A DNA stretch of 64,000 bases from Parvularculaceae bacterium (GCA_020446945.1 JAGRDS010000014.1:2769-66768), one strand, 5' to 3'. Positions 1 through 64,000 are shown, numbered from the stretch's first letter. A program made the numbers and translations. Notes: generated by a model from the letters alone, not told the origin.

Positions 1-128
1 CAGTCGATGCATTCGTCCGGGCTGATGACGAGCATGTTCTCGCCTTCGTAAAAGCAGTCCACCGGGCAGACTTCGACGCAGTCCGTGTATTTGCATTTGA
101 TGCATGCGTCCGTGACGACATAGGTCAT
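1..128 (-). CDS. fdxA: Ferredoxin FdxA, N-terminal part (cut by window edge)
   Basis: Reading leftwards from the ATG at 128, the protein begins [20 protein letters not shown] and continues with CPVDCF. This is the cysteine pattern of the bacterial 7Fe ferredoxin (one 3Fe-4S and one 4Fe-4S cluster), a small cytoplasmic electron carrier of about 110 residues. Only the first 42 residues lie in the window. It lies downstream of the S4-domain protein and helicase on the same strand, an order common in Alphaproteobacteria, with a gap of about 40 bases. Family assignment is secure; the C-terminal half cannot be seen. Confidence 0.95.
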
Positions 129-169
129 GGGGCTAGGCTCCTGAAGGCGATATTTCCGCCTTTCTAGCG

Positions 170-514
170 TTATCGCGCCGCCTTGCAAGGCTCGCCGGCC
201 GGGGCGTTTTGACCTTTGCGTGAGGCGGCCCTGTCGGCGAAGAGCGCGCGCGCCTCCTGCGCGGGGCCCCGGCGTGCGGCGAAGCCGAGAACGCGGAGCG
301 CGATAAGGCGCTCTCCCAGAATGAACGAAACATCATCGCCCACGCATAAAATGAAGCCCGGCTTGTCGATACGCTGCGTCGCGCCCTTGCGCGTTACGCG
401 AACGCTGGCTCCGCTGATGAATTTCGCTGCGAGGGAGCGTGTTTTGAATTGCCGGACGCACCAGAGCCATTTGTCGAGACGCCGCGAAGGCGCTTGCCCG
501 GCGTCAGCGCTCAT
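170..514 (-). CDS. S4-domain RNA-binding protein (Hsp15-like)
   Basis: A 114-residue basic protein. The S4 RNA-binding fold occupies roughly residues 10-60, opening with [16 protein letters not shown] and continuing into the VRVTRKG and VGDDVSF segments. This matches the Hsp15 family, which binds the 50S subunit carrying a stalled nascent chain. The C-terminal tail is short, alanine/arginine-rich and probably disordered. Its start overlaps the stop of the upstream helicase gene by 4 bases (ATGA), so the two are probably translated as a unit and share an RNA-related role. The exact physiological function here is inferred from the family only. Confidence 0.88.
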
Positions 515-3500
515 TCGGGCTTGGCGTCGCCGGACATGTTCTGTTTGAGCGCAGCAAGTACCGCGAAGGGGGAATTCGGATCAGGCCCGCGCTCGCGGCG
601 CGGCGCGCTCGAATATTGGCGCGGCGCGGCGTCCTTGCCGCGCATCGGTTTTTTGCCGCGCCGGGGCGGGCGGTCGCCGCGCGCATCCTTGCCGCCTTCG
701 GTTTTCTTGCGCTGATCGTCGCGCTTGGCGTTGCGCTTTTGCTGCGGCGGCCGGCGCGGCGCCATGCGCCAAAGCGTGACGTCGACTTCCGCGGCGGATG
801 CGGCCTGGTCCTGCGCGCTTTCACTTGTGGTTTCGGTTTTGGGATCAGGTCCGGCCCCGGCGGGGTGTTCGTCGCTCGCAGCGCCCGTCGGCGCCGTTTC
901 GGCCTCCGTTGCAGCGACGGCCTCGTCTTTCGCCGTTAGCCCATCTGCGGCGGTTTCCGTTTTTGCGTCTTCGCCTTTTGGGACTTCGCCTTGTCCAGAT
1001 TCGCCTTTTAAAGCTTCGTCTTGAGGCTGTTCGCTTTGCGCTGTTTCGCCTTGGGCCGGTTCGGTTTTCGCCTCGTCCGGTGCGCGCGTTTCGGCGCCTT
1101 CAGCAGCGACTTCGCCGGCTGCCGCCGTCTGCGGGTCTGCTTCCGCGCCAACCGGCGCCGGCGCGCGCTTTATCGTATGTTTGCGGTAACCCAGCGAGCG
1201 CAGAATGGCTTCAAAGTCCTCTCCCGAGCAGCCGACGAGGGACATCATCTGCGATGTCGCTTCAAACCCGTGTTTGCCGTTTGCGCCGTTGCGCGCGGTC
1301 CGGATGAGTTGCGCGAGCCGCTCAAGCATGTCGATACGCACGGCGCGCTCGCCGGAGGGGCGATAGCCGAGCGCATAATAGAACGCATGCGGAATGTCCT
1401 GGCTAGCAGGGATGGAGACAAGACCGGGCTTGGGCAGCGAGAGATCGGCGAGGGGGCGTTCGGCTGAAAGCGCCCATAGCATCGCCATCATCCGCGCTGC
1501 GGCGGGCTTTAGCAGCAAAGGCAGGTGCAGCGTATATTCGCCGAACCTGACGCCGAGGTTTCTCAGCTTGGCGCGCTCGTCCTGCGGCAATTGTTTTAAT
1601 TCGTCGCCGAACTGCGTGCGCGACATCGCGCCGAAATTCTCAACGAGCCGATAAGCGATGCCGCGCGAGGCGGCGGAAAGCCCGCCTTCCTCATTTGAAT
1701 CAACGGCGCGCTTCAGCGCGATCAGCGCCGCGAGCGGCGCCTCGATGCGCGCGGCGAGCCAGTCCGAAAGCCGGTCAGCCAGCCGGCCGCGCAAATTCGG
1801 CGAAATAGCGTCGAGGCCGCGAATGACGATATCCGGCCGCAACATCGCCGGCCCTTTGCGCAATTGCGCGACGGGCGAGGAGCGCCACCAGATTACGCCG
1901 TCGTCCGCGAGGCGCAGCTCGCTTTCCGGCGCATTGGCGAGCGAGGCCGCGCGTGCGGCGAGAACAGGCGCAATCGCGCGTTCGGCCGCGCCGCGCATGC
2001 GTTTGGCGTCGGCGCCGCGCGCGCGCGGATCGACGATAAACTCAAATCCCATCAGTCGGCCGACAAACTGGCCTTCCACGATGACTTCTCCGTCTTCATT
2101 GACCCCGGCGAGAACAGGCGCCTCGTCGCGCAATTTCTTCAACAGGACCGACGTGCGCCGATCGACAAATCTTTGCGTGAGTTTTTCATGCAAAGCGTCG
2201 GAAAGACTGTCTTCTATCTCCCGCGTCCGCGCTTGCCAATAGGAGCTGTTTTCAATCCATTTTGATCGGTTGGCGAGATATGTCCATGAGCGGATATGCG
2301 AAATACGCGAGGAGATCGCGTCGAAATCTCCCTCGACATCGTTAAGGCGCTCGACGCGCGCCGAGAGCCAGTCGTCGCCGACCCGCCCGCCATTTTCGAC
2401 CTGATAGAAAATGTCGGCGAGGATCTTGAGATGCTGATCGAAAGATACCTTACGGAAATCAGGTATCTGGCAGACCTCCCAGAAAAGCTCCGTCGCCGCG
2501 CGCCCCTTGACGCGGCGGGCGATGTCTTCATCCGAGGCGAGGCCGGCCAGCGCCGCCTCGTCCTCGTCGGGCCGCGCCCGTATTAATGTGCGCTGCGGCG
2601 AAGGCTGGTCCAGCGAGGCGCGAAGATGGGCGAGCGATGTGAAGTCGAGCGCATCCGATCGCCATTGAAGGGCGCGGACGGGTTCGAACACATGGTTTTC
2701 AATCGCCGCGACGGTTTCCTCGTCGAATGGCGGGCAATCTGCGGTGACGCCGAAAGAGCCGTCGCGAATATGGCGCCCGGCGCGCCCGGCGACCTGGGCG
2801 AGTTCAGCCGCTTTCAGGTCGCGAAAACTGCGCCCGTCGAATTTGCGCGCGGCGGCGAAGGCGACATGGTCGATATCCATATTGAGACCCATGCCGATCG
2901 CGTCGGTCGCGACGAGCCAGTCGACTTCGCCGGACTGGTAGAGTTCGGCCTGCGCGTTGCGCGTGCGCGGGGACAGCGCGCCGAGAATGACGGCGGCGCC
3001 GCCGCGCTGGCGACGCACAAGCTCGGCGATCGCGTAAACAGTGTCCGCCGAAAACCCGACGATCGCCGAGCGGCGCGCAAGGCGCGTCACCTTTTTCGAT
3101 CCTGCATAGGAGAGCGATGAAAACCTTTCCTTGGTCTCGAACGAGATGCCGGGAAACAGGCTTTTCAGGATCGGACGCATCGTGTCCGATCCGAGGAACA
3201 TCGTTTCTTTGGTTCCGCGCGCATGGAAAAGGCGCGAGGTGAATATGCGCCCGCGCTCCGGGTCCGCCGCGAGCTGAATTTCATCGACGGCGAGAAATTC
3301 GACCGGCTCGTTCAGCGGCATCGCCTCGACGGTCGAGACCCAGTAGGCCGGCGCCGGCGGAACGATTTTCTCTTCGCCCGTGACCAGCGCGACCTCGCGC
3401 GCCGGGCGCAACTGAACCAGCCTGTCGTAAACCTCGCGCGCCAGCAGCCGAAGCGGAAGGCCGATCATCCCTGTTCTGTGCGATAACAGCCGATCTATCG

Positions 3501-3609
3501 CGTGATGGGTCTTGCCGGTGTTTGTCGGGCCAAGAAGGGCGATCAGCCGCGCGGCCTCGCGCCTTTCGGGAAGTTCGATCTCATGCGGCTTCATTTTGCG
3601 GCGGGGCAT
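511..3609 (-). CDS. SUV3-like DEAD/DEAH-box RNA helicase with acidic linker and basic tail
   Basis: A 1032-residue superfamily 2 helicase. Walker A GPTNTGKT is at residues 27-34 and the Walker B variant DEIQ at 109-112, followed by a helicase C domain with the motif VAGRAGRHIRDG. These are features of the SUV3/MgpS-type RNA helicases found in Alphaproteobacteria. From about residue 820 the protein becomes a long Ala/Glu/Gly/Thr-rich acidic stretch of imperfect short GE repeats. It then switches sharply to an Arg/Lys-rich tail ending in a conserved-looking SPFAVLAALKQ segment. A start at Met6 is an alternative. It is translationally coupled to the S4 protein downstream, which supports a role in RNA or ribosome metabolism. 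The substrate is unknown. Confidence 0.9.
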   Translation of the reverse strand: MPRRKMKPHEIELPERREAARLIALLGPTNTGKTHHAIDRLLSHRTGMIGLPLRLLAREVYDRLVQLRPAREVALVTGEEKIVPPAPAYWVSTVEAMPLNEPVEFLAVDEIQLAADPERGRIFTSRLFHARGTKETMFLGSDTMRPILKSLFPGISFETKERFSSLSYAGSKKVTRLARRSAIVGFSADTVYAIAELVRRQRGGAAVILGALSPRTRNAQAELYQSGEVDWLVATDAIGMGLNMDIDHVAFAAARKFDGRSFRDLKAAELAQVAGRAGRHIRDGSFGVTADCPPFDEETVAAIENHVFEPVRALQWRSDALDFTSLAHLRASLDQPSPQRTLIRARPDEDEAALAGLASDEDIARRVKGRAATELFWEVCQIPDFRKVSFDQHLKILADIFYQVENGGRVGDDWLSARVERLNDVEGDFDAISSRISHIRSWTYLANRSKWIENSSYWQARTREIEDSLSDALHEKLTQRFVDRRTSVLLKKLRDEAPVLAGVNEDGEVIVEGQFVGRLMGFEFIVDPRARGADAKRMRGAAERAIAPVLAARAASLANAPESELRLADDGVIWWRSSPVAQLRKGPAMLRPDIVIRGLDAISPNLRGRLADRLSDWLAARIEAPLAALIALKRAVDSNEEGGLSAASRGIAYRLVENFGAMSRTQFGDELKQLPQDERAKLRNLGVRFGEYTLHLPLLLKPAAARMMAMLWALSAERPLADLSLPKPGLVSIPASQDIPHAFYYALGYRPSGERAVRIDMLERLAQLIRTARNGANGKHGFEATSQMMSLVGCSGEDFEAILRSLGYRKHTIKRAPAPVGAEADPQTAAAGEVAAEGAETRAPDEAKTEPAQGETAQSEQPQDEALKGESGQGEVPKGEDAKTETAADGLTAKDEAVAATEAETAPTGAASDEHPAGAGPDPKTETTSESAQDQAASAAEVDVTLWRMAPRRPPQQKRNAKRDDQRKKTEGGKDARGDRPPRRGKKPMRGKDAAPRQYSSAPRRERGPDPNSPFAVLAALKQNMSGDAKPE

Positions 3610-3778
3610 GGGGCCTTGCTGCCATTGGCTGGATGGGCTTTGGCGGTGCGGGCGTTAGCGGATGCTGACGTTAGCGGATGCGGGGCCTGCTGGCGCGTCG
3701 GTCTTTCGCCATTTAAGGGTTTCGCCGGGGATTGAAAGACCGCGCCGGCCCATTCGGGCCGATCGCGGGGCCGCGCGC

Positions 3779-3807
3779 TTGACAGGGCGCAACAGCCCCG
3801 CTAGACG
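3779..3807 (+). promoter_or_regulatory. Candidate sigma-70 promoter for rpmB
   Basis: TTGACA at 3779-3784, a 17-base spacer, then TAGACG at 3802-3807, about 60 bases before the rpmB start. The -35 is perfect and the -10 is weak. The 260-base gap between the helicase and rpmB must hold divergent promoters. It also holds a short duplication of GTTAGCGGATGC near 3655-3680. Confidence 0.5.
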
Positions 3808-3869
3808 CGCGGGCTCTTGGAAATTCGCGCCTTTGAGGCGCTTGAACGCTCGAAAACAGGGTTATCAGC

Positions 3870-4148
3870 ATGGCACGCCGGTGTGAACTGACAGGCGTCG
3901 GCCCGATGGTCGGACACAACGTTTCGCACGCCAACAACAAGACCAAGCGCCGGTTCCTGCCGAATCTGTGCGATGTAACCTTGCAGTCGGACAAGCTCGG
4001 CCGCGGTTTCAAGCTGCGTATCGCGGCGTCGGCCCTGCGCACCGTCGATCATGTCGGCGGTCTTGACGCTTTCCTCGCCAAGGCTGACGAGTCGAAGCTT
4101 TCGGCGAGCGCGAAGAAGATCAAGCGCGACCTCGCCAAGGCGTCCTGA
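3870..4148 (+). CDS. rpmB: 50S ribosomal protein L28
   Basis: A 92-residue basic protein starting MARRCELTG, with the L28 signature [13 protein letters not shown] and the following NLCDVTLQS segment. L28 is a structural protein of the large ribosomal subunit, and the length fits the longer alphaproteobacterial form. It stands alone, preceded by its own candidate promoter. The 225 bases after its stop hold GC-rich inverted repeats but no clear terminator. Confidence 0.97.
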
Positions 4149-4373
4149 AAAGATTAACTATTCCAGTCATTCGGGGACGGCGCGCCGCGCCGGGCCTGAA
4201 TTGTGTTGTCAGGCGGGGTTCGGCAACACCGCATGGCGTTTGCATTGACCCGGACGCGCCTTCACACGCATGGCGGCGAAGCGGCGGCGTAATTTCGGGC
4301 TGAACCGAACTTGCCGGAAAGCGTAACGCACGCCAGACTTTACCCGACCGGATAGGGCGAGGGGCCTCACGCC

Positions 4374-5075
4374 GTGGAAGCAGCGACCGCCGTAGAAACG
4401 AGACGGCCGATCAAGGAGACGCCGCTGGAAAAGCTGGCGCGCGAGACGCGCCGCTTTTTCGCCGCGCTTGCGCGTATCGCGCTGTTCGCCGGGCTGCTCA
4501 TCCCAATTCTCGTGTTTTCATTTCTGACCGTCGATATCCCCTATCGCGGCCTCGATCATTTCTTCTCGACCGGCCCCGTAAAGCCCGGAAACTGGCTGTC
4601 AGTCGGGTATTTTGCGATGGCCGCCGCCCCGCCGATCGTCATTTTGATCGCACGGCGGTTCGGCGGCGAGGAAGCCTCGCGCGTTGTCACTGCGGCGTGG
4701 GCCGTCGCCGCCTTCGCGGCGTTCGCCGGCGTTTCCTATCTGTCGCCGCAACTGGAAGACGGCGACATGCCGTCGACCGGCTTTGTCATCGCCTTTATCG
4801 GCTCCGCGATCGCGTCTCAATTCATCGCCGGCGCCGTTTACGACATAACGCGCGGCGGAGAGCGCTGGTGGCGCGCGCCGTTCTTCGCGCTGCTTTGCGC
4901 TTACCTTGCGCAGACATTCATATATTTTCCGATCGCCTATTGGGGCGCCGCCTTGCCCTGGGCGAACTGGATGGTCGAGGACATCGCGCTTAAATCATTG
5001 CTTATCGTCGCGTTCCTCGGCGTTTACCGCTTGCTGATGAAGGGGTTGCGCCCGCGCGGCGGATATGGGGGATAG
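4374..5075 (+). CDS. VUT/YhhQ-like integral membrane protein (diverged)
   Basis: A 233-residue protein with about six hydrophobic segments (roughly residues 32-52, 80-96, 104-122, 135-155, 168-190 and 205-226). It starts at a GTG behind a GA-rich stretch. The C-terminal half (SAIASQFIAGAVYDITR, then RWWRAPFFALL, FIYFPIAYWG and a final DIALKSLL helix) resembles the VUT family of queuosine-precursor transporters (YhhQ). It lacks the aspartate usually found in the segment after WWRAP. Membrane location is clear. Transport of a deazapurine is only a family-level guess, and it may be a paralogue with another substrate. It converges on the Sel1 gene with an 11-base gap. Confidence 0.6.
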   Translation: MEAATAVETRRPIKETPLEKLARETRRFFAALARIALFAGLLIPILVFSFLTVDIPYRGLDHFFSTGPVKPGNWLSVGYFAMAAAPPIVILIARRFGGEEASRVVTAAWAVAAFAAFAGVSYLSPQLEDGDMPSTGFVIAFIGSAIASQFIAGAVYDITRGGERWWRAPFFALLCAYLAQTFIYFPIAYWGAALPWANWMVEDIALKSLLIVAFLGVYRLLMKGLRPRGGYGG

Positions 5076-5086
5076 GCGCAGTGTTT

Positions 5087-6172
5087 TTAGCCGCACTCAG
5101 CTGGAAACCGGCTATGCAGCGGATTTACGATGCTCCTGTTCCGCCAATAAATCGCTTCCAATTCTGCGCTCTCGTCAAGCGTCTGTTCGCGCCAATGATC
5201 TGAATATAATGACTGGGCGACCGGATCGCCCATGATTGAAGCGGCGCGTATTAAAGGAATTCGAATCGCTTCCGCATCAAAATCGTCGCCCATCGATTCA
5301 AATACACCTTTGAGTAACTCCGAAAATTCTTCAAGCGACAATTTCCTATCTTGATCGCCGCCTCCAAATTTATTCGAAGTTGAATTTGGCGTCTTCGTTT
5401 TTGCATGACCTAAAGCAATGCATCGCAATCCCATTGCAAATTCGCTATACTTGCTGGCCTTGTAAGCAATGTTATGCGCAACCAAGTAAGATTTTGTGCT
5501 TGATCCCATCTCGTTTTTAAAAACGCTTTCGGAAAAAAATCGCGAAGCATCCATGTCTTGACGGTTCGCAGCGCGGGCTGCACGTAGCGCCGTCTTAAGC
5601 GATTGCGTAACGCCGACGCCTTCACGCATGATGAGATAAACCGCAAATTGGGATGCAGGATATCCAAGTTGAGCAGACTTGATGAATGCACGCGCCGCCA
5701 GCTCGTCATTGCGCGCTGCGCCAACGCCGTCGCGATACGCGATTGCAAGATTGTAGAGCCCGACTTCATCGCCGCCTTTGGCTGAAATCAAAAAAAACTT
5801 AAAAGCGGCAGCGGGATCATTCGCTAATCCCCATTGGCCATACTTGTAAGCATTGCCAAGTTCATTCGCCGCTCCAGGATGGCCTGCTTTTGCGGCGCGC
5901 GTAAGCCACTCAGAATATTCACCTGGCTCTTCAAGAGTGGAGGCTTCCTCCGTCAACAACAATCCGAGCTTAAATTGAGAATCCAAATCACCGCTTTCGG
6001 CGGCTTTTCGGAGATCCTCTGTTATTTCTTCATTGTCATAAGTGACTAAATCGTACTTAGGAAACGTCAGATCCAAATAAGGATCTTGTCCAGCGTTGTT
6101 AGTTTGAAGCGCCCAATATGTAGCTGTTACGCTAACTATCGCGAATGAAACTAAATAAAAAAAGTAGCGCAT
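5087..6172 (-). CDS. Membrane-anchored Sel1-repeat (TPR-like) protein
   Basis: Start taken at the ATG at 6172 because GGGGAGA lies just upstream; a TTG four codons earlier is also open. The 361-residue product has one N-terminal transmembrane helix (YFFYLVSFAIVSVTATYW). Sel1-like repeats of about 36 residues follow between roughly residues 45 and 190, with cores such as AAKAGHPGAANELGNAYKYG and SAKGGDEVGLYNLAIAYRDG. Such repeats form solenoids for protein contacts. No enzymatic domain is visible. The gene is conspicuously AT-rich, with many AAA/AAT/TTT codons compared with the G/C-ending codons of all neighbours, suggesting recent acquisition. Function unknown. Confidence 0.8.
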   Translation of the reverse strand: MRYFFYLVSFAIVSVTATYWALQTNNAGQDPYLDLTFPKYDLVTYDNEEITEDLRKAAESGDLDSQFKLGLLLTEEASTLEEPGEYSEWLTRAAKAGHPGAANELGNAYKYGQWGLANDPAAAFKFFLISAKGGDEVGLYNLAIAYRDGVGAARNDELAARAFIKSAQLGYPASQFAVYLIMREGVGVTQSLKTALRAARAANRQDMDASRFFSESVFKNEMGSSTKSYLVAHNIAYKASKYSEFAMGLRCIALGHAKTKTPNSTSNKFGGGDQDRKLSLEEFSELLKGVFESMGDDFDAEAIRIPLIRAASIMGDPVAQSLYSDHWREQTLDESAELEAIYWRNRSIVNPLHSRFPAECG

Positions 6173-6214
6173 CCGTCTCCCCAAAGGCTTCAGCCCAACG
6201 CATATTCACCGCTA

Positions 6215-7012
6215 TCACTTTTTTGAATTCAGCTCTATCCCCTTCGATTCAACCCACAATTCTTCCATCTCCTCAAGGCTCGCCTCGCCCAGGCGCCCAT
6301 CGGCATTGAGACGGTTCTCTATGTGCCGAAAACGCCGCGAGAATTTTTCGTTGGCGCGTCGGAGCGCGGCTTCAGGGTCGACTTCAAGATGGCGCGAGAG
6401 ATTGGCGATGACGAAAAGAAGGTCGCCGAATTCATCTTCGATCCTGTCCTTGTCGCCGGCGTCGACGACCTCGACAAGTTCGCCGGTTTCTTCCGTAATC
6501 TTTTCCAGCACGTCGCGCGGGTTTTTCCAGTCAAAGCCGATCCGCGCCGCGCGCTTTTGCAGTTTTACCGCGCGCGTCAGGCCGGGTAGGCCGACCGGCA
6601 CATCGTCGAGGAGGCCGGTCTTTCCCCTTTCGGCGCGTTCCTCCGCTTTTTGCTCTTCCCAATGGCGGGTCTGTTCTTCGGCGTCACGCGCGTTAGCGCC
6701 GCCGAAAACATGGGGGTGGCGTATGCGCATCTTGTCGGTGATCGCCTGCGCGACATCGGCGAAGGCGAATGCGCCTTCTTCCTCGGCCATGCGGGCGTGG
6801 AAAACCGTCTGGAACAGCAAATCGCCAAGTTCGTTTTTCAACTCCTCCATGTCGCCGCGCTCTATCGCATCGGCGACCTCATAGGCTTCTTCAACCGTAT
6901 ACGGAGCGATCGTCCGGAAATTCTGCTCCAGATCCCAGGGGCACCCCGTTCCCGGCGTCCGCAAGGCCGCCATCAGCGTTAAGAGTTCTTCGATCGCGCG
7001 CGCCGCCGTCAT
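6215..7012 (-). CDS. mazG: Nucleoside triphosphate pyrophosphohydrolase MazG
   Basis: A full-length 265-residue MazG with two tandem all-alpha NTP-PPase domains. The first carries the metal-binding EEAYEVADAIE and EELKNELGDLL helices (residues about 38-65). The second repeats the pattern with EETGELVEVVDAGD and EDEFGDLLF. The enzyme hydrolyses (d)NTPs to NMP and pyrophosphate, cleansing the nucleotide pool and, in E. coli, lowering ppGpp. It is divergent from ilvE across about 185 bases. Confidence 0.95.
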   Translation of the reverse strand: MTAARAIEELLTLMAALRTPGTGCPWDLEQNFRTIAPYTVEEAYEVADAIERGDMEELKNELGDLLFQTVFHARMAEEEGAFAFADVAQAITDKMRIRHPHVFGGANARDAEEQTRHWEEQKAEERAERGKTGLLDDVPVGLPGLTRAVKLQKRAARIGFDWKNPRDVLEKITEETGELVEVVDAGDKDRIEDEFGDLLFVIANLSRHLEVDPEAALRRANEKFSRRFRHIENRLNADGRLGEASLEEMEELWVESKGIELNSKK

Positions 7013-7100
7013 TTGTTCGCTCCGTTTGCTGGAATGATCCTCTCAGCCAGCGCCTTCCTATGGCGAAAATAGGCGCAGGCCGCCAGATTGAGGGCGGAAT

Positions 7101-7120
7101 TTCTCAAATTTTGCGGAAAT
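7101..7120. promoter_or_regulatory. AT-rich imperfect palindrome, possible Lrp/AsnC-type operator
   Basis: TTTCTCAAATTTTGCGGAAA stands out in a GC-rich background about 80 bases before the ilvE start. Its core fits most of the E. coli Lrp consensus core (AWATTWTDCT). Leucine-responsive control of branched-chain aminotransferases is known in other bacteria, so the site is plausible, but the match is short and there is no second copy. Confidence 0.25.
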
Positions 7121-7196
7121 CAGCCCGCCTGCTGGTCCTGGGCCGGCGGCGGCGTTATGAGATGGCGCGCCGAATCGCGCGCCAGGGAGAACGACA

Positions 7197-8120
7197 ATGC
7201 CGGTCCAGGAACAAAAATACATTTGGTCGAACGGGGAGCTGGTTCCGTGGGCCGACGCAAAGGTCCATGTCCTGACCCATGCGCTTCACTATGCGACCGC
7301 TGTTTTCGAAGGCATGCGCGCCTATGAGACGAAGACAAAAGGGACAGTGATTTTCCGCAATTTCGATCACATCAAGCGGCTGCACTATTCTGCGCGCGTC
7401 TACCGCATCCCTCTCAAACACTCGATCGACGAGCTGATGCAGGCCTGCAAGGATATCGTGCGCGAAAACGGATTGGCGTCCGCCTATATTCGCCCGCTGG
7501 TTTTTCTCGGCTATGGCGAGATGGGCATATCGGCGCCGCATGAAAAATCCGAGGCGATCATAGCGGCCTACCCCTGGGGCGCCTATCTTGGAGAGGACGG
7601 TATCAGGAACGGCGTCGATGCGTGCATCTCGAGCTGGCGGCGTCTCGCGCCCGACACGATGCCGGCGGGCGCCAAGGCGGCCGGAAACTATCTTTCCAGC
7701 CGTTTGATCGCGATGGAGGCGCGCGAGCGCGGTTTCGCCGAAGGGATCGGCCTCGATGCGACGGGTCTTGTCAGCGAAGGGGCGGGCGAGAATCTTTTCG
7801 TCATCATCAACGGAAAGATTTACACGCCGCCGGGTTCAGCCTCGATCCTGCTCGGCATTACGCGCGATTCGATCATGACGCTGGCGAAGTCGCGCGGATA
7901 TGAGGTGGTGGAGCAGAATATCTCGCGCGAAATGCTTTACGGCGCCGACGAAATGTTCATGGTCGGAACGGCGGTTGAGGTGACCCCCGTCAAATCGGTC
8001 GATCGACTGCCGATCGGAAGCGGGAAAAAACCGATCACGGAAGAAATCCAGAGCGCCTTTTTCGGCCTCTTCACGGGCGAGACCCGTGACGAATGGGGCT
8101 GGCTCGATCCGGTCGAGTGA
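7197..8120 (+). CDS. ilvE: Branched-chain amino acid aminotransferase
   Basis: A 307-residue fold-type IV PLP enzyme starting MPVQEQKYIWSNGELV behind an AGGGAGA ribosome-binding site. Family segments are visible: ALHYATAVFEGMRAY near residues 30-45, the lysine region AKAAGNYLSSRL near 160-170, and GTAVEVTPV near 260. It interconverts leucine, isoleucine and valine with their 2-oxo acids using glutamate/2-oxoglutarate. The two small genes that follow are close enough to be in the same transcript, though they have no obvious metabolic link. Confidence 0.95.
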   Translation: MPVQEQKYIWSNGELVPWADAKVHVLTHALHYATAVFEGMRAYETKTKGTVIFRNFDHIKRLHYSARVYRIPLKHSIDELMQACKDIVRENGLASAYIRPLVFLGYGEMGISAPHEKSEAIIAAYPWGAYLGEDGIRNGVDACISSWRRLAPDTMPAGAKAAGNYLSSRLIAMEARERGFAEGIGLDATGLVSEGAGENLFVIINGKIYTPPGSASILLGITRDSIMTLAKSRGYEVVEQNISREMLYGADEMFMVGTAVEVTPVKSVDRLPIGSGKKPITEEIQSAFFGLFTGETRDEWGWLDPVE

Positions 8121-8126
8121 CGGACG

Positions 8127-8510
8127 ATGCTGATCGATCTCGCCGGCCGCGAGGCTGTCGCGGTTGAAGATTACCGGCCCGCCAATAACGACCCGATCGC
8201 GGTGGCGGCGGGCGAGATTGTTACGCCCGACGCAACGCGCAAGAGCGACCTTTTCGGCTGGATCTGGTGCGCGGGGCCTGACGGTCGTGAAGGCTGGGCG
8301 CCCCTGCAATGGATCGACCGCACAAGGACGCCCTGGCGCATGAAGCGCGATTTCGATGCGCGCGAGCTGACGTTGAAAATCGGCGACCGGCTGGTGTTGC
8401 TATACGGCGAGAGTGGATTTGCGATGGCGCGCGGGCCGGACGGAAAGCAGGGCTGGGCGGCGATGGGCCTGTTGCAATCGGCCGATAACGAGGCTTTTTT
8501 GACCCGATGA
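8127..8510 (+). CDS. Small protein with two SH3-like repeats
   Basis: A 127-residue protein starting 6 bases after the ilvE stop and overlapping fxsA by 4 bases (ATGA). It is an internal duplication of a short beta module: residues about 12-64 end with GREGWAPLQWIDR, and residues about 75-118 contain GKQGWAAMGLL. This resembles variant SH3 domains, usually protein-binding. There is no signal peptide, so it is probably cytoplasmic. Function unknown. Confidence 0.7.
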   Translation: MLIDLAGREAVAVEDYRPANNDPIAVAAGEIVTPDATRKSDLFGWIWCAGPDGREGWAPLQWIDRTRTPWRMKRDFDARELTLKIGDRLVLLYGESGFAMARGPDGKQGWAAMGLLQSADNEAFLTR

Positions 8511-8989
8511 ATATCGGATTTGTTCTTTTCGTCCTTTTCGTCGTCGTGCCTGTTCTGGAAATCGCCGCCTTCATTCAGATCGGCGGCGCAATCGGAACGG
8601 TTCCGACATTGCTCGGCTGCGTGGCGACGGCGGTGATCGGCGCCTATTTCGTTCGCCTTCAAGGTTTCGGCGTATTGATGAAGGCGCAGACCTCGCTCGC
8701 CCGCAACGAACTGCCCGTCGACCAGCTTGCGCACGGCGCCTTCATTCTCGTCGCCGGCGTATTGCTGATGACGCCGGGATATGTGACCGACGCGCTCGGA
8801 TTCACGCTTCTCGTTCCCGCAGCGCGAATGCGGATCGCACGCTGGGTCGTCAATTACTTCAAGGATCGCGCGGATGTTCGCGTTGTCCGCTCCGGTTGGG
8901 GCGAATCGGCGCGCGATAACGGCGCAGATGCGAGAGGCCGGGGCGTGACGATCGAAGGCGAAGCGGTCGAGATAGACGACGGGAAATAG
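8507..8989 (+). CDS. fxsA: FxsA-family cytoplasmic membrane protein
   Basis: A 160-residue protein with the FxsA layout: an N-terminal helix (FVLFVLFVVVPVLEIAAF), a Gly-rich loop ending in a second helix, and the conserved segment GVLLMTPGYVTDALGFTLL near residues 84-102. A polar C-terminal tail follows. FxsA of E. coli (YjeG) relieves exclusion of phage T7 by the F plasmid; its normal role is unknown. Start overlaps the preceding stop (ATGA). Confidence 0.9.
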   Translation: MNIGFVLFVLFVVVPVLEIAAFIQIGGAIGTVPTLLGCVATAVIGAYFVRLQGFGVLMKAQTSLARNELPVDQLAHGAFILVAGVLLMTPGYVTDALGFTLLVPAARMRIARWVVNYFKDRADVRVVRSGWGESARDNGADARGRGVTIEGEAVEIDDGK

Positions 8990-9004
8990 AGGCGACTATT
9001 TCCC
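8981..9004. terminator. Perfect hairpin across the two convergent stop codons
   Basis: GGGAAATA (8981-8988), an 8-base loop, then TATTTCCC (8997-9004). The inverted repeat includes the stop codons of fxsA and of the alkaline phosphatase, so both genes end in the same structure. There is no long T-run on either side, so factor-independent termination is uncertain. It may protect 3' ends in both directions. Confidence 0.4.
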
Positions 9005-10540
9005 GGCGCGCCGCCTCAGCCTCAGCGCATCGTCGATGACGTGGTAAATATAGCTTTGTTCGACGATGCCGCCGAAAAGATAGGCATGCGGACCTTTTGC
9101 GTAGATCGTCACATCCTGTCCGCCATGCGTTTCAGACGATCTGGGGATGGCCGATTGCTGCCGGTAGCCGGGGTCGGCGACTTCTTCCGCCGTCGGCTCA
9201 TGACGCTCGCCGGCCTTTTGCTGACCGGTCAAAAGCGAGCCCGGACCCATCGCATAACCGAGCGTCGTATAGGTTTTTCCGTCGCCGGCGAGCGCATAGC
9301 CCTCGCGCTGGTTTTCATCCTCGGGCGAGGCGGCGACGAGGCCCAATATGTTCGCTCCCTTGCGCGGATAGCCGGCGAAGGTGAGCGTGTGGGCGTGATC
9401 GGCGGTGACGATAATGAGCGTGTCTTTATCGTCCGTCATGGCGTCGGCCTTCGCGACCGCTTCGGCGAAAATCTGCGCTTCGCGTAAGGCGCGCGCGGCG
9501 TTGTTTTGATGATGCGCGTGATCGATGCGCCCGCCCTCGACCATCAGGAAAAAGCCATTGTCGCCGTTTTTCAGGATTTCGATCGCCTTTTCCGTCATTT
9601 CGACAATCGACGGCTCGCCCGCCGCGTCGTCGGCGCGGTCGGTTTCGTATTTCATGACGGTGGGCTCAAAAAGGCCGAGCAGTTTTGGCGCGCCGGCCGG
9701 ATCGACGGCGTCGAAGCTCTTCCTGTCCCATACATAAAGGCGGTTGTTTCCCTTCGCCGTCCATTCCGCAGTCAGATCGCGGCCGTCGCGGCGCGCGCCC
9801 GTGATTTCCGCGTCTTCAGGGTCCGCTTGTCCGGCGGGTAGGAAGGGCCTGCGCCCGCCGCCGAGCGCGACATCGACGCCGTCGCCATGTGAAAACTCGA
9901 TCAACTGGCGCGCAATATCCGTGCAGCCGTTTCGCACCGCTTCGTCAGGCAGGTCGATATCGGCTTGCCACCGGCGCGAAGGGGCGTGCGCGTAGAACGC
10001 GGCCGGCGTCGCATCGGTCAGGGCCGATGTCGAAACGATTCCGGTTGCAAGACCGGCGCTTTCCGCAAGCTCGCCGATGGTCGCGACCATCGACTTCGCC
10101 GTCGACGCGCATTCGCCCGCGATCACATTGTCGTCGAGCGAGATGACGCCGATTTTGGTTTTCACGCCCGTCGCCATTGCGGACGCCGTGCCGGCGCTGT
10201 CCGGCGTTTGCGAGTCCGTATTGTAGGTTTTCGACATGGCGAGATACGGAAAGCGTTCAAAACTCAGGAAATTTTCCTCGCCTTCCTCGCCGCGCGCCTG
10301 ACCGTCGTAAATGCGCGCCGCCGCTACGGTCGTCGGGTCCATCCCGTCGCCGATGAACAAGATGACGTTCCTGGCGCGTTTCCTGTTCGCCTTTACGGCG
10401 CGATGATCGGAAAGCGTTTTCTGTCCGTCGATGAAATAGGGGTTTTCTGAAACACCGGACTGCGCATCGGCGGGCGACAGGATGAAGGGCGGTGCGACAA
10501 TGGGCAGGGCGGCTGCGAGAAGTAGAAAGCGGGGCGTCAT
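8996..10540 (-). CDS. Secreted alkaline phosphatase (PhoA family)
   Basis: A 514-residue phosphomonoesterase with an N-terminal signal peptide ending near PADAQS. Motifs of the family are in order: metal-binding FIGDGMDP (about residue 63), the nucleophile region DSAGTASAMATG, the histidine-rich GGRIDHAHHQN, VTADHAHTL, and the C-terminal THGGQDVTIYAKGPHAYLF. The DSAG serine is the expected phosphorylated residue, with two Zn and one Mg nearby by homology. It releases phosphate from organic phosphates in the periplasm or outside the cell. It is divergent from the acylase gene. I looked for a Pho box between them and found only a half-site. Confidence 0.95.
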   Translation of the reverse strand: MTPRFLLLAAALPIVAPPFILSPADAQSGVSENPYFIDGQKTLSDHRAVKANRKRARNVILFIGDGMDPTTVAAARIYDGQARGEEGEENFLSFERFPYLAMSKTYNTDSQTPDSAGTASAMATGVKTKIGVISLDDNVIAGECASTAKSMVATIGELAESAGLATGIVSTSALTDATPAAFYAHAPSRRWQADIDLPDEAVRNGCTDIARQLIEFSHGDGVDVALGGGRRPFLPAGQADPEDAEITGARRDGRDLTAEWTAKGNNRLYVWDRKSFDAVDPAGAPKLLGLFEPTVMKYETDRADDAAGEPSIVEMTEKAIEILKNGDNGFFLMVEGGRIDHAHHQNNAARALREAQIFAEAVAKADAMTDDKDTLIIVTADHAHTLTFAGYPRKGANILGLVAASPEDENQREGYALAGDGKTYTTLGYAMGPGSLLTGQQKAGERHEPTAEEVADPGYRQQSAIPRSSETHGGQDVTIYAKGPHAYLFGGIVEQSYIYHVIDDALRLRRRAGK

Positions 10541-10664
10541 TGTATTCTTTCAAATTACGTAGTGATTTCGAGACTCGATCGATCAGGCGAACCGGAGCAT
10601 TCAGAATGCGCGCGTATTTGCAATCGCATAAATATGAAAATGACATGACGGGGCGTCCGGGCCG

Positions 10665-12833
10665 ATGAACACCCTTAAAAGAATTCTAGTCTTGTTCGGC
10701 GCGGCGGCGAGCGCGGCGCTCATCGCCGGGGCGCTTTACCTGATGACGCCGGCGCCGGCGCGTTTCGACCGCGCCGCTGCGGTCGCCGCTGCGATGGCGT
10801 ATGACGCGCGAATCATTCGCGACAAATGGGGCGTTCCTCACATCTATGGCGAGCGCGATGCGGATGTCGCTTTCGGCCTCGCCTACGCCCATGCGGAGGA
10901 CGACTGGAAAACATTCGAGGAGGTTTTGCTGTTCTCGCGCGGGCGTCTGGCGCAGCGCAACGGCAGGGCTGGCGCCGTCACCGATTATCTCGTCGCAGCG
11001 CTCGGCGCGAATGAGGCGATTGCGCGCAAATACGAAACGGACCTTTCGCGGCGGACGCGCGATCTTCTTTCCGGCTATGCCGCCGGCCTCAACCTTTATT
11101 GCGCGGAAAAGAAGAAGCGGTGCGCGGCGTCCGTGTTGCCGGTCACGCCGCAGGACGTCGTTTCGGGATTCGCCTCGCGCACGCCGTTTTTTTACGGTCT
11201 TGAAGATGAACTGAAAAAAATATTCGAGGACGACGCCGAACGCGCCGCCGGCCTCGACTGGCTCAAGACTGCTTTTTTGCGCATCGATGACGGCGTAGAG
11301 CTTGGTTCGAACGCCATGGCGGTATCGCCGGCGCGCTCGTCGGACGGGGCGACGCGGCTGATGGTGAATTCGCACCAGCCCTTCACCGGGCCGGTCGCGT
11401 GGTATGAGGCGCGCGTCAAGTCGAACGAAGGCTGGGACATGATCGGCGGGGTTTTCCCCGGTTCGCCCGTAATCCTTCACGGCGTCGGGCCGGACCAGGG
11501 TTGGGCGTTTACGGTCAACAAGCCCGATCTCGTCGATGTCTACGCGCTGGAAGTCGACGATCCGGACAGACCGACAAAATACCGTTACGCGGGCGGATGG
11601 CGCGAATTCGAGATCGGACAGGCGAAATTCCGCGTCAAATTGTGGGGGCCTTTCAGCCTGCCGGTTTCGCGCGCGACCTATCGCACGGTTCACGGCCCCG
11701 CTTTCAGGACACCGAAGGGCTGGCGCGCTGTCGCCTTCGCGGGAGATGGCGAAATACGCGCCGTCGAGCAGTGGCGGCGGATGAACAAGGCGAAGAATTT
11801 CGAAGAATGGGTGCGCGCCATGACGATGCAGGCGATCCCGTCTTTCAATGTCGTCTTCGCCGATCGCGCGGGTGCAATCGCCTATTTTTACAACATGGCC
11901 GCGCCCGTGCGTGCGGGCGCGTGGGACTGGTCGACGATCGCACCCGGCGACCGCGCCGATCTCGTATGGCGCGGCGTACAGCCTTTCGCCGTCAATCCGC
12001 GCGTCGTCAATCCGGCCTCCGGCTATGTCGTCAACGCCAATAACGAACCGTGGAACGCCTCCGCGCCGGCGGACAGCCCCAGGGCGGAGGATTTTCCCGA
12101 CCATCTCGGCGTTCGCGCGCATTCGACCAATCGCGGGCTGCGCGAGCAGGAACTTTACGGGGCCGACGCCTCGATCTCCGCCGAGGAGTTCGTCGCTTAC
12201 AAATTCGACGACGCCTATGCGCAAGGGTCGAACCTCAGAAAGCTTATCGCGGCGACGCTCGCAGATCCGGCGATTACAGGCGACGCGGCCCTGGCGCCGG
12301 CGCTTGACGTTCTGCGCGCCTGGAACGGTTCGGCCCGGCGCGACAGCCGCGGCGCGGCGCTCGCGATTTCCTTCGGACGCAACGCCCTCGGGCTGTTGCT
12401 TGACGGCGTGGGGGCGCAAACGCCCGATCCCAAAGCCGCGCTGGAAAAAGCGGCGGGCGACCTCATCGCCGGGTTCGGCCGGCTCGATCCCGAATGGGGC
12501 GCGGTCAATCGTCTCGTTCGCGGCGATCTCGACCTGCCTGTCGACGGCGGGCCCGACACGTTGCGGGCCATTTATTCGCTGTCGGACTATTCAAAAGGCG
12601 CAGGCGAGGCGATTGCGGGCGACACCTATATCATGCTCGCCGAATGGACGCCCGACGGTATGCGCCGCCTTAGAACCGTCCACCAGTTCGGCGCCGCGAC
12701 GCTTGACGCCTCATCGCCCCATTACGCCGATCAGGCGCGGCTGTTCGCCGCTGAGCGATGGAAGACGCCGGCGATGGATTTACGCATGCTGGAGGCGCAG
12801 GCGACGCGCGACTACCGGCCCGGCCGCGATTAG
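10665..12833 (+). CDS. Penicillin-acylase-type Ntn hydrolase (AHL/cephalosporin acylase family)
   Basis: A 722-residue precursor with an N-terminal membrane/signal segment (residues about 5-28). The alpha-chain motif is RDKWGVPHIYGERDADVAF, followed by AHAEDDWKTFEEVLLF. The autocatalytic cleavage site is Gly214/Ser215 in GVELGSNAMAV, where Ser215 becomes the N-terminal nucleophile of the beta chain; HQPF and GVGPDQGWAFTVNKPD follow. The family hydrolyses amide bonds of beta-lactams or acyl-homoserine lactones in the periplasm. Substrate cannot be decided from sequence. The gene ends shortly before the convergent MipA-type gene. Confidence 0.92.
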   Translation: MNTLKRILVLFGAAASAALIAGALYLMTPAPARFDRAAAVAAAMAYDARIIRDKWGVPHIYGERDADVAFGLAYAHAEDDWKTFEEVLLFSRGRLAQRNGRAGAVTDYLVAALGANEAIARKYETDLSRRTRDLLSGYAAGLNLYCAEKKKRCAASVLPVTPQDVVSGFASRTPFFYGLEDELKKIFEDDAERAAGLDWLKTAFLRIDDGVELGSNAMAVSPARSSDGATRLMVNSHQPFTGPVAWYEARVKSNEGWDMIGGVFPGSPVILHGVGPDQGWAFTVNKPDLVDVYALEVDDPDRPTKYRYAGGWREFEIGQAKFRVKLWGPFSLPVSRATYRTVHGPAFRTPKGWRAVAFAGDGEIRAVEQWRRMNKAKNFEEWVRAMTMQAIPSFNVVFADRAGAIAYFYNMAAPVRAGAWDWSTIAPGDRADLVWRGVQPFAVNPRVVNPASGYVVNANNEPWNASAPADSPRAEDFPDHLGVRAHSTNRGLREQELYGADASISAEEFVAYKFDDAYAQGSNLRKLIAATLADPAITGDAALAPALDVLRAWNGSARRDSRGAALAISFGRNALGLLLDGVGAQTPDPKAALEKAAGDLIAGFGRLDPEWGAVNRLVRGDLDLPVDGGPDTLRAIYSLSDYSKGAGEAIAGDTYIMLAEWTPDGMRRLRTVHQFGAATLDASSPHYADQARLFAAERWKTPAMDLRMLEAQATRDYRPGRD

Positions 12834-12859
12834 CGGGACTTTCGCCGCGCCGCAGCCGG

Positions 12860-13813
12860 TCAGCGCCACTTCAGATTGAATTCGCGCATCAGGTGGAAGC
12901 CGGCGCGATACTGATTGCGGTCTCCGAACTGCGCAATGATCGGCGTATCGGCGAAATCGTCGAAGATATAGCTGTATCGCACATACGGATTCAGCGACCA
13001 GCGCTTACCAATATTGATATAGGCGTTAAAGCTGCCGCCAATGTCGCGCATGCCGCGCGGCGCGTCGTAAACCGGAAGACCGGACGCGAGCGATTGCTCG
13101 GGCGTGATTGAAAAATAAGTATCAGCGTAACGCTCTCCGACCCATGTCGCATTCGCAGAAACAGATGTCGATAAACGTCCGTAACGAAACAACAGCGCCG
13201 TTCCCGCCGCATCGACGACAAGACCGCGATGCCCGCCGGCGACGCCTTTTCTGATCTTGAACCGGAACAGGAAACGGTCGACGAATTTCGTCGCCGCAAA
13301 GCCGCCGAATTCCAGCGTATGGTCGATATCGCCAAGACCGGTCAGCGCGATATTGTCGCTTTCATCGCGATCATTGGTGACGCGCAGGGACGGGCCGAAG
13401 CTGAAACCGGAAAATCCGAACAGCGCAAGGTCGGCGCCGTCATTGTCGAGAAAAACGAAATTGCGGAACTTAACGTAGACTTCCGGATCCGCGATCCATT
13501 CGTAATCATCGGAACCGAAATAATCGGGACGATATTCAGGGCCGACGCCGATTGAAAGATCCGTATTCGACGGCGCAAGAAACGTGAACACGCCGACGAA
13601 GTCGCGCAATGGATGCCACTTCTTGTCCTGATCGAATTCATCATCATTGATGATCCGCGGGCGGTCGTCGGGCTCCTCGCGCTTTTCGCCGAAGATCGGG
13701 TCAAGCCTCGGCTCGTCGATCTGGCGGGGTTGGGGGCCGGCCGATTGCGCCAATGCGACGGGCGCCCCGAAAATCGCCGCTGCGGCCAGCGCCGCCGGAA
13801 AAACCCTATTCAT
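12860..13813 (-). CDS. MipA/OmpV-family outer-membrane protein
   Basis: Start placed at the ATG at 13813, which gives the signal peptide MNRVFPAALAAAAIFGAP ending near ALAQS; the open frame extends upstream without support. The 317-residue product has amphipathic beta strands with alternating hydrophobic residues and ends in a C-terminal aromatic/charged strand (MREFNLKWR). VGPEYRPDYFGSDDYEWI is typical of the MipA/OmpV family, beta-barrel proteins linked in E. coli to murein synthesis scaffolding. The specific role here is unknown. Confidence 0.85.
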   Translation of the reverse strand: MNRVFPAALAAAAIFGAPVALAQSAGPQPRQIDEPRLDPIFGEKREEPDDRPRIINDDEFDQDKKWHPLRDFVGVFTFLAPSNTDLSIGVGPEYRPDYFGSDDYEWIADPEVYVKFRNFVFLDNDGADLALFGFSGFSFGPSLRVTNDRDESDNIALTGLGDIDHTLEFGGFAATKFVDRFLFRFKIRKGVAGGHRGLVVDAAGTALLFRYGRLSTSVSANATWVGERYADTYFSITPEQSLASGLPVYDAPRGMRDIGGSFNAYINIGKRWSLNPYVRYSYIFDDFADTPIIAQFGDRNQYRAGFHLMREFNLKWR

Positions 13814-14017
13814 CGTCACAACCCCAGTCCCTACGCTCAAGCGGCCCCGCTCGTCTTTTTTAGTCGCGTTCTGACGCATTTGACGCGCCGCCGGGGCTGA
13901 ATTTAGACCGACCGGCGCGTGATTCACCAATGATTCGAGGTGATAAAAGTTTCAAAACCGCAAAATACGCGCTGATGTGAGGCGCTGGGGACGCACTCAG
14001 AAGGGCCGTTCCGCCCT

Positions 14018-14134
14018 TTACAGTGCGTCGTCGATGGCTTCGCCGGCGTTCTCGATATCGCGCCCGACCCCTTTGATCGTCTCGCAGGAGGCGAGGAACA
14101 GGCAGGCGGCGAGGATAAAGGGCAAGACTTTCAT
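14018..14134 (-). CDS. Entericidin A/B-type small lipoprotein
   Basis: A 38-residue peptide starting MKVLPFILAACLFLASCETI. The lipobox LASC directs lipidation at Cys17, and the mature part KGVGRDIENAGEAIDDAL matches the entericidin EcnA/EcnB pattern (GxGxDIxxxGxAI). These are membrane lipoproteins of toxin/antidote origin in enterobacteria, and are widespread single-copy envelope peptides in Alphaproteobacteria. An intrinsic terminator stands only about 15 bases upstream of the start, so any transcript from rpsU would be cut before it. Its own promoter is not obvious. Confidence 0.88.
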   Translation of the reverse strand: MKVLPFILAACLFLASCETIKGVGRDIENAGEAIDDAL

Positions 14135-14148
14135 AAGGGCTCCAGACG

Positions 14149-14178
14149 AAAAACCGGCCCCATTTGATGCGGGGCCGG
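14149..14178 (-). terminator. Intrinsic terminator downstream of rpsU
   Basis: Read on the minus strand: CCGGCCCC, a 9-base loop, GGGGCCGG, then TTTTTC. The stem is 8 GC pairs followed directly by a T-run, a canonical factor-independent terminator. It lies 90 bases after the rpsU stop and just before the entericidin-type start, so it either ends the rpsU transcript or attenuates the small lipoprotein gene. Confidence 0.8.
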
Positions 14179-14267
14179 CGAATTCCTCAAGCCGCGAACC
14201 GGCGCGCAAACCTTAGCGATCGGAAAGCTTTGGCGCGCATATCAGGCGAGCGGGCGGGCTGTAAGGT

Positions 14268-14477
14268 CTAGATTGCGCCTTCGCGCTGCATCCGCTTGCG
14301 AATCAGCTTGCGGGCGCGGCGAACGGCCTCCGCCTTCTGGCGGGCCTTCTTTTCGGAGGGTTTTTCGTAAAATTTGCGGCGCTTCATCTCACGGAATGTG
14401 CCTTCGCGCTGCATCTTCTTCTTAAGAGCGCGGAGCGCCTGCTCGACATTGTTGTCGCGGACTACGATCTGAACCAG
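14268..14477 (-). CDS. rpsU: 30S ribosomal protein S21, apparently starting at CTG
   Basis: The protein reads [20 protein letters not shown] and continues to the basic C-terminus [19 protein letters not shown], an unmistakable S21. Family members begin M-V-Q-I/V. Here the codon before VQIVV is CTG at 14477, with a strong AGGAGG eight bases upstream. The only in-frame ATG (14501) lies upstream of that ribosome-binding site and would add eight residues not seen in the family. I therefore take CTG as the start (69 residues). S21 sits at the 30S platform and helps recognise mRNA leaders. Confidence 0.92.
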
Positions 14478-14588
14478 GGGAATACCCTCCTTTTGAAACA
14501 AAATGCGGCCGTCCCGTCATGGAGACGGCGGCGATCCTGCCTTGAATGCCAACGCTTTGGGCTGTCTGGCCGGCCCGCGGCGAGCGGC

Positions 14589-14617
14589 CCTATACCAAAA
14601 CCCCTTCCCGGTGTCCA
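14589..14617 (-). promoter_or_regulatory. Sigma-70 promoter for rpsU
   Basis: On the minus strand TGGACA (14617-14612), a 17-base spacer, and TATAGG (14594-14589). The predicted transcript would start about 105 bases before the CTG start codon, leaving a leader of that length. Confidence 0.65.
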
Positions 14618-14654
14618 TATTGGCCGGCGAACCAGTCATAGTGGAACCGCATCA

Positions 14655-15314
14655 ATGAACGAGCCATCAGATCCATTCGACGACGTGCGCCGGCGCATCC
14701 TGCCCGCCGCGCTCGAAATCGCCGCCTTCGACGGTTTCACCGCGTCGATGATGGCCCGCGCCGGGGCCGAAGCGGGCGTGTCGCAGGCCGAAATCGCCGC
14801 CGCATTCCCAAGGGGCGGGCGCGATCTCGTCGCCTACTGGTCGGGGGAGGCGGACGGGGCGTCGGCCGCGGCGCTTAGAGGTGAAGCGGCGCAGGGCCTT
14901 AAAATCCGCGAAAAGGTCGCGCTCGGCGTCGAGGCGCGGATCGCCTATCTGCGCCCCCACAAGGAATCGGCGCGCCGGGCGGCGGCGTTTCTGGCGCTTC
15001 CCCTGAATGCGCCGACCGGCGCAAGGCTTGTCTGGAATGCGGCCGATGCGATCTGGCGCGCGATGGACGATCCCTCGACGGATTTCAATTTCTATTCAAA
15101 GCGCGCGATCCTGTCGGGCGTCATATCGTCAACCATGGCGCGCTGGTTCGCAGACGACAGCGAGGGCGAGAACGATACGAAAGAATTCCTCAGTGCACGG
15201 ATTGAAAACGTCATGCAGATTGAAAAAGTGAAAGCGAAAATCCGGAAATCGGGGTTCGATTCTGCGGGCATGTGGGGTTGGCTGGCGAAGATGCGCTATC
15301 GCGAGGAGCGATAG
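14655..15314 (+). CDS. COQ9-family ubiquinone biosynthesis protein
   Basis: A 219-residue protein starting MNEPSDPFDDVRRRILPAAL at 14655; the open frame continues upstream without support. It has the TetR-like N-terminal helical fold of COQ9 (residues about 8-55) and the COQ9 segment KSARRAAAFLALPLNAP-like region near 100-115. The C-terminal amphipathic helix contains WGWLAKMRYRE. COQ9 binds isoprene lipids and presents quinone intermediates to COQ7-type hydroxylases in mitochondria and Alphaproteobacteria. ubiX lies 4 kb away. It converges on purK. Confidence 0.88.
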   Translation: MNEPSDPFDDVRRRILPAALEIAAFDGFTASMMARAGAEAGVSQAEIAAAFPRGGRDLVAYWSGEADGASAAALRGEAAQGLKIREKVALGVEARIAYLRPHKESARRAAAFLALPLNAPTGARLVWNAADAIWRAMDDPSTDFNFYSKRAILSGVISSTMARWFADDSEGENDTKEFLSARIENVMQIEKVKAKIRKSGFDSAGMWGWLAKMRYREER

Positions 15315-15381
15315 GGACATCCTCCGGTTGCGCGGGAGGGTGCGGTCAGCCCGTGCGGAAAATCAATGCGCCGCGTTCAAT

Positions 15382-16479
15382 TCATCGCGCCCTAATTCGC
15401 GTCACATGGCCCATTTTGCGGCCGGGCGAAGCGTCGCGCTTGCCGTAAAGATGAATGCAAGTGTTCGCCTCACGCGATAGATCGCGCCAGCGCTCGACTT
15501 CATCGCCGATAAGATTTTCCATTATGCAGTCGGAATGGCGTCTCGGATCGCCGAGGGGCCAGCCGGCGACGGCGCGGATATGCTGTTCGAATTGCGAGAC
15601 GGCGCAGGCGTCGCTCGTCCAGTGGCCGGAATTGTGAACGCGCGGCGCGAATTCATTGACGATAACGCCGCCCGATTTCTCGACGAAAAATTCAACGCCG
15701 ATAACGCCGGCATAATCGAGCGCATCGAGTATCTTCGACGTAATCGCGATCGCGTTTTTCACCGCGCCGTCCGGCGCGCCTGACGGCACGACCGACTGGC
15801 GCAGAATGCCGCCCTTGTGAATGTTGCGCGGCGCGTCATAGCAACGAATTTCGCCATTGCGCCCGCGCGCGCCGATGATCGAAATCTCCATTTCGAAATC
15901 GATGAAACCTTCAAGGATCGAAGGCCGCGCGCCGATTTCCTCCCACGCTTTTCGGTTCGCCTCGTCCCATGTCAGCGACAGATCTCCATTCGCCGCGCCG
16001 ATCGTCGTCTGGCCCTTGCCGTCATAACCGAGGCGGCGCGTTTTAAGGATCGCCGGCCTGCCGATTACGCCCAATCCTACTTCGAGGGACGCCAGATCGT
16101 CGACGGCGTGAAACGGCGCCGTCCTGGCGCCGAGCGAATTGACGAATTCCTTTTCGACAAGGCGATCCTGCGCAATCGAAAGCGCCTTTCCGCCCGGCGC
16201 GACGAGCGCATGATTGGCGGCGAGTATGTCGACCGTTTCGGCCGGGACGTTTTCAAACTCGTAGGTGACGACATTGACGAGGTCGCCGAAGTCTTTGAGC
16301 CGGTCCGCGTCCTTGTAGTCGCCGATCGTCACCGCGTCCGCGACCTGTCCCGCGGGCGAATGATCCTCGGGCGTGTAAATATGCGTTTTCAGCCCCAAAC
16401 GTGCGGCGGCGAGCGACAACATGCGGCCGAGTTGCCCGCCGCCCAGAATGCCGATGACGCCGTTCGGTTCGACGATCAT
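15382..16479 (-). CDS. purK: N5-carboxyaminoimidazole ribonucleotide synthase
   Basis: A 365-residue ATP-grasp enzyme. It opens with the nucleotide-fold motif GILGGGQLGRMLSLAA, contains TYEFENVPAE near residue 75 and GVEFFVEKSGGVIVNEFAPR in the C-terminal half, and has the PurK HNSGHWT segment. It converts AIR, ATP and bicarbonate to N5-CAIR in purine synthesis. It starts 3 bases after the purE stop, so purE-purK form one transcript. Length is normal. Confidence 0.96.
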   Translation of the reverse strand: MIVEPNGVIGILGGGQLGRMLSLAAARLGLKTHIYTPEDHSPAGQVADAVTIGDYKDADRLKDFGDLVNVVTYEFENVPAETVDILAANHALVAPGGKALSIAQDRLVEKEFVNSLGARTAPFHAVDDLASLEVGLGVIGRPAILKTRRLGYDGKGQTTIGAANGDLSLTWDEANRKAWEEIGARPSILEGFIDFEMEISIIGARGRNGEIRCYDAPRNIHKGGILRQSVVPSGAPDGAVKNAIAITSKILDALDYAGVIGVEFFVEKSGGVIVNEFAPRVHNSGHWTSDACAVSQFEQHIRAVAGWPLGDPRRHSDCIMENLIGDEVERWRDLSREANTCIHLYGKRDASPGRKMGHVTRIRAR

Positions 16480-16482
16480 GGA

Positions 16483-17034
16483 TCAGCCGGCGACGCTATG
16501 CGGAACGGCGGCGGTTTGCCTGGCGCGCCATGCGTGCAGCTTTTTCGCAACCGCCTCGTCGCCGAGCGCGATGATCGAGGCGGCGAGTATTCCCGCATTC
16601 GCCGCGCCAGCCTCGCCGATTGCAACGGTTGCGACCGGCACCCCGGCGGGCATCTGAACGATCGACAAAAGGCTGTCGAGGCCGGAAAGCGCCTTTGACT
16701 GAACCGGCACGCCGATTACGGGAAGCTCGGTCATCGAGGCCGCCATGCCGGGAAGGTGCGCCGCGCCGCCCGCGCCGGCGATGATCACCTTGATGCCGCG
16801 CGCCGCCGCTCCGCTCGCATAGTCATAAAGGCGCTGCGGCGTCCGGTGCGCGGAAACGATCCTCGTTTCGAAAGGCACGCCGGTCGCGGCGAGCATTTTC
16901 GTCGCCCGCTCCATGGTCGGCCAGTCGGAGCGCGAGCCCATGATCACGCCGACAACCGGCGCTTTCGACTTCGCATTGCGGGATTTGGCGCTGCTTGCGC
17001 CGGATCTGGTCTTGGCGGCCAAGGGAGTCTCCAC
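16483..17034 (-). CDS. purE: N5-CAIR mutase (PurE, class I)
   Basis: Up to 183 residues. The catalytic [13 protein letters not shown] motif is at residues about 28-40, followed by [12 protein letters not shown] and [12 protein letters not shown], all diagnostic for PurE, which isomerises N5-CAIR to CAIR. The first in-frame GTG (17034) sits almost on top of its GA-rich sequence. A TTG four codons later (17022) is six bases from a GGTGGAG ribosome-binding site and is the more likely start. It precedes purK in the same operon. Confidence 0.95.
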
Positions 17035-17048
17035 CCTTCAAAAAGGGC

Positions 17049-17078
17049 CGCATACAACAAACCGGCGCCGGGTTGCAA
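17049..17078 (-). promoter_or_regulatory. Candidate promoter for purEK
   Basis: Minus strand: TTGCAA (17078-17073), an 18-base spacer containing the palindrome CCGGCGCCGG, then TATGCG (17054-17049). It ends 15 bases before the GTG. The rest of the 340-base interval between purE and the GGDEF gene (17035-17376) holds no gene that I can support. A TTGACA at 17284 lacks a good -10. Confidence 0.45.
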
Positions 17079-17376
17079 AGTTTTAGCGGGAAGAAACGCG
17101 AAAGAGGCGCGGAACCTACCAGACGGGGGCGCGTCGGCCCACGCCTCTCTCGCTAAAACGGGCGATGGCGATTGTCTGAGAAGGGGACTTGCACCTGATC
17201 GCGCCGCACGGAAATTACCACCCGCTTTGGCGCTGCGCCGCAATCGACGCTGCGGCGAGGCGAGGCCTGCGCGGGCCAGGACGTTGACACAAATGCGCGA
17301 GCGCGCGCGGCCCCGCGCAATATTGCCAATTTGCGGCGAATGCGGCTTGAGTGCCGGCCGATAGGGAGAAGCGCGC

Positions 17377-18075
17377 ATGAAGGTGAAGGGACCGGGCGGT
17401 CCGACACCGCCGCAAAGACCTGAAGGCGCCGCGCCGTCCGGTCGGGCCGCGCCGTCGCGCGCGGCTGCGCCGGTCGATGTCGTCGCCATCGCCGGCATCC
17501 CCGAATCGGAAATGACGCCCCGCGTTCGGGCCGCGCTGACATCGTTGATGGTAGAAGTCTCGACGCTTCGCCGCGAACTTTCGGCGGCGAAAGAACAGCT
17601 GGTCGAGCTTGAAGAACTCGCGAGAACCGACCCGCTGACCGGCGTCCTCAACCGGCGCGCTTTCGTGGAGGAGCTCAATCGCGCGCTTGCAGTCGTTCAA
17701 CGCTACGGCCATCCCGCCTCGCTCGCGTTCATCGATCTCGACGATCTGAAAAAGATCAATGACCGGTTCGGCCACGCGGCGGGCGATGCGGCGCTTATCC
17801 ACGCCGCTGAACTGATCGGCGCCAATATCCGTGCGACGGATATATTCGGGCGCCTCGGCGGCGACGAATTCGCGATTATCCTGACCAATACGCCGAAAGA
17901 GGCTGCGGCGGCGAAAGCCGGCGCGCTCGTCGCGCTCGTTCGCGAGAGCGCAAGCCCCGGCGAATACGGCGTCGCCATTACCGCCGGCGTCGTTGAAATA
18001 TCGCCGGATCTGACGGCGGAAAGCGCGCTCATCGCCGCGGACAGGATCATGTACGAGGAAAAGCGCCGCCGGTGA
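17377..18075 (+). CDS. Diguanylate cyclase (GGDEF) with coiled-coil N-terminus
   Basis: A 232-residue protein. Residues 1-45 are Pro/Ala-rich and probably disordered. Residues about 50-82 form a helical, coiled-coil-like stretch, and the GGDEF domain begins with DPLTGVLNRRAF near 85. The active-site GGDEF is at 161-165 and a complete inhibitory I-site RATD at 152-155, so both catalysis and product inhibition should be possible. It makes c-di-GMP from GTP in the cytoplasm. There is no sensory domain, so dimerisation through the coiled coil is the likely control. A membrane EAL protein 11 kb away may counteract it. Confidence 0.93.
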   Translation: MKVKGPGGPTPPQRPEGAAPSGRAAPSRAAAPVDVVAIAGIPESEMTPRVRAALTSLMVEVSTLRRELSAAKEQLVELEELARTDPLTGVLNRRAFVEELNRALAVVQRYGHPASLAFIDLDDLKKINDRFGHAAGDAALIHAAELIGANIRATDIFGRLGGDEFAIILTNTPKEAAAAKAGALVALVRESASPGEYGVAITAGVVEISPDLTAESALIAADRIMYEEKRRR

Positions 18076-18085
18076 CCGGGGCGCG

Positions 18086-18373
18086 CTAGGCGATGATATC
18101 GGGCGTCAGTTGATCGCGCAGCGTCTGAATCAGATCCTTCAATTGCAATTTCTTTTTCTTGAGACGCGCAAGCGCAAGGCCGTCATGGCCGGGCGATGAG
18201 GCGAGCGCGAGAATGGCGGCGTCAAGGTCGCTGTGTTCCTGAAGCAAAAGGGCGAGGCGCGTTTGAAGCGCATCCTCATTGGCGCCCCTGAAACCGCTTT
18301 CGTGCGCACTGAAAAAGCGCGAGGCGTCTATGACGCCTTCAGGTTGCTTGTCGTCGCTGTCGCCGGGGCACAT
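18086..18373 (-). CDS. YdcH/DUF465-family small protein
   Basis: A 95-residue protein whose C-terminal half is the DUF465 helical hairpin: residues about 38-60 (LALLLQEHSDLDAAILAL) and the lysine-rich LARLKKKKLQLKDLIQTLRD near 68-88. The N-terminal 35 residues are an extra polar extension. DUF465 proteins are small, abundant and uncharacterised helical hairpins. A second, shorter YdcH lies at 19681. It converges on the GGDEF gene with a 10-base gap. Confidence 0.8.
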   Translation of the reverse strand: MCPGDSDDKQPEGVIDASRFFSAHESGFRGANEDALQTRLALLLQEHSDLDAAILALASSPGHDGLALARLKKKKLQLKDLIQTLRDQLTPDIIA

Positions 18374-18404
18374 CGTATTACTCGCCGCGTCTTCCTGCCT
18401 TGGG

Positions 18405-18938
18405 CTAACTTAAGGTATTCTCTATCAAATTTTCCAGAATTGCGATGGTGAAGCCAGGCGTTTTCGCAGCGCCCGCCAGCCTCGCATAGGCGGCGAGGGC
18501 GCGCCGCGCGCGGGCCGGCGCCCCGCTCGGCCCGCTCGCCGGCGTGAGCGCGCCGTGCGTCATGGTTTCCAGCATGTCCTGCTCTATCCGTTCAGAGGCG
18601 AGTTCGTCCGCCTTCACCCTCTCGCGGAGCGCTTCGACAGCCAGGGCGAGCGCGTCTTTCGACGCAACGCCCGCCGCATCGGGCGGCGCCGATTTAAGCG
18701 CGCGCCGCGCTGCGCGAAGCCGCGCCGTCACCTCGCAATTCCATTTTTGCGTGAGATCGGCCGCTTTCCTGACGACGTATTCGGGCGCGTCGTCGAAATA
18801 TGCGCCGCACCAAAGACACCATAAAACGAGGTTGACGTTCAGCCCGTGTTCGTCCTGAAGACGGAGCAAGGCGCATTCGACGCCGGGCCTTGCGTAGACG
18901 CCGAGCGAGAAATCCCAGAATGACGGCGCGCGCGTCAG
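18405..18938 (-). CDS. TIGR02444-family protein, probably starting at CTG overlapping the ubiX stop
   Basis: The reading frame contains FWDFSLGVYARPGVECALLR followed by LQDEHGLNVNLVLWCLWCG, the conserved N-terminal block of the TIGR02444 family. That block extends upstream of the first standard start (a TTG at 18869). Between it and an in-frame stop the only start-like codon is a CTG at 18938, which overlaps the ubiX stop as CTGA and is preceded by AAAGGGAG seven bases away. I propose this start (177 residues). The protein is all-helical and cytoplasmic, with unknown function; the C-terminal part is Ala/Arg-rich. Confidence 0.75.
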   Translation of the reverse strand: MTRAPSFWDFSLGVYARPGVECALLRLQDEHGLNVNLVLWCLWCGAYFDDAPEYVVRKAADLTQKWNCEVTARLRAARRALKSAPPDAAGVASKDALALAVEALRERVKADELASERIEQDMLETMTHGALTPASGPSGAPARARRALAAYARLAGAAKTPGFTIAILENLIENTLS

Positions 18939-19525
18939 GGACGCGCTCCCTTTTCAAGATCGCCGCCCCACCGTCTGACAAGCGGACTGTCTATATTGAA
19001 TAGATCGAGAACCCGGCCGACCGACTGGTCGACAAGTTCGTCGACCGATTTCGGCTCGATATAAAATGACGGCAAGGGCGGCGCGATAATCGCGCCCATC
19101 TCGCTGAGCGCCGCCATGGTTCGCAGGTGACCGAGATGAAACGGCGTTTCGCGAACCATCAGAACAAGGCGCCGGCGCTCTTTCAGGACGACGTCCGCCG
19201 CCCGGCTGATCAGGTTGGTCGTAACGCCGGTCGCAATTTCCGACATGGTTTTGACGGAGCAGGGCGCAATGATCATCCCGTCGGTTTTGAAAGAACCCGA
19301 TGAGATCGGCGCGCCGATATCCGTTGCGGCGTAGCGTTTGGCCGCGAGTGATTCGATTTGGGCGGCTTTCAGGTCCAATTCGTATTTTAGCGTCATCTCG
19401 CCGGCCCTGCTCACGACAAGGTGAGTTTCGATACCGGCGCCGGCCAGCGCTTCGAGGCAGCGTTTGCCGTAAACGACGCCCGAGGCGCCGGTGATGGCGA
19501 TTATGATGCGATGGGGCGAATTCAC
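18935..19525 (-). CDS. ubiX: Flavin prenyltransferase UbiX
   Basis: A 196-residue flavoprotein. It starts with the FMN-binding loop IIIAITGASGVVYGKRCLEAL and has SSGSFKTDGMIIAPCSVKTM near residues 85-105 and LVLMVRETPFHLGHLRTM near 140-157. UbiX prenylates reduced FMN with dimethylallyl phosphate to make the prenyl-FMN cofactor of UbiD, needed for ubiquinone ring decarboxylation. It fits with the COQ9 gene nearby. The downstream TIGR02444 gene overlaps its stop. Confidence 0.96.
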   Translation of the reverse strand: MNSPHRIIIAITGASGVVYGKRCLEALAGAGIETHLVVSRAGEMTLKYELDLKAAQIESLAAKRYAATDIGAPISSGSFKTDGMIIAPCSVKTMSEIATGVTTNLISRAADVVLKERRRLVLMVRETPFHLGHLRTMAALSEMGAIIAPPLPSFYIEPKSVDELVDQSVGRVLDLFNIDSPLVRRWGGDLEKGARP

Positions 19526-19606
19526 AATTATCTCAAAAGCTTGGGCGTAATGATTTACTACTTTTGGGAACGCGCTGCAAAGCGTTGTGGTTAACGAAAA
19601 TCGGCG

Positions 19607-19628
19607 CCGGTTTCAGTCGACAAACCGG
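19607..19628. repeat. Inverted repeat upstream of the small YdcH gene
   Basis: CCGGTTT, an 8-base spacer, AAACCGG. It lies about 55 bases before the ydcH start, inside the ubiX-ydcH divergent region, and could be an operator overlapping a weak promoter (TATGGT at 19636). No regulator is known for it. Confidence 0.35.
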
Positions 19629-19660
19629 TCTGTTCTATGGTGTAATTCCATGTCTGCAGC

Positions 19661-19677
19661 CTAACCAAGGAGGTTAG
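19661..19677 (+). promoter_or_regulatory. Hairpin enclosing the ydcH ribosome-binding site
   Basis: CTAACC AAGGA GGTTAG, directly before ATTATG. The AAGGAGG Shine-Dalgarno lies in the loop and 3' arm of a six-pair stem with a five-base loop, ending three bases before the start codon. In RNA it could hide the ribosome-binding site, for instance as an RNA thermometer or protein-binding hairpin. Confidence 0.45.
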
Positions 19678-19680
19678 ATT

Positions 19681-19863
19681 ATGGCGCTTAAGGCACACTT
19701 GCAGTCACTCAATCAGCGGCACCAGGAATTGGAGACGATGCTGATTTCGGAAATGAAACACCCCTATCCCGATGACACGCGAGTACACGAGCTGAAGCGC
19801 TTGAAGCTGAAGATCAAGGACCAGATTGAGCGACTTAGACACGGGCCGCCCAGTCAGGCTTGA
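19681..19863 (+). CDS. YdcH/DUF465-family small protein
   Basis: A 60-residue protein, almost entirely the DUF465 helical hairpin (residues about 4-24 and 35-54, with KRLKLKIKDQIERLRHG). The sequence HPYPDD forms the turn. The length is normal for the family. The function of the family is unknown; the fold suggests a small RNA- or protein-binding dimer. It has a very strong ribosome-binding site that is enclosed in a hairpin, and it is followed by a clear terminator, so it is a single-gene unit. Confidence 0.88.
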   Translation: MALKAHLQSLNQRHQELETMLISEMKHPYPDDTRVHELKRLKLKIKDQIERLRHGPPSQA

Positions 19864-19887
19864 TGAAAGTCTGAGAGTGTTTGGACA

Positions 19888-19921
19888 GCGCCTTCCCTTG
19901 CGGAAGGCGCTTATCTTTTTT
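19888..19921 (+). terminator. Intrinsic terminator after the small YdcH gene
   Basis: GCGCCTTCC, loop CTTGC, GGAAGGCGC, then TTATCTTTTTT. A 9-pair stem with a T-rich tail, 25 bases after the ydcH stop. Confidence 0.92.
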
Positions 19922-19959
19922 CCGGCGCCGAAGCGTCGTTTCCATTCAGGTGAAAACCC

Positions 19960-20745
19960 ATGACGAACCGTTCAGTCATTGTCGCCGGCGCGGCCTCCGC
20001 GATCGGTTCGGCGTGCGCCCGGCGTTTCATTGCAAATGGCGACCGCGTCGTTCTCGCCGATGAAGATGAAGAAACGCTCCGCAATTTGTCGGAGGAGCTT
20101 TCTGCGAAAGGCGCGGCGGTGTTCGTCACGGCCGGCGTTTCGAACAAGCTCGCCGTACACAATATCATCGCCGAAGCGCTTGAGGCGTACGGGGCGGTCG
20201 ATGCGCTTGTAAATGCGAAGATGGAAGTCGACAGCGGCGAATTCCTGGAATTGACGGAAGAATCTTTCGACGCTGCGATCTCGGCTAACCTGCGCGGCGC
20301 GTTCATTCTCAATCAGGCGGTTTGCCGGCAATTCAAGAAACAGCTCGACGCTTCGGTTTCCGACAGTTCGGATGCGGCGATCGTCAATATCATGTCGGTC
20401 GAGGCTGTGACCGTCGCGGCCGACCGCGTCGCTTTCGCCGTTGCGCAGGGCGGTTTGCACCAACTGACAAAGGCGGTCGCGCTCGCCATGTCGCCCACCG
20501 GCGTTCGCGTGAACGCTGTCGGCATCGGGGCGATCAAGAGCGATTATATGAAGGATTTCGAGTTCAAATCGGCGCGCGAAACCGTGCCGCTGAACCGCAT
20601 CGGCGATCCGGAAGACCCGGCCGAAGCGGCGTTCTTCCTGGCCTCGCCCGCAGCGTCCTACATCACCGGACAGACGATCTTCGTCGATGGCGGGCGCCTC
20701 GTCAGAAGCGGCGCCGCCGATTACGTTGAAAAGAATTCGGACTGA
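19960..20745 (+). CDS. SDR-fold protein with altered catalytic residues
   Basis: A 261-residue classical-length short-chain dehydrogenase/reductase fold. The nucleotide loop is VAGAASAIGSA (residues 8-18), with an acidic ADEDEE after strand 2, suggesting NAD preference. The hallmark motifs are changed. NNAG reads VNAK (84-87). Catalytic Ser146 is kept, but the YxxxK pair reads F159-A-V-A-Q163 where relatives have YSASK. Both the tyrosine and lysine of the active site are therefore missing, while the surrounding GGLHQLTKAVALAM helix is well kept. It may bind a ligand or partner without catalysis, or use another mechanism. No frameshift is visible. It converges on trcR. Confidence 0.85.
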   Translation: MTNRSVIVAGAASAIGSACARRFIANGDRVVLADEDEETLRNLSEELSAKGAAVFVTAGVSNKLAVHNIIAEALEAYGAVDALVNAKMEVDSGEFLELTEESFDAAISANLRGAFILNQAVCRQFKKQLDASVSDSSDAAIVNIMSVEAVTVAADRVAFAVAQGGLHQLTKAVALAMSPTGVRVNAVGIGAIKSDYMKDFEFKSARETVPLNRIGDPEDPAEAAFFLASPAASYITGQTIFVDGGRLVRSGAADYVEKNSD

Positions 20746-20760
20746 AAAGCGGCGAGCCGG

Positions 20761-21486
20761 TCAATCGCTGTCGGAATCGGCTTGCGCGTCGTCGCTTTCC
20801 GCGTCCGACTTTGAACTCCCGCCCAGATTGGCGAAAACCTTGTCGAGGTCGATCGGCTTTTCGCGCTCGTCGTCCTGCGCATCGTCTGCGGACGGCGCCG
20901 TCGTTTCCGAAGCCGGTTTCAATGTCGGTCCCGCATCGGCGCCCGCCGGCGCGAGCTTGGCCCTGCGCGCTGCGGCTTTCCTGACGACGTTATCGAGATC
21001 GATCTGGCTGCAAAGTCCGAGACCGACCGGGTCCTGGGGCGTTATATTCTGCGAATTCCAGTGCGTGCGATCGCGCACGGACTGGATCGTCGTCTTGGTC
21101 GTGCCGAGCAGTTTTGCGATCTGCGCGTCGGATATTTCGGGGTGGTTTCGCACCATCCACAAAATTGCGTCGGGGCGGTTCTGGCGCTTTGAGACCGGCG
21201 TATATCGCGGCCCCTTGCGCGGCTTTTCCGCAACCAGCGTTTTCGGCCGCGACAGCTTCATATTGTATTCGGGATCTTCCTGCGCCTTGTCGAGTTCGGC
21301 CCGCGTCAATTGATTATTCGTGATCGGATTGATTCCGCGCACGCCCGCAGCGACATCGCCGTCGGCGATCCCTTTGACCTGGAGGGGATGCAGTCGGCAG
21401 AAATCGGCGATCTGGTCGAAGGAAAGCGACGTATTGTCGATCAGCCATACGGCGGTGGCGAGCGGCATCAGCGGCTTGTCAGTCAT
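20761..21486 (-). CDS. trcR: Cell-cycle transcriptional regulator TrcR (DUF1013)
   Basis: A 241-residue protein with the DUF1013 core. It has MPLATAVWLIDNTSLSFDQIADFC at the N-terminus (a winged or helix-turn-helix-like region), YTPVSKRQNRPDAILWMVRN mid-protein, and a second helix-turn-helix-like block DAQIAKLLGTTKTTIQSVRD. TrcR of Caulobacter relatives is a transcriptional regulator tied to CtrA and RNA polymerase. The C-terminal 60 residues are acidic and Asp/Ser-rich, probably disordered. Essentially confined to Alphaproteobacteria, so it also supports the taxonomic call. Confidence 0.9.
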   Translation of the reverse strand: MTDKPLMPLATAVWLIDNTSLSFDQIADFCRLHPLQVKGIADGDVAAGVRGINPITNNQLTRAELDKAQEDPEYNMKLSRPKTLVAEKPRKGPRYTPVSKRQNRPDAILWMVRNHPEISDAQIAKLLGTTKTTIQSVRDRTHWNSQNITPQDPVGLGLCSQIDLDNVVRKAAARRAKLAPAGADAGPTLKPASETTAPSADDAQDDEREKPIDLDKVFANLGGSSKSDAESDDAQADSDSD

Positions 21487-21630
21487 TTCGGCGGTTCTCC
21501 AAATAGCTCTTGACCGGCGTCCCGATTTTCGGCGGGAGCCGCGCTAACCCTCGAATTTTTGGGGGAAAGCGCTGCGCCATAGGCGCATTCGGGGCGCTAT
21601 ATAAGCTGAAAGGGCGGCGAGGCCAAGCGC

Positions 21631-22605
21631 CTATCCGCCTATATCGAGGAGGATTTTTCCGATATGGCGGCCGGCCTCCATCCGCCGGTGGGCCTCGGCG
21701 ACCTCGCCGAGCGGGAAAATCGCGTCCGTCGCGGGCGAAAGCCGCTTCGCCTCATAGAGCGGCCAGACGTTTTTCTCGATCGCGGCGGCGAGGCGGGCCT
21801 TTTCCTCAAACGGGCGCGATTTCATCGTCGAGCCTGAAAGGCGCAGGCGCTTGCGCATGATCTGGAAAATATTGACCTGCGCGTTTGCGCCGCGAAGCAT
21901 GGCGATCGAGACATGGCGCCCGCCGGCGTTCAGCGCTTCAAGATTGCGCGCCAGAAAATCGCCGCCCGCCATATCGAGTACGACATCGGCGCCGCCGAGC
22001 TTTCCGATCAGGTCTTCCCATTTGTCGCTGTTATAGTTGAAAGCGGCGTCCGCGCCGAATTTAAGGATGGCCGCGATTTTTTCATCGCTCGAAGCGGTCG
22101 CGAAAACGCGCGCCCCCCAGGCCCCCGCAAGCTTTATCGCAGTGACGCCGATGCCGCTGGAGCCGCCATGTACAAGCAGCGCTTCGCCGGGTTTCAACCC
22201 CGCGTCGTCAAAGACATTCGCCCAGACGGTGAAGGTCGTCTCCGGAAGGCCCGCCGCGTCTTTGAGGGAAACGCCGTGCGGTACGGGAAGGCACGAGCCT
22301 TCATGGGCGAGCGCGTATTCGGCGTAGCCGCCGCCCGTCAGCAGCGCGCAAACCTCGTCCCCCGCCTTCCAGCGCGTAACCGATGCGCCGACAGCGTCGA
22401 TAACGCCGGACGCTTCAAGACCTGGCACATCGCTCGCACCCGGCGGGGGCGGGTATAGCCCCATCCTTTGAAGAATTTCCGGGCGATTGACGCCGGCTGC
22501 GGCGACGCGGATGCGCACCTCGAACGCGCCGGGCGAGGGGACCGGGCGATCGACGAGCCTCAATACTTCCGGCCCGCCATGCTCTGTGATTTCCACGGCC
22601 TTCAT
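21631..22605 (-). CDS. NAD(P)H:quinone oxidoreductase, zeta-crystallin/PIG3 type
   Basis: Start placed at the ATG at 22605 (MKAVEITEHGGPEVL); the frame is open 17 codons further up without support. The 324-residue zinc-free medium-chain reductase has the GroES-like domain with VRIRVAAAGVNRPEILQR and the Rossmann motif LLVHGGSSGIGVTAIKLA near residue 140-157. The C-terminal AHRRMEAGRHIGKILL is typical. It reduces quinones or enones with NADPH; the precise substrate is unknown. It is divergent from the DUF1192 gene. Confidence 0.9.
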   Translation of the reverse strand: MKAVEITEHGGPEVLRLVDRPVPSPGAFEVRIRVAAAGVNRPEILQRMGLYPPPPGASDVPGLEASGVIDAVGASVTRWKAGDEVCALLTGGGYAEYALAHEGSCLPVPHGVSLKDAAGLPETTFTVWANVFDDAGLKPGEALLVHGGSSGIGVTAIKLAGAWGARVFATASSDEKIAAILKFGADAAFNYNSDKWEDLIGKLGGADVVLDMAGGDFLARNLEALNAGGRHVSIAMLRGANAQVNIFQIMRKRLRLSGSTMKSRPFEEKARLAAAIEKNVWPLYEAKRLSPATDAIFPLGEVAEAHRRMEAGRHIGKILLDIGG

Positions 22606-22685
22606 TCGGACTTCCTTTCGCTTTTCGACCTTGATCCGCCGGCCTCGATTTCGCATTTTAGCCGAAGCGTTCGAAGGTGAGGAAT

Positions 22686-22880
22686 ATGGAAGACGACCGT
22701 CCTCGCGAAGCGCCGGACCTGGCGCTTGAGATGATTGGAAAGCAGGACCTGTCGACCATGTCCGTGGCCGACCTCAAGGAACGCATTCTTTCCCTGAAGG
22801 CGGAAATTGCGCGTTGCGAGGTCGCGCTCGGCGCGCGCGATTCGACGCGATCCGCAGCGGAAAAGCTGTTCAAGCTTTAG
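22686..22880 (+). CDS. DUF1192-family small protein
   Basis: A 64-residue protein. The ATG at 22686 is chosen over a GTG three codons earlier because GGTGAGGA is correctly spaced. It contains the DUF1192 pattern MSVADLKERILSLKAEIARC and ends in a helical stretch with AAEKLFK, a family small, helical and nearly restricted to Alphaproteobacteria. Function unknown. Confidence 0.82.
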   Translation: MEDDRPREAPDLALEMIGKQDLSTMSVADLKERILSLKAEIARCEVALGARDSTRSAAEKLFKL

Positions 22881-23225
22881 AGCACCGGACTTCTCTTTTC
22901 CTGGCGGGCGTCATCGCAAAGGAATGCGCGGGGCGTCCGATTTTGCGCCGGCGCCGGCCCATCGCCGCCCATCTCACTGCCGTTGTCGCCCGCTCAATTC
23001 GCGTTTTCGTTGAAATTGGAGCGCGCCGAACCACCCTGCGCGGTAAAAGTCTCCTCATGCGAACAGCCGCGGCGGTGTTTTTCGCTCAATAGTTGCTGGC
23101 ATGTGGGTTGCTGAAAGGTCTCATGCCGCGGCGCAACCCGCGCCGGGGCGAGGATGTTAACCCTTTTGTTGTTGTCACCGCCTGTCCGGTTCGGCAACCT
23201 GAATTGAAGTGCGGGACCGATATTG
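22881..23225. other. Non-coding interval upstream of rcdA
   Basis: About 345 bases with no supported gene. It contains an AT-rich patch with GTTAACCC near 23157 and GTTGTTGTCACC after it. TTAACC is a CtrA half-site shape, but the second TTAA half seven bases away is absent. The rcdA promoter must lie in this interval, but I could not assign a -35/-10 pair with confidence. Confidence 0.5.
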
Positions 23226-23738
23226 ATGGAATTCGCCGAAAAAACGCCGGCTGACTTTTCAAGCGCCACGACTTTCGTTCAATCGGAAGTATTCGCGCGG
23301 ACATTTCGCGAAGGAATGTCGCTCGTCGAGGAGACGGCGAATTATCTCGACGGCGAGGGGCGCGAGGCGTCGAAATCGCTCAGCCGTTCGGCGGCGCTTT
23401 CCTACGCCGGCGCGTCCATGCGGCTGACCACCCAGTTGATGCAGATCGCATCCTGGCTGCTGGTCCTGCGCGCCGTGCGCGAAGGCGATATGGCCGTACA
23501 TGAGGCGGCGGAGGGAAAATACCGCCTCGGATCGCGGGACAATTCCTCGGCCGATCTGTTAAGCGGCGAATTGCCCAACAAGCTTCTGGCGCTTATTGAG
23601 GGCGCGAGCCAGCTCTATGACAGGATTTCGCGGCTCGACCGCGATCTGTTTTGCGCCGGTGCGGGCGAAGGCGCGGCCAATGACGCTGCGGCCCAGCAAA
23701 GAGCGCTTCTCGACGCCTTCGGCGGTCGGCGCGCGTGA
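23226..23738 (+). CDS. rcdA: Protease adaptor RcdA (DUF1465)
   Basis: A 170-residue helical protein of the DUF1465/RcdA family. It has FAEKTPADFSSATTFVQSEV at the N-terminus, then FREGMSLVEETANYLDGEGR and LSRSAALSYAGASMRLTTQL, the helices that form the RcdA three-helix bundle. In Caulobacter RcdA works with CpdR and PopA to deliver CtrA to the ClpXP protease at the G1-S transition. The C-terminal 25 residues are Ala/Gly-rich, as in the flexible tail of RcdA. Start ATG at 23226 is preferred over the adjacent TTG. rpmE lies convergent 30 bases away. Confidence 0.88.
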   Translation: MEFAEKTPADFSSATTFVQSEVFARTFREGMSLVEETANYLDGEGREASKSLSRSAALSYAGASMRLTTQLMQIASWLLVLRAVREGDMAVHEAAEGKYRLGSRDNSSADLLSGELPNKLLALIEGASQLYDRISRLDRDLFCAGAGEGAANDAAAQQRALLDAFGGRRA

Positions 23739-23768
23739 TATAAATTTCTGGATGCGCGAGCGCGCGCG

Positions 23769-23996
23769 TCAGCTTTTCTTGAGGCCGAAAGCGCCGAATT
23801 TCTGCTGGAACTTCGAAACCTGTCCGCGCTCGGCGAGTTTGGCCGGGCCGCCGGTCCACGCCGGATGGCTGAGCGGGTCGATATCGAGCGACAAGGTCGC
23901 GCCCGATTCGGCGTAGGTCGAGCGCGTTTCGAAAGAGGTTCCGTCCGTCATGACGACCTTGATCGTGTGGTAATCGGGGTGGATGCCCTTTTTCAT
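23769..23996 (-). CDS. rpmE: 50S ribosomal protein L31, zinc-free type
   Basis: A 75-residue protein starting [20 protein letters not shown], with the L31 segment SHPAWTG and C-terminal FQQKFGAFG. The CxxC cysteines of the zinc-binding L31 form are absent, which is normal for the alphaproteobacterial protein. A strong promoter lies 50 bases upstream. Confidence 0.96.
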
Positions 23997-24045
23997 GGCG
24001 ACGCCTTTTCGCGCTTTTCGCGCACTGAGTTTCGAAAGAGCGCGG

Positions 24046-24074
24046 CCTATAATCCTTCAACGGTTCAAACGCAA
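24046..24074 (-). promoter_or_regulatory. Sigma-70 promoter for rpmE
   Basis: Minus strand: TTGCGT (24074-24069), a 17-base spacer, TATAGG (24051-24046), 50 bases before the rpmE start. The layout matches that of the other promoters found in this window. Confidence 0.7.
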
Positions 24075-24188
24075 CCCCGCTTGCGGCGGCGCCCTCAAGC
24101 CCGGTCGAACCCGCGCTGGCGCCCTGGGAGATGAGGCTCTATGGTCCAGCCCCGAAATCGGCTGGATTGCTCAGGTTCAAGGTTGAAA

Positions 24189-25244
24189 ATGCGTATTTCG
24201 CTGCTCGCAGGGGGGCTCGCCCTGCTCATTTGTGCGATTGGCGGTTCGGTCGTCTTTACTCTCTTCGAATTCAACCATTTCGCCGCGATCGAGGATCGCT
24301 TCGACGGCGCGTGTTCGCCCGTTTCAGGCGTCGCCGGACCGGAAGACATAGAAATCGCGCCATCGCTCGGCCGGGCGTTCATTTCCTCGCTCGACCGCAG
24401 GGCCGCGAGCGACACGCGCGGAGCGGTTTTTTCCGTTCTCGTCTCCGACCCGCTCGACAGCGACAATTGGCGCGACCGGACCGGCGGGGAGCCGGCCGAT
24501 TTCCGGCCTCTCGGACTTAGCTATTTCGAGGAAGGCGACACCCGCCGGCTTTTCGCCGTCAACGAGGCGTCGAATTCGGTGGAGATTTTCGACGTTCGCC
24601 CCGATGGCGACCTCGTTCATCTCGAAACTGTGCGTGAGCGGCGGTTCACCAGCCCGAACGACATAGCGGCGATCGGTCCTCGCAGCTTTTATCTCACGAA
24701 CGACGTCAACGCCGGACGGCGATCGCTGCTCGGCAAATTCCAGTTTCTGGCGCGCTCTCCTACGGGAGCGATTTTTCACTTCGACGGCGTGACGACGCGC
24801 GTCGCCGCAGACGGGTTGAGATTTGCAAACGGCGTCACGCTGAACGCGAGCGGCGCGCGGCTCTATGCGGCCGAAACTTCGGGACGGGCGCTGAGGATTT
24901 ACGATCGCGATCCCGCATCCGGATTTCTGACCCTCGCCGCTATCGAACCGCTGCCCGCAGCGCCCGACAATCTGACGATCGCGGCGGACGGGTCGGTATG
25001 GATCGGCGCGCAGCCCAAGCCTTTGGCGATCCCGGTCGCGGAGCGAAACGAAAATATCCTCGCCCCGTCGCTTGTCATTCGCTATGCCGACGCGATGGGC
25101 GGCGAATCCTCGATCAGCGAAGTTTATTCAAACAGCGGAAGCGGCATCTCGACATCGACGGTCGCGGCCGTTTCCGGCGGCAAATTGTTGATCGGCGCCC
25201 TTTATGACGACAAATACCTGATCTGCGATCTACCGAACCGATGA
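24189..25244 (+). CDS. Paraoxonase/SMP-30-type six-bladed propeller hydrolase, membrane anchored
   Basis: Start taken at the ATG at 24189, giving an N-terminal helix MRISLLAGGLALLICAIGG that is probably a signal anchor. The 351-residue product keeps the calcium ligand positions of serum paraoxonase: Glu in GPEDIEIA, Asn in TSPNDIA, Asn in RFANGVTL, and Asp-Asn in APDNLTIAADG. Members hydrolyse lactones and aryl esters in the periplasm or outside the cell. The stop overlaps the thrC start (ATGATG/TGA), so the two are co-translated, which is odd for a secreted hydrolase and a threonine enzyme. Substrate unknown; a lactone is likely. Confidence 0.82.
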   Translation: MRISLLAGGLALLICAIGGSVVFTLFEFNHFAAIEDRFDGACSPVSGVAGPEDIEIAPSLGRAFISSLDRRAASDTRGAVFSVLVSDPLDSDNWRDRTGGEPADFRPLGLSYFEEGDTRRLFAVNEASNSVEIFDVRPDGDLVHLETVRERRFTSPNDIAAIGPRSFYLTNDVNAGRRSLLGKFQFLARSPTGAIFHFDGVTTRVAADGLRFANGVTLNASGARLYAAETSGRALRIYDRDPASGFLTLAAIEPLPAAPDNLTIAADGSVWIGAQPKPLAIPVAERNENILAPSLVIRYADAMGGESSISEVYSNSGSGISTSTVAAVSGGKLLIGALYDDKYLICDLPNR

Positions 25245-26635
25245 TGTATATATCGACACGCGGGCGCGCGGCGCCGGCCGGATTTTGCGACGTTCTCCTG
25301 AGCGGCCTCGCGCCAGACGGCGGCCTTTACCTGCCGGCCGAATGGCCTCGCCTTTCGGGCGAAGAGATCGCGCGCATTTCGAGGCTCGAATTTTGCGACG
25401 CGGCGGCGGAAATCCTCGCCTGTTTCGCCGGGAAGGAAATCTCCGCGTCTTTGCTTCGCGAAATGGCGATCGCCGCCTATGCGCCGTTCGATGCGCCTGA
25501 AATCACGCCGCTGCGCCGGCTTGGCGGCGACGATTATCTGCTCGAACTTTTTCACGGTCCGACGCTCGCCTTCAAGGATGTCGCGATGCGCCTGCTGGCG
25601 CAGCTTTACGACTGGGCGCTTGAAGGCGCAGCGAAAGGCAAAACGATTATCGGCGCCACATCCGGGGATACCGGCGGCGCCGCCATCGCCGCGTTCGCCG
25701 GATCGGAAAAATCCGAAGTATTCATGCTGCATCCGAAAGGAAAAATTTCGCATGTCCAGCGGCGGATGATGACGACGATCGACGCTGACAATATCGTCAA
25801 CATCGCAGTCGAGGGAACGTTCGACGATTGCCAGCGCATCGTCAAAAACCTGTTCGCGGACGCCAGCCTGAATGCCAAAGTCGATCTTGGCGGCGTCAAT
25901 TCGATCAACTGGGTCCGCCTTGCGATTCAGACGGTGTACTATTTTACGGCGTCCGGCGCCCTCGATTCGCCGGCCTCTTTCGTCGTGCCGACGGGCAATT
26001 TCGGCGACGTTTTCGCCGGATATGTCGCAAAACGCATGGGGCTTCCCGTCAACATGCTTTGCGTCGCGGTCAACGAGAACGACATCATGCGCCGCGTCAT
26101 CCGGTCCGGCGTCTACAGACCGGCGAGCGCGCGCCAGACCTCTTCGCCTTCGATGGACATTCAGGTCGCCTCGAATTTCGAGCGCCTTTTGTTCGACGCC
26201 TGCGAGCGGGATGCGCACGCGCTTTGCGCTTTGATGAGCGCTTTTGAAAAAGACGGAGAAATGACGCTCGGCGCCGCGGCCGCCGAAAAGATTGCGGAAG
26301 AATTCGCAGCCGAGCGGGCCGATGAAAGCGAAGTGGCCGGGAAAATCCGCGCGCTTTACGAGGCGAGCGGAATGCTTGTCGATCCGCATACGGCTGTCGG
26401 TCTCGTCGCGCTTGATAAATTGCGCGCCGCGCGCGCCGTCAGCGGCAAAGCGATCGCACTTGCGACTGCGCATCCGGCGAAGTTTCCCGAAGCGGTCGAA
26501 AAAGCCTGCGGCGTTACGCCTGCGCTGCCTGAACGTTTCAAAGATCTTCACGCCAGGGCCGAGACGCTGATCGAGGCGCCGGCGGACGCCGCATCGGTCC
26601 GCGATATCGTCCTTTCCCGAAGCCGCTTTGTTTGA
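25241..26635 (+). CDS. thrC: Threonine synthase
   Basis: A 464-residue PLP enzyme of the longer bacterial/yeast class. PLP lysine Lys112 lies in HGPTLAFKDVAMRL, the phosphate loop in ATSGDTGGAAIAAF near residues 142-155, and VPTGNFGDVFAGYVAKRMG near 248-266. It converts O-phosphohomoserine to threonine. It overlaps the preceding propeller gene by 4 bases and is followed by the M16 peptidase 12 bases later. thrC-M16-GNAT is a familiar alphaproteobacterial gene order. Confidence 0.97.
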   Translation: MMYISTRGRAAPAGFCDVLLSGLAPDGGLYLPAEWPRLSGEEIARISRLEFCDAAAEILACFAGKEISASLLREMAIAAYAPFDAPEITPLRRLGGDDYLLELFHGPTLAFKDVAMRLLAQLYDWALEGAAKGKTIIGATSGDTGGAAIAAFAGSEKSEVFMLHPKGKISHVQRRMMTTIDADNIVNIAVEGTFDDCQRIVKNLFADASLNAKVDLGGVNSINWVRLAIQTVYYFTASGALDSPASFVVPTGNFGDVFAGYVAKRMGLPVNMLCVAVNENDIMRRVIRSGVYRPASARQTSSPSMDIQVASNFERLLFDACERDAHALCALMSAFEKDGEMTLGAAAAEKIAEEFAAERADESEVAGKIRALYEASGMLVDPHTAVGLVALDKLRAARAVSGKAIALATAHPAKFPEAVEKACGVTPALPERFKDLHARAETLIEAPADAASVRDIVLSRSRFV

Positions 26636-26647
26636 GAACGTAAAAAC

Positions 26648-27898
26648 ATGGCCGAACTGATTACTCTTAAAAACGGCGTGCGGGTCTATGTCGATCCAAT
26701 GACGGGGCTTGAAAGCGCGGCGATCGGCGTTTGGGCGCGCGCGGGCGCCATTGATGAGACGGCGGAGGAAAACGGCGTCGCGCATCTGCTGGAGCATATG
26801 GCGTTCAAGGGGACGACGACCCGTTCGGCGCGCGCGATCGCCGAGGAAATCGAGAATGTCGGCGGTTACCTGAACGCCAGCACCGGCTACTCCAAAACAG
26901 GATATTACGCGCGCGTCCTGAAGGCGCACATTCCGCTCGGTCTTGAAATACTCGCCGATATCCTGACTTCGCCGCTTTTCGATGAGGGCGAACTCGAAAA
27001 GGAACGCGAAGTCGTTATTCAGGAAATCGGCGAGGCGGCGGACACGCCGGACGATGTCGTCATGGAATCGATCCAGAGCCTTTGCTTCGGCGATCACGCT
27101 CTGGGCCGGCCGATTCTCGGGACGGTCGATACCGTCCAATCGCATACGAGCGAGCGTTTGAAAGCGTTCATGACGCGCCATTACGCGCCGCAGGATATGG
27201 TCGTCGCTGTGTCGGGCGCGGTCGAAACCGAAAGCTTCGTCCGCCTCGCCGAAGAACTGTTCGGCGCGCGTTCGGCGGTTGACCGCAATGCGCGCAGCGT
27301 TGCGCCGGCTTATTCCGGCGGCGCGCGCCATGACGGCCGCGATATCGAACAAACGCATATCGCGCTCGCCTTTCCAGGCGTCAGCGTCAGGGATGATGAC
27401 TATTTCGCGACGCGGATTTTCTCGGAATGTCTCGGCGGCGGAATGTCATCGCGCATATTTCAGTCCGTCCGCGAAGAACGCGGTCTCGCCTATTCCGTTT
27501 ATTCCTATTCGGACAGTTTCGAAGATGCGGGCGCGGTCGGGGCGTATGTCGGCGCGGATGCGCGCAATGCGGCCGAGGCGATCGGTCTTATCCGCGCAGA
27601 GATCGAGAATCTTTCGCGCGCGCCGACTGATACGGAAATCAATCGCGCGCGCGCAATGATGAAGGCGACGATGCTGATGGGGCTGGAGAACCCGGCGTCG
27701 CGCGCGGAAATGGCGGTCGGGCAACTATTCGCGCATGGGCGCCTGCTGCCGACGACGGAAATCAGCGATCGCCTCGATGAGGTTTCGGCTGACGATATTC
27801 GCCGCATCGCCGCGAAAACGCTCGCTTCCTTGAACCCGTCCCTGGCCGTCGTCGGCCCGGCGGACTTTGAAACGGTCCGAAAGGCTTTGAACGGCTGA
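26648..27898 (+). CDS. M16-family zinc peptidase (mitochondrial-processing-peptidase-like)
   Basis: A 416-residue protein with the inverted zinc motif H46-LL-E49-H50 in GVAHLLEHMAFKGT. A glutamate-rich helix ELEKEREVVIQEI near residue 118 supplies the third ligand. The second half-domain contains VREERGLAYSVYSY, as in processing peptidases. It is a single-chain, active member without a signal peptide, so probably cytoplasmic. Family members degrade small peptides; the native substrate is unknown. Confidence 0.95.
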   Translation: MAELITLKNGVRVYVDPMTGLESAAIGVWARAGAIDETAEENGVAHLLEHMAFKGTTTRSARAIAEEIENVGGYLNASTGYSKTGYYARVLKAHIPLGLEILADILTSPLFDEGELEKEREVVIQEIGEAADTPDDVVMESIQSLCFGDHALGRPILGTVDTVQSHTSERLKAFMTRHYAPQDMVVAVSGAVETESFVRLAEELFGARSAVDRNARSVAPAYSGGARHDGRDIEQTHIALAFPGVSVRDDDYFATRIFSECLGGGMSSRIFQSVREERGLAYSVYSYSDSFEDAGAVGAYVGADARNAAEAIGLIRAEIENLSRAPTDTEINRARAMMKATMLMGLENPASRAEMAVGQLFAHGRLLPTTEISDRLDEVSADDIRRIAAKTLASLNPSLAVVGPADFETVRKALNG

Positions 27899-27938
27899 CG
27901 CGCTTTGTTATCGCTTCACCGTCTTCAACGGTTCGTCG

Positions 27939-28541
27939 ATGCTGAATTTCGACTTTGTCAAAGCGGCGCCGAAACAGCCGGTTCTGGAACGCGGCGAAGT
28001 GATGTTGCGCGCGCCCCAGCTCGGCGACTTCGAGGCGTGGGCGGCGCTGCGCGAGGAGAGCCGGGCGCATCTGACGCGCTGGGAGCCTGACTGGACCGCC
28101 CGGGAAGCCGAGAGCGAAGCCTATCGCACCCGCCTGCGGTTGCAGGAGCGGCTGTATCGCGCGGGCGCGGCGGTGTCATTTTTTGTATGCCGCAAGGATG
28201 ACAACCGGCTGATCGGCGGCGTCACCCTGTCGGATATTCGCCGGCATACAGCGCAATCGGCGGTCATCGGCTATTGGATCGGCGCGCCCTATCTGCGCCG
28301 GGGCTATGGCGGCGACGCCGTTGCGGCCACCGTCGAATTCGCCCTCGTTGAAAGCGGGTTCAACCGCGTTGAGGCGGCGTGTCAGCCCGGAAATACGGCC
28401 TCACTCGCCCTGTTGCGAAAACTCGGCTTCAGGGAAGAGGGACTGGCGCGCGACTATCTTCATATAAACGGCGCCTGGCGCGATCATGCGCTATATTCCC
28501 TGATCGCGCGCGATTATTGCGGCGCACCACAGCCGATCTAG
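27939..28541 (+). CDS. RimJ/RimL-type GNAT N-acetyltransferase
   Basis: A 200-residue acetyltransferase. The acetyl-CoA loop motif lies in LRRGYGGDAVAATVEFAL near residues 125-142, after IGGVTLSDIRRHTAQSAVIGYW. The conserved NRVEAACQPGNTASLALLRKLGF block follows in two parts. It resembles enzymes acetylating N-termini of ribosomal proteins (RimJ). It probably belongs to the thrC transcript, with a 40-base gap. The target is not deducible. Confidence 0.9.
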   Translation: MLNFDFVKAAPKQPVLERGEVMLRAPQLGDFEAWAALREESRAHLTRWEPDWTAREAESEAYRTRLRLQERLYRAGAAVSFFVCRKDDNRLIGGVTLSDIRRHTAQSAVIGYWIGAPYLRRGYGGDAVAATVEFALVESGFNRVEAACQPGNTASLALLRKLGFREEGLARDYLHINGAWRDHALYSLIARDYCGAPQPI

Positions 28542-28660
28542 CGATTAACCACGAAAATTGATGCGTTTGGTCGCACCGGCTCTTGCAAATGTAAGCATCT
28601 GCCAAGACTATCGCTGCGGGCTTTGCATCGCCGTGTCTCAGGCAAAGGGGCGGCGCTGGT

Positions 28661-30898
28661 ATGGTATCGCGGGGGGTAAGCGGGGCGTTGATGTACGTAG
28701 GGGTCGCGGCAGGCGCGCAGGCAGGCGTAGAAATCTCGAAATCTATCGGCGCCTTCGGTCTTGGGACCGGAATCATTCTGGGCGCGATGATCGTCGGTGC
28801 GGCTTTTCTTGTCGGAATGGCCGTTTTGAAGCGGAGCGCAGCCGCGATTTGCGGCTTCGTCCTTCTGGCGTTCGCCATGGCGGTTCAAGCGATCTGGCTT
28901 GGGCTCGTTCCCGCGCCCGGCGAAAACCTGATGCTGCTGCTGCTTGGCCTTCTCGCCGCTTCAGCGCTCATCTTTCTGTCTTCGACGATCGCCATGGTCG
29001 GCCGAAACCAGTTGCTCGGCGGGCTCGTTTTCGCCGCAGCGCTTTCAATGGCCGGCATCGGCGTCATCAACGCGATACTTGCCGGCGAGGCGTCAGGTTT
29101 ATTGAAGACCGGGCTTGGCGCCGTCGCCGCGACCGCGATCGGATTGTCCGCGCTGGCCGGCATGAGGGGGGACGTTGCGGCGAAACTGATATTGCCGGGC
29201 GCCGCGCTCGCCGGTCTCGCGCCGCTCCTGTTAGGCGTCATCGGCGCCGGATCGCCTTTGGCCCTGGTTCCGCACGCCCTGTTCGCGGTCGGCGTTCTGA
29301 CCGCGAGCCTCGTCGCGCTCGGCGAATTCGGGAGTTCGCAATCTGCGGTTTTTACGCGCAGCGATGCGGCCGCGGGTTCTTTCGCGGGCGGGCCGGATGA
29401 AGTTTCTCCGCGTACGGCCTATTCCGCCGAGCAGGCGCTTCGCGTTTCCGAAAACCAGCTCGCCGAAGTCCTCGATTTCGCCGGCGTCGCCGTTTGGGAC
29501 TGGAACCGTCAGGGCAGCCATCAGACAGGATCGTTCGCCGCACGTCTCGGCGCCGATTGCGACGGCGCCTTTTCGCCGGAGATGCTGAAGGATTTCATCC
29601 ATACGAGCGACGCCAGGAGATTCGAAACACATGTTTGCGGCTCCACCGAAGGCGACGGCGGGTTTGATGAAACGATAAAGCTTCACAATGGAAAGCTCGT
29701 ACGCATGCGCGGCGCGCGCGCAGTCGATAATAACGGCGCGCTTGAGCGCATCGTCGTCTTTCTCGAAACGGCGAGCGCAAGCACGGCCAATACCGGCGTT
29801 GGAAGCGATGCGCTGAAACGCGCCGCAGCGTCGCTGACGAGCGCCGCCGCCGCCGCCGCCTCAATGTCGAGCGCGGCGTCCGCCGAGGGCGCGCCTTCGG
29901 ACGGCGCGGAGAAAAAGGCCTGGCCCGCCGCGACATTCGCGCCGTCCCGCAGCGAGGAACCGGCGCCGACCTTGAGCGAGGAGATCGCCGCCGCACTGGA
30001 CCGCTCCGAACTCGCCGCCGCGTTCCAGCCGGTTGTTTGCCTTGAAACCGGAAAGGCCTGCGGGGCCGAATCCCTGTTGCGCTGGCCCAAAGCAGCCTCG
30101 CAGGCGAGCAAAGCCGCACCGACCGAAGAAATCGTTCGCCTGGCGCAGGAAGCGGGAAAGGGACGCGCGCTGGCGACATTCATGCTGACGGCGACGGCGA
30201 ACCAGATCGCGGAAAAGATTGCGGCCGGCGAGACTGAATTCTTCGGCGCCTTCAATGTCTCGCTTTCGCAGGTGCGCGAGGATGGGTTCATCGACGACGT
30301 AAAAAAGGCGATATCAGACCGCAAACTGCCGAAGGGCGCGCTCGTGCTTGAGCTGACGGAAGCCGAGCGCCTGAACGACACGCCGAAAATCAACGACCTC
30401 TTCAAAAAGTTGCGCGCGGCGGGCGCTGCGCTCGCCTATGACGATTTCGGCGCCGGATATTCCTCGCTGTCGAACCTTCACAGGTATGATTTCGACTATC
30501 TGAAGATCGACAAGTCTTTCATCGACGACATCGTCGCCAATGGCGGGAAGAAAAAGATCGTCGCCGCGCTGGCGCGTCTCGGCCGCGACTTCAACATGAC
30601 GGTCATCGCCGAGGGCGTTGAAACGAAAGAGGCCGCCGAGGTCGCGAAAACGATCGGCTGCAAAATGGGGCAGGGGTATTATCTCGGCGCGCCTTCCATT
30701 TTCGAAGCCGAGGTCACGATCGAGAATCCGGTGGCGCAATCAGATCGGGAGCCGGAAGCGCGCGCTGCGGCGGACGATCAACCGGCGGACGGCGCGCCCG
30801 AACAGGACGGGGACGTGCTGGTTCTGGGGCATACCGACAAGGCGCCGAGGCGTTCGCGGCTTTTCAGGCGCCGGCCCTTTTCAGTCGCCGGGCGCTAG
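28661..30898 (+). CDS. Membrane EAL-domain c-di-GMP phosphodiesterase with PAS-like domain
   Basis: A 745-residue protein. Residues about 30-220 hold seven or so transmembrane helices with no recognised sensor name. Residues about 258-372 are PAS-like (VSENQLAEVLDFAGVAVWDW). An Ala/Ser-rich linker follows to about 435, then the EAL domain. The signature reads E470-S-L, with the catalytic positions Asn532, Glu564, Asp594-Asp595, Lys615, Glu651 and Gln671 all present, so activity is expected despite the Ala-to-Ser change. There is no GGDEF domain. It should hydrolyse c-di-GMP in response to a membrane signal. The 120-base leader contains no clear promoter. Confidence 0.9.
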   Translation: MVSRGVSGALMYVGVAAGAQAGVEISKSIGAFGLGTGIILGAMIVGAAFLVGMAVLKRSAAAICGFVLLAFAMAVQAIWLGLVPAPGENLMLLLLGLLAASALIFLSSTIAMVGRNQLLGGLVFAAALSMAGIGVINAILAGEASGLLKTGLGAVAATAIGLSALAGMRGDVAAKLILPGAALAGLAPLLLGVIGAGSPLALVPHALFAVGVLTASLVALGEFGSSQSAVFTRSDAAAGSFAGGPDEVSPRTAYSAEQALRVSENQLAEVLDFAGVAVWDWNRQGSHQTGSFAARLGADCDGAFSPEMLKDFIHTSDARRFETHVCGSTEGDGGFDETIKLHNGKLVRMRGARAVDNNGALERIVVFLETASASTANTGVGSDALKRAAASLTSAAAAAASMSSAASAEGAPSDGAEKKAWPAATFAPSRSEEPAPTLSEEIAAALDRSELAAAFQPVVCLETGKACGAESLLRWPKAASQASKAAPTEEIVRLAQEAGKGRALATFMLTATANQIAEKIAAGETEFFGAFNVSLSQVREDGFIDDVKKAISDRKLPKGALVLELTEAERLNDTPKINDLFKKLRAAGAALAYDDFGAGYSSLSNLHRYDFDYLKIDKSFIDDIVANGGKKKIVAALARLGRDFNMTVIAEGVETKEAAEVAKTIGCKMGQGYYLGAPSIFEAEVTIENPVAQSDREPEARAAADDQPADGAPEQDGDVLVLGHTDKAPRRSRLFRRRPFSVAGR

Positions 30899-31542
30899 TT
30901 AAGCGGCGCATCGTCGGGCCGCGAATTCGACCATTCGGGCGAGAACATCGCGCTTGTAACGCCGAGGCTCTTTAGCGCAGCGCTCCACAAATCGGTTTTT
31001 TCCGCGCCGAATATCAGGCCGGCGTCCGCATTTGAATGGCACCAGGCGTTGACGGCGATCTCGCTTTCAAGCTGGCCGGGCCCCCAGCCGGCGTGCCCGA
31101 TCGTCAGTAGGTATTTCGCCGGCGCATCGCGGCCGGGCTGATTGCCGCCGATATCGACGAGAATCTCCTTCGAAGCCGTCACGCCGATCTCGCCGCCGAC
31201 GGGCATGGTCTGCGACGATTGATAATCTAGCGTGTGAATGACGAGGCCGCGATCCGTCTGCATCGGACCGCCATAGAAAACGGGGTCGCCGCCAGCGCCT
31301 TGCCGGGGATCGATATCGAGCTGTTCGAGGAGGTCGCCAAGTTCGATATCCGCGAGCGGTTTGTTGATGACGACGCCCATGGCGTGATCGGCGTCATGCG
31401 AGACCATCAGGATAACGGATCGCTCGAACCGCGGATCCGTCATATTCGGCATTGCGATCAATAATTTGCCGGTGAGAAAATCCTGCCGCGGCGCGGATTT
31501 TCTTCGCCTTTTCGCCGGCTGTTTTTTCCGGGGCTCGGACAT
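30895..31542 (-). CDS. YqgE/AlgH-family protein (UPF0301)
   Basis: Start taken at the ATG at 31542 (MSEPRKKQPAKRRRKS); earlier in-frame starts would add an unconserved arginine-rich stretch reaching the peroxiredoxin. The 215-residue product has the family core FLTGKLLIAMPNMTDPRFER, VVINKPL, FYGGPMQTDRG and the C-terminal IGHAGWGPGQLESEI. The family is widespread and structurally known but functionally unclear. Its stop overlaps that of the EAL gene tail to tail by four bases. Confidence 0.9.
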   Translation of the reverse strand: MSEPRKKQPAKRRRKSAPRQDFLTGKLLIAMPNMTDPRFERSVILMVSHDADHAMGVVINKPLADIELGDLLEQLDIDPRQGAGGDPVFYGGPMQTDRGLVIHTLDYQSSQTMPVGGEIGVTASKEILVDIGGNQPGRDAPAKYLLTIGHAGWGPGQLESEIAVNAWCHSNADAGLIFGAEKTDLWSAALKSLGVTSAMFSPEWSNSRPDDAPLN

Positions 31543-31688
31543 AATTCGAAGATAGGCGCCGCCGCTCGCCATGGCAAGGATTCGCGCCGCGTCCATTCGC
31601 TTCCCGCGCAAGGGCTGGTAACGGCGCGCCGCATTCGTTAGAGGGCGGGGGCGAGGAATTCTCTTCCCCGGTTTTTCAGGAGGAACCC

Positions 31689-32171
31689 ATGACCGTAAAA
31701 GTTGGCGACAAAGCGCCAAATGTCGATGTGATGATTGCGACGGCGGACGGCCCGCAAAAAGCTTCGACGCAGGACTTGCTCGGCAAGGGCAAGGTTGCGC
31801 TGTTTTCGGTTCCGGGCGCGTTTACGCCGACTTGCTCGGCGCGGCACCTGCCCGGTTTCGTAGAGAAGGCCGATCAGTTGAAAGCCAAGGGCGTCGACAA
31901 GATCGTCTGCATGTCCGTCAACGACGCCTTCGTCATGAAGGCGTGGGGCGAGGCGCAAAATGCTCTCGGCAAGATTGAAATGCTCGCTGACGGCAATGGC
32001 GATTTTTCACGCGCGCTCGGCCTTACGTTTGACGGCAAGGGCTTCGGCATGGGCGAACGCGGCCAGCGTTTCGCCGCCGTGCTGGAAGACGGCGTGATCC
32101 GGCAATTGCATGTCGAGGCGCCGGGCGCCTTCGAAGTGTCGAGCGCCGAATACATGCTTTCAAAGCTTTAA
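31689..32171 (+). CDS. Peroxiredoxin (Prx5 type)
   Basis: A 160-residue thioredoxin-fold peroxidase. The peroxidatic cysteine is in the family motif PGAFTPTCSARHLPGF (residues about 43-58), followed by CMSVNDAFVMKAWG. It reduces H2O2 and alkyl hydroperoxides, using glutathione/glutaredoxin or thioredoxin as donor. A strong AGGAGG ribosome-binding site precedes the start. It is divergent from yqgE and converges on rnhA. Confidence 0.95.
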   Translation: MTVKVGDKAPNVDVMIATADGPQKASTQDLLGKGKVALFSVPGAFTPTCSARHLPGFVEKADQLKAKGVDKIVCMSVNDAFVMKAWGEAQNALGKIEMLADGNGDFSRALGLTFDGKGFGMGERGQRFAAVLEDGVIRQLHVEAPGAFEVSSAEYMLSKL

Positions 32172-32176
32172 ACGCT

Positions 32177-32602
32177 TCAGGCGGCGATGGATGCGAGGCC
32201 GGCGCGCGCAAGCGCGTCGGCCCTTTCATTTTCGGGGTGCCCGCTGTGCCCCTTGACCCAGCGCCATTCGACGGCGCGCCCGTCGGCCGCCTGCTCAAGC
32301 GCCAGCCATAGTTCCTTGTTCTTGACGGGCTTGCGGTCGGCCGTTCGCCAGCCATTGCGTTTCCAGCCCTTTATCCAGGTTGTGATGCCGTTCTTGACAT
32401 ACTGACTATCCGTATAAAGACGAATAGCGCCGTTCGTAGATTTCAGCGCCTCGATCGCTGCGGTAAGCTCCATCCTGTTGTTCGTCGTCGCCGCTTCGCC
32501 GCCATACATTTCGCGCCTTGAATCATTGTCGATAATCAAAACGCCCCAGCCGCCAGGTCCGGGATTGCCGGCGCAGGCGCCGTCTGTGAATGCTTCGATC
32601 AT
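32177..32602 (-). CDS. rnhA: Ribonuclease HI
   Basis: A 141-residue enzyme with all catalytic carboxylates in place: Asp in [17 protein letters not shown], Glu in [13 protein letters not shown], Asp in [12 protein letters not shown], and the terminal Asp in [10 protein letters not shown]. The basic handle [10 protein letters not shown] is present. It cuts RNA in RNA-DNA hybrids. It follows ispH by 66 bases on the same strand and may be co-transcribed with it. Confidence 0.97.
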
Positions 32603-32668
32603 GGCGGCTCCTCAGCGCTTGTCGCGCGAATGAATATTCGCGACTGAATAGCAGCCGATGTTGATGCG

Positions 32669-33649
32669 TCAACCGGCCAGACGCGCCGGCGATTTGAAGA
32701 ATACGTCCTCGCGCGTATTTTCAATTGTCCGGATTTCAATGCGGCGTATTTCCGCAATTCTCGTCAGCAGGGTTTCAACGAGGCATTCCGGCGTGGAAGC
32801 GCCGGCGGTGACGCCGATGGCGCCGGCGCCGGCGACGACAGAAAGATCGAACGTCGCGGGGTTTTCCACAAGAACGGCCGATTTTGCGCCTGCGCGCAAT
32901 GCGGTTTCGACAAGGCGGTTTGAATTTGAAGATTGCGCCGAACCGAGGACGAAGACGCAATCGGCGCCGGCGGAGATCGACCGCGCCGCTTCCTGTCGGT
33001 TTTGCGTGGCGTAGCAGATATCCGACTTGCGCGGCGCCTCGATCGCCGGAAACCGCTTCTTTAATACGGCGGTGATTTGCGCCGCGTCGTCGAGCGACAG
33101 CGTCGTCTGCGTCACATAAGTGAGTGCGCCCGGCGGCGGCGAAAACGTTTCCGCGTCGTCGACGGTTTCGATCAGCGTCGTCGAGCCGGACGGCGCCTGA
33201 CCCATTGCGCCGATAACCTCCGGATGGTTCTTGTGGCCGATCATCAGGACATGCCGGCCCCGGGCGACGCTGCGCCGGATCTGGTGATGAACCTTGTGAA
33301 CGAGCGGGCAGGTCGCATCTATGGGGTCGATATTGCGGGCGCGCGCTTCATCGAAAGCCGCGCGCGGGGCGCCGTGGGCGGAAAATATCAGCGGCCGTCC
33401 GGGCGGGGCGTCGGCGATATCCTCGATGAACACCGCGCCCATGGATTTCAGCCTTTGCACGACATGAGCGTTGTGGACGATTTCGTGGCGCACGAATACG
33501 GGCGCGCCGAATGTGGCGAGCGCCTCCTCCACCGTTCTGACGGCGCGCTCGACGCCGGCGCAAAAGCCGCGCGGCGAGGCCAGACGGACAATTAAAGCCT
33601 CGCTCAAAGGCTCGCTCAATTCTGCGGCGGTCGAAATTGCGCCACCCAT
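32669..33649 (-). CDS. ispH: 4-hydroxy-3-methylbut-2-enyl diphosphate reductase
   Basis: A 326-residue iron-sulfur enzyme of the MEP isoprenoid pathway. The first cluster cysteine is Cys30 in SPRGFCAGVERAV. The others are in DATCPLVHKVHHQ and in the ICYATQNRQEA segment, with GSAQSSNSNRL near 245. It makes IPP and DMAPP in the last step of the pathway. The N-terminal 20 residues are slightly longer than in E. coli. It is upstream of rnhA on the same strand. Confidence 0.96.
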   Translation of the reverse strand: MGGAISTAAELSEPLSEALIVRLASPRGFCAGVERAVRTVEEALATFGAPVFVRHEIVHNAHVVQRLKSMGAVFIEDIADAPPGRPLIFSAHGAPRAAFDEARARNIDPIDATCPLVHKVHHQIRRSVARGRHVLMIGHKNHPEVIGAMGQAPSGSTTLIETVDDAETFSPPPGALTYVTQTTLSLDDAAQITAVLKKRFPAIEAPRKSDICYATQNRQEAARSISAGADCVFVLGSAQSSNSNRLVETALRAGAKSAVLVENPATFDLSVVAGAGAIGVTAGASTPECLVETLLTRIAEIRRIEIRTIENTREDVFFKSPARLAG

Positions 33650-33681
33650 TCCCCTTCTCCTTAAAGATGGCGCTCGCGCCG

Positions 33682-33710
33682 TTGCGCGCCGCCCCGCTAG
33701 CGGCTACGAG
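33682..33710 (+). promoter_or_regulatory. Candidate promoter for the lipoprotein-argS pair
   Basis: TTGCGC (33682-33687), a 17-base spacer, TACGAG (33705-33710), about 85 bases before the lipoprotein start. The -35 matches the local pattern; the -10 is weak. Confidence 0.35.
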
Positions 33711-33796
33711 ACTGGACCACCCCATCGGGGCGCGGTCAGGGCCGTTTCCGGGCATTGTTCCGGCGCTTGCGCGTCCGAATATTGAGGTTCGCTTTG

Positions 33797-34345
33797 ATGA
33801 AAAAAGAGTTAGTACTCGCATTATGCGCCGCCGTCGCCCTGGCGGGGTGCAGTTCGACGAAAGAAAAGCGCGAGGCTAATCCGGGGCTTTGCCCGAATAT
33901 CGTCGTCCTGGACGATGCGGCGCGCCTCATAGATTTTGCGGGCGATGAAACGGTCGAGAATGTGGCCTGGTCGGCCGAAATCCGCGACGTGACGCTGAGT
34001 TGCCGGTATTACGGCGAACAGCCGATTGACGCTTCGGCGACTATCTCGATCGCCTTCGGCAAGGGGCCGAAAGCCGATTCGAATGCGCATGATTTCGCGT
34101 ACTGGGTCGCCGTGACGCGGGCGAACCGCGAAGTGATCGAGAAAAAGGAATTTCTCGTCCCGGTGAAATTCGGCGACGATTCGAAAGTCGAAAGCATCAA
34201 TCACGAGATTGAAAAGATCATTATCCCGCGCAAGGACGATACCATCTCCGGGTCGAACTTCGAGGTTGTCGTCGGCCTCGTCGTCACGCCGAAGCAGGCG
34301 ATATTCAATCGCGCCGGCAAGAGCCTCAAATTCCCAGACCTTTGA
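33797..34345 (+). CDS. Uncharacterised lipoprotein
   Basis: Start at the ATG at 33797 gives a clean lipoprotein signal MKKELVLALCAAVALAGCSS, with lipidation at Cys18. The 182-residue product then shows two cysteines (GLCPNIVVLDD, LSCRYY) and a beta-rich body with FAYWVAVTRANREVIEKKEF and a final VVGLVVTPKQAIFNR segment. The pattern resembles envelope lipoproteins common next to argS in Alphaproteobacteria, but I cannot name a function. Its stop and the argS start overlap by one base (TGATG), so the two are translationally coupled. Confidence 0.8.
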   Translation: MKKELVLALCAAVALAGCSSTKEKREANPGLCPNIVVLDDAARLIDFAGDETVENVAWSAEIRDVTLSCRYYGEQPIDASATISIAFGKGPKADSNAHDFAYWVAVTRANREVIEKKEFLVPVKFGDDSKVESINHEIEKIIIPRKDDTISGSNFEVVVGLVVTPKQAIFNRAGKSLKFPDL

Positions 34346-36108
34346 TGTTGTTGACGCAGGAGCTTTCAGCGCTTGTCGGCCGCTCGTTCGCCGATGAGGG
34401 GTTCGATCCGCAATTGGGCGCCGTTCGCGTTTCGGACCGCCCGGACCTTGCGCAGTTCCAGTGCAACGGCGCGCTGGTCGCGGCGAAGGCGGCGAAGATG
34501 AACCCGCGCGCCGTCGGCGAGAAAATCGCCGCGCGGCTGAAGGGTGAGAAAATTTTCGCCGATGTCAGTCTCGCCGGGCCGGGATTCATCAATTTGACGC
34601 TAAGCGACGACGCGCTTTCCGCGCGCATAGGCGCGCTTGGCGACGATCCGCGCCTTGGCGGATGGCGCGCGCAAAGCGGCGAAACCATCGTACTTGATTA
34701 TGGCGGGCCGAACGTCGCCAAGCCGCTTCATGTCGGGCATCTGCGTTCGGCGATAATCGGCGAATGTCTGAAACGGCTGTTTCGTTTCGTCGGCTTTGAA
34801 GTGTTCGGCGATATTCACCTTGGCGACTGGGGCCTGCCGATGGGCCAGTTGATCACCGAATTAAAGCGCGAACAGCCGGGTCTCGCCTATTTCGATCCGG
34901 CGAATGAGGGCCCGTTCGCCTCGGCCTCGCCGGTCAGCCTTGAAGATCTTGAGCGGCTCTATCCGAAGGCGTCGGCGGCCTGCAAGGAGGACGCCGCGCG
35001 CGCCGGCGAAGCGCGTCAGGCGACGGCGGAGCTTCAGGCCGGGCGCGCCGGCTATCGCGCGCTATGGAAACATTTTATCGACATATCGCGCGCCGGAATT
35101 GAACGCGAATACGCCGATCTCGGCGTCACGTTCGACTGGTGGAAGGGCGAGGCGGATGTCGATCCGCTCATTTCGCCGATGGTTGAAAAATTGCGCGCCG
35201 CCGGCGTCGCGGTCGAGGATGCGGGCGCGGTCGTCATTCATGTCGCGCGCGACGACGACAAAAAAGAATATCCCCCGCTCATTCTTTATAAATCGGACGG
35301 CGGGGTGATGTACGGCACGACCGATCTGGCGACGATCGTCGATCGGGTCGAGAGCGTTGATCCGGACCGGATGCTCTATGTCGTCGACGGGCGCCAGCGC
35401 GATCATTTCGAACAAGTGTTCCGCGCGTCGGATATCGCGGGCATCTATCCGAAAGAAAAGCTTGAGCATCTCTGGTTCGGCACCATGAACGGCAAGGATG
35501 GAAAACCGTTCAAGACGCGCGCCGGCGGCGTATTGAAGCTGCGCGACCTGATCGACATGGTGCAGGAGCGTGCGGCGGAACGATTGAAGGAAAGCGGCTT
35601 CGCCGACGGGTACGGAAAAAGCGAGGCCGATGATGTCGCGCGCCGGATCGGGCTGGCGGCGCTTAAATTCGCCGATCTGTCAAATCCGCGCACGAGCGAT
35701 TATGTTTTCGACCTCGACCGGTTTATCGCGTTTGAGGGAAAAACCGGGCCCTATCTTCATTATGCCAGCGTTCGCGTCAGGTCTGTCCTGAACAAGGCCG
35801 AAGCCGCCGGCGCGGGCGCGCCGGGGCCTGTCGCGCTCACCGAAAAGGAGGAGCGCGATCTGGCGCTCATCCTGCTGCAATTCGGCGATGCGGTGAAAGA
35901 CGCGGCTGAAAAGCGCTTGCCGCATTATCTTTGCGATCACGCCTTTACGCTCGCGCAGGCGTTTTCGAAATTTTATGCAGCGTGCCGCATCGTCGACGAG
36001 GCGGATGCGGCGCGGCGCGCGTCGCGTCTGTCGCTGGCGCGCGCCGCCGGGCGCCAGCTCGATCTTGTCCTCGACTTGCTCGGCATGCCGGCGCCTGAGA
36101 AAATGTGA
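34345..36108 (+). CDS. argS: Arginyl-tRNA synthetase
   Basis: A 587-residue class I synthetase. The N-terminal Add1 domain is at residues about 1-110. The HIGH signature is HVGH in NVAKPLHVGHLRSAIIG, and the KMSKS-equivalent region is FKTRAGGVLKLRDL. The C-terminal anticodon-binding domain ends LDLLGMPAPEKM. It charges tRNA-Arg. ATG at 34345 is preferred over the adjacent TTG. It ends one base from the stop of the convergent MFS gene. Confidence 0.97.
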   Translation: MLLTQELSALVGRSFADEGFDPQLGAVRVSDRPDLAQFQCNGALVAAKAAKMNPRAVGEKIAARLKGEKIFADVSLAGPGFINLTLSDDALSARIGALGDDPRLGGWRAQSGETIVLDYGGPNVAKPLHVGHLRSAIIGECLKRLFRFVGFEVFGDIHLGDWGLPMGQLITELKREQPGLAYFDPANEGPFASASPVSLEDLERLYPKASAACKEDAARAGEARQATAELQAGRAGYRALWKHFIDISRAGIEREYADLGVTFDWWKGEADVDPLISPMVEKLRAAGVAVEDAGAVVIHVARDDDKKEYPPLILYKSDGGVMYGTTDLATIVDRVESVDPDRMLYVVDGRQRDHFEQVFRASDIAGIYPKEKLEHLWFGTMNGKDGKPFKTRAGGVLKLRDLIDMVQERAAERLKESGFADGYGKSEADDVARRIGLAALKFADLSNPRTSDYVFDLDRFIAFEGKTGPYLHYASVRVRSVLNKAEAAGAGAPGPVALTEKEERDLALILLQFGDAVKDAAEKRLPHYLCDHAFTLAQAFSKFYAACRIVDEADAARRASRLSLARAAGRQLDLVLDLLGMPAPEKM

Positions 36109-37347
36109 TCAGGCCGGCGCCGGCTCCGCCTTCGGCGCATTTTCAGGAGCGGGCATTGTCGCCACGAATATCGCGGCGACGAGGGCGGCGCCGGCATAGA
36201 TCATGAAAATCGGCGAAAAGCTTTGCCAGTGATCGGCCGACCACCCGGCGATCGTCGGGCCGAGCATGGCGATCGTCGCGGCGAGGTTAACGCCGCCGAG
36301 TAGGGCAGGGCTGTTTTTCAAACCGAAATATTCGATGAGAAGCGCGGTTGTCGCGAACATCGCCATGCCGAAAGCGAAGCCGTCGAAAACGGCGAATATG
36401 ACGGCGAGCGCCGGCGAGCCGGCGAAGGCGAGCGCGCTCATTCCAACCGCGTTCGACGCCATGGCGCACACGAGCAGCGCCCGCGCGGACACGCGCTTGA
36501 CGAGCCAGCCGCCGAGCGCGCGCGCGCCGGCGTTCAGTCCCGAATAAAGACTGAACATCGCAACGGCGAATGAGGTCGCGAGCCCCGTTTTCTCCAGATG
36601 CGCCACCGACCAGGTGCTGACTGTCACGCCGCAGAAATACGCGACGGTCAGCGCGGCGCAGATAATGGCGAAGGCGGGCGTCGACATCGCTGCGCGCGCC
36701 GACCAGTCCGTATGCTGATTTTCCTCCGGCTCGGCCTCGGCGCCGGAATGCGTGCCGGGGCCATGCGCCAGTTTCGGATCGGCGAGCAATACGATAAGCG
36801 CAGCCGCCGCCGCGATCGCCAGGGCGCTCGCAAACCAGTAGGCCCGCCAGTCCGCGCCGCTTTGAAGCAGCGCATTCGCCATCAACGGGCCGGCGACGCC
36901 GCCGGCGCCGCCCGCCGCCAGATAAAGGCCGATCGCGATGTTGCGCCATTTAAGCGCGGTCGCGCGCGCGACGATGTAGGTGCCGGGCACGTTTGCAAGA
37001 AGCGCGAAACCAGCCCCGAGAAGCGATGTCGCTACGAGATACGCGCCGACCGATTGCGCGTATGAAAGCGTCAGGTGGCCGGCGACGACGACCGCGCCGC
37101 CGAGCGCGTAATGAAACCGCGCGCCCAGCCGTTCGAGCGAAGTCGCGGCGATGGGGCTGAAGACGCCTGTCAACAGCGCCAGCATCGTGAAGCCGAGCCC
37201 GGCCGTGCCCCAGCTCCATTGAAACTCGGCGATCATCGCCGGCAGGATGACGCCGAGCGAGGCGAAGGTCGTCGCCGTGATCAGGAAAAACGCGCCGGCG
37301 AGAACAATGCACAGCGCGCCGGCGCGCAGGGACAGGGAACGGGCCAT
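36109..37347 (-). CDS. MFS transporter, probable riboflavin importer (RfnT-like by context)
   Basis: A 412-residue, 12-helix major facilitator protein. The family loop between helices 2 and 3 carries LERLGARFHYALGG, and the central cytoplasmic loop is acidic and His-containing (PGTHSGAEAEPEENQHTD). Its ATG shares one base with the stop of the TonB-dependent receptor (TAATG), so it is translationally coupled and lies under the upstream FMN riboswitch. MFS proteins controlled by FMN riboswitches in Rhizobiales (RfnT) import riboflavin. That is the best guess here, based on context rather than on a diagnostic motif. Confidence 0.8.
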   Translation of the reverse strand: MARSLSLRAGALCIVLAGAFFLITATTFASLGVILPAMIAEFQWSWGTAGLGFTMLALLTGVFSPIAATSLERLGARFHYALGGAVVVAGHLTLSYAQSVGAYLVATSLLGAGFALLANVPGTYIVARATALKWRNIAIGLYLAAGGAGGVAGPLMANALLQSGADWRAYWFASALAIAAAAALIVLLADPKLAHGPGTHSGAEAEPEENQHTDWSARAAMSTPAFAIICAALTVAYFCGVTVSTWSVAHLEKTGLATSFAVAMFSLYSGLNAGARALGGWLVKRVSARALLVCAMASNAVGMSALAFAGSPALAVIFAVFDGFAFGMAMFATTALLIEYFGLKNSPALLGGVNLAATIAMLGPTIAGWSADHWQSFSPIFMIYAGAALVAAIFVATMPAPENAPKAEPAPA

Positions 37348-39767
37348 TAAAACGACGCCTTCAGCGTGAGCGAATATTCGCGGCCGCGCCCCGGAAGGAC
37401 GCCGATTTCCTCATAGACGTTCTGAACCGGAATGAAATGCCGCTTGTCGAAAGCATTGTCGATATTGGCGGTCAGCGAAAACCCGTTGAAAGCCCAGAAG
37501 AACGACGCCTTGCCGAGCGCATAGGCCGGGAACCGGACGGCGTTTGCAAGTTTGCCGCCCGTCTCGCCGACATAAACGGCGCCGGCCGTCGCGCCGAACG
37601 TACCGAAATCGGTGCGCGGCGAGGTGTAGGTGATAAATCCCGATGCAAGTATGTCGGGCGTCGTGCGGCGCTTGTAGCCGTTTTGCAGTTCGGGGATGCA
37701 GCTTGCGTTCAGCGCCGCGAACAGCCCGCCGTAACCGGAGGCCGGATCGATGCCGAAATAGGATGGCGGGAGTACGACGAATTCGCCATTGCCGGAACCG
37801 CACGCGCCCGGCGCCCCGATCTTCGCTTCCTGAAGCGTCACGGCCGAGGTGAGACTCCAATTGTCGGAGAGAAGATATTTAAGCTCCGCCTCAATCCCTT
37901 TCGAGGTTTCGGTGTCCAGGTTTCCGAACGGGTCGCTGCGCTGGCGTTCCTGCCGGTAAAACGCGAGCGAGCCGAACAGATCGCCGCTCCCGGCCTTGAG
38001 GCCGAATTCGACCATTTCAGAATCGGCGATGAAATTGTTCTGAAAGATGCGGTCGACTTCCACGCCGCCGCCGTCATTCGTTTCGAGCGTGTTGTTCTGC
38101 GCGTAGGTCGCATAGGCGAGGATATCGCCGCCGAGAACATATCGCAGCGACGCCTCATAGCTCGCCGTGAAATCATCGCCCTTGAGGCGGACAAAGCCGA
38201 GAGCGGGGTTGAAGATCGTCGAGCCGGTGTTGATCGAGGACGCCGTGAAACGATCAAGGCGAATGCTGGCGAGAATCGACAGGCGATCGGTCAGCGCCGC
38301 GTCGGAAACGAAATAAAACGCGAGATCGTTCGTCGTCGAATCAAGATCGGTATCCCATCCGATCCCGTTCGGTTCGATGGAAAAGGGATCGTCGAATACG
38401 TCGCCGCCCGTCGGCCCGACGGTCAGATCGCGCCGGTCGACGGCGAGATAACCGGAAAGGAACGTCTGGCGCGTATGGTTGTCGTAGCGCCGCCACGAAA
38501 CGCCGGCGATATTGCTCATTTCCACGCCGGCGAGGCGTAGCGGAAATTCGTAGCTCGCGCGCAGCTCCACAACATCGGAGATATATTGCGCGGCGAAACC
38601 GTAACTCTGACTGAGATCGCCGTTCATGCTGTCGAAAAACGCCTGAAGCCGAATGGCCTGATCGGGTCCGGCGTCGATTGAAAAATCGGCATAGGCCGTA
38701 CCCGTCCTGGAATCGGCGATATCCTGATCGGCGATAAACACCGTGCGCGGATCAAGCGTCGAGACGCCGATATTCCGATCGAGCGTGAAGGCGGGGCCGG
38801 GGAAGACGCCGAAGTCGACGAACTGGCGAATATTCGAAGCGCCGAAAAACGCGCCCACAGCGGCGTCGACTTCATCGGGCGTCAGCTTGCCGTTCGAATC
38901 GAGGTCGCGAAGGTCGGTGTCGGCGCCGGTTATATAGGTTGCGTTGTCGATCAGGTCCTGGGTAACGCGGTTCCAGCCGATCGTCTGCTTGTACCCGCTC
39001 GATGAGAAATAGGCGCCGCCGATTTCCAGCGAATAGCGGCCCGAATCGGCGAGCGTGAAAGCAGCCTGCGCGAGAACGCGCTCCGGTTCTACGCCGCGGT
39101 AGAAGCTTTTCGAATTCTCATACTCGCCATAGGCGTAAACGCCGGCGTCCTTCGAACCGATTGCGAACGCGGCGCCGGCGGCGGCGTTTACGACATGCTT
39201 CTGGTAAGACCCGATTTCGCCGCCGATTTCGAACATGCGCCCGCGTTCGCCGATCTTTCGTTGCGTCAACGCGGTCAATGGCGTCACGTTCACGAATCCG
39301 CCGACGCGCCCGGCGCCGTATATCGCCGGCGTCGGGCCGCGCACGACCTCTATGCGCTCGCTGGCGCCGATGGGCGTTGGAAACGTGCCGGGATTTTCAA
39401 CCCGCTTGAAGCCGCGAAAATAGCTGTCGGCGCGATTGCCGCGAATGGTGACGCTTCCCGGAACGCCGAAAAAGCTGCCCGTAAAGGTTCCTGGCGCGAC
39501 GGCGGCGAGATCGTCGACCGTTTCGATGTTGAAGCGTTCGATCGTCTCGTCGCTGATGGCGGAGATCGAACGCGGCAGGTCGGCGTAGGAAAGGTCGAGA
39601 CCGTAAACCGACCGGCTGCCGCCAAGTTCCAACAGTTCGAGCGGGTCGGCGACGACGACGATTTCGTCTATCGGCTCCTCTGATCGCGCCAATGCGTCTG
39701 GTTGCGCAAAAGCGGCGCAGGGCGCTGAAACGATCGCCGCGACGATAAACTTTGAAACGCTCGACAT
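37347..39767 (-). CDS. TonB-dependent outer-membrane receptor under an FMN riboswitch, with EF-hand loop
   Basis: Start placed at 39767, giving the signal peptide MSSVSKFIVAAIVSAPCAAF; the frame is open further up but would run into the riboswitch. The 806-residue protein has a TonB-box-like EEPIDEIVVVADP (residues 31-42) and a plug domain with GVPGSVTIRGNRADSYFRGF and ERIEVVRGPTPAIYGAGRVGG (about 100-160). The 22-strand barrel ends in a terminal aromatic strand (YSLTLKASF). Residues 288-299 (DLDSNGKLTPDE) fit the EF-hand calcium loop at every key position. It probably imports a flavin across the outer membrane, with the coupled MFS protein completing the route. The ligand is inferred only from the riboswitch. 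Confidence 0.9.
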   Translation of the reverse strand: MSSVSKFIVAAIVSAPCAAFAQPDALARSEEPIDEIVVVADPLELLELGGSRSVYGLDLSYADLPRSISAISDETIERFNIETVDDLAAVAPGTFTGSFFGVPGSVTIRGNRADSYFRGFKRVENPGTFPTPIGASERIEVVRGPTPAIYGAGRVGGFVNVTPLTALTQRKIGERGRMFEIGGEIGSYQKHVVNAAAGAAFAIGSKDAGVYAYGEYENSKSFYRGVEPERVLAQAAFTLADSGRYSLEIGGAYFSSSGYKQTIGWNRVTQDLIDNATYITGADTDLRDLDSNGKLTPDEVDAAVGAFFGASNIRQFVDFGVFPGPAFTLDRNIGVSTLDPRTVFIADQDIADSRTGTAYADFSIDAGPDQAIRLQAFFDSMNGDLSQSYGFAAQYISDVVELRASYEFPLRLAGVEMSNIAGVSWRRYDNHTRQTFLSGYLAVDRRDLTVGPTGGDVFDDPFSIEPNGIGWDTDLDSTTNDLAFYFVSDAALTDRLSILASIRLDRFTASSINTGSTIFNPALGFVRLKGDDFTASYEASLRYVLGGDILAYATYAQNNTLETNDGGGVEVDRIFQNNFIADSEMVEFGLKAGSGDLFGSLAFYRQERQRSDPFGNLDTETSKGIEAELKYLLSDNWSLTSAVTLQEAKIGAPGACGSGNGEFVVLPPSYFGIDPASGYGGLFAALNASCIPELQNGYKRRTTPDILASGFITYTSPRTDFGTFGATAGAVYVGETGGKLANAVRFPAYALGKASFFWAFNGFSLTANIDNAFDKRHFIPVQNVYEEIGVLPGRGREYSLTLKASF

Positions 39768-39799
39768 AAAAATCCCGACTTTGCGAGCGGAAAGTCGGG
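39768..39799 (-). terminator. Riboswitch expression platform: terminator hairpin touching the receptor start codon
   Basis: Minus strand: CCCGACTTT, an 8-base loop, AAAGTCGGG, then ATTTTT, immediately followed by the ATG. The 9-pair stem plus T-run is a canonical intrinsic terminator. Because it occupies the space where a ribosome-binding site should be, it could also block translation. It is positioned as the off-state structure of the FMN riboswitch. Confidence 0.82.
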
Positions 39800-39889
39800 G
39801 CGAACACAAACATCCCGCACCTGCGGCGAACCGGGCTGCGCGCATAGATCGCAGTCCCGCGTTCGCGCGCAAAGGCGCAACGCCTGTGT

Positions 39890-40041
39890 GATCTTCTCTC
39901 ATCCGGACTGTGACCGTCGGCTCTGGACTCTCACCAGATCCTGCTCTGCGCGAGGAATTTCCGCCTCTCGCTCGGCTCGCGGGCTTATCGGCTTTCGACC
40001 GAAACACCGCCGGTGGGGACTTTCACCCCGCCCCGAAGATC
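39890..40041 (-). ncRNA. FMN riboswitch (RFN element)
   Basis: Read on the minus strand, the conserved blocks follow in order: GGGGTGAAAGTCCCCACCGG then CGGT, AAGCCCGCGAGC, CTGGTGAGAGTCCAGAGCCG, and ACGGTCACAGTCCGGATGAG. Helix P1 is closed by GATCTTC (40041-40035) with GAAGATC (39896-39890). This is a near-consensus FMN aptamer. It controls the TonB-dependent receptor and, through coupling, the MFS transporter: FMN binding should shut both off. A clear promoter lies upstream and a terminator hairpin downstream. Confidence 0.97.
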
Positions 40042-40069
40042 CTGTCTCGCGGATTGAACCGCAGTTGGG

Positions 40070-40098
40070 TATATAGCCGCGGTTTCCGATAGGATCAA
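40070..40098 (-). promoter_or_regulatory. Sigma-70 promoter of the FMN-riboswitch operon
   Basis: Minus strand: TTGATC (40098-40093), a 17-base spacer, TATATA (40075-40070). The start of transcription would be around 40063, some 20 bases before the aptamer. It also lies only 38 bases from the divergent agmatine deiminase start. Confidence 0.75.
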
Positions 40099-40135
40099 CG
40101 CGCCGGCGAAGCGGCGGCGCAAAAACCGGATTGTT

Positions 40136-41287
40136 ATGAAAACGCCTCATCGCCAACCGGCCGAATGGATGAATCACGAAGCCGTATGGATCGGCTGGCC
40201 GTCAGCGGCCGATCTTTGGGAGGAAAACCTTGAGCCCGCGCAGGCCGAGGTCGCCGAATTGATCGGCGCCATCTGCTTTCCCGATCCCGGCGACGAAGCA
40301 GGCGGGAAGGTCAGGGGCGAGCGGGTCGAGCTTCTGGTGCGCGGGCCGGACGCGCGCATTGCAGCCGAAGCGATGCGGCTTGCGCTGCCCGATCCCGCTG
40401 CGGTTCGCCTGCACGAAGCCCCGCTCGGCGACATCTGGCTGCGCGACACCGGCCCGATTTTTGTCGATGACGGCGCGACAGGCGTGAATGCGAGCGCCTT
40501 TCGGTTTAACGGATGGGGCGGGAAATATCTTCTCGCCAGCGACGATGCGATCGCCGGCCTCGTCGCGGAAAAGGCGGGTGCGCGCCTTCACCGATTTGAT
40601 GCGCTGGTCGCAGAAGGCGGCGCGATAGAAGTAGACGGCGAAGGCGCGTGCATAACGACGCGCCAGTGCCTTCTCAACAGGAACCGCAATCCGGCCATGT
40701 CCGAAAGAGCCGTGGAGGGCGTATTGAATGAGGCGCTGGGGATCGAAAAGGTCATCTGGCTGGACGAGGGCATGATCGGCGATCACACAGACGGCCATGT
40801 CGACAATCTTGCGCGGTTCATCGCGCCCGGCAAAGTCGCGTGCATGAAAGCGAATGGCGCGGACGATCCGAATGCGGCGGTTTTTTCAGCGATAAGGAAA
40901 ACGCTCGAAAGCGCGACAGACGCGCGCGGCCGGCCGCTGGAAGTGATCGAACTGCCGTCGCCGGGGCTTGCAAGGCTAAATGGCGATATCGTTCCCGCAA
41001 GCCATATGAATTTCTATATCGCAAACCATTCGCTCATTATGCCGTCCTATGGCGGCATTACGAATGAAGACGAGTCCGCGCTTGAATGTCTAGAAATTCT
41101 CGAACGCCATGTCGAGCGCGCGCATTTTTACGCAATCGACTCGTCTCACCTGCTTTCGGGCGGCGGTTCGTTTCATTGCATCAGCCAGCAGCAGCCTGCG
41201 GCGGCGTCAATGGCCGGCGCTGTCGCCCCAGACCGTGCGAACGCGCGCATCGCGCCGGCAAGCGGTTCGGTAATATCGGTAACGTAG
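40136..41287 (+). CDS. aguA: Agmatine deiminase with a C-terminal extension overlapping msrA
   Basis: A 383-residue guanidino-group-modifying enzyme. It starts with the family block RQPAEWMNHEAVWIGWPS, has DIWLRDTGPIFV near residue 100 and DHTDGHVDNLARF near 215-227, and the nucleophile Cys348 is in GGGSFHCISQQQP. It hydrolyses agmatine to N-carbamoylputrescine and ammonia, an arginine-to-putrescine route. Family members usually end soon after QQQP. Here about 29 further residues follow, encoded antisense to the end of msrA (81-base tail-to-tail overlap). An N-carbamoylputrescine amidase is not present in this window. Confidence 0.95.
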   Translation: MKTPHRQPAEWMNHEAVWIGWPSAADLWEENLEPAQAEVAELIGAICFPDPGDEAGGKVRGERVELLVRGPDARIAAEAMRLALPDPAAVRLHEAPLGDIWLRDTGPIFVDDGATGVNASAFRFNGWGGKYLLASDDAIAGLVAEKAGARLHRFDALVAEGGAIEVDGEGACITTRQCLLNRNRNPAMSERAVEGVLNEALGIEKVIWLDEGMIGDHTDGHVDNLARFIAPGKVACMKANGADDPNAAVFSAIRKTLESATDARGRPLEVIELPSPGLARLNGDIVPASHMNFYIANHSLIMPSYGGITNEDESALECLEILERHVERAHFYAIDSSHLLSGGGSFHCISQQQPAAASMAGAVAPDRANARIAPASGSVISVT

Positions 41288-41836
41288 CGGATTTTTCTTG
41301 TAGTAATCCTGGTGATAATCTTCGGCGCGCCAGAATTCGCCGCGGTCTTCGATCGGCGTGACGATCTTTTTCCCGAGTTCGGTTTCCGCCTGCGCGATGG
41401 CGGCTTTCGCATCGGCCCATTCATCTGCGTTCGACGCGAAAATCGCGCTCGTATAGGAATGGCCGCGATCGCAAAACTGGCCGCCGTCGTCGAGCGGGTC
41501 GATATGGCGAAGCAGGTAATCGACGAGGGCGCGATAGGATACGACCGACGGATCGTAGAAAATTTCCGCCGCTTCGATGTGGCCTTCATGATTTTTATAG
41601 GTCGGGTTCTGCATCAGCCCGCCCGAATAGCCGGATATGACTTCGCTTACGCCTTCGAGCTTCTCAAAATCCGATTCAACGCACCAGAAACAGCCGCCGG
41701 CGAAAACGGCTGTCGCCGCCTTCGCGGCCGCCGGCTCCTGCGCGGCTGGCGGCTCTTGCGCGATTGCGGAATGGTTCGCGGCGACAAGCGCGGCGAGGGC
41801 TGAAATAAGTGCGGTTCGGTGTTTCATCATTGTCAT
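41207..41836 (-). CDS. msrA: Peptide methionine sulfoxide reductase MsrA, exported
   Basis: Start taken at the ATG at 41836 (two more ATGs follow within three codons). Residues about 4-27 form a signal peptide (MKHRTALISALAALVAANHS, cleavage near IAQ), so it should act in the periplasm. The catalytic motif GGCFWC is near residue 49, followed by GVSEVISGYSGG and DRGHSYTSAIF; the C-terminal block is AEDYHQDYYKKNPLRYRYY. It reduces the S-epimer of methionine sulfoxide in proteins. Its last 81 bases overlap the agmatine deiminase gene on the other strand, within family-conserved MsrA sequence. Confidence 0.95.
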   Translation of the reverse strand: MTMMKHRTALISALAALVAANHSAIAQEPPAAQEPAAAKAATAVFAGGCFWCVESDFEKLEGVSEVISGYSGGLMQNPTYKNHEGHIEAAEIFYDPSVVSYRALVDYLLRHIDPLDDGGQFCDRGHSYTSAIFASNADEWADAKAAIAQAETELGKKIVTPIEDRGEFWRAEDYHQDYYKKNPLRYRYYRTACRRDARVRTVWGDSAGH

Positions 41837-41958
41837 CGCTCGCTCGGATCGAATTTTATCTAGCGCTCGCGCCATCGCGGCGCCAGCCGCCTCACAGTGA
41901 AGTTAACCATGCCAAACGAATTCGTGACCGCATACGGCCGGGATAAATTTTCCGGAAA

Positions 41959-41987
41959 TTTACCAAGCATTTTTCAGGAGTTTTAAT
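41959..41987 (+). promoter_or_regulatory. Candidate promoter and palindrome before the first PEP-CTERM gene
   Basis: TTTACC (41959-41964), a 17-base spacer, TTTAAT (41982-41987), 46 bases before the GTG start. The palindrome TTTCCGGAAA (41950-41959), flanked by more A/T, touches the -35 and may be an operator. The whole 41880-42032 interval is noticeably AT-rich. Confidence 0.35.
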
Positions 41988-42032
41988 TATCGACGCACAT
42001 TCTCGACGCCAGGTTTCGGGGGCGCGAGTTCT

Positions 42033-42611
42033 GTGCGTGGCTTGATTTCCATAATCGCGGCGGCCTGTGCGCTGTGCGCGCCGGCCAAGGCGGCGACGAC
42101 CGTTTACGCGTCGGGCGTTTATCAGACGTCCGGTCTGGTTTTCGGTTCGGGCAACGCGATCGGCGCAACCGATTCGTCCTCTGCAACCCTGTTTCCCTTT
42201 TTCGGCGTGCCGAGTTCGATAACGTTGATCATGTCGCAGGCGATCACCGGCGCTTCCGCGTCATTCGTCGGACAGCGATTGACAGCCGGCTCGAATGTCG
42301 AGGTCGCGATCGGCGAAGTCGTCGGCGGCACGACGATTTTCTCCACGTTCACCTCCCTGCCGGGCGGGGCCGGGCCGACGGCCTTCGCCGTCAATCTCGG
42401 TGCGGCCTGTTCGGCGATATCCGCGACCGGCTGCTCGCTGCTTCGCATTCGCGTTTCAGGCGGGTTCGGGAGCGGGTTTAATCTCGACGGCGTTTCAGGC
42501 GTCGCTTCCGCGCCGGAACCCTCGATCTGGGGGCTGATGATTCTCGGTTTCGGCGTCACGACATGGCGGCTCAGGAACGCACGCAGCGCCGTTGCGAAAA
42601 CCCTCGCCTAG
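42033..42611 (+). CDS. PEP-CTERM sorted exported protein (copy 1)
   Basis: A 192-residue protein with a GTG start behind GGGGGCGCGAG. The signal peptide (MRGLISIIAAACALCAPAKA) is cut near AKA|ATT. A Ser/Gly/Thr-rich beta-like body follows, then the sorting signal APEPSIWGLMILGFG, a short helix and RLRNAR. The PEP motif, helix and Arg cluster are what the exosortase EpsH / XrtA system recognises for surface processing. The body shares VEVAIGEVVGG, two cysteines around SATGCSLLRIR and LDGVSGVASAPEP with its downstream neighbour, so the two are paralogues. No exosortase is in the window. Function unknown. Confidence 0.85.
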   Translation: MRGLISIIAAACALCAPAKAATTVYASGVYQTSGLVFGSGNAIGATDSSSATLFPFFGVPSSITLIMSQAITGASASFVGQRLTAGSNVEVAIGEVVGGTTIFSTFTSLPGGAGPTAFAVNLGAACSAISATGCSLLRIRVSGGFGSGFNLDGVSGVASAPEPSIWGLMILGFGVTTWRLRNARSAVAKTLA

Positions 42612-42629
42612 CCGGCGCGCTCGATCGAA

Positions 42630-42659
42630 TTGTTAAGAATTCCGCAAGCTTCCTTTAAA
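42630..42659 (+). promoter_or_regulatory. Candidate promoter for the second PEP-CTERM gene
   Basis: TTGTTA (42630-42635), an 18-base spacer, TTTAAA (42654-42659), 68 bases before the start codon. It suggests that the two paralogues can be transcribed separately. Confidence 0.45.
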
Positions 42660-42726
42660 AGAACCTAACTAGTCTCCGGCCCGCTGAATGGGGGGGCGTG
42701 GCTTAGTCACGTCCAAGGAGAATGCC

Positions 42727-43335
42727 ATGACAATGGCGACCCGCATAATCATCGTCGCCCTGGCGGCGATGCTCGCTGCGTTCCCGGCGCGCGCAGCGAC
42801 ATCTGTTTACGCTGCGTCGGTTTACAGTCAGAGCGGCGTTACATCCGCATCGAACGCGCTGTTCGGCGCGGACGGCGCCGGCGCCCTGATCGCGTCCGGC
42901 GGCGAGCTTGTTCTGCAATACGCAAATCCGCTGACCGGACAGTCGATCGCGGCGAACCTTCTTCCGCTCGCCGGATCGCCCGCCTTCAACGTGCTCGCCG
43001 TTTCGGTCGGCGAGGTTATCGGCGGCGTTGCTAATTTCTCCGGCGAATTCGTCCTTGTGGATATGGGCGCCGGCGGCGTTTTGAACGCCGATATGTCAGC
43101 GCTTTGTTCGTCCGTGTCCGGATCGGGTTGTTCGTTGCTGCGTTTCCGGAACGCGGCCTCGTTCAACGCGCCGGGCGCATTGCTCGACGGCGTCAGCGGC
43201 GTATCGAATGCGCCGGAACCCGCCGCGTGGGCGTTGTTGCTGCTCGGTTTCGCAGGTGTCGGCTGGCGATTGAAATCGCTTCGCCGCGCCGATGATCGGC
43301 GCACGCGCAATATCGCCGGGCGCGCATTCGCCTGA
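42727..43335 (+). CDS. PEP-CTERM sorted exported protein (copy 2)
   Basis: Start at the ATG at 42727, seven bases after AAGGAG. The 202-residue product has a signal peptide (TMATRIIIVALAAMLAAFPA) cut near ARA|ATS. Its body shares with copy 1 the opening TSVYAASVYSQSGV, AVSVGEVIGG, the Cys pair in SSVSGSGCSLLRFR, and LDGVSGVSNAPEP. The sorting signal is APEPAAWALLLLGFAGVGWR, followed by a basic tail about 20 residues longer than usual. Identity between the copies is moderate, so the duplication is old. Probably anchored or released at the cell surface; function unknown. Confidence 0.87.
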   Translation: MTMATRIIIVALAAMLAAFPARAATSVYAASVYSQSGVTSASNALFGADGAGALIASGGELVLQYANPLTGQSIAANLLPLAGSPAFNVLAVSVGEVIGGVANFSGEFVLVDMGAGGVLNADMSALCSSVSGSGCSLLRFRNAASFNAPGALLDGVSGVSNAPEPAAWALLLLGFAGVGWRLKSLRRADDRRTRNIAGRAFA

Positions 43336-43386
43336 GCGCGCGTAAAGACGAATAGACCCCGGCCGTTCATCCCCTCCGAACGGCTA

Positions 43387-43418
43387 GAACCGCCCGGCGC
43401 GACCCCGCCGGGCGGTTC
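43387..43418. terminator. Strong GC hairpin between convergent genes
   Basis: GAACCGCCCGGCG, loop CGACCC (with one extra C), CGCCGGGCGGTTC. A 13-pair stem sits between PEP-CTERM copy 2 and purB, touching the purB stop. It is followed by GTTATT on the plus strand, a weak T-run. It is likely a bidirectional terminator or 3'-end protector. Confidence 0.55.
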
Positions 43419-43419
43419 G

Positions 43420-44736
43420 TTATTCGCTCGAAGCCTCGCCGAATACGCGGCGGAAAATCGTATCGACATGCTTTGCGTGATAGGCGTCGTCGAACAGGGC
43501 CGACAGCGCATCCGGCGAAAGCAGTGCGGCGACTTCCTTGTCCGCGTTCAGGTTTTCCCGCAGCGTTCCTTCCCCGCGCCAGGCCGGCATCGCGTTGCGT
43601 TGAACGAGCCGGTAAGCGTCCTCGCGCGATGCGCCGGCCTGGGTCAGCGCCAGAAGAACGCGCTGCGAATGAACGAGGCCGCCGAGCCTGTTCAGGTTTT
43701 CGAGCATGCGGTCAGGGTAAACGACAAGGTTTTCAATCACTCCCGCCAGCCTGTTCAGCGCGAAATCGAGGTGGATCGTCGCGTCCGGTCCGATGCCGCG
43801 TTCGACCGAGGAATGCGAAATATCGCGCTCATGCCAGAGCGCGACATTCTCCAGCGCGGGTATTACGCACATGCGCACGAGGCGCGCGAGGCCGGTCAGG
43901 TTCTCCGTCAGGACCGGATTGCGTTTGTGCGGCATCGCCGAGGAGCCTTTCTGGCCCGGCGAAAAATATTCTTCCGCCTCCAGAACTTCGGTGCGCTGCA
44001 GATGGCGGATTTCCGTCGCCAGCCTTTCGATGGATGAGGCGACGATCGCGAGCGCGGAGAAAAAGGCCGCATGACGGTCGCGCGGAATGACCTGCGTTGA
44101 AACCTTTTCAACCGCCAGGCCAAGCTTTTGCGCTACATGTTCCTCAACTGCGGGATCGACATTTGCGAATGTTCCGACGGCGCCCGAAATGGCGCAAACG
44201 GCGATTTCCTCGCGCGCGATTTCAAGACGGCGCCGCGCGCGTTCGAATTCGGTGAAATACCCGGCGAGTTTTACGCCGAAAGTCGTCGGCTCGGCGTGAA
44301 TGCCGTGACTTCTTCCAATCGTAAGAGTCGACTTGTGTTCGAAGGCGCGTTTCTTGATCGCCGCCAGAACGCGATCCACATCCTTGAGAAGAATATCCGC
44401 AGCGCGGGTCAACTGAACGGAAAGGCAGGTGTCGAGAACATCGGATGAGGTCATTCCCTGATGTACGAAGCGCGCCTCTGGCCCGACGATTTCCGCAAGA
44501 TGTGTGAGGAACGCGATGACGTCATGTTTGACCTCGCGTTCGATCGCATCGATCCGTTCGACATCGAATTGCGCCGCGCCGCCTTTTTCCCAGACTTTCT
44601 TCGCCGCCTCTTTCGGGATGACGCCAAGATCGGCGAGCTTGTCGGCGGCGTGCGCCTCGATCTCGAACCAGATCCGGAACCGCATCTGCGGCGACCAGAT
44701 GGCGGACATTTCTTCGCGGGCGTAACGGGGAATCAT
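43420..44736 (-). CDS. purB: Adenylosuccinate lyase
   Basis: A 438-residue fumarase/aspartase-superfamily enzyme. It starts MIPRYAREEMSAIWSP. The catalytic flexible loop GSSAMPHKRNPVLTENL is near residues 264-280, the first conserved region QGMTSSDVLDTC near 92, and GRSHGIHAEPTTFG near 143. It cleaves SAICAR and adenylosuccinate in purine synthesis. The length fits the bacterial PurB of the Bacillus/Caulobacter type. purEK lies 26 kb away, so the pathway is scattered. Confidence 0.97.
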   Translation of the reverse strand: MIPRYAREEMSAIWSPQMRFRIWFEIEAHAADKLADLGVIPKEAAKKVWEKGGAAQFDVERIDAIEREVKHDVIAFLTHLAEIVGPEARFVHQGMTSSDVLDTCLSVQLTRAADILLKDVDRVLAAIKKRAFEHKSTLTIGRSHGIHAEPTTFGVKLAGYFTEFERARRRLEIAREEIAVCAISGAVGTFANVDPAVEEHVAQKLGLAVEKVSTQVIPRDRHAAFFSALAIVASSIERLATEIRHLQRTEVLEAEEYFSPGQKGSSAMPHKRNPVLTENLTGLARLVRMCVIPALENVALWHERDISHSSVERGIGPDATIHLDFALNRLAGVIENLVVYPDRMLENLNRLGGLVHSQRVLLALTQAGASREDAYRLVQRNAMPAWRGEGTLRENLNADKEVAALLSPDALSALFDDAYHAKHVDTIFRRVFGEASSE

Positions 44737-44850
44737 CGGCGGCTCCTTCTCGCGGCGCGGAGGTACGCCGCCCGCCCGGGCCTGTCAAAGAGCCGGCGCT
44801 CCGAATGCCGCAGGAGCGGCTGCGATGGGCGGGAGCAGGGCCGGGAGCGC

Positions 44851-45234
44851 CTAGGCGATGCTGCCGGCCTGATCGGCCCAGCGCTCGCGCGTGACGCGGC
44901 CCGGATCGTTCAGGCGCAATTCGATCCAGCGCGCCGCGCCTTCGTCCCAGCCGGCGATCTGGCGAAGGTGATAGACGCCGATTTCGTTCAGCTTTTGCTC
45001 GGTGTCGATGTCGATGCCGATAATCTGGGTCAGATCGTCCGGGTCGCCGTCGGGCCGGTCGAACAATATGGCCGGCTCGCTCGCCTGGACGGCGTTGTCG
45101 CCTCGAACCGCCGACGCCTGACGCACAAGTTCCGGCCGGCGGCGCGGGGCGCCGAACGCCCAGACGCCGACGCCGACGCCGATCGCAAAAGCGGCGACCA
45201 GCAGGATCCAAATCTCGGCGGCTAACCAGATCAT
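44851..45234 (-). CDS. Membrane-anchored helix-hairpin-helix protein
   Basis: A 127-residue protein with one N-terminal transmembrane helix (residues about 2-26, WLAAEIWILLVAAFAIGVGV). A polar linker follows, then a helix-hairpin-helix-like module at about 67-112: DDLTQIIGIDIDTEQKLNEI, GVYHLRQIAGWDE and ARWIELRL. This module is common as a C-terminal add-on in alphaproteobacterial proteins and may bind DNA or partners. The start overlaps the OmpA gene stop by 4 bases, so the pair is coupled. Function unknown. Confidence 0.75.
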   Translation of the reverse strand: MIWLAAEIWILLVAAFAIGVGVGVWAFGAPRRRPELVRQASAVRGDNAVQASEPAILFDRPDGDPDDLTQIIGIDIDTEQKLNEIGVYHLRQIAGWDEGAARWIELRLNDPGRVTRERWADQAGSIA

Positions 45235-46025
45235 CGGCCTGACGTTTCGGTTTCCGCATCGCCCGCCGGAAGCGAAAATTCGATCCGGCGATTGGCGCGT
45301 CGCCCTTCAAGCGTCCGGTTTGACGCGATTGGCCGGGTTTCGCCATAGGCCTTCACGGTGAAATTCGTCGCAGGCGCACGCGCCGCGAGATAATCGGCGA
45401 CCGCCGTCGCGCGTCGCGCGCTAAGGCGCAGATTGACGCCCGATGGGCCGGCCGTATCGGTATGTCCTTCGATATCGATCGCAAGTCCTGCGCAGGCTTT
45501 CATTTCATCCGCCAGTTCATCGAGAATCTCGCGCGCCGTCGCGCCGAGCGTGTAGCTTTCAAGCCCGAACGTGATGCGCCGGCCGTTGAGCGCGCTTTTC
45601 ATCGCAGACCGGCAATCCTTTGCTGCGGCGACAGGCGCGCGCACGCTTTCCTGCGGCGGCGCGGGTTCGGTTTCCGCCGGCCCGACGGCGTCGATTTCGG
45701 CGAGCGGCGCGGAGACGGGCGCGGCGACGATTTGCGGTTTGACGGATATTTCCGAAATGTCGATGAGCCGGGCGCCGACGCCGCTTAGCGCTTCTTGCGC
45801 CGAAAGCCTTGCGCTTTGCGAGGGGGCGAGGCCTGAAACGCGAATCGCAGCGCCCTCGGCGTGCGCCGTCGCCCAGTCAATTCCGGCGTTTTCAATTTCT
45901 GCGCGCGCCCGCGCTTCGAGTTTTCGCTCGACGCCTTTTGCGCCCAACGGTCCGGCCGCGATCGCCGCCGCCGCCGCGAGAAAAGCCGAAACGCCGACCG
46001 TCAACCGGATATACGCATTTTCCAC
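45231..46025 (-). CDS. OmpA-family peptidoglycan-binding protein
   Basis: A 264-residue protein with an N-terminal signal/anchor segment (residues about 8-28). A BON-like region at 35-95 contains EGAAIRVSGLAPSQSARLSA. A proline-rich linker leads to a C-terminal OmpA domain from about 140, with IDIEGHTDTAGPSGVNLRLS and YGETRPIASNRTLEGRRANR. The Asp/Arg pair that holds diaminopimelate in OmpA-like domains is kept. It should tether the envelope to peptidoglycan. It is divergent from recJ and co-translated with the HhH protein. Confidence 0.88.
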   Translation of the reverse strand: MENAYIRLTVGVSAFLAAAAAIAAGPLGAKGVERKLEARARAEIENAGIDWATAHAEGAAIRVSGLAPSQSARLSAQEALSGVGARLIDISEISVKPQIVAAPVSAPLAEIDAVGPAETEPAPPQESVRAPVAAAKDCRSAMKSALNGRRITFGLESYTLGATAREILDELADEMKACAGLAIDIEGHTDTAGPSGVNLRLSARRATAVADYLAARAPATNFTVKAYGETRPIASNRTLEGRRANRRIEFSLPAGDAETETSGR

Positions 46026-46141
46026 AGGCGCTACCTATTCGCTCGCGGACAAGCGACAAGGGGACACTCGGCGCCATGATCGGCGAGTTTTCGCGCCGGC
46101 GCCACCCTTCGGTCTTGGGCGCAATTGGTTTAGGCTTGGTT

Positions 46142-47974
46142 ATGGCAGCAATTTTAGGCGGTTCCGCGCCGAAGCGGGGCGATCCGGACAAGGGCGACGG
46201 GACTTCTTTTGGCGCCGCCCTCGCCAAAATGGCCATGCCCGCATCGCGCAGACGCTGGGTGTTGAGCGCGCCGCCGGCCGCCGACGTTACGGCGATAGAA
46301 GAGGAGTTGAACTGCCCGCTTCTTCTTGCGCGCCTTCTCGCCGCGCGAAACATTCAGGTGGGCAGGGCGGCGCGATACCTTAATCCGTCGCTGAAGGAAG
46401 ACCTGCCCGATCCGTCGACGCTCAAGGATATGGACAAGGCCGCAGACCGGATCGCTTCGGCGATCATCGCCGGACAAAAATGCGGCGTGTTCGGCGATTA
46501 CGATGTCGACGGCGCGTCCGGCGCAGCGATCCTGAAACGCTATTTCAGCAGCGTCGGCGCGGAACTTTCCGTTTATCTGCCCGATCGCATCCTCGAAGGC
46601 TATGGGCCGACGATCGAAGCGTTTCGCAGTCTGCGCGAAACCGGCGCCGATCCGATCGTCACCGTCGATTGCGGCGCGCTTGCGCATGCGCCGGTCGACG
46701 CCGCCGCAGCCGAGGGGATGGAGATCATCGTGCTGGACCATCACCAGATGGACGGCCCGCCGCCCAAAGGCGCGCTGGCGACGGTGAACCCGAACAGGCG
46801 CGACGACAATTCGGGTTTGCGCGAATTGTCCGCGGCCGGCGTCGCCTTCATGGCGGTGATCGCCGTCAACCGCATCTTGCGCGCGCGGGGGTATTTCAGG
46901 GACAGGCCCGAACCCGATCTGACTCAATTGCTGGATCTCGTCGCGCTCGGCCTCGTCTGCGACGTGATGCCGATGACCGGCGTCGCGCGCACGCTCACCG
47001 CGCAGGGGCTGAAGATGCTGGCGCATTCGGGAAACCCGGGACTTGTCGCGCTCGGGCGCCGCGCCGGCATGGGCGCGGATCCGACAACCTATGATCTCGG
47101 TTTTCTGATCGGCCCGCGCATAAACGCCGCCGGAAGGATCGGCCACGCGCGCCTCGCCTTCGAATTGATGACATCGGACGATGCGGAACGGCGCGCCGAA
47201 CTTGTCGAGCGCCTTCATGTCATGAACGCGCAAAGGCAGGAAATCGAACGCGCGGTTCTTGACGCGGCGCGCGCGCAGATAGAACGCGACGGGCGGGGCG
47301 AGGCGCCCGTCATCGTCGCGGCGGGCGAGGGTTGGCATCCCGGCGTCGTCGGCATTGTCGCGGGCCGGCTCAAGGATAAATTCGACCGGCCCACGATCGT
47401 AATCGGGATTGAGAACGGCGTCGGCAAGGGATCTGCGCGTTCTGTGACCGGCGTTGATATCGGTCTCGCCATACGTTCGGCGCAAAGCGAGGGAATTCTC
47501 GTTTCGGGCGGCGGGCACGAGATGGCGGCCGGACTGACGGCGGCGGCGGACAAAATTGATGCGTTGACGGATTATCTCGCGGATTTTTGCCGTGACGCCG
47601 TAGACAGGGCGCTGGCGAACCGAACGCGCACGATTGACGCGCTCGTCGCGCCGAGCGCCGTCTCGGCGGAGACCGCGCGCGTCATAGCCGCGCTCGGGCC
47701 GTTCGGGCCCGGAAATCCCGAGCCTGTTTTCGCGCTGGAGGATATGCGGATCGATCGCACGCGCGTTGTTGGAACCGGCCATCTTTCCTGCGATCTCGTC
47801 GGACCTTCGGGCGAGCGCGTGCGCGCCATCGCCTTTCGCGCGCAAGGCGAGCGGCTGGGCGACATGCTGACGACGGCGGGGCGGGCGCATCTCGCGGGCC
47901 GGATCAAGGCGGATACCTGGCGCGGCGGCGGCGCGGGACAGTTCCAGATTATCGACGCCGCCGAGGCGATTTAG
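46142..47974 (+). CDS. recJ: Single-strand DNA exonuclease RecJ
   Basis: The DHH phosphoesterase motifs are clear: FGDYDVDGASGAAIL, then VTVDCGA, VLDHHQ and GPRINAAGRIGHARLA. The DHHA1 domain ends with VSGGGHEMAAGL and the OB fold with a final FQIIDA. It degrades single-stranded DNA 5'-3' in recombination and mismatch repair. The start is uncertain. ATG 46142 (610 residues) has AGG seven bases upstream; 46229 gives 581 residues and 46076 gives 632. Conserved sequence begins only at SRRRWVL, after 46229. An AT-richer patch at 46120-46160 might be promoter rather than coding. Confidence 0.93.
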   Translation: MAAILGGSAPKRGDPDKGDGTSFGAALAKMAMPASRRRWVLSAPPAADVTAIEEELNCPLLLARLLAARNIQVGRAARYLNPSLKEDLPDPSTLKDMDKAADRIASAIIAGQKCGVFGDYDVDGASGAAILKRYFSSVGAELSVYLPDRILEGYGPTIEAFRSLRETGADPIVTVDCGALAHAPVDAAAAEGMEIIVLDHHQMDGPPPKGALATVNPNRRDDNSGLRELSAAGVAFMAVIAVNRILRARGYFRDRPEPDLTQLLDLVALGLVCDVMPMTGVARTLTAQGLKMLAHSGNPGLVALGRRAGMGADPTTYDLGFLIGPRINAAGRIGHARLAFELMTSDDAERRAELVERLHVMNAQRQEIERAVLDAARAQIERDGRGEAPVIVAAGEGWHPGVVGIVAGRLKDKFDRPTIVIGIENGVGKGSARSVTGVDIGLAIRSAQSEGILVSGGGHEMAAGLTAAADKIDALTDYLADFCRDAVDRALANRTRTIDALVAPSAVSAETARVIAALGPFGPGNPEPVFALEDMRIDRTRVVGTGHLSCDLVGPSGERVRAIAFRAQGERLGDMLTTAGRAHLAGRIKADTWRGGGAGQFQIIDAAEAI

Positions 47975-47991
47975 GAATCGGCGAATGGGGC

Positions 47992-48021
47992 TTGCGCGCC
48001 GCCGAGATACTCGCCTATACA
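47992..48021 (+). promoter_or_regulatory. Promoter for tRNA-Glu
   Basis: TTGCGC (47992-47997), an 18-base spacer, TATACA (48016-48021), 19 bases before the mature tRNA. The -35 is identical to that before tRNA-Tyr. Confidence 0.6.
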
Positions 48022-48040
48022 GCGCCTCGCTTCGCGCCGC

Positions 48041-48115
48041 GGGCCCTTCGTCTATCGGTTAGGACGCCAGGTTTTCAACCTGGAAAGAGGGGTTCGATTC
48101 CCCTAGGGCCTGCCA
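48041..48115 (+). tRNA. tRNA-Glu (anticodon TTC)
   Basis: A 75-base cloverleaf including encoded CCA. The acceptor stem GGGCCCT pairs with AGGGCCT (first pair G-U), the anticodon stem CCAGG/CCTGG encloses TTTTCAA with anticodon TTC, and the T arm is AGGGG TTCGATT CCCCT. The 195 bases that follow, up to the SDR stop, hold no gene I can support. Confidence 0.97.
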
Positions 48116-48309
48116 TTCTGCCGCTGAGCGTAAAACGATCTTCAACCTGTTGATTTCGCGCTATTTTCCCTTTTTCGACACGCCGGTGCGCCTGAGCAAG
48201 AGCGGGCGCGCAGCGCAAATGCGGACGCCGCCATGTCGCGGCGCCCGGCCGCGCCTGTCCCGCGCTATCGGGCCGGCGGACCCTGATGGCGTTCGTTTTT
48301 CGCGGACAG

Positions 48310-49194
48310 TCAGGATTTCCGGGCCGTCATGCCGAAGCGTTTCAATATCGCCCGGTCGACCATTCGTTTCGGCAACAGATTCGGCAGCGTCCACATGGCG
48401 AACCTGTTCTTTAGGATCGGATAGCGCGTCTTCGGCTTTTCCGCCGTTAAAACGCGCAGCGCCAGATTGCCGACTTCTTCCGCCTCAAGCCCTTCGTCGC
48501 CGAAGGCCTGCATCATGGATTTCATGCGCGTCAGCACGTCGAAATATTCGGTGTCGCGATAACGCTCGACATCAAGATCGTCAGCCTTGGCCCAGATCGG
48601 CGTTCTGATTGCGCCGGGCGCAATGATGATGACATCGACGCCGTGCGCGGCGAGTTCGCGGCGCAGGCTTTCCGAAAGCGCTTCGAGCGCGTGTTTCGAC
48701 ATCGCGTAGGGCGACATGAAAGGCGACGCCATTTTACCGGCGACCGAACTCATATTGATGATGCGTCCCGGCGTTCCGCGCCGCGAAGGATCGGCGCCGA
48801 GCATGGGCGCAAACGCCTGGATCATGCGGACCGGTCCGTAAACGTTGATATCCATCTGGCGCTTTAACTCGTCGATATCGAGATACCGCACAGGGCCCGC
48901 CACCGCGACGCCGGCGTTGTTGATGAGCGCGTCCAGCGTTCGCCCGTCAAGCGCGGCGCCGACTTTCGCCGCTTCGCGTTTTATCGCCGCGTCATCTGTC
49001 ACGTCGAAAAGAAGCGGGAAAAAATTCGCGCCGAGCGCGGCGGACGCGGCGGCGGCGTCGCTTTCCTTTCTGACGCTTCCAAAAACACGCCAGCCCGCAT
49101 CGACCAGCGATTTCGCGATCGCGCGGCCGATACCGGTCGAAATGCCGGTGACGACGGCGGTTTTCATCGCGGCGTTCTCCGCCGTCCCGCTCAT
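48310..49194 (-). CDS. SDR-family NAD(P)-dependent oxidoreductase
   Basis: A 294-residue classical SDR with intact motifs: cofactor loop TGISTGIGRAIA (residues about 16-27), NNAG near 91, catalytic Ser in INMSSVAGK, and the YxxxK pair in SPYAMSKHALEAL. The C-terminal 60 residues are long and basic, with TLPNLLPKRMVDR, as in lipid- or retinol-type SDRs. The substrate is not deducible. Its start overlaps the stop of the GFA gene by 4 bases, so it belongs to a three-gene operon with GFA and GST. Confidence 0.92.
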   Translation of the reverse strand: MSGTAENAAMKTAVVTGISTGIGRAIAKSLVDAGWRVFGSVRKESDAAAASAALGANFFPLLFDVTDDAAIKREAAKVGAALDGRTLDALINNAGVAVAGPVRYLDIDELKRQMDINVYGPVRMIQAFAPMLGADPSRRGTPGRIINMSSVAGKMASPFMSPYAMSKHALEALSESLRRELAAHGVDVIIIAPGAIRTPIWAKADDLDVERYRDTEYFDVLTRMKSMMQAFGDEGLEAEEVGNLALRVLTAEKPKTRYPILKNRFAMWTLPNLLPKRMVDRAILKRFGMTARKS

Positions 49195-49553
49195 GTCCGC
49201 ACCCAGGCGAGCGCTTCCTCGCGCAGATAGTCGCTAGACGGAGTAAAGGCGGCCGGATCATCGAAGGTTCCGATCAGGAAATGACGCTCGCCCGCCCATT
49301 TCTCGCTCTCAAAAGTCAGCGGCGTGCCGCAGGACTTGCAGTAGCCCCGCTTCACGCCCTGCGAACTCGCGTAGAATGACGGCGGTTCGCCGGTCCATTG
49401 CGTATTGGCGGCCATGAAGCCGACCCAGGTCGAAAAGGCGCCGCCCGTCGTGCGGCGGCAGCTCTCGCAATGGCAGCGCGAAACGAATTTCGGCTCGCCC
49501 TGCGTCCTGAACCGGACTTTGCGGCAATGACAGCCGCCTTCCTGCGTCGTCAT
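49191..49553 (-). CDS. GFA-family zinc protein (glutathione-dependent formaldehyde-activating enzyme-like)
   Basis: Start placed at the ATG at 49553, which overlaps the GST stop as ATGA. The 120-residue protein is a Mss4-like zinc fold with the cysteine pattern GGCHCRKVRF, SRCHCESCRRTTGG and GYCKSCGTPL. Family members bind zinc, and some were reported to bind S-hydroxymethylglutathione. The neighbouring GST supports a glutathione link. A general enzyme role is unproven for most of the family. Confidence 0.92.
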   Translation of the reverse strand: MTTQEGGCHCRKVRFRTQGEPKFVSRCHCESCRRTTGGAFSTWVGFMAANTQWTGEPPSFYASSQGVKRGYCKSCGTPLTFESEKWAGERHFLIGTFDDPAAFTPSSDYLREEALAWVRT

Positions 49554-50176
49554 AATCCCAACTCCCCGGAGAGGTCGGCGTTCTTCTTCACCATTGACTG
49601 ATGCGCGGGCCGCGCGGCGATCCGCTCGACGAATTCCTTCACGCGGCCTTCCTTGGGGATGGCGCCGAACATCGTTGCGAAAAAAAGCGTCGATCCCATC
49701 ACGACATCGGCGGCGGAGAATTTGTCTCCGAGAAGCCATGGCCCGCCCGACAAAGCCTGATTGATCGACGCCATCACGCGCTCGTAATCGCCGTGGCCTG
49801 CGCTCGTCGCATTTTCGCGCGTCACCTTGCCCAGCCGGTCAAGCATCATCGGCTCAATGCAGGACGGCGCGAAAAACATCCAGCGATACATGGCGCCGCG
49901 TTTTGGATCTCCCGCCGCCGGCGCCAATTCCTTTTCCGGAAAAAGATCGGCGAGATAAAGGCAGATCGCTGCGGCTTCGGTTACGCAGACGCCTTCATGC
50001 GTGAGCGCGGGAAGCTTTCCCATCGGATTGATTTTAAGGTATTCGGGCGATCGCCCTTCGCCCTTTCGCAGATTGACGAGTTTGATTTCGCAAACCCCGC
50101 CCAGCTCTTCATTCATCCAGAACGTCGTACCGCCGCGCGTTTGCGGCATATGATACAAAACCGGTTTGTCGCTCAC
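49550..50176 (-). CDS. Glutathione S-transferase
   Basis: A 208-residue cytosolic GST. The N-terminal thioredoxin fold has the beta-alpha-beta motif PVLYHMPQTRGGTTFWMNEE and the glutathione-binding cis-Pro segment MGKLPALTHEGVCVTEAAAI (residues about 52-71). The C-terminal domain is all-helical, with KFSAADVVMGS, the N-capping box typical of GSTs. Substrate unknown. First gene of the GST-GFA-SDR run. Confidence 0.92.
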   Translation of the reverse strand: MSDKPVLYHMPQTRGGTTFWMNEELGGVCEIKLVNLRKGEGRSPEYLKINPMGKLPALTHEGVCVTEAAAICLYLADLFPEKELAPAAGDPKRGAMYRWMFFAPSCIEPMMLDRLGKVTRENATSAGHGDYERVMASINQALSGGPWLLGDKFSAADVVMGSTLFFATMFGAIPKEGRVKEFVERIAARPAHQSMVKKNADLSGELGL

Positions 50177-50194
50177 GTCGCATCTCCTTTTTCT

Positions 50195-51004
50195 TCAGGC
50201 GATTTGTCCGCGCGTCGCCTCATAAAGGCTGATGGCGGCCGCATTTGAAACGTTGAGGCTTTCCATAACGGGATCAATCGGAATTTTGAAAAGCCCGTCG
50301 CACGTATCGCCGACGAGCCGGCGCAGCCCGGCGCCCTCCGCGCCAAGCACGATCGCGACCGGCTTTTCTTTCGGCAGGTCGTTGATCGCCGCCGCGCCTT
50401 CGCCCGCGAGCCCGGCGCAGAAATAACCAAGCTCCTTGAGCGCTTCGAGCGCGCGCGAAATATTCACAGCCTTGACGACGGGCAGCGTTTCAAGCGCGCC
50501 TGCGGCGGCCTTTGCGAGCGCGCCGGACAAAGGCGGCGTGCGCCGTTCCTGAACAATCGCCGCGCGCGCGCCGAATGCGGCGGCCGTTCTTAAAATCGCG
50601 CCGATATTTTGCGGGTCTGCGATCTGGTCAAGAACGACGACAGGACGCCGAACCCCGTCTGGCGCGCATACGTCTTTCAATCGCGCGCGCTCAAGTTCGA
50701 AAGTTTCAATCGCAAGTCCCTGATGCACCGCGCCGGCGTGCAGCAGGCGGTCGATCGCATCCGGCCGGGCGTCTTCAAGCAGCGCGAGTTTCTCCGGCGC
50801 GAGGCCGGTTTCCCTGAGCCAGTCGGCGGCGTTTTTCGTCGCGAAGCCGCGCTTGACGCGCCGAGCCGGATTGGCGAGCGCGGCGGCGGCGGCGTGGCGC
50901 CCGTAGATCCACAATGTTGACGGGCCGCCGGACGATTGTCCGCGCCGGCCCTTGGCGGGCGGGCGCGCGCGCGTTTCGCCGCCCGGTTTTTTACGGTGCT
51001 TCAT
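50195..51004 (-). CDS. rlmB: 23S rRNA 2'-O-methyltransferase RlmB (TrmH/SpoU family)
   Basis: A 269-residue protein with an N-terminal basic extension, the SpoU substrate-binding domain (IYGRHAAAAALANPARRVKR) and the knotted catalytic domain. The knot motifs are VVVLDQIADPQNIGAILRTA, VLGAEGAGLRRLV and IPIDPVMESLNVSNAAAISL. It methylates 23S rRNA at the G2251 position in E. coli numbering. It is 18 bases upstream of the GST gene on the same strand. Confidence 0.93.
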   Translation of the reverse strand: MKHRKKPGGETRARPPAKGRRGQSSGGPSTLWIYGRHAAAAALANPARRVKRGFATKNAADWLRETGLAPEKLALLEDARPDAIDRLLHAGAVHQGLAIETFELERARLKDVCAPDGVRRPVVVLDQIADPQNIGAILRTAAAFGARAAIVQERRTPPLSGALAKAAAGALETLPVVKAVNISRALEALKELGYFCAGLAGEGAAAINDLPKEKPVAIVLGAEGAGLRRLVGDTCDGLFKIPIDPVMESLNVSNAAAISLYEATRGQIA

Positions 51005-51067
51005 TTCGAACCTATAGCGAGAAACGAGTTCAAGCGGAACAATGGCTTATAAGCCGGCTTTCGACGG

Positions 51068-51096
51068 TTGCGCGGCCCGCCCGGCGCGGCTATAGA
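51068..51096 (+). promoter_or_regulatory. Promoter upstream of tRNA-Tyr
   Basis: TTGCGC (51068-51073), a 17-base spacer, TATAGA (51091-51096). The transcript would start near 51103, leaving a leader of about 70 bases before the tRNA. Confidence 0.6.
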
Positions 51097-51175
51097 CCCG
51101 CCTTCTCCCGCGTCGGCGCTCGGTCGGCGCTTTGTCCAACGCCCATGCCTTCCCGGCGACGGCTGCGGACCCCGT

Positions 51176-51261
51176 GGAGGGGTGGGAGAGTGGCTAAATC
51201 CAGCAGACTGTAAATCTGCCCGCTTCGGCGTACGGTGGTTCGAATCCACCCCCCTCCACCA
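51176..51261 (+). tRNA. tRNA-Tyr (anticodon GTA)
   Basis: An 86-base class II tRNA with a long variable arm. The acceptor GGAGGGG pairs with CCCCTCC, the anticodon stem CAGAC/ATCTG region encloses the GTA anticodon (CTGTAAA), the variable arm is CCCGCTTCGGCG, the T loop is GGTTCGAATCC, and the CCA is encoded. Confidence 0.97.
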
Positions 51262-51474
51262 TTTTCTCGCTCGCGGACGATCGCCTTTTGTTTTCTGTAT
51301 CCGCGAGTTTTCATGTCTCGCAGCGGTGCGCTTGGCGCCCGCCTCCTTATTTCGACAAATCAAGAGCGCCTGGCGCCCGGTCAAGTGCGAGCGGGGTTTC
51401 CGCTCGCCGGCCTGGCGGGGCGGCCCGTCGCGGCGCGCCTTGGCAAGACGCCGGTTAGGTTCAATGTTCCCCCC

Positions 51475-52434
51475 ATGCGGGTCAGGCCGATTGATGAAGA
51501 AGTTATCGCCGCGCTTTTGCGGTTTCACGCGCGCGGCGAGCGCAGCGTTCTTGTGACGCTGATCCATGTCGACGGGTCGGCGCCGCGACCGGTCGGCAGC
51601 CAGATCGCCGTCAGCGAGAGCGGCGAGGCGGTCGGCTACATTACGGGCGGATGCGCAGAGGCCGCGTTCGCCGCCGAAGCGATAGATGCGTTACGCGCCG
51701 GAAAGGCGCGTCAACGCCGTTATGGCGCGGGTTCGCCCTATCTCGATGTGAAATTGCCGTGCGGGTCCGGCGTCGATGTTCATTTCGCCGTCGATCCGCG
51801 AGCCGCGATCATTTCGGCGATCGCCGAACGCCTTTCAGCGCGCAAACCGGCTTTCCTTGAAATAGACCTGCGCAGCGGCGAACTTTCCCTGCATGGGGAG
51901 GCGGCGGCGAGGGCGGACAGGGACGGCGTTTTCGTTCGCCCCTATTCGCCGCGCATTCGTCTTGAAATCGTCGGCAAGGGGCCGGTTGTGCGTGCGCTGG
52001 CGCGCGCCGGCGCGGCGACGGGCTATGAGATCAATGTGGTCTCGCCCGAGCGCGAAACGATAAGCGCCGTCGCCGATTGCGCAGATACGGTGCGCCGCCT
52101 GTCCAAACCGGAGGAATACGCGCCGGCCTTTGTCGATGCGCGAACCGCGGCGGCGGTTCTGTTTCACGAGCATGATTGGGATCCGCCGGTGATCGCCGCG
52201 CTTCTCGCCTCGCCCTGTTTTTATATCGGCGCGCTCGGCAGCCGCAAAACGCATGCGCGCCGCCTTGACGAATTGCGCGCGCGAGGCGTCTGCGAGGAGG
52301 CGTTGGAAACGGTCAACGGCCCGATCGGGGTCGATATCCATGCAAAAACGCCCGAAGAAATCGCAATATCCATTCTGGCGGAAATTATCGAAGCCGCGCG
52401 CAGCGACGGGGCGGGCGCAAGATGGCGAAGATAA
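51475..52434 (+). CDS. XdhC/CoxI-family molybdenum-cofactor insertion protein
   Basis: Start placed at the ATG at 51475 (MRVRPIDEEVIAALLRF); the frame is open back into the tRNA. The 319-residue product has the XdhC N-terminal block TLIHVDGSAPRPVGSQIAVS and YITGGCAEAAFAAEA. A Rossmann-like C-terminal domain follows with LEIVGKGPVVRALARAG and the signature YIGALGSRKTHARRLDEL. Such proteins bind and sulfurate or deliver Mo cofactor to xanthine-dehydrogenase-type enzymes. It overlaps the MocA-like gene by 13 bases. The IorAB hydroxylase 8 kb away is a plausible client. Confidence 0.9.
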   Translation: MRVRPIDEEVIAALLRFHARGERSVLVTLIHVDGSAPRPVGSQIAVSESGEAVGYITGGCAEAAFAAEAIDALRAGKARQRRYGAGSPYLDVKLPCGSGVDVHFAVDPRAAIISAIAERLSARKPAFLEIDLRSGELSLHGEAAARADRDGVFVRPYSPRIRLEIVGKGPVVRALARAGAATGYEINVVSPERETISAVADCADTVRRLSKPEEYAPAFVDARTAAAVLFHEHDWDPPVIAALLASPCFYIGALGSRKTHARRLDELRARGVCEEALETVNGPIGVDIHAKTPEEIAISILAEIIEAARSDGAGARWRR

Positions 52435-52991
52435 TCGCAATCGTCCTCGCGGCCGGCGCATCGCGGCGCCATCCGGGCTGGCCGAAGCTTTTACGGGAAT
52501 TCGGCGGCGTGCCGCTTATCGCACGCACGCTGGAGATGGTCGCGCGGTGCGGTTTTGAGGAAACGCGCGTTGTCATTCGCGCAAACGACGCTGAAATGCG
52601 GAGCGCTGCGCGTGCGTTCGGCTTCGCCGTCATAGAAAACGAAAACGCAGGTCGCGGCGTTGGAAGCTCGATCGCCTGCGGCGTTCCTGAACCCGGCGCG
52701 GCGATCGGCGCCGCCATTTTTCTCGGCGACATGCCGCTCATTCGTCCGCAAACGGTCGAAAAATTGAGATCGAATTTCGAAAGCGGCGCGGGGCGCGTCA
52801 TTCGTCCCGTTTACAACGGAGCGCCCGGCCATCCCGTCTTCATCGCGGCTGAGTATTTCGGTGCGCTGGCGCGGCTCAGCGGCGATGAAGGCGCGGCGGG
52901 GATTTTTAAAAAATCAGACGTGGCGTTAATTGCGACGCGCGATGCGGGCGTCGTCCGCGATTTCGATGTCGCGGAGGATTTCGCGGATTAG
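52422..52991 (+). CDS. MocA/MobA-like molybdenum-cofactor nucleotidyltransferase
   Basis: A 189-residue NTP-transferase fold. The nucleotide signature is IVLAAGASRRHPGWPKLLRE at residues 5-24, with FLGDMPLI near 106 and PVYNGAPGHPVFIAAEYFG near 127. Family members attach CMP (MocA) or GMP (MobA) to molybdopterin. Pairing with XdhC points to the cytidylyl form used by hydroxylases of the xanthine-oxidase family. Overlap with xdhC implies coupled translation. Confidence 0.85.
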   Translation: MAKIIAIVLAAGASRRHPGWPKLLREFGGVPLIARTLEMVARCGFEETRVVIRANDAEMRSAARAFGFAVIENENAGRGVGSSIACGVPEPGAAIGAAIFLGDMPLIRPQTVEKLRSNFESGAGRVIRPVYNGAPGHPVFIAAEYFGALARLSGDEGAAGIFKKSDVALIATRDAGVVRDFDVAEDFAD

Positions 52992-54163
52992 CCGATCAGC
53001 GCGCGTTCCGATTCCAGCGCGTCGAACAACCGATCGATATCGGACAGGTCATTGTAGAAATGCGGTGAAATGCGCAGATTGCCGTCGCGGTCGGATGTCG
53101 TGATCGCGCGCGCATCGAGCCGGGCGACGAGCGCCGGCGCGTCGGCGCATTTGATCGCCGTCATGGCGCCGCGCAGCGCCGGGTCCGCCGATCCGACGAT
53201 GCGCCAGCCATGGCGTATCGCGCGCCGCGCGATTTCGGCGTTCAACGACAGGATGCGCGCGCGCACATGATCGAGTCCGACGCTCATCAGCAGTTTAAGA
53301 CCAGCCTCCGCGACATACATGCCGGGAACGTTCGGCGTTCCGCTTTCAAACCGGCGCGCGCTATGCGACGGGCGGTTGTTGTAAATATCCATTGCGTGGA
53401 CGTCTTCCTGAGCGAACCAGCCGGAATTGACCGGCGTCAGGTCTGTTTTCGTCGCCGCGCGAACATAGCAGTATCCGACGCCGGCGCCGCCGATCAGGTA
53501 TTTCAGCGTGCCGCCGACAAGAAAATCGACGCCGAGCGCCCTGACATCCAGCCGCATCGAACCCGCCGCCTGATAGGCGTCGAGCAGAACCATTGCGCCC
53601 CGGCTGCGGGCAAGCTCGACAATCGGTCCGACATCCAGCATCGCGCCGTTGCGATAACAAACCAGCGGAATGGAAACGATCAGGGTTTTATCGCTGATCA
53701 GCCTGTCGAACTTCGCGAGGGCGATCGCCGCTCCGCTTTCGTCTGCGCGCGCGCGCCGGATACGCGCGCCTGCGCGTTCGCGTGCAAGCCAGATTTGCGA
53801 GGTTGTCGGAAAATCGAGATCTGTCAGCACCACCTCGTTTCGTCCGGCGGAGAAATCGAACGCCGAAGCGAGATTATTGACGGATTCGCTTACCGATCCG
53901 GTGAGCGCCATTTCGTCGGCGTCGCAATTGACGAGTTCGGCGAGAAGCGCGCGGACGCTTTCCGCCTTGCCGATCCAGGCGTTCCAGTCGGACCCTTTTT
54001 CATGGCGCGATTGCAAATACGCGCCGATCGCGTTCTGAACGTCGAGGCTGAGCGCGCCGTAGGAGCAGCTGTTGATATAAGTGCGTCGTTCAAAAATCGG
54101 AAACCGCGCGCGCAGCCCGGCGAAATCAGGCGCGCGCGCCGCTTCATCAGCCGATTGCGTCAT
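52988..54163 (-). CDS. Class V PLP-dependent aminotransferase / desulfurase-like
   Basis: Start at the ATG at 54163 is preferred to a TTG nine codons earlier. The 391-residue protein has the class V layout. The PLP-binding Asp is in VLLDAYQAAGSM, the Schiff-base lysine in GGTLKYLIGGAGVGYCYVR, and the small C-terminal domain has ISPHFYNDLSDIDRLFDAL. No NifS-type active-site cysteine loop is evident. It resembles kynureninase/isopenicillin-epimerase-like branches; the substrate is unknown. The stop meets the MocA stop tail to tail, and the start overlaps the NSS transporter by 17 bases. Confidence 0.85.
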   Translation of the reverse strand: MTQSADEAARAPDFAGLRARFPIFERRTYINSCSYGALSLDVQNAIGAYLQSRHEKGSDWNAWIGKAESVRALLAELVNCDADEMALTGSVSESVNNLASAFDFSAGRNEVVLTDLDFPTTSQIWLARERAGARIRRARADESGAAIALAKFDRLISDKTLIVSIPLVCYRNGAMLDVGPIVELARSRGAMVLLDAYQAAGSMRLDVRALGVDFLVGGTLKYLIGGAGVGYCYVRAATKTDLTPVNSGWFAQEDVHAMDIYNNRPSHSARRFESGTPNVPGMYVAEAGLKLLMSVGLDHVRARILSLNAEIARRAIRHGWRIVGSADPALRGAMTAIKCADAPALVARLDARAITTSDRDGNLRISPHFYNDLSDIDRLFDALESERALIG

Positions 54164-55472
54164 AGATCGCCGCTCCCAATACGATGACAAGCATCGCCGG
54201 TATCCCCCATCTGAGCCACAGTAACAAGAACCGCCGGAACGGCGAGGGCGTATCCGGCCATGAAAACTGCGCGAGGCGTTCTGCGCCGTTCATGATCCAT
54301 GCCGTCGCGATAACCGCCAGCATGCCGCCGAATATTGTAAAGCCGGACCCGAATACGAGGTCCATCCCCTCAATCAGGTCGGGGCGCCACGCCGGAAGCG
54401 CGATCAGGACGCAAACGATCGCGCCGACGATGATCCGCAATCGGCGCTCGCCGATTTTGCGACCGATCGGTTCTTCGGAAAGACTGACGGTAATCACCTC
54501 GAACGAAGCGATGACGGACAGGAATGCGACAAGGCAGAGCCCGACGAGCAGCGCGCTGCCGAACATACGCCCGTCCGGCATGACGGCGAAAAGTTCGGGA
54601 AGCACGCCGAACAACAGCCGCGGCCCGCTCGACAGCTCCATCCCGAACGAAAGAACGGCGGGTATGATGAACAGCGAAGCGAGAACCGCCGCCATCATAT
54701 CGCTGAAAGAGGTTAAAAACGCCGTCGATTGCAGATTGGAATCATCGCGCAGGAATTTTCCGTAAACGAGAATATAAGCCGCGCCGAGGCCGGCGGAGAA
54801 ATAGCATTGGCCGAGTGCGGCGAAAATCTCGCGCGGACCGATACGCGCAAAATCCGGTTTCATGAATTGTGCAATTTCGCCAAGAGAACCCGGCATCCGG
54901 AGAACGACGGCGATCAGGTAAAGGCAGATCAGGAAAAAGAATGGCACGAATATCCTGCTGATGCGCTCAATCCCGTCTTTCAGCCCGCGATCGATAACGA
55001 AAATGGCCGCCCAGACAATCGCGGCGCCTGTCATGAGCCCGAGAACGGGCGATCCGAGCGCCCTGGAATATTCCGGTATCGACGTCGAAGAAAAGCCTTT
55101 GGCAATTGAAAACCACGCGCTGTAGAAAACGTTTCCAACAACAAGCGTGTAATAAGAGGCGGCGGCAAGCACGCCGAAAACGAGGAGATAGCCGATAAAG
55201 CGCCCGGCCGCCCCGAAGGAACGCCGCATTACGGTGATCGTCGCGCCGCGATGACTGCGCGCAAGGGCGAGTTCGGCCATGAAGGCGGGAAGGGCGACGG
55301 TCAGCATGAAGAAGAAATAGAGCAGCAAAAACGCGCTGCCCCCATACGAGCCCATCATATAGGGAAAGCGCCAGACATTGCCGAGGCCGATCGCAACGCC
55401 CGCCAGCGTCAGAACAGTTGACGCCATGCCGGAGAATTTCGGCGCGCTTTGCGTATCGTGCGCTTCAGTCAT
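54147..55472 (-). CDS. Sodium-dependent amino-acid symporter (NSS/SNF family)
   Basis: A 441-residue, 11-12-helix LeuT-type transporter. Helix 1 carries the unwound sodium/substrate site AGVAIGLGNVWRFPYMMGSY, followed by GGSAFLLLYFFFMLTVALPA. FFSAGLGAAYILVYGKF is in helix 6 and SFEVITVSLSE in helix 8. It imports an amino acid or related amine with Na+. The overlapping downstream PLP enzyme may use the imported compound, though the substrate cannot be named. Confidence 0.92.
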   Translation of the reverse strand: MTEAHDTQSAPKFSGMASTVLTLAGVAIGLGNVWRFPYMMGSYGGSAFLLLYFFFMLTVALPAFMAELALARSHRGATITVMRRSFGAAGRFIGYLLVFGVLAAASYYTLVVGNVFYSAWFSIAKGFSSTSIPEYSRALGSPVLGLMTGAAIVWAAIFVIDRGLKDGIERISRIFVPFFFLICLYLIAVVLRMPGSLGEIAQFMKPDFARIGPREIFAALGQCYFSAGLGAAYILVYGKFLRDDSNLQSTAFLTSFSDMMAAVLASLFIIPAVLSFGMELSSGPRLLFGVLPELFAVMPDGRMFGSALLVGLCLVAFLSVIASFEVITVSLSEEPIGRKIGERRLRIIVGAIVCVLIALPAWRPDLIEGMDLVFGSGFTIFGGMLAVIATAWIMNGAERLAQFSWPDTPSPFRRFLLLWLRWGIPAMLVIVLGAAIYDAIG

Positions 55473-55506
55473 ATCGCCTCGCGCGCTCCGGTTCCTTCGT
55501 TCTTCT

Positions 55507-56559
55507 TTAATAATTTAGCGCCGGGCTTCCAGCGGGATAGAACGCTCCCATCAGGCGCATGCCGTTCGGCGACACGCATTCAAGCGCATGCATCTGTTTG
55601 CGCGGCAGGAAAATTATGTCGCCCGCGCCAACGGCCGCGCGCCGCGTTTGCGTGTGCATGAAACCCTCGCCGGACAGGATGACGATCGCCTCTTCGTAAA
55701 GGTGCTGGTGCGGTTCCGCGCACGATTGCGGTATCTCGCCGATAAACTGCGTGACCTCGCGCGAGCCGTTTTCCGGTCCGTTCAGCACCTGGTAGAAACG
55801 ATCGGCCATGGTTCGCCGCTGCGCGCTGTCCGCCCTGAAGGTGCGCGACGACATGTCCGCGGCGGATTGCGCGCCGTCCATCCAGACCGGCGCCGCGCGC
55901 GACGGGCAGACGGTGAGCGTCAGCACCGCGTCCGCCTCGCCCGGGTTTTCAATCGCCAGCGTTTCGCCGCGCATGATGAGAACGCCGGTTTCCGGCGCCG
56001 TTTCGCAGCGGGCGCCGTCGATCCGCAATATCGGCACGCCCTTGATAACGAAGGCGAGGATTTCAGCATCCGGAAAGCTGAACGGATCGGATGCGCCCTT
56101 TTTCATCGCGATGCGGAACATGGAAAGCAGATTTGCGCCGTCATCGGCGCCGATTGCGCAGGCGAGCGAGAGCGGGCCGCGCCGGATCGACAGTTCCGGA
56201 TCTATCGTTCTGACGAAACATCCCCCGTCGAGGGCGGATGTCGGGTGGCCCGACCGCCCGCGCGGCGCTATCGGCGCGGGTGCGCCGGCCGCGACCGGCT
56301 TCGCCGTTTCATAGCCGCCCTTGAGCGCGTTGTGGCTGCCGTCGCAATAGGGCGGGGTCTTTGTTCGCTTGCACGCGCATAACAGCGCTTCTTCCGATTT
56401 TTCGCTCCTGAAGCGAACCGGCTCTATTCCGGTTCCCTTGTGGGAGCCGTCGCAAAACGGCTGGCGCGCGCTTCGCCCGCAGGCGCACCAGGAATAGGCG
56501 CGGCCTTCCTCAAGCTGGACGAGACAGGGTTTTACGGCGGCGATGACAGGTTCGGACAT
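55507..56559 (-). CDS. Double CDGSH iron-sulfur / bicupin fusion protein
   Basis: Start at the ATG at 56559 (MSEPVIAAVKPCLVQ). Two CDGSH iron-sulfur modules open the 350-residue protein: C25-x-C27...C36-DGSH40 and C61-x-C63...C72-DGSH76. Each has the three cysteines and one histidine for a redox-active 2Fe-2S cluster. A linker near 80-110 is followed by two cupin folds. The first (about 130-220) has no clear metal ligands. The second (about 280-335) has the metal motif PHQHLYEEA and the later FLPRKQMHALE. Reaction unknown: the clusters may feed electrons to a metal-dependent cupin oxygenase or sense redox state. Confidence 0.85.
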   Translation of the reverse strand: MSEPVIAAVKPCLVQLEEGRAYSWCACGRSARQPFCDGSHKGTGIEPVRFRSEKSEEALLCACKRTKTPPYCDGSHNALKGGYETAKPVAAGAPAPIAPRGRSGHPTSALDGGCFVRTIDPELSIRRGPLSLACAIGADDGANLLSMFRIAMKKGASDPFSFPDAEILAFVIKGVPILRIDGARCETAPETGVLIMRGETLAIENPGEADAVLTLTVCPSRAAPVWMDGAQSAADMSSRTFRADSAQRRTMADRFYQVLNGPENGSREVTQFIGEIPQSCAEPHQHLYEEAIVILSGEGFMHTQTRRAAVGAGDIIFLPRKQMHALECVSPNGMRLMGAFYPAGSPALNY

Positions 56560-56784
56560 GTGCGCGATGTTTCGCACACATGGCGTGTTCGCGGAAGTAA
56601 CACTTGCGTCTTTCTTCGTCGTTCACCCTGATTTCGGCGTTCGCGGCGAAGGGCGGGCGCGGCGCCATGATCGGCTCAACTCGCCGAATCGCGCGCGCTG
56701 CTTGAAGGCGCCGCCGGTTCTTTCCTTTTTCGGCTCTTTTCGCTAGGTCCGCATGAGGGCGATAACTATTCCAGGGAATCAGCG

Positions 56785-58929
56785 ATGGCGTATGCGCAAC
56801 GGGCCGGTCTAGAAGTCGGCGAGCCTCTGGCGGCCTTCATAGAGGGGCGATGCCTTGAAGGGTCGGGACTGACTGCGGACGCATTCTGGAACGGCTTCGC
56901 CGCGATACTCGCCGAATTCACGCCGAGAAATCGCGCGCTCCTTGAAAAACGCGAAGCGCTTCAGAAAAAAATCAACGACTGGCACGATGCGCGCGCCGGA
57001 AAGAAAATCGATCAGACGGCGTATATCTCTTTCCTGAAAGAAATCGGCTACCTCGTCGATGAGCCCGCGCCATTCGCGATCCGGACGGAAAATGTCGATC
57101 CGGAGATCGCGACGCTCGCCGGCCCGCAGCTTGTCGTGCCCTCGCGCAATGCGCGCTTTGCGCTGAACGCCGCGAATGCGCGCTGGGGCAGTCTGTATGA
57201 CGCCTATTACGGAACGGATGCGCTGCCGGGCGCGGCCGCTGGCGGCGGCTATGACAGGGCGCGCGGCGACAGGGTGATCGCAGCGGCGCAAAAACTGCTT
57301 GATGAAATCGCGCCGCTCGCCTCGGGCGGTCATGGCGGCGTCAGCGCCTACAGCGTCGAAAACGGCGCGCTCTGCCCGGCGCTGAAAGACCCGGCGCAGT
57401 TCGCGGGCTGGCGCGGCGAGGCGTCGGCGCCCGACGCAATCGTGTTGTGCAATAACGGGCTGCATATCGAAATCGCGATTGATCGCGCGCATCCGATCGG
57501 AAAGGATTCGCGCGCCGGCGTTTGCGACATCCTGATGGAAGCGGCGCTGACGACGATTATCGACATGGAGGATTCAATCGCCGCCGTCGATGCGCAGGAC
57601 AAGACCGAAGCCTATGCGAACTGGCTGGGTCTTATCGACGGAACGCTTGAGGCGAGCTTTGCGAAGGGCGGCGGGCTCGTCAGCCGTTCGCTGGACGCTG
57701 ACCGCGAATACGTCGCGCCGGATGGAAAACCTTTCAGCCTGAAAGGGCGCAGCGTCCTTCTCGTGCGAAATGTCGGTCATCTGATGACGACGCCGGCCGT
57801 CCTCAATCCCGACGGAACCGAAGCGTTCGAAGGTCTCGTCGACGCCGTCGTTACGAGCCTTATCGCCGGCGTCGATATTCGCGGGCGCGGCAGATTCCGC
57901 AATTCGAACGCCGGGTCGGTTTACATCGTAAAACCGAAAATGCACGGGCCGGAAGAAGCGGCGCTGACGAATGATCTGTTCGCGGCGGTCGAAAATTTGC
58001 TCGGCTATCGGCCCAATACGCTGAAGATCGGCGTCATGGACGAGGAGCGGCGCACATCGGCGAACCTTGCAGCCTGCATCAAGGCGGTCGAAAGCCGGAT
58101 CGTGTTCATCAATACGGGCTTTCTCGATCGCACGGGCGATGAAATCCACACATCGATGCGCGCCGGCGCGTTCATCCGCAAGGGCGATATCAAGAATAGC
58201 GAGTGGATCAGGGCGTATGAGGCGCGCAATGTTCAGATCGGCCTCGCCTGCGGCCTTTCGGGCCGCGCGCAGATCGGCAAGGGCATGTGGGCGATGCCGG
58301 ATCGAATGGCCGATATGATGGAGCAGAAAATCGGCCATCCGATGAGCGGCGCCAACACCGCCTGGGTGCCGAGCCCGACCGCCGCGACCCTTCACGCGGT
58401 GCATTATCATCGCGTGAACGTTTTCGACCGCCAGAAGGAATTGCGGTCTGAGCCGGCGCCTGGCCTCGACAGGCTTTTGACGATCCCGATTGCGGATGGA
58501 AAGAATTTCAGCGACGAGGAGATTGAGAAGGAACTTGAAAATAACATTCAGGGAATTCTCGGCTATGTCGTTCGCTGGATCGATCAGGGCGTCGGCTGTT
58601 CTAAAGTGCCGGACATCAACGATATCGGCCTGATGGAAGATCGCGCGACATTGCGGATTTCCTCGCAGCATGTCGCGAACTGGCTGCGCTGGGGCGTTTG
58701 TTCGAAGGAGCAGGTCGACCGGGTTTTCCTTAAGATGGCCGCGAAAGTCGATGCGCAAAATGCGTCGGACGGCGCCTATGAGCCGATGGCCGAAAATCCG
58801 GACGGCGACATCGCCTTCGCCGCCGCAAGAGCGCTCGTATTTGAAGGCGAAGTCTCGCCGAGCGGTTATACCGAACCGCTTCTCCACGCTTTCCGGCTGA
58901 AGAAAAAAGCCGGCGCGAAAACGTACTGA
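56785..58929 (+). CDS. glcB: Malate synthase G
   Basis: A 714-residue single-chain malate synthase, the length of the G isoform. Diagnostic segments include [20 protein letters not shown] near 256-275, [20 protein letters not shown] near 366-385, [17 protein letters not shown] and the catalytic-base region near residue 625. It condenses glyoxylate with acetyl-CoA to malate, for growth on two-carbon compounds. Isocitrate lyase and glycolate oxidase genes are not in the window. It has its own upstream region of about 200 bases, divergent from the CDGSH-cupin gene. Confidence 0.97.
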
Positions 58930-58940
58930 GGAATTCCTCC

Positions 58941-59690
58941 ATGGCGCTTCTCGTAATTGCATTCCTCATCACAGCGCTTCTTTACGCGATGGCCGGTTTC
59001 GGCGGCGGCTCAACCTATAATGCGCTGCTCGTCCTCAACGGAACGGACTATGAAATCCTTCCCGCGATTGCGCTCACCTGCAATATCATCGTCGTATCCT
59101 CCGGCGTTGCGCAATTCCTGCGCGCGCGCCGCATGCGCCTTCGCGATGTCGCGCCCTTGTGCATTTTGTCCGCGCCCGCCGCATGGGTCGGGGGGCGCAT
59201 TCAAGTGCCGGAGCAATTGTTCATTGCGATGCTCGGCGCGTCCTTGCTGGTTGCGGGGATTTTCATGTTCATCGACGCGCCCGAACCCAAAACGCTGGAT
59301 GCGCAAAAGCGTCCCTTTATACTTCCCGTTTCAATCGGCGGCGCCATCGGGTTTCTGTCCGGCCTTGTCGGCATCGGCGGGGGAATATTCCTCGCCCCCT
59401 TCCTGCATATTATCCGCTGGGGCCGCGCCCATGAAATCGCCGGCGCGGCGAGCTTTTTCATCCTGATCAACTCGCTCACCGGTCTCGCCGGGCAGGTTCA
59501 AAAACTGGACGCGCTCAGCAAGCTCGATGCGCTCGACGCCTATTGGCCGCTGCCGGTTTCGGTTCTCGTCGGCGGCGCAGTCGGCGGCTTCCTCGGCGCG
59601 CGAAAATTGCCCGCGGGCGTCATCAAGAAAATCACCGGCGCGCTCATATTGTTCGTCGCGGTCCGACTGCTCGCAACGCTCGTTACCTGA
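58941..59690 (+). CDS. TauE/SafE-family membrane transporter
   Basis: A 249-residue protein with about eight transmembrane helices in two repeated halves. The family motif appears twice: AGFGGGSTYNALLVLNGTD (residues about 15-33) and SGLVGIGGGIFLAPFLHIIR (about 138-157). Family members export sulfite, sulfoacetate or other sulfur and C2/C3 organic anions. It starts 12 bases after glcB and is probably co-transcribed, so a carboxylate substrate linked to glyoxylate metabolism is possible. Confidence 0.92.
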   Translation: MALLVIAFLITALLYAMAGFGGGSTYNALLVLNGTDYEILPAIALTCNIIVVSSGVAQFLRARRMRLRDVAPLCILSAPAAWVGGRIQVPEQLFIAMLGASLLVAGIFMFIDAPEPKTLDAQKRPFILPVSIGGAIGFLSGLVGIGGGIFLAPFLHIIRWGRAHEIAGAASFFILINSLTGLAGQVQKLDALSKLDALDAYWPLPVSVLVGGAVGGFLGARKLPAGVIKKITGALILFVAVRLLATLVT

Positions 59691-59778
59691 GTCGGCGGCG
59701 CGCCTTGCGACTGCCCTGTCCGATTTACCAGGCGCGATCGCGGCCGTAATAGGGTAGGGAGCCGAGTGAGAGGCGATC

Positions 59779-60909
59779 ATGGCGGGAACGCTCAAAGGAT
59801 TGCGCATCATCGAAATCGCGGGCATCGGGCCTGGGCCTTTCTGCGCCATGATGCTCGCCGATCATGGCGCGGAAGTCATTCGCGTCGACCGGCCCGAAGG
59901 CGATCCGTTAAGCGCCAATCCGCTCGCACGCTCGCGCAAATCCATCGCTATCGACATTCGAAAGCCGGAAGGCGCGGCGGTCGTTCGCGATCTTGCAAAA
60001 AACGCCGACGGGCTGATCGAGGGAAACCGGCCGGGCGTGATGGAGCGTCTCGGCCTCGGGCCGGATGCGCTTTTGAAAGAAAACGAAAAGCTCGTTTACG
60101 GCCGGATGACAGGATGGGGACAGACCGGTCCGCTCGCCGGCGCCGCAGGCCACGACATAAATTATATTTCGCTCGCCGGCGTGCTGCACGGCTGCGGGCG
60201 GGCGGACGGACCGCCGACGCCCCCGGTCAATTATCTCGGCGATTTCGGCGGCGGCGGCATGTTGCTCGCCTTCGGCATGGTCAGCGCGCTTCTCGCTGTG
60301 AAAAACGGCGCGCCGGGGCAGGTGATTGATTGCGCGATGACGGACGGGTCCGCGCTGCTGACGACGATGATATGGGGCATGCGCGCGCAAGGCGTCTGGC
60401 GCGACGAGCGCGGCGCAAACCTGCTCGATACGGGCGCGCATTTTTACAACACGTTCAGGACGCGCGACGGCGCCTGGATTTCCATCGGATCGATCGAGCC
60501 GAAATTCTACGCGCTGCTGCGGGACAAACTCGGACTTCAGGCGCGCCCGGAATTCGACGCGCAGATGGACCGCGCGCACTGGCCCGCGCTGACGGAGGAA
60601 TTGCGCGCGATATTCCTCACAAAAACGCGCGCGCAATGGTGCGACCTTCTGGAAGGAACGGATGTCTGCTTCGGCCCGGTTCTCTCCATGGCGGAGGCGC
60701 CGGACCACCCGCATAACGCCGCACGCCGGACCTTTACCGATGTCGGCGGCGTGACGCAGCCCGCGCCCGCGCCCCGGTTTTCCGCCTCGCGCGAACGCAC
60801 GCCGACGCCGCCGCGCGCGATCGGCGCTGATACGGATGAAATCCTGATGCTCGCCGGGTGCGACGCCGAAAGGATCGGGTCGCTGAGGCGCGCAGGGATC
60901 GTCCGCTAG
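59779..60909 (+). CDS. CaiB/BaiF CoA-transferase (alpha-methylacyl-CoA racemase-like)
   Basis: A 376-residue family III CoA-transferase. The N-terminal block GLRIIEIAGIGPGPFCAMML is followed by ADHGAEVIRVDRPEGDPL, RSRKSIAIDIRKPEG and EGNRPGVMERLGLGP, then GQTGPLAGAAGHDINYISLAG. These are the signature blocks of alpha-methylacyl-CoA racemase. It epimerises the 2-methyl carbon of branched acyl-CoAs or transfers CoA between acids. It stands 90 bases after the transporter and ends 12 bases from the convergent IorB gene. Substrate open. Confidence 0.93.
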   Translation: MAGTLKGLRIIEIAGIGPGPFCAMMLADHGAEVIRVDRPEGDPLSANPLARSRKSIAIDIRKPEGAAVVRDLAKNADGLIEGNRPGVMERLGLGPDALLKENEKLVYGRMTGWGQTGPLAGAAGHDINYISLAGVLHGCGRADGPPTPPVNYLGDFGGGGMLLAFGMVSALLAVKNGAPGQVIDCAMTDGSALLTTMIWGMRAQGVWRDERGANLLDTGAHFYNTFRTRDGAWISIGSIEPKFYALLRDKLGLQARPEFDAQMDRAHWPALTEELRAIFLTKTRAQWCDLLEGTDVCFGPVLSMAEAPDHPHNAARRTFTDVGGVTQPAPAPRFSASRERTPTPPRAIGADTDEILMLAGCDAERIGSLRRAGIVR

Positions 60910-60921
60910 CGCGTTTGCGCG

Positions 60922-63186
60922 TCAGGCGCGCAGCTGATCGGCGATCGGCAAGGTGCGGATGCGCTTTCCCGTCGCTTCGAAAATCGCATGCGCGAGCGCG
61001 GGCGCGAGCGGCGGAATGCCCATCTCGCCCATGCCGGACGGCGCATCGCCATTGTCGATAATGTGCGTTTCGATGACAGGCGGCGCGTCGGCGATTTTCA
61101 TCAGCGGATAGGTATCGAAATTGGATGTCGTCACGCGCCCGCCCTCGATCTCGATCGCAAGACGCAGCGCCGTCGACAGGCCGTCGTTAACGCCCGATTC
61201 AAGCTGCGCGATAACGCCGTTCGGATTGACGACGCTGCCGATATCGACAGCCGCGACGACGCGCGTCGTCTTAAGCCGCCCGTCGCCGTCGACTTCGACA
61301 TCGACGACCTGCGCGCAATAGCCGCCGAACGTGAAATGCCCGGCGATGCCGCGCCCGCGTCCCGGCGGCGTTTTCTCGCCATAGGCGCCTTTTTCGGCCG
61401 CGAGTTTGAGGCACGCCGCGAGCCGTCCGGGATTGAACACAGGCCCGCCGTGATTTTTGTAGGGAATTTCGCGCGGCTCGCCGAGAAGGCGCAGGCGGAG
61501 GGCGAGCGGGTCTTCGCCGCGCCGGTGGGCGATCTCGTTCAAAAAGCTCTGAACGACGAAGGCGTTCGCCGTATGTGCGGGCGCGCGCCACGATCCGCGC
61601 GGCGCGCCCGATCGCGCGGAAAAATACTCAAGCCTGTAATTCGGCGTCATATTGGCCGGAAAATCATCGTCCCAGAATTCCGACGTCCAGTATTCGTCTT
61701 CCGGCAGACCCTCGCGCCGATAATATTTCGACGCGCTCGCGAGGCGGTGCGTCCAGCCGGTCAATTCGCCCGCATCGTTGAACGCCGCCTTCAGTTCATG
61801 CATGCCGGCGGGGCGGTAAAAATCGTGCTGGAGGTCGTCTTCGCGCGTCCAGAGAAGTTTCACCGGTTTTGCGACCGCCTGGCTGATGAGCGCAGCCTCC
61901 ACCGCATAGTCGTTCGAAAGACGCCGGCCGAACCCGCCGCCAAGGCGCGTCGGCAACACCTTGACGTCCAGCCGCTCGCGGCCGAGCGCGGCGGCGACCA
62001 TGCGATTGCAGCTCGACGGCGTTTGCGTCGGCGCGATGATCGTAACGGCGTCCGCGCGCACATCGGCGAGCGCGTTTTGCGGCTCCAGCGGCGCATGGCT
62101 GACATAAGGCTCCCAATATGTCGCCTCGTAGGTTTCGGCGGCGCCGGCGAAAGCGGCGTCGAAATCGCCGTCATGGCGCGCGATCCGTCCGGCGCCGGAC
62201 AGGAGATCGGCGCAATGCCGTTTGAAACTCTCCGATGATTCATCCGCATAAGGACCATGGTCCCATTCGATCCGGAGCGCGCGCCGGCCCTTCATCGCCG
62301 CCCAGAGCGATGTCGCGACGACTGCGTAACCTTCCGCCTGCACGTCATAGGGACCGTCAAGCGGCGGGCGGCGCACCTTGACGACATCGACGACGCCGTC
62401 GACGGCGCGCGCGGCGCTGTCGTCCACCGATATCGCGGTTCCATCGAAATAGGGGCAGCGCTCCATAACGGCGTGCAGCATGCCCGGCAACGTCGCATCT
62501 ATGCCGTATACGGCGCGTCCGGTGACGATGGCGCGCGCGTTTTTCATTTTCTGCGGCTTGCCGATAATCCTGAACCGGCTGCGCGGTTTGAGCGCCGGCG
62601 CCTCGGCGGGCGGGGCGATGGCGGCGGCTTCCTGTGCGAGCGCGCCGTAGCTCGCCGAGCGTCCGGTCCCTTCATGCGTGACGACGCCGTTCGCGGCGGT
62701 CAATTCCGCAACCGGAACGCCGAAACGTTCGGCGGCGGCGGCGACCAGCAATGTGCGCGCGAGCGCGCCGGCCCGACGCAAGGCTTCCCAGTTTTCCGGG
62801 ATCGATGTCGAACCGCCCGAACCTTGCGGAACGTGTTTCCAGGTGATCTCGCCGTCATCGCCGGTTTTAAGGCCGAGCGGCATCTGGACCATGCGCACTT
62901 TGTCGAAGTCGACTTCAAGTTCTTCCGCGACCAGCATCGGCAGGGACGTATCGACGCCCTGGCCCATTTCCGGATTGGGCGAGCCGATCACGATCGTCTC
63001 GTCCGCGTTTATGACGACGAAGGGACCGATCTCGCCTTCGAACCATTCAAGCGCGGGGGGTGGGGCATCCTGTTCAAGTTTCGCCCGGCGCGCGCAGGAG
63101 GCGAGGGGCGCGGCGATAATGAGCGCGCCGGCGGCGCCGGCATAGCGAAGAATGTCGCGGCGGGATGAAATTATCGGCGCGTTCAT
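60922..63186 (-). CDS. Molybdopterin hydroxylase large subunit (IorB / isoquinoline 1-oxidoreductase beta)
   Basis: A 754-residue molybdenum-binding subunit of the xanthine-oxidase family. The N-terminus carries a twin-arginine export signal ([20 protein letters not shown]) that leads to the periplasm. Cofactor contacts lie in [39 protein letters not shown] and [20 protein letters not shown], with the C-terminal [18 protein letters not shown] glutamate region. Enzymes of this type oxidise aldehydes or N-heterocycles with a 2Fe-2S small subunit and usually a cytochrome c. The start overlaps the small-subunit stop. The true substrate is unknown. Confidence 0.94.
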
Positions 63187-63650
63187 GATGCGCGCCCCGC
63201 ACGCAGCGCCGCGGCGCGATGCACGCCCTTGCGCAGGCGATGATACGTTCCGCAGCGGCAGATATTCGTAAGCCCGTCGTCGATGTCCGCGTCGGTCGGG
63301 TCAGGTGTTTTTTCGAGAAACGCCGCGACCGCCATTATCTGTCCCGCCTGGCAATAGCCGCATTGCGCAACGTCTTCTTCAAGCCAGGCTTCCTGAACCG
63401 GATGCAGCGTCTCGCCGTCGGACAATCCTTCAATCGTCGTTACGGACGCGCCCTCGACCGAGGCCATCGGCGTCACGCAGGATCGCACCGCCGCACCGTC
63501 GACATGGACGGTGCACGCCCCGCAAAGCGCCGCGCCGCAGCCGAATTTTACGCCCGTCAGCCCCTGTTCCTCGCGCAGGAACCACAGCAGCGGCATGTCC
63601 GGGTCGCCGGCGTAATCGACCCGGCGTCCATTGACCTTCAATTGCGGCAT
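63183..63650 (-). CDS. (2Fe-2S) small subunit of the molybdopterin hydroxylase (IorA)
   Basis: A 155-residue ferredoxin-like protein with both clusters of the family. The plant-type 2Fe-2S site is [15 protein letters not shown] (residues about 38-52) and the helical second site is [10 protein letters not shown]...[10 protein letters not shown] (about 97-140). It passes electrons from the molybdenum centre of the overlapping IorB. It has no export signal, so it would be carried out with IorB by the Tat system. A cytochrome subunit gene, often third in such operons, is absent here. Confidence 0.95.
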
Positions 63651-63764
63651 TCTACCCTCCCGTTGATGCGCGGCGGCGACAAGTGTAGCGCCGCCCGGCG
63701 CCGAAAAGCCAAACGCTTCATCGCGATTGGGGCACGCCTCGCCGAAGGGAAAGGACGCGCGCGC

Positions 63765-64000
63765 CTAAATGTGAATGACCCTGCCATAGGCGTCCAAAGT
63801 CGCCTCATGCATCATTTCCGAAAGGGTCGGGTGCGGAAAGATCGTGTGCATCAGGTCTTCCTCCGTTCCCTCCATGGCGCGCGCGATGGCGTAGCCCTGG
63901 ATCAGCTCCGTCACTTCCGCGCCAATCATATGCGCGCCGAGCAATTCGCCGGTCGCCTCGTCGAATACCGTCTTGACCATGCCCTCCGGCTCGCCAAGCG
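63765..64000 (-). CDS. lpdA: Dihydrolipoamide dehydrogenase, C-terminal part (cut by window edge)
   Basis: The last 78 residues of the flavoprotein dimerisation domain, including ATGELLGAHMIGAEVTELIQ and the active-site base motif HTIFPHPTLSEMMHEA, where His-Pro-His-Pro-like residues form the acid-base pair with Glu. It is the E3 component of 2-oxo acid dehydrogenase complexes. The alphaproteobacterial ending TLDAYGRVIHI is present. Most of the gene lies beyond the window. Confidence 0.96.
   Translation of the reverse strand, partial: LGEPEGMVKTVFDEATGELLGAHMIGAEVTELIQGYAIARAMEGTEEDLMHTIFPHPTLSEMMHEATLDAYGRVIHI

Follow-up and report, generated by a model that had tools for sequence, protein, structure and literature searches.

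A candidate FMN-repressed flavin import operon at a riboflavin biosynthesis locus in Parvularculaceae

An FMN riboswitch leader, a TonB-dependent receptor and an MFS carrier

The window, by which we mean the whole 64,000-nucleotide stretch of DNA analysed here (Parvularculaceae bacterium, GCA_020446945.1, JAGRDS010000014.1:2769-66768), carries on its minus strand, between positions 36109 and 40098, a promoter, a riboswitch leader and two overlapping genes. The sigma-70-like promoter (40070..40098) is read directly from the sequence as TTGATC (40098-40093), a 17-nt spacer and TATATA (40075-40070), as an earlier, sequence-only reading of this DNA had proposed. It is conserved upstream of the aptamer in relatives of the same genus; a strict consensus scan placed it below threshold and returned no promoter. 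The FMN riboswitch aptamer, or RFN element (39887..40044, minus strand), matches the covariance model RF00050 over its full length (model positions 1-138 of 138; E 4e-23) and belongs to that family by its score of 104.1 bits, over the gathering cut-off of 66.2, which bears out the near-consensus aptamer first noticed. A genome-wide search found it to be the only FMN riboswitch of the genome. Judged by its sequence, the aptamer would bind FMN and control expression of the genes behind it.

Between the aptamer and the first gene lies an expression-platform hairpin (39774..39799, minus strand), a nine-pair stem at 39799-39774 followed by ATTTTTATG. It had been described as a terminator hairpin; the stem and the T-run stand, and the assignment needs to be widened. 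Since the T-run reaches into the ATG of the receptor gene, and the only GGGA/GGGG near the receptor start lies within the 3' arm of the hairpin, the stem could also hide the ribosome site. The hairpin may thus be an intrinsic terminator, a ribosome-site occluder, or both. In one relative (L091) the stem is kept and the T-run is absent; an apparent in-frame stop in the MFS gene of that locus proved to be its normal end.

The first gene encodes a TonB-dependent receptor of 806 residues (37347..39767, minus strand) and the second an MFS carrier of 412 residues (36109..37347, minus strand; PF07690). The two overlap by one base, the receptor stop and the MFS start forming TAATG at 37347, so that the originally proposed gene order and overlap hold. 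On the plus strand the pair is flanked by genes that we take, on our own reading of the sequence, to be aguA-like (agmatine deiminase; 40136..41287), anchoring the upstream side, and argS-like (34342..36108), anchoring the downstream side; both are syntenic in genomes with the rib operon and in genomes with the receptor. Elsewhere in the window, two adjoining small secreted proteins (42033-43335) have C-termini that resemble PEP-CTERM sorting signals.

The receptor is assigned to the TonB-dependent class by a Plug domain over its cut-off (PF07715), by a signal-peptide-like start and a TonB-box-like DEIVV recognised by eye, and by the barrel of its model. The structures that match this AlphaFold2 model (pLDDT 68) are TonB-dependent transporters, led by siderophore receptors and including PqqU, the receptor for PQQ; the fold singles out no ligand. 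By sequence and predicted fold the protein appears nearest to siderophore receptors, yet it scores below their family cut-off (TIGR01783, 110.9 bits against a curated 223.5) and far below that of the cobalamin receptor BtuB (TIGR01779, 27.5 against 599.7); both assignments were rejected. An EF-hand-like loop, D-x-D-x-N-G-x-L-x-x-x-E, occupies residues 289-300 (receptor P0001), and 26 of 27 homologues share it. The loop is reminiscent of BtuB, whose ligand site is ordered by calcium.

The model of the MFS carrier is helical (pLDDT 85), and its nearest solved relative is the monocarboxylate-type carrier SfMCT. The identity to SfMCT is only 20-22%, and the L-lactate equivalog built on that protein is rejected by score (NF049980, 89 bits against an NCBIfam cut-off of 320), so that the carrier resembles the broad monocarboxylate-type group, as judged by sequence and model, while falling outside this equivalog. 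The comparison with RfnT drawn in the sequence-only reading does not hold. RfnT-like CalT proteins are also MFS members and were once called riboflavin carriers, but they have been shown to import copper and have no riboswitch (PMC6362234), and their MxxxM and HxxxM motifs are both absent here.

Exchange of riboflavin synthesis for a receptor and a carrier

In an order-wide search, 44 of 50 genomes from the window's own family, Parvularculaceae, each gave one FMN riboswitch. The genes behind it are in most cases ribD-ribE-ribBA-ribH and then a folE-like gene. Two genera, g1 and g2, share the surroundings: the aguA-like gene precedes the locus, and argS, a lipoprotein gene and ispH come after it. 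The receptor and MFS genes stand between aguA and argS in place of the rib genes in the window genome and in relatives from both genera. The locus reads aguA-RFN-X-argS, where X is ribD-ribE-ribBA-ribH-folE in relatives, three of them congeneric with the window genome, and receptor-MFS in genomes lacking RibH. Both versions have the leader in common, the stem, T-run and ATG arrangement also preceding ribD in relatives. Both states occur within the window's own genus, where RibH was found in three genomes and not in six, three of the six being at most 84% complete. At this chromosomal position the receptor-MFS operon stands in for the riboflavin biosynthesis operon, a swap seen in two genera.

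Lumazine synthase (RibH), DHBP synthase (RibB) and riboflavin synthase (RibE) were not detected in the window genome, which is 99.5% complete, with searches that were each positive in most or all control genomes; a flavokinase was detected. Since the synthesis enzymes are absent and flavokinase is kept, the cell is predicted to be a riboflavin auxotroph, in need of imported flavin and able to use it. Inability to make riboflavin together with the ability to use it supports the assignment of a riboflavin importer, and does not by itself define one.

Across the family, with the receptor counted as present at E below 1e-120, receptor (13 of 62 genomes) and RibH (40 of 62) never occur together; the Fisher value is 6e-8, or 5e-7 among genomes at least 90% complete, and like the one given below it ignores shared ancestry. 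RibH is likewise absent from 24 of the 29 named genomes that carry any homologue of the receptor. Erythrobacter-type relatives are an independent group behaving alike: RibH is present in 70 of 80 and lacking in four of the five that carry a receptor homologue (Fisher 6e-4, shared ancestry again ignored). In some RibH-positive genomes the receptor homologue sits beside catabolic genes (Novosphingobium, NORP63, NORP118, a Gammaproteobacterium and G337). One further genome, represented by loci L092 and L130, has an RFN-receptor-MFS operon, apparently at a different locus, and a full rib operon elsewhere.

The receptor family and a second receptor behind an FMN riboswitch

A collection-wide scan returned 30 loci with a homologue, spread over Parvularculaceae, sphingomonads, Erythrobacter and some Gammaproteobacteria. 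When 27 receptors are placed in a tree with L132 as root, the window receptor belongs to a clade of 11 (support 100/98) that is sister to all others. The sequence-only reading had suggested looking for RFN elements upstream of receptor homologues. One is present at all 12 testable loci of this clade, counting members and two further fragments with a long enough contig, and an MFS gene lies directly downstream of the receptor at 11 of 11 clade loci with enough contig. More distant homologues, at 39-50% identity, have no riboswitch; several of them adjoin an MFS gene of the same kind, and most are found in RibH-less genomes.

Other RFN-less homologues have ribokinase/LacI genes and genes of aromatic catabolism as neighbours, or F420 genes. 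Near the distant homologues lie a true ribokinase accompanied by a LacI regulator, as well as genes for an amidohydrolase, a flavin reductase and Rieske oxygenases. At L093, L097, L109 and L111 the homologue lies beside the ribokinase and LacI regulator, with amidohydrolase, glyoxalase-like and Rieske genes added at L097, contexts in which flavin or nucleoside-like catabolism is possible. At L107 (642-6540) it adjoins genes for the deazaflavin F420: a cofE-npdG fusion, cofD, cofC and an F420-type oxidoreductase. Because known riboflavin catabolism includes ribose release and pyrimidine-ring hydrolysis (PMC12746152), these contexts would fit flavin-like ligands, which we treat as a lead for the distant homologues; for the operon itself, which holds no catabolic genes, riboflavin catabolism was rejected as the function. 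Among the homologue neighbours scanned there were no siderophore or cobalamin genes, and the pattern named in advance as telling against a flavin receptor, RFN-less homologues beside such genes, was thus not seen.

A second case comes from another family of the order. In genome G014 (L042, 5001-7550), an FMN riboswitch scoring 97.3 bits precedes a different TonB-dependent receptor, which has only 23% identity to the window receptor over 166 residues, and its leader has the same stem-T-run-ATG platform. A search of 1.87 Mb of G014, about 72% of that genome, returned the controls argS and folE and none of ribD, ribE, ribBA and ribH. At another site (L051, 5242-6222, in G206), an FMN riboswitch stands before an EamA-type carrier, possibly RibN-like.

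These distributions bear on two other ways of accounting for the operon. After loss of the rib operon, an unrelated uptake operon, for a siderophore or an aromatic compound, might have landed behind the orphaned FMN riboswitch, the substrate then not being a flavin. That the nearest solved relatives of the receptor are siderophore receptors, and that group-B homologues lie near aromatic-catabolism genes, would suit such an origin. However, the riboswitch is kept in every testable member of the clade, in two genera and, at L092, apparently at a different locus; riboswitch-less homologues also track RibH loss; the FMN riboswitch of G014 is followed by an unrelated receptor; and an auxotroph must import flavin somehow. 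This explanation is weakened by the repeated retention and the co-occurrence, and we regard it as quite improbable.

Alternatively, the MFS carrier might by itself import riboflavin that reaches the periplasm through other channels, the receptor bringing in a companion nutrient that is required when flavin runs short, for example iron. The carrier is of monocarboxylate type by sequence and fold, and a homologue of that group, yeast Mch5p, imports riboflavin according to a citation in PMC5404878; the likeness is one of group membership. Diffusion of riboflavin through porins in E. coli is likewise cited, in PMC12319065, as shown. Against this, it is the receptor that comes first in the operon and forms its conserved element, in G014 the switch precedes a different receptor, and the receptor clade tracks RibH loss in some genomes even where the MFS gene is missing. 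A carrier acting alone therefore seems to us very improbable.

Proposed import cycle and comparison with known systems

Taken together, we consider it highly probable that an FMN-repressed flavin import operon has replaced the riboflavin biosynthesis operon at this locus. The two-membrane flavin uptake proposed in the sequence-only reading gains support from the riboswitch at 12 of 12 loci, the MFS gene at 11 of 11, the lost synthesis, the replaced rib locus and the exclusion of RibH, from which we infer flavin transport. Counting against it are the likeness of the receptor to siderophore receptors, the riboswitch-less homologues at 39-50% identity, some of them next to catabolic genes where RibH is present, and the full rib operon kept in the L092 genome. 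When FMN is scarce, the riboswitch would permit expression of both genes. The receptor, presumably energised by TonB, would bind riboflavin (or FMN or FAD) at the cell surface and carry it to the periplasm, and the MFS protein would take riboflavin across the inner membrane. Flavokinase/FAD synthase would then make FMN, which would close the riboswitch.

The ligand at the surface could differ without affecting the rest of this cycle. FAD exceeds the usual porin limit, and it is possible, though less likely than not, that the true ligand of the receptor is not riboflavin but FMN, FAD or a molecule resembling flavins (roseoflavin, lumichrome, a deazaflavin), which enzymes in the periplasm would trim before the MFS step. 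The homologue beside cofE-npdG, cofD and cofC and those beside ribokinase and a LacI regulator point in this direction; the operon, however, has no periplasmic phosphatase, and auxotrophy demands that some usable flavin be supplied. More broadly, and tentatively, the whole receptor clade, with or without the riboswitch, may consist of energised receptors for flavins and flavin-like tricyclic cofactors, serving scavenging by auxotrophs, flavin breakdown (ribokinase and ring-opening genes) and possibly deazaflavins (F420 genes), with an unrelated receptor recruited behind an FMN riboswitch a second time.

To our knowledge, descriptions of riboflavin import in bacteria stop at the inner membrane and leave the outer step to porins. 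TonB-type vitamin receptors are known for cobalamin and thiamine. In the open-access literature searched, with subscription journals largely outside it, we found no earlier report of an FMN riboswitch or riboflavin paired with a TonB-dependent receptor. The locus is a concrete candidate for an energised outer-membrane flavin receptor: it brings its own sensor and a carrier to work with, and its predicted natural auxotrophs include Marinicaulis flavus SY-3-19, which is in culture. In addition, an operon for synthesis has here given way to one for probable import while riboswitch and chromosomal position stayed the same, and dependence of aquatic bacteria on dissolved flavin is implied.

Among known systems, we know of no riboswitch or MFS partner for PqqU (YncD), a TonB-dependent receptor for another organic redox cofactor, PQQ. 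Its fold is similar to that of the window receptor (PDB 9c4o), at 14% identity in the fold match. BtuB is, like our candidate, a TonB-dependent vitamin receptor under a riboswitch, but its ligand is cobalamin, its inner partner is an ABC transporter, and its sequence similarity to the window receptor is weak only. RibN, ImpX, RibXY, RibZ, RibU and RibM share with the present operon an importer placed behind an FMN riboswitch, whereas all of them are inner-membrane proteins of other families (PMC4418817); neither this main survey of FMN-riboswitch transporters nor a riboswitch regulon survey (PMC3766115) names an outer-membrane component. The closest analogue is OMthi of Bacteroides thetaiotaomicron (PMC5613172), an outer-membrane thiamine transporter under a TPP riboswitch with the inner-membrane PnuT as its partner. 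There, too, a TonB-dependent receptor under the control of a vitamin riboswitch is matched by a carrier in the inner membrane; OMthi differs in serving thiamine, in having receptor and carrier in separate operons, in a host that keeps biosynthesis, and in belonging to another phylum and another receptor family.
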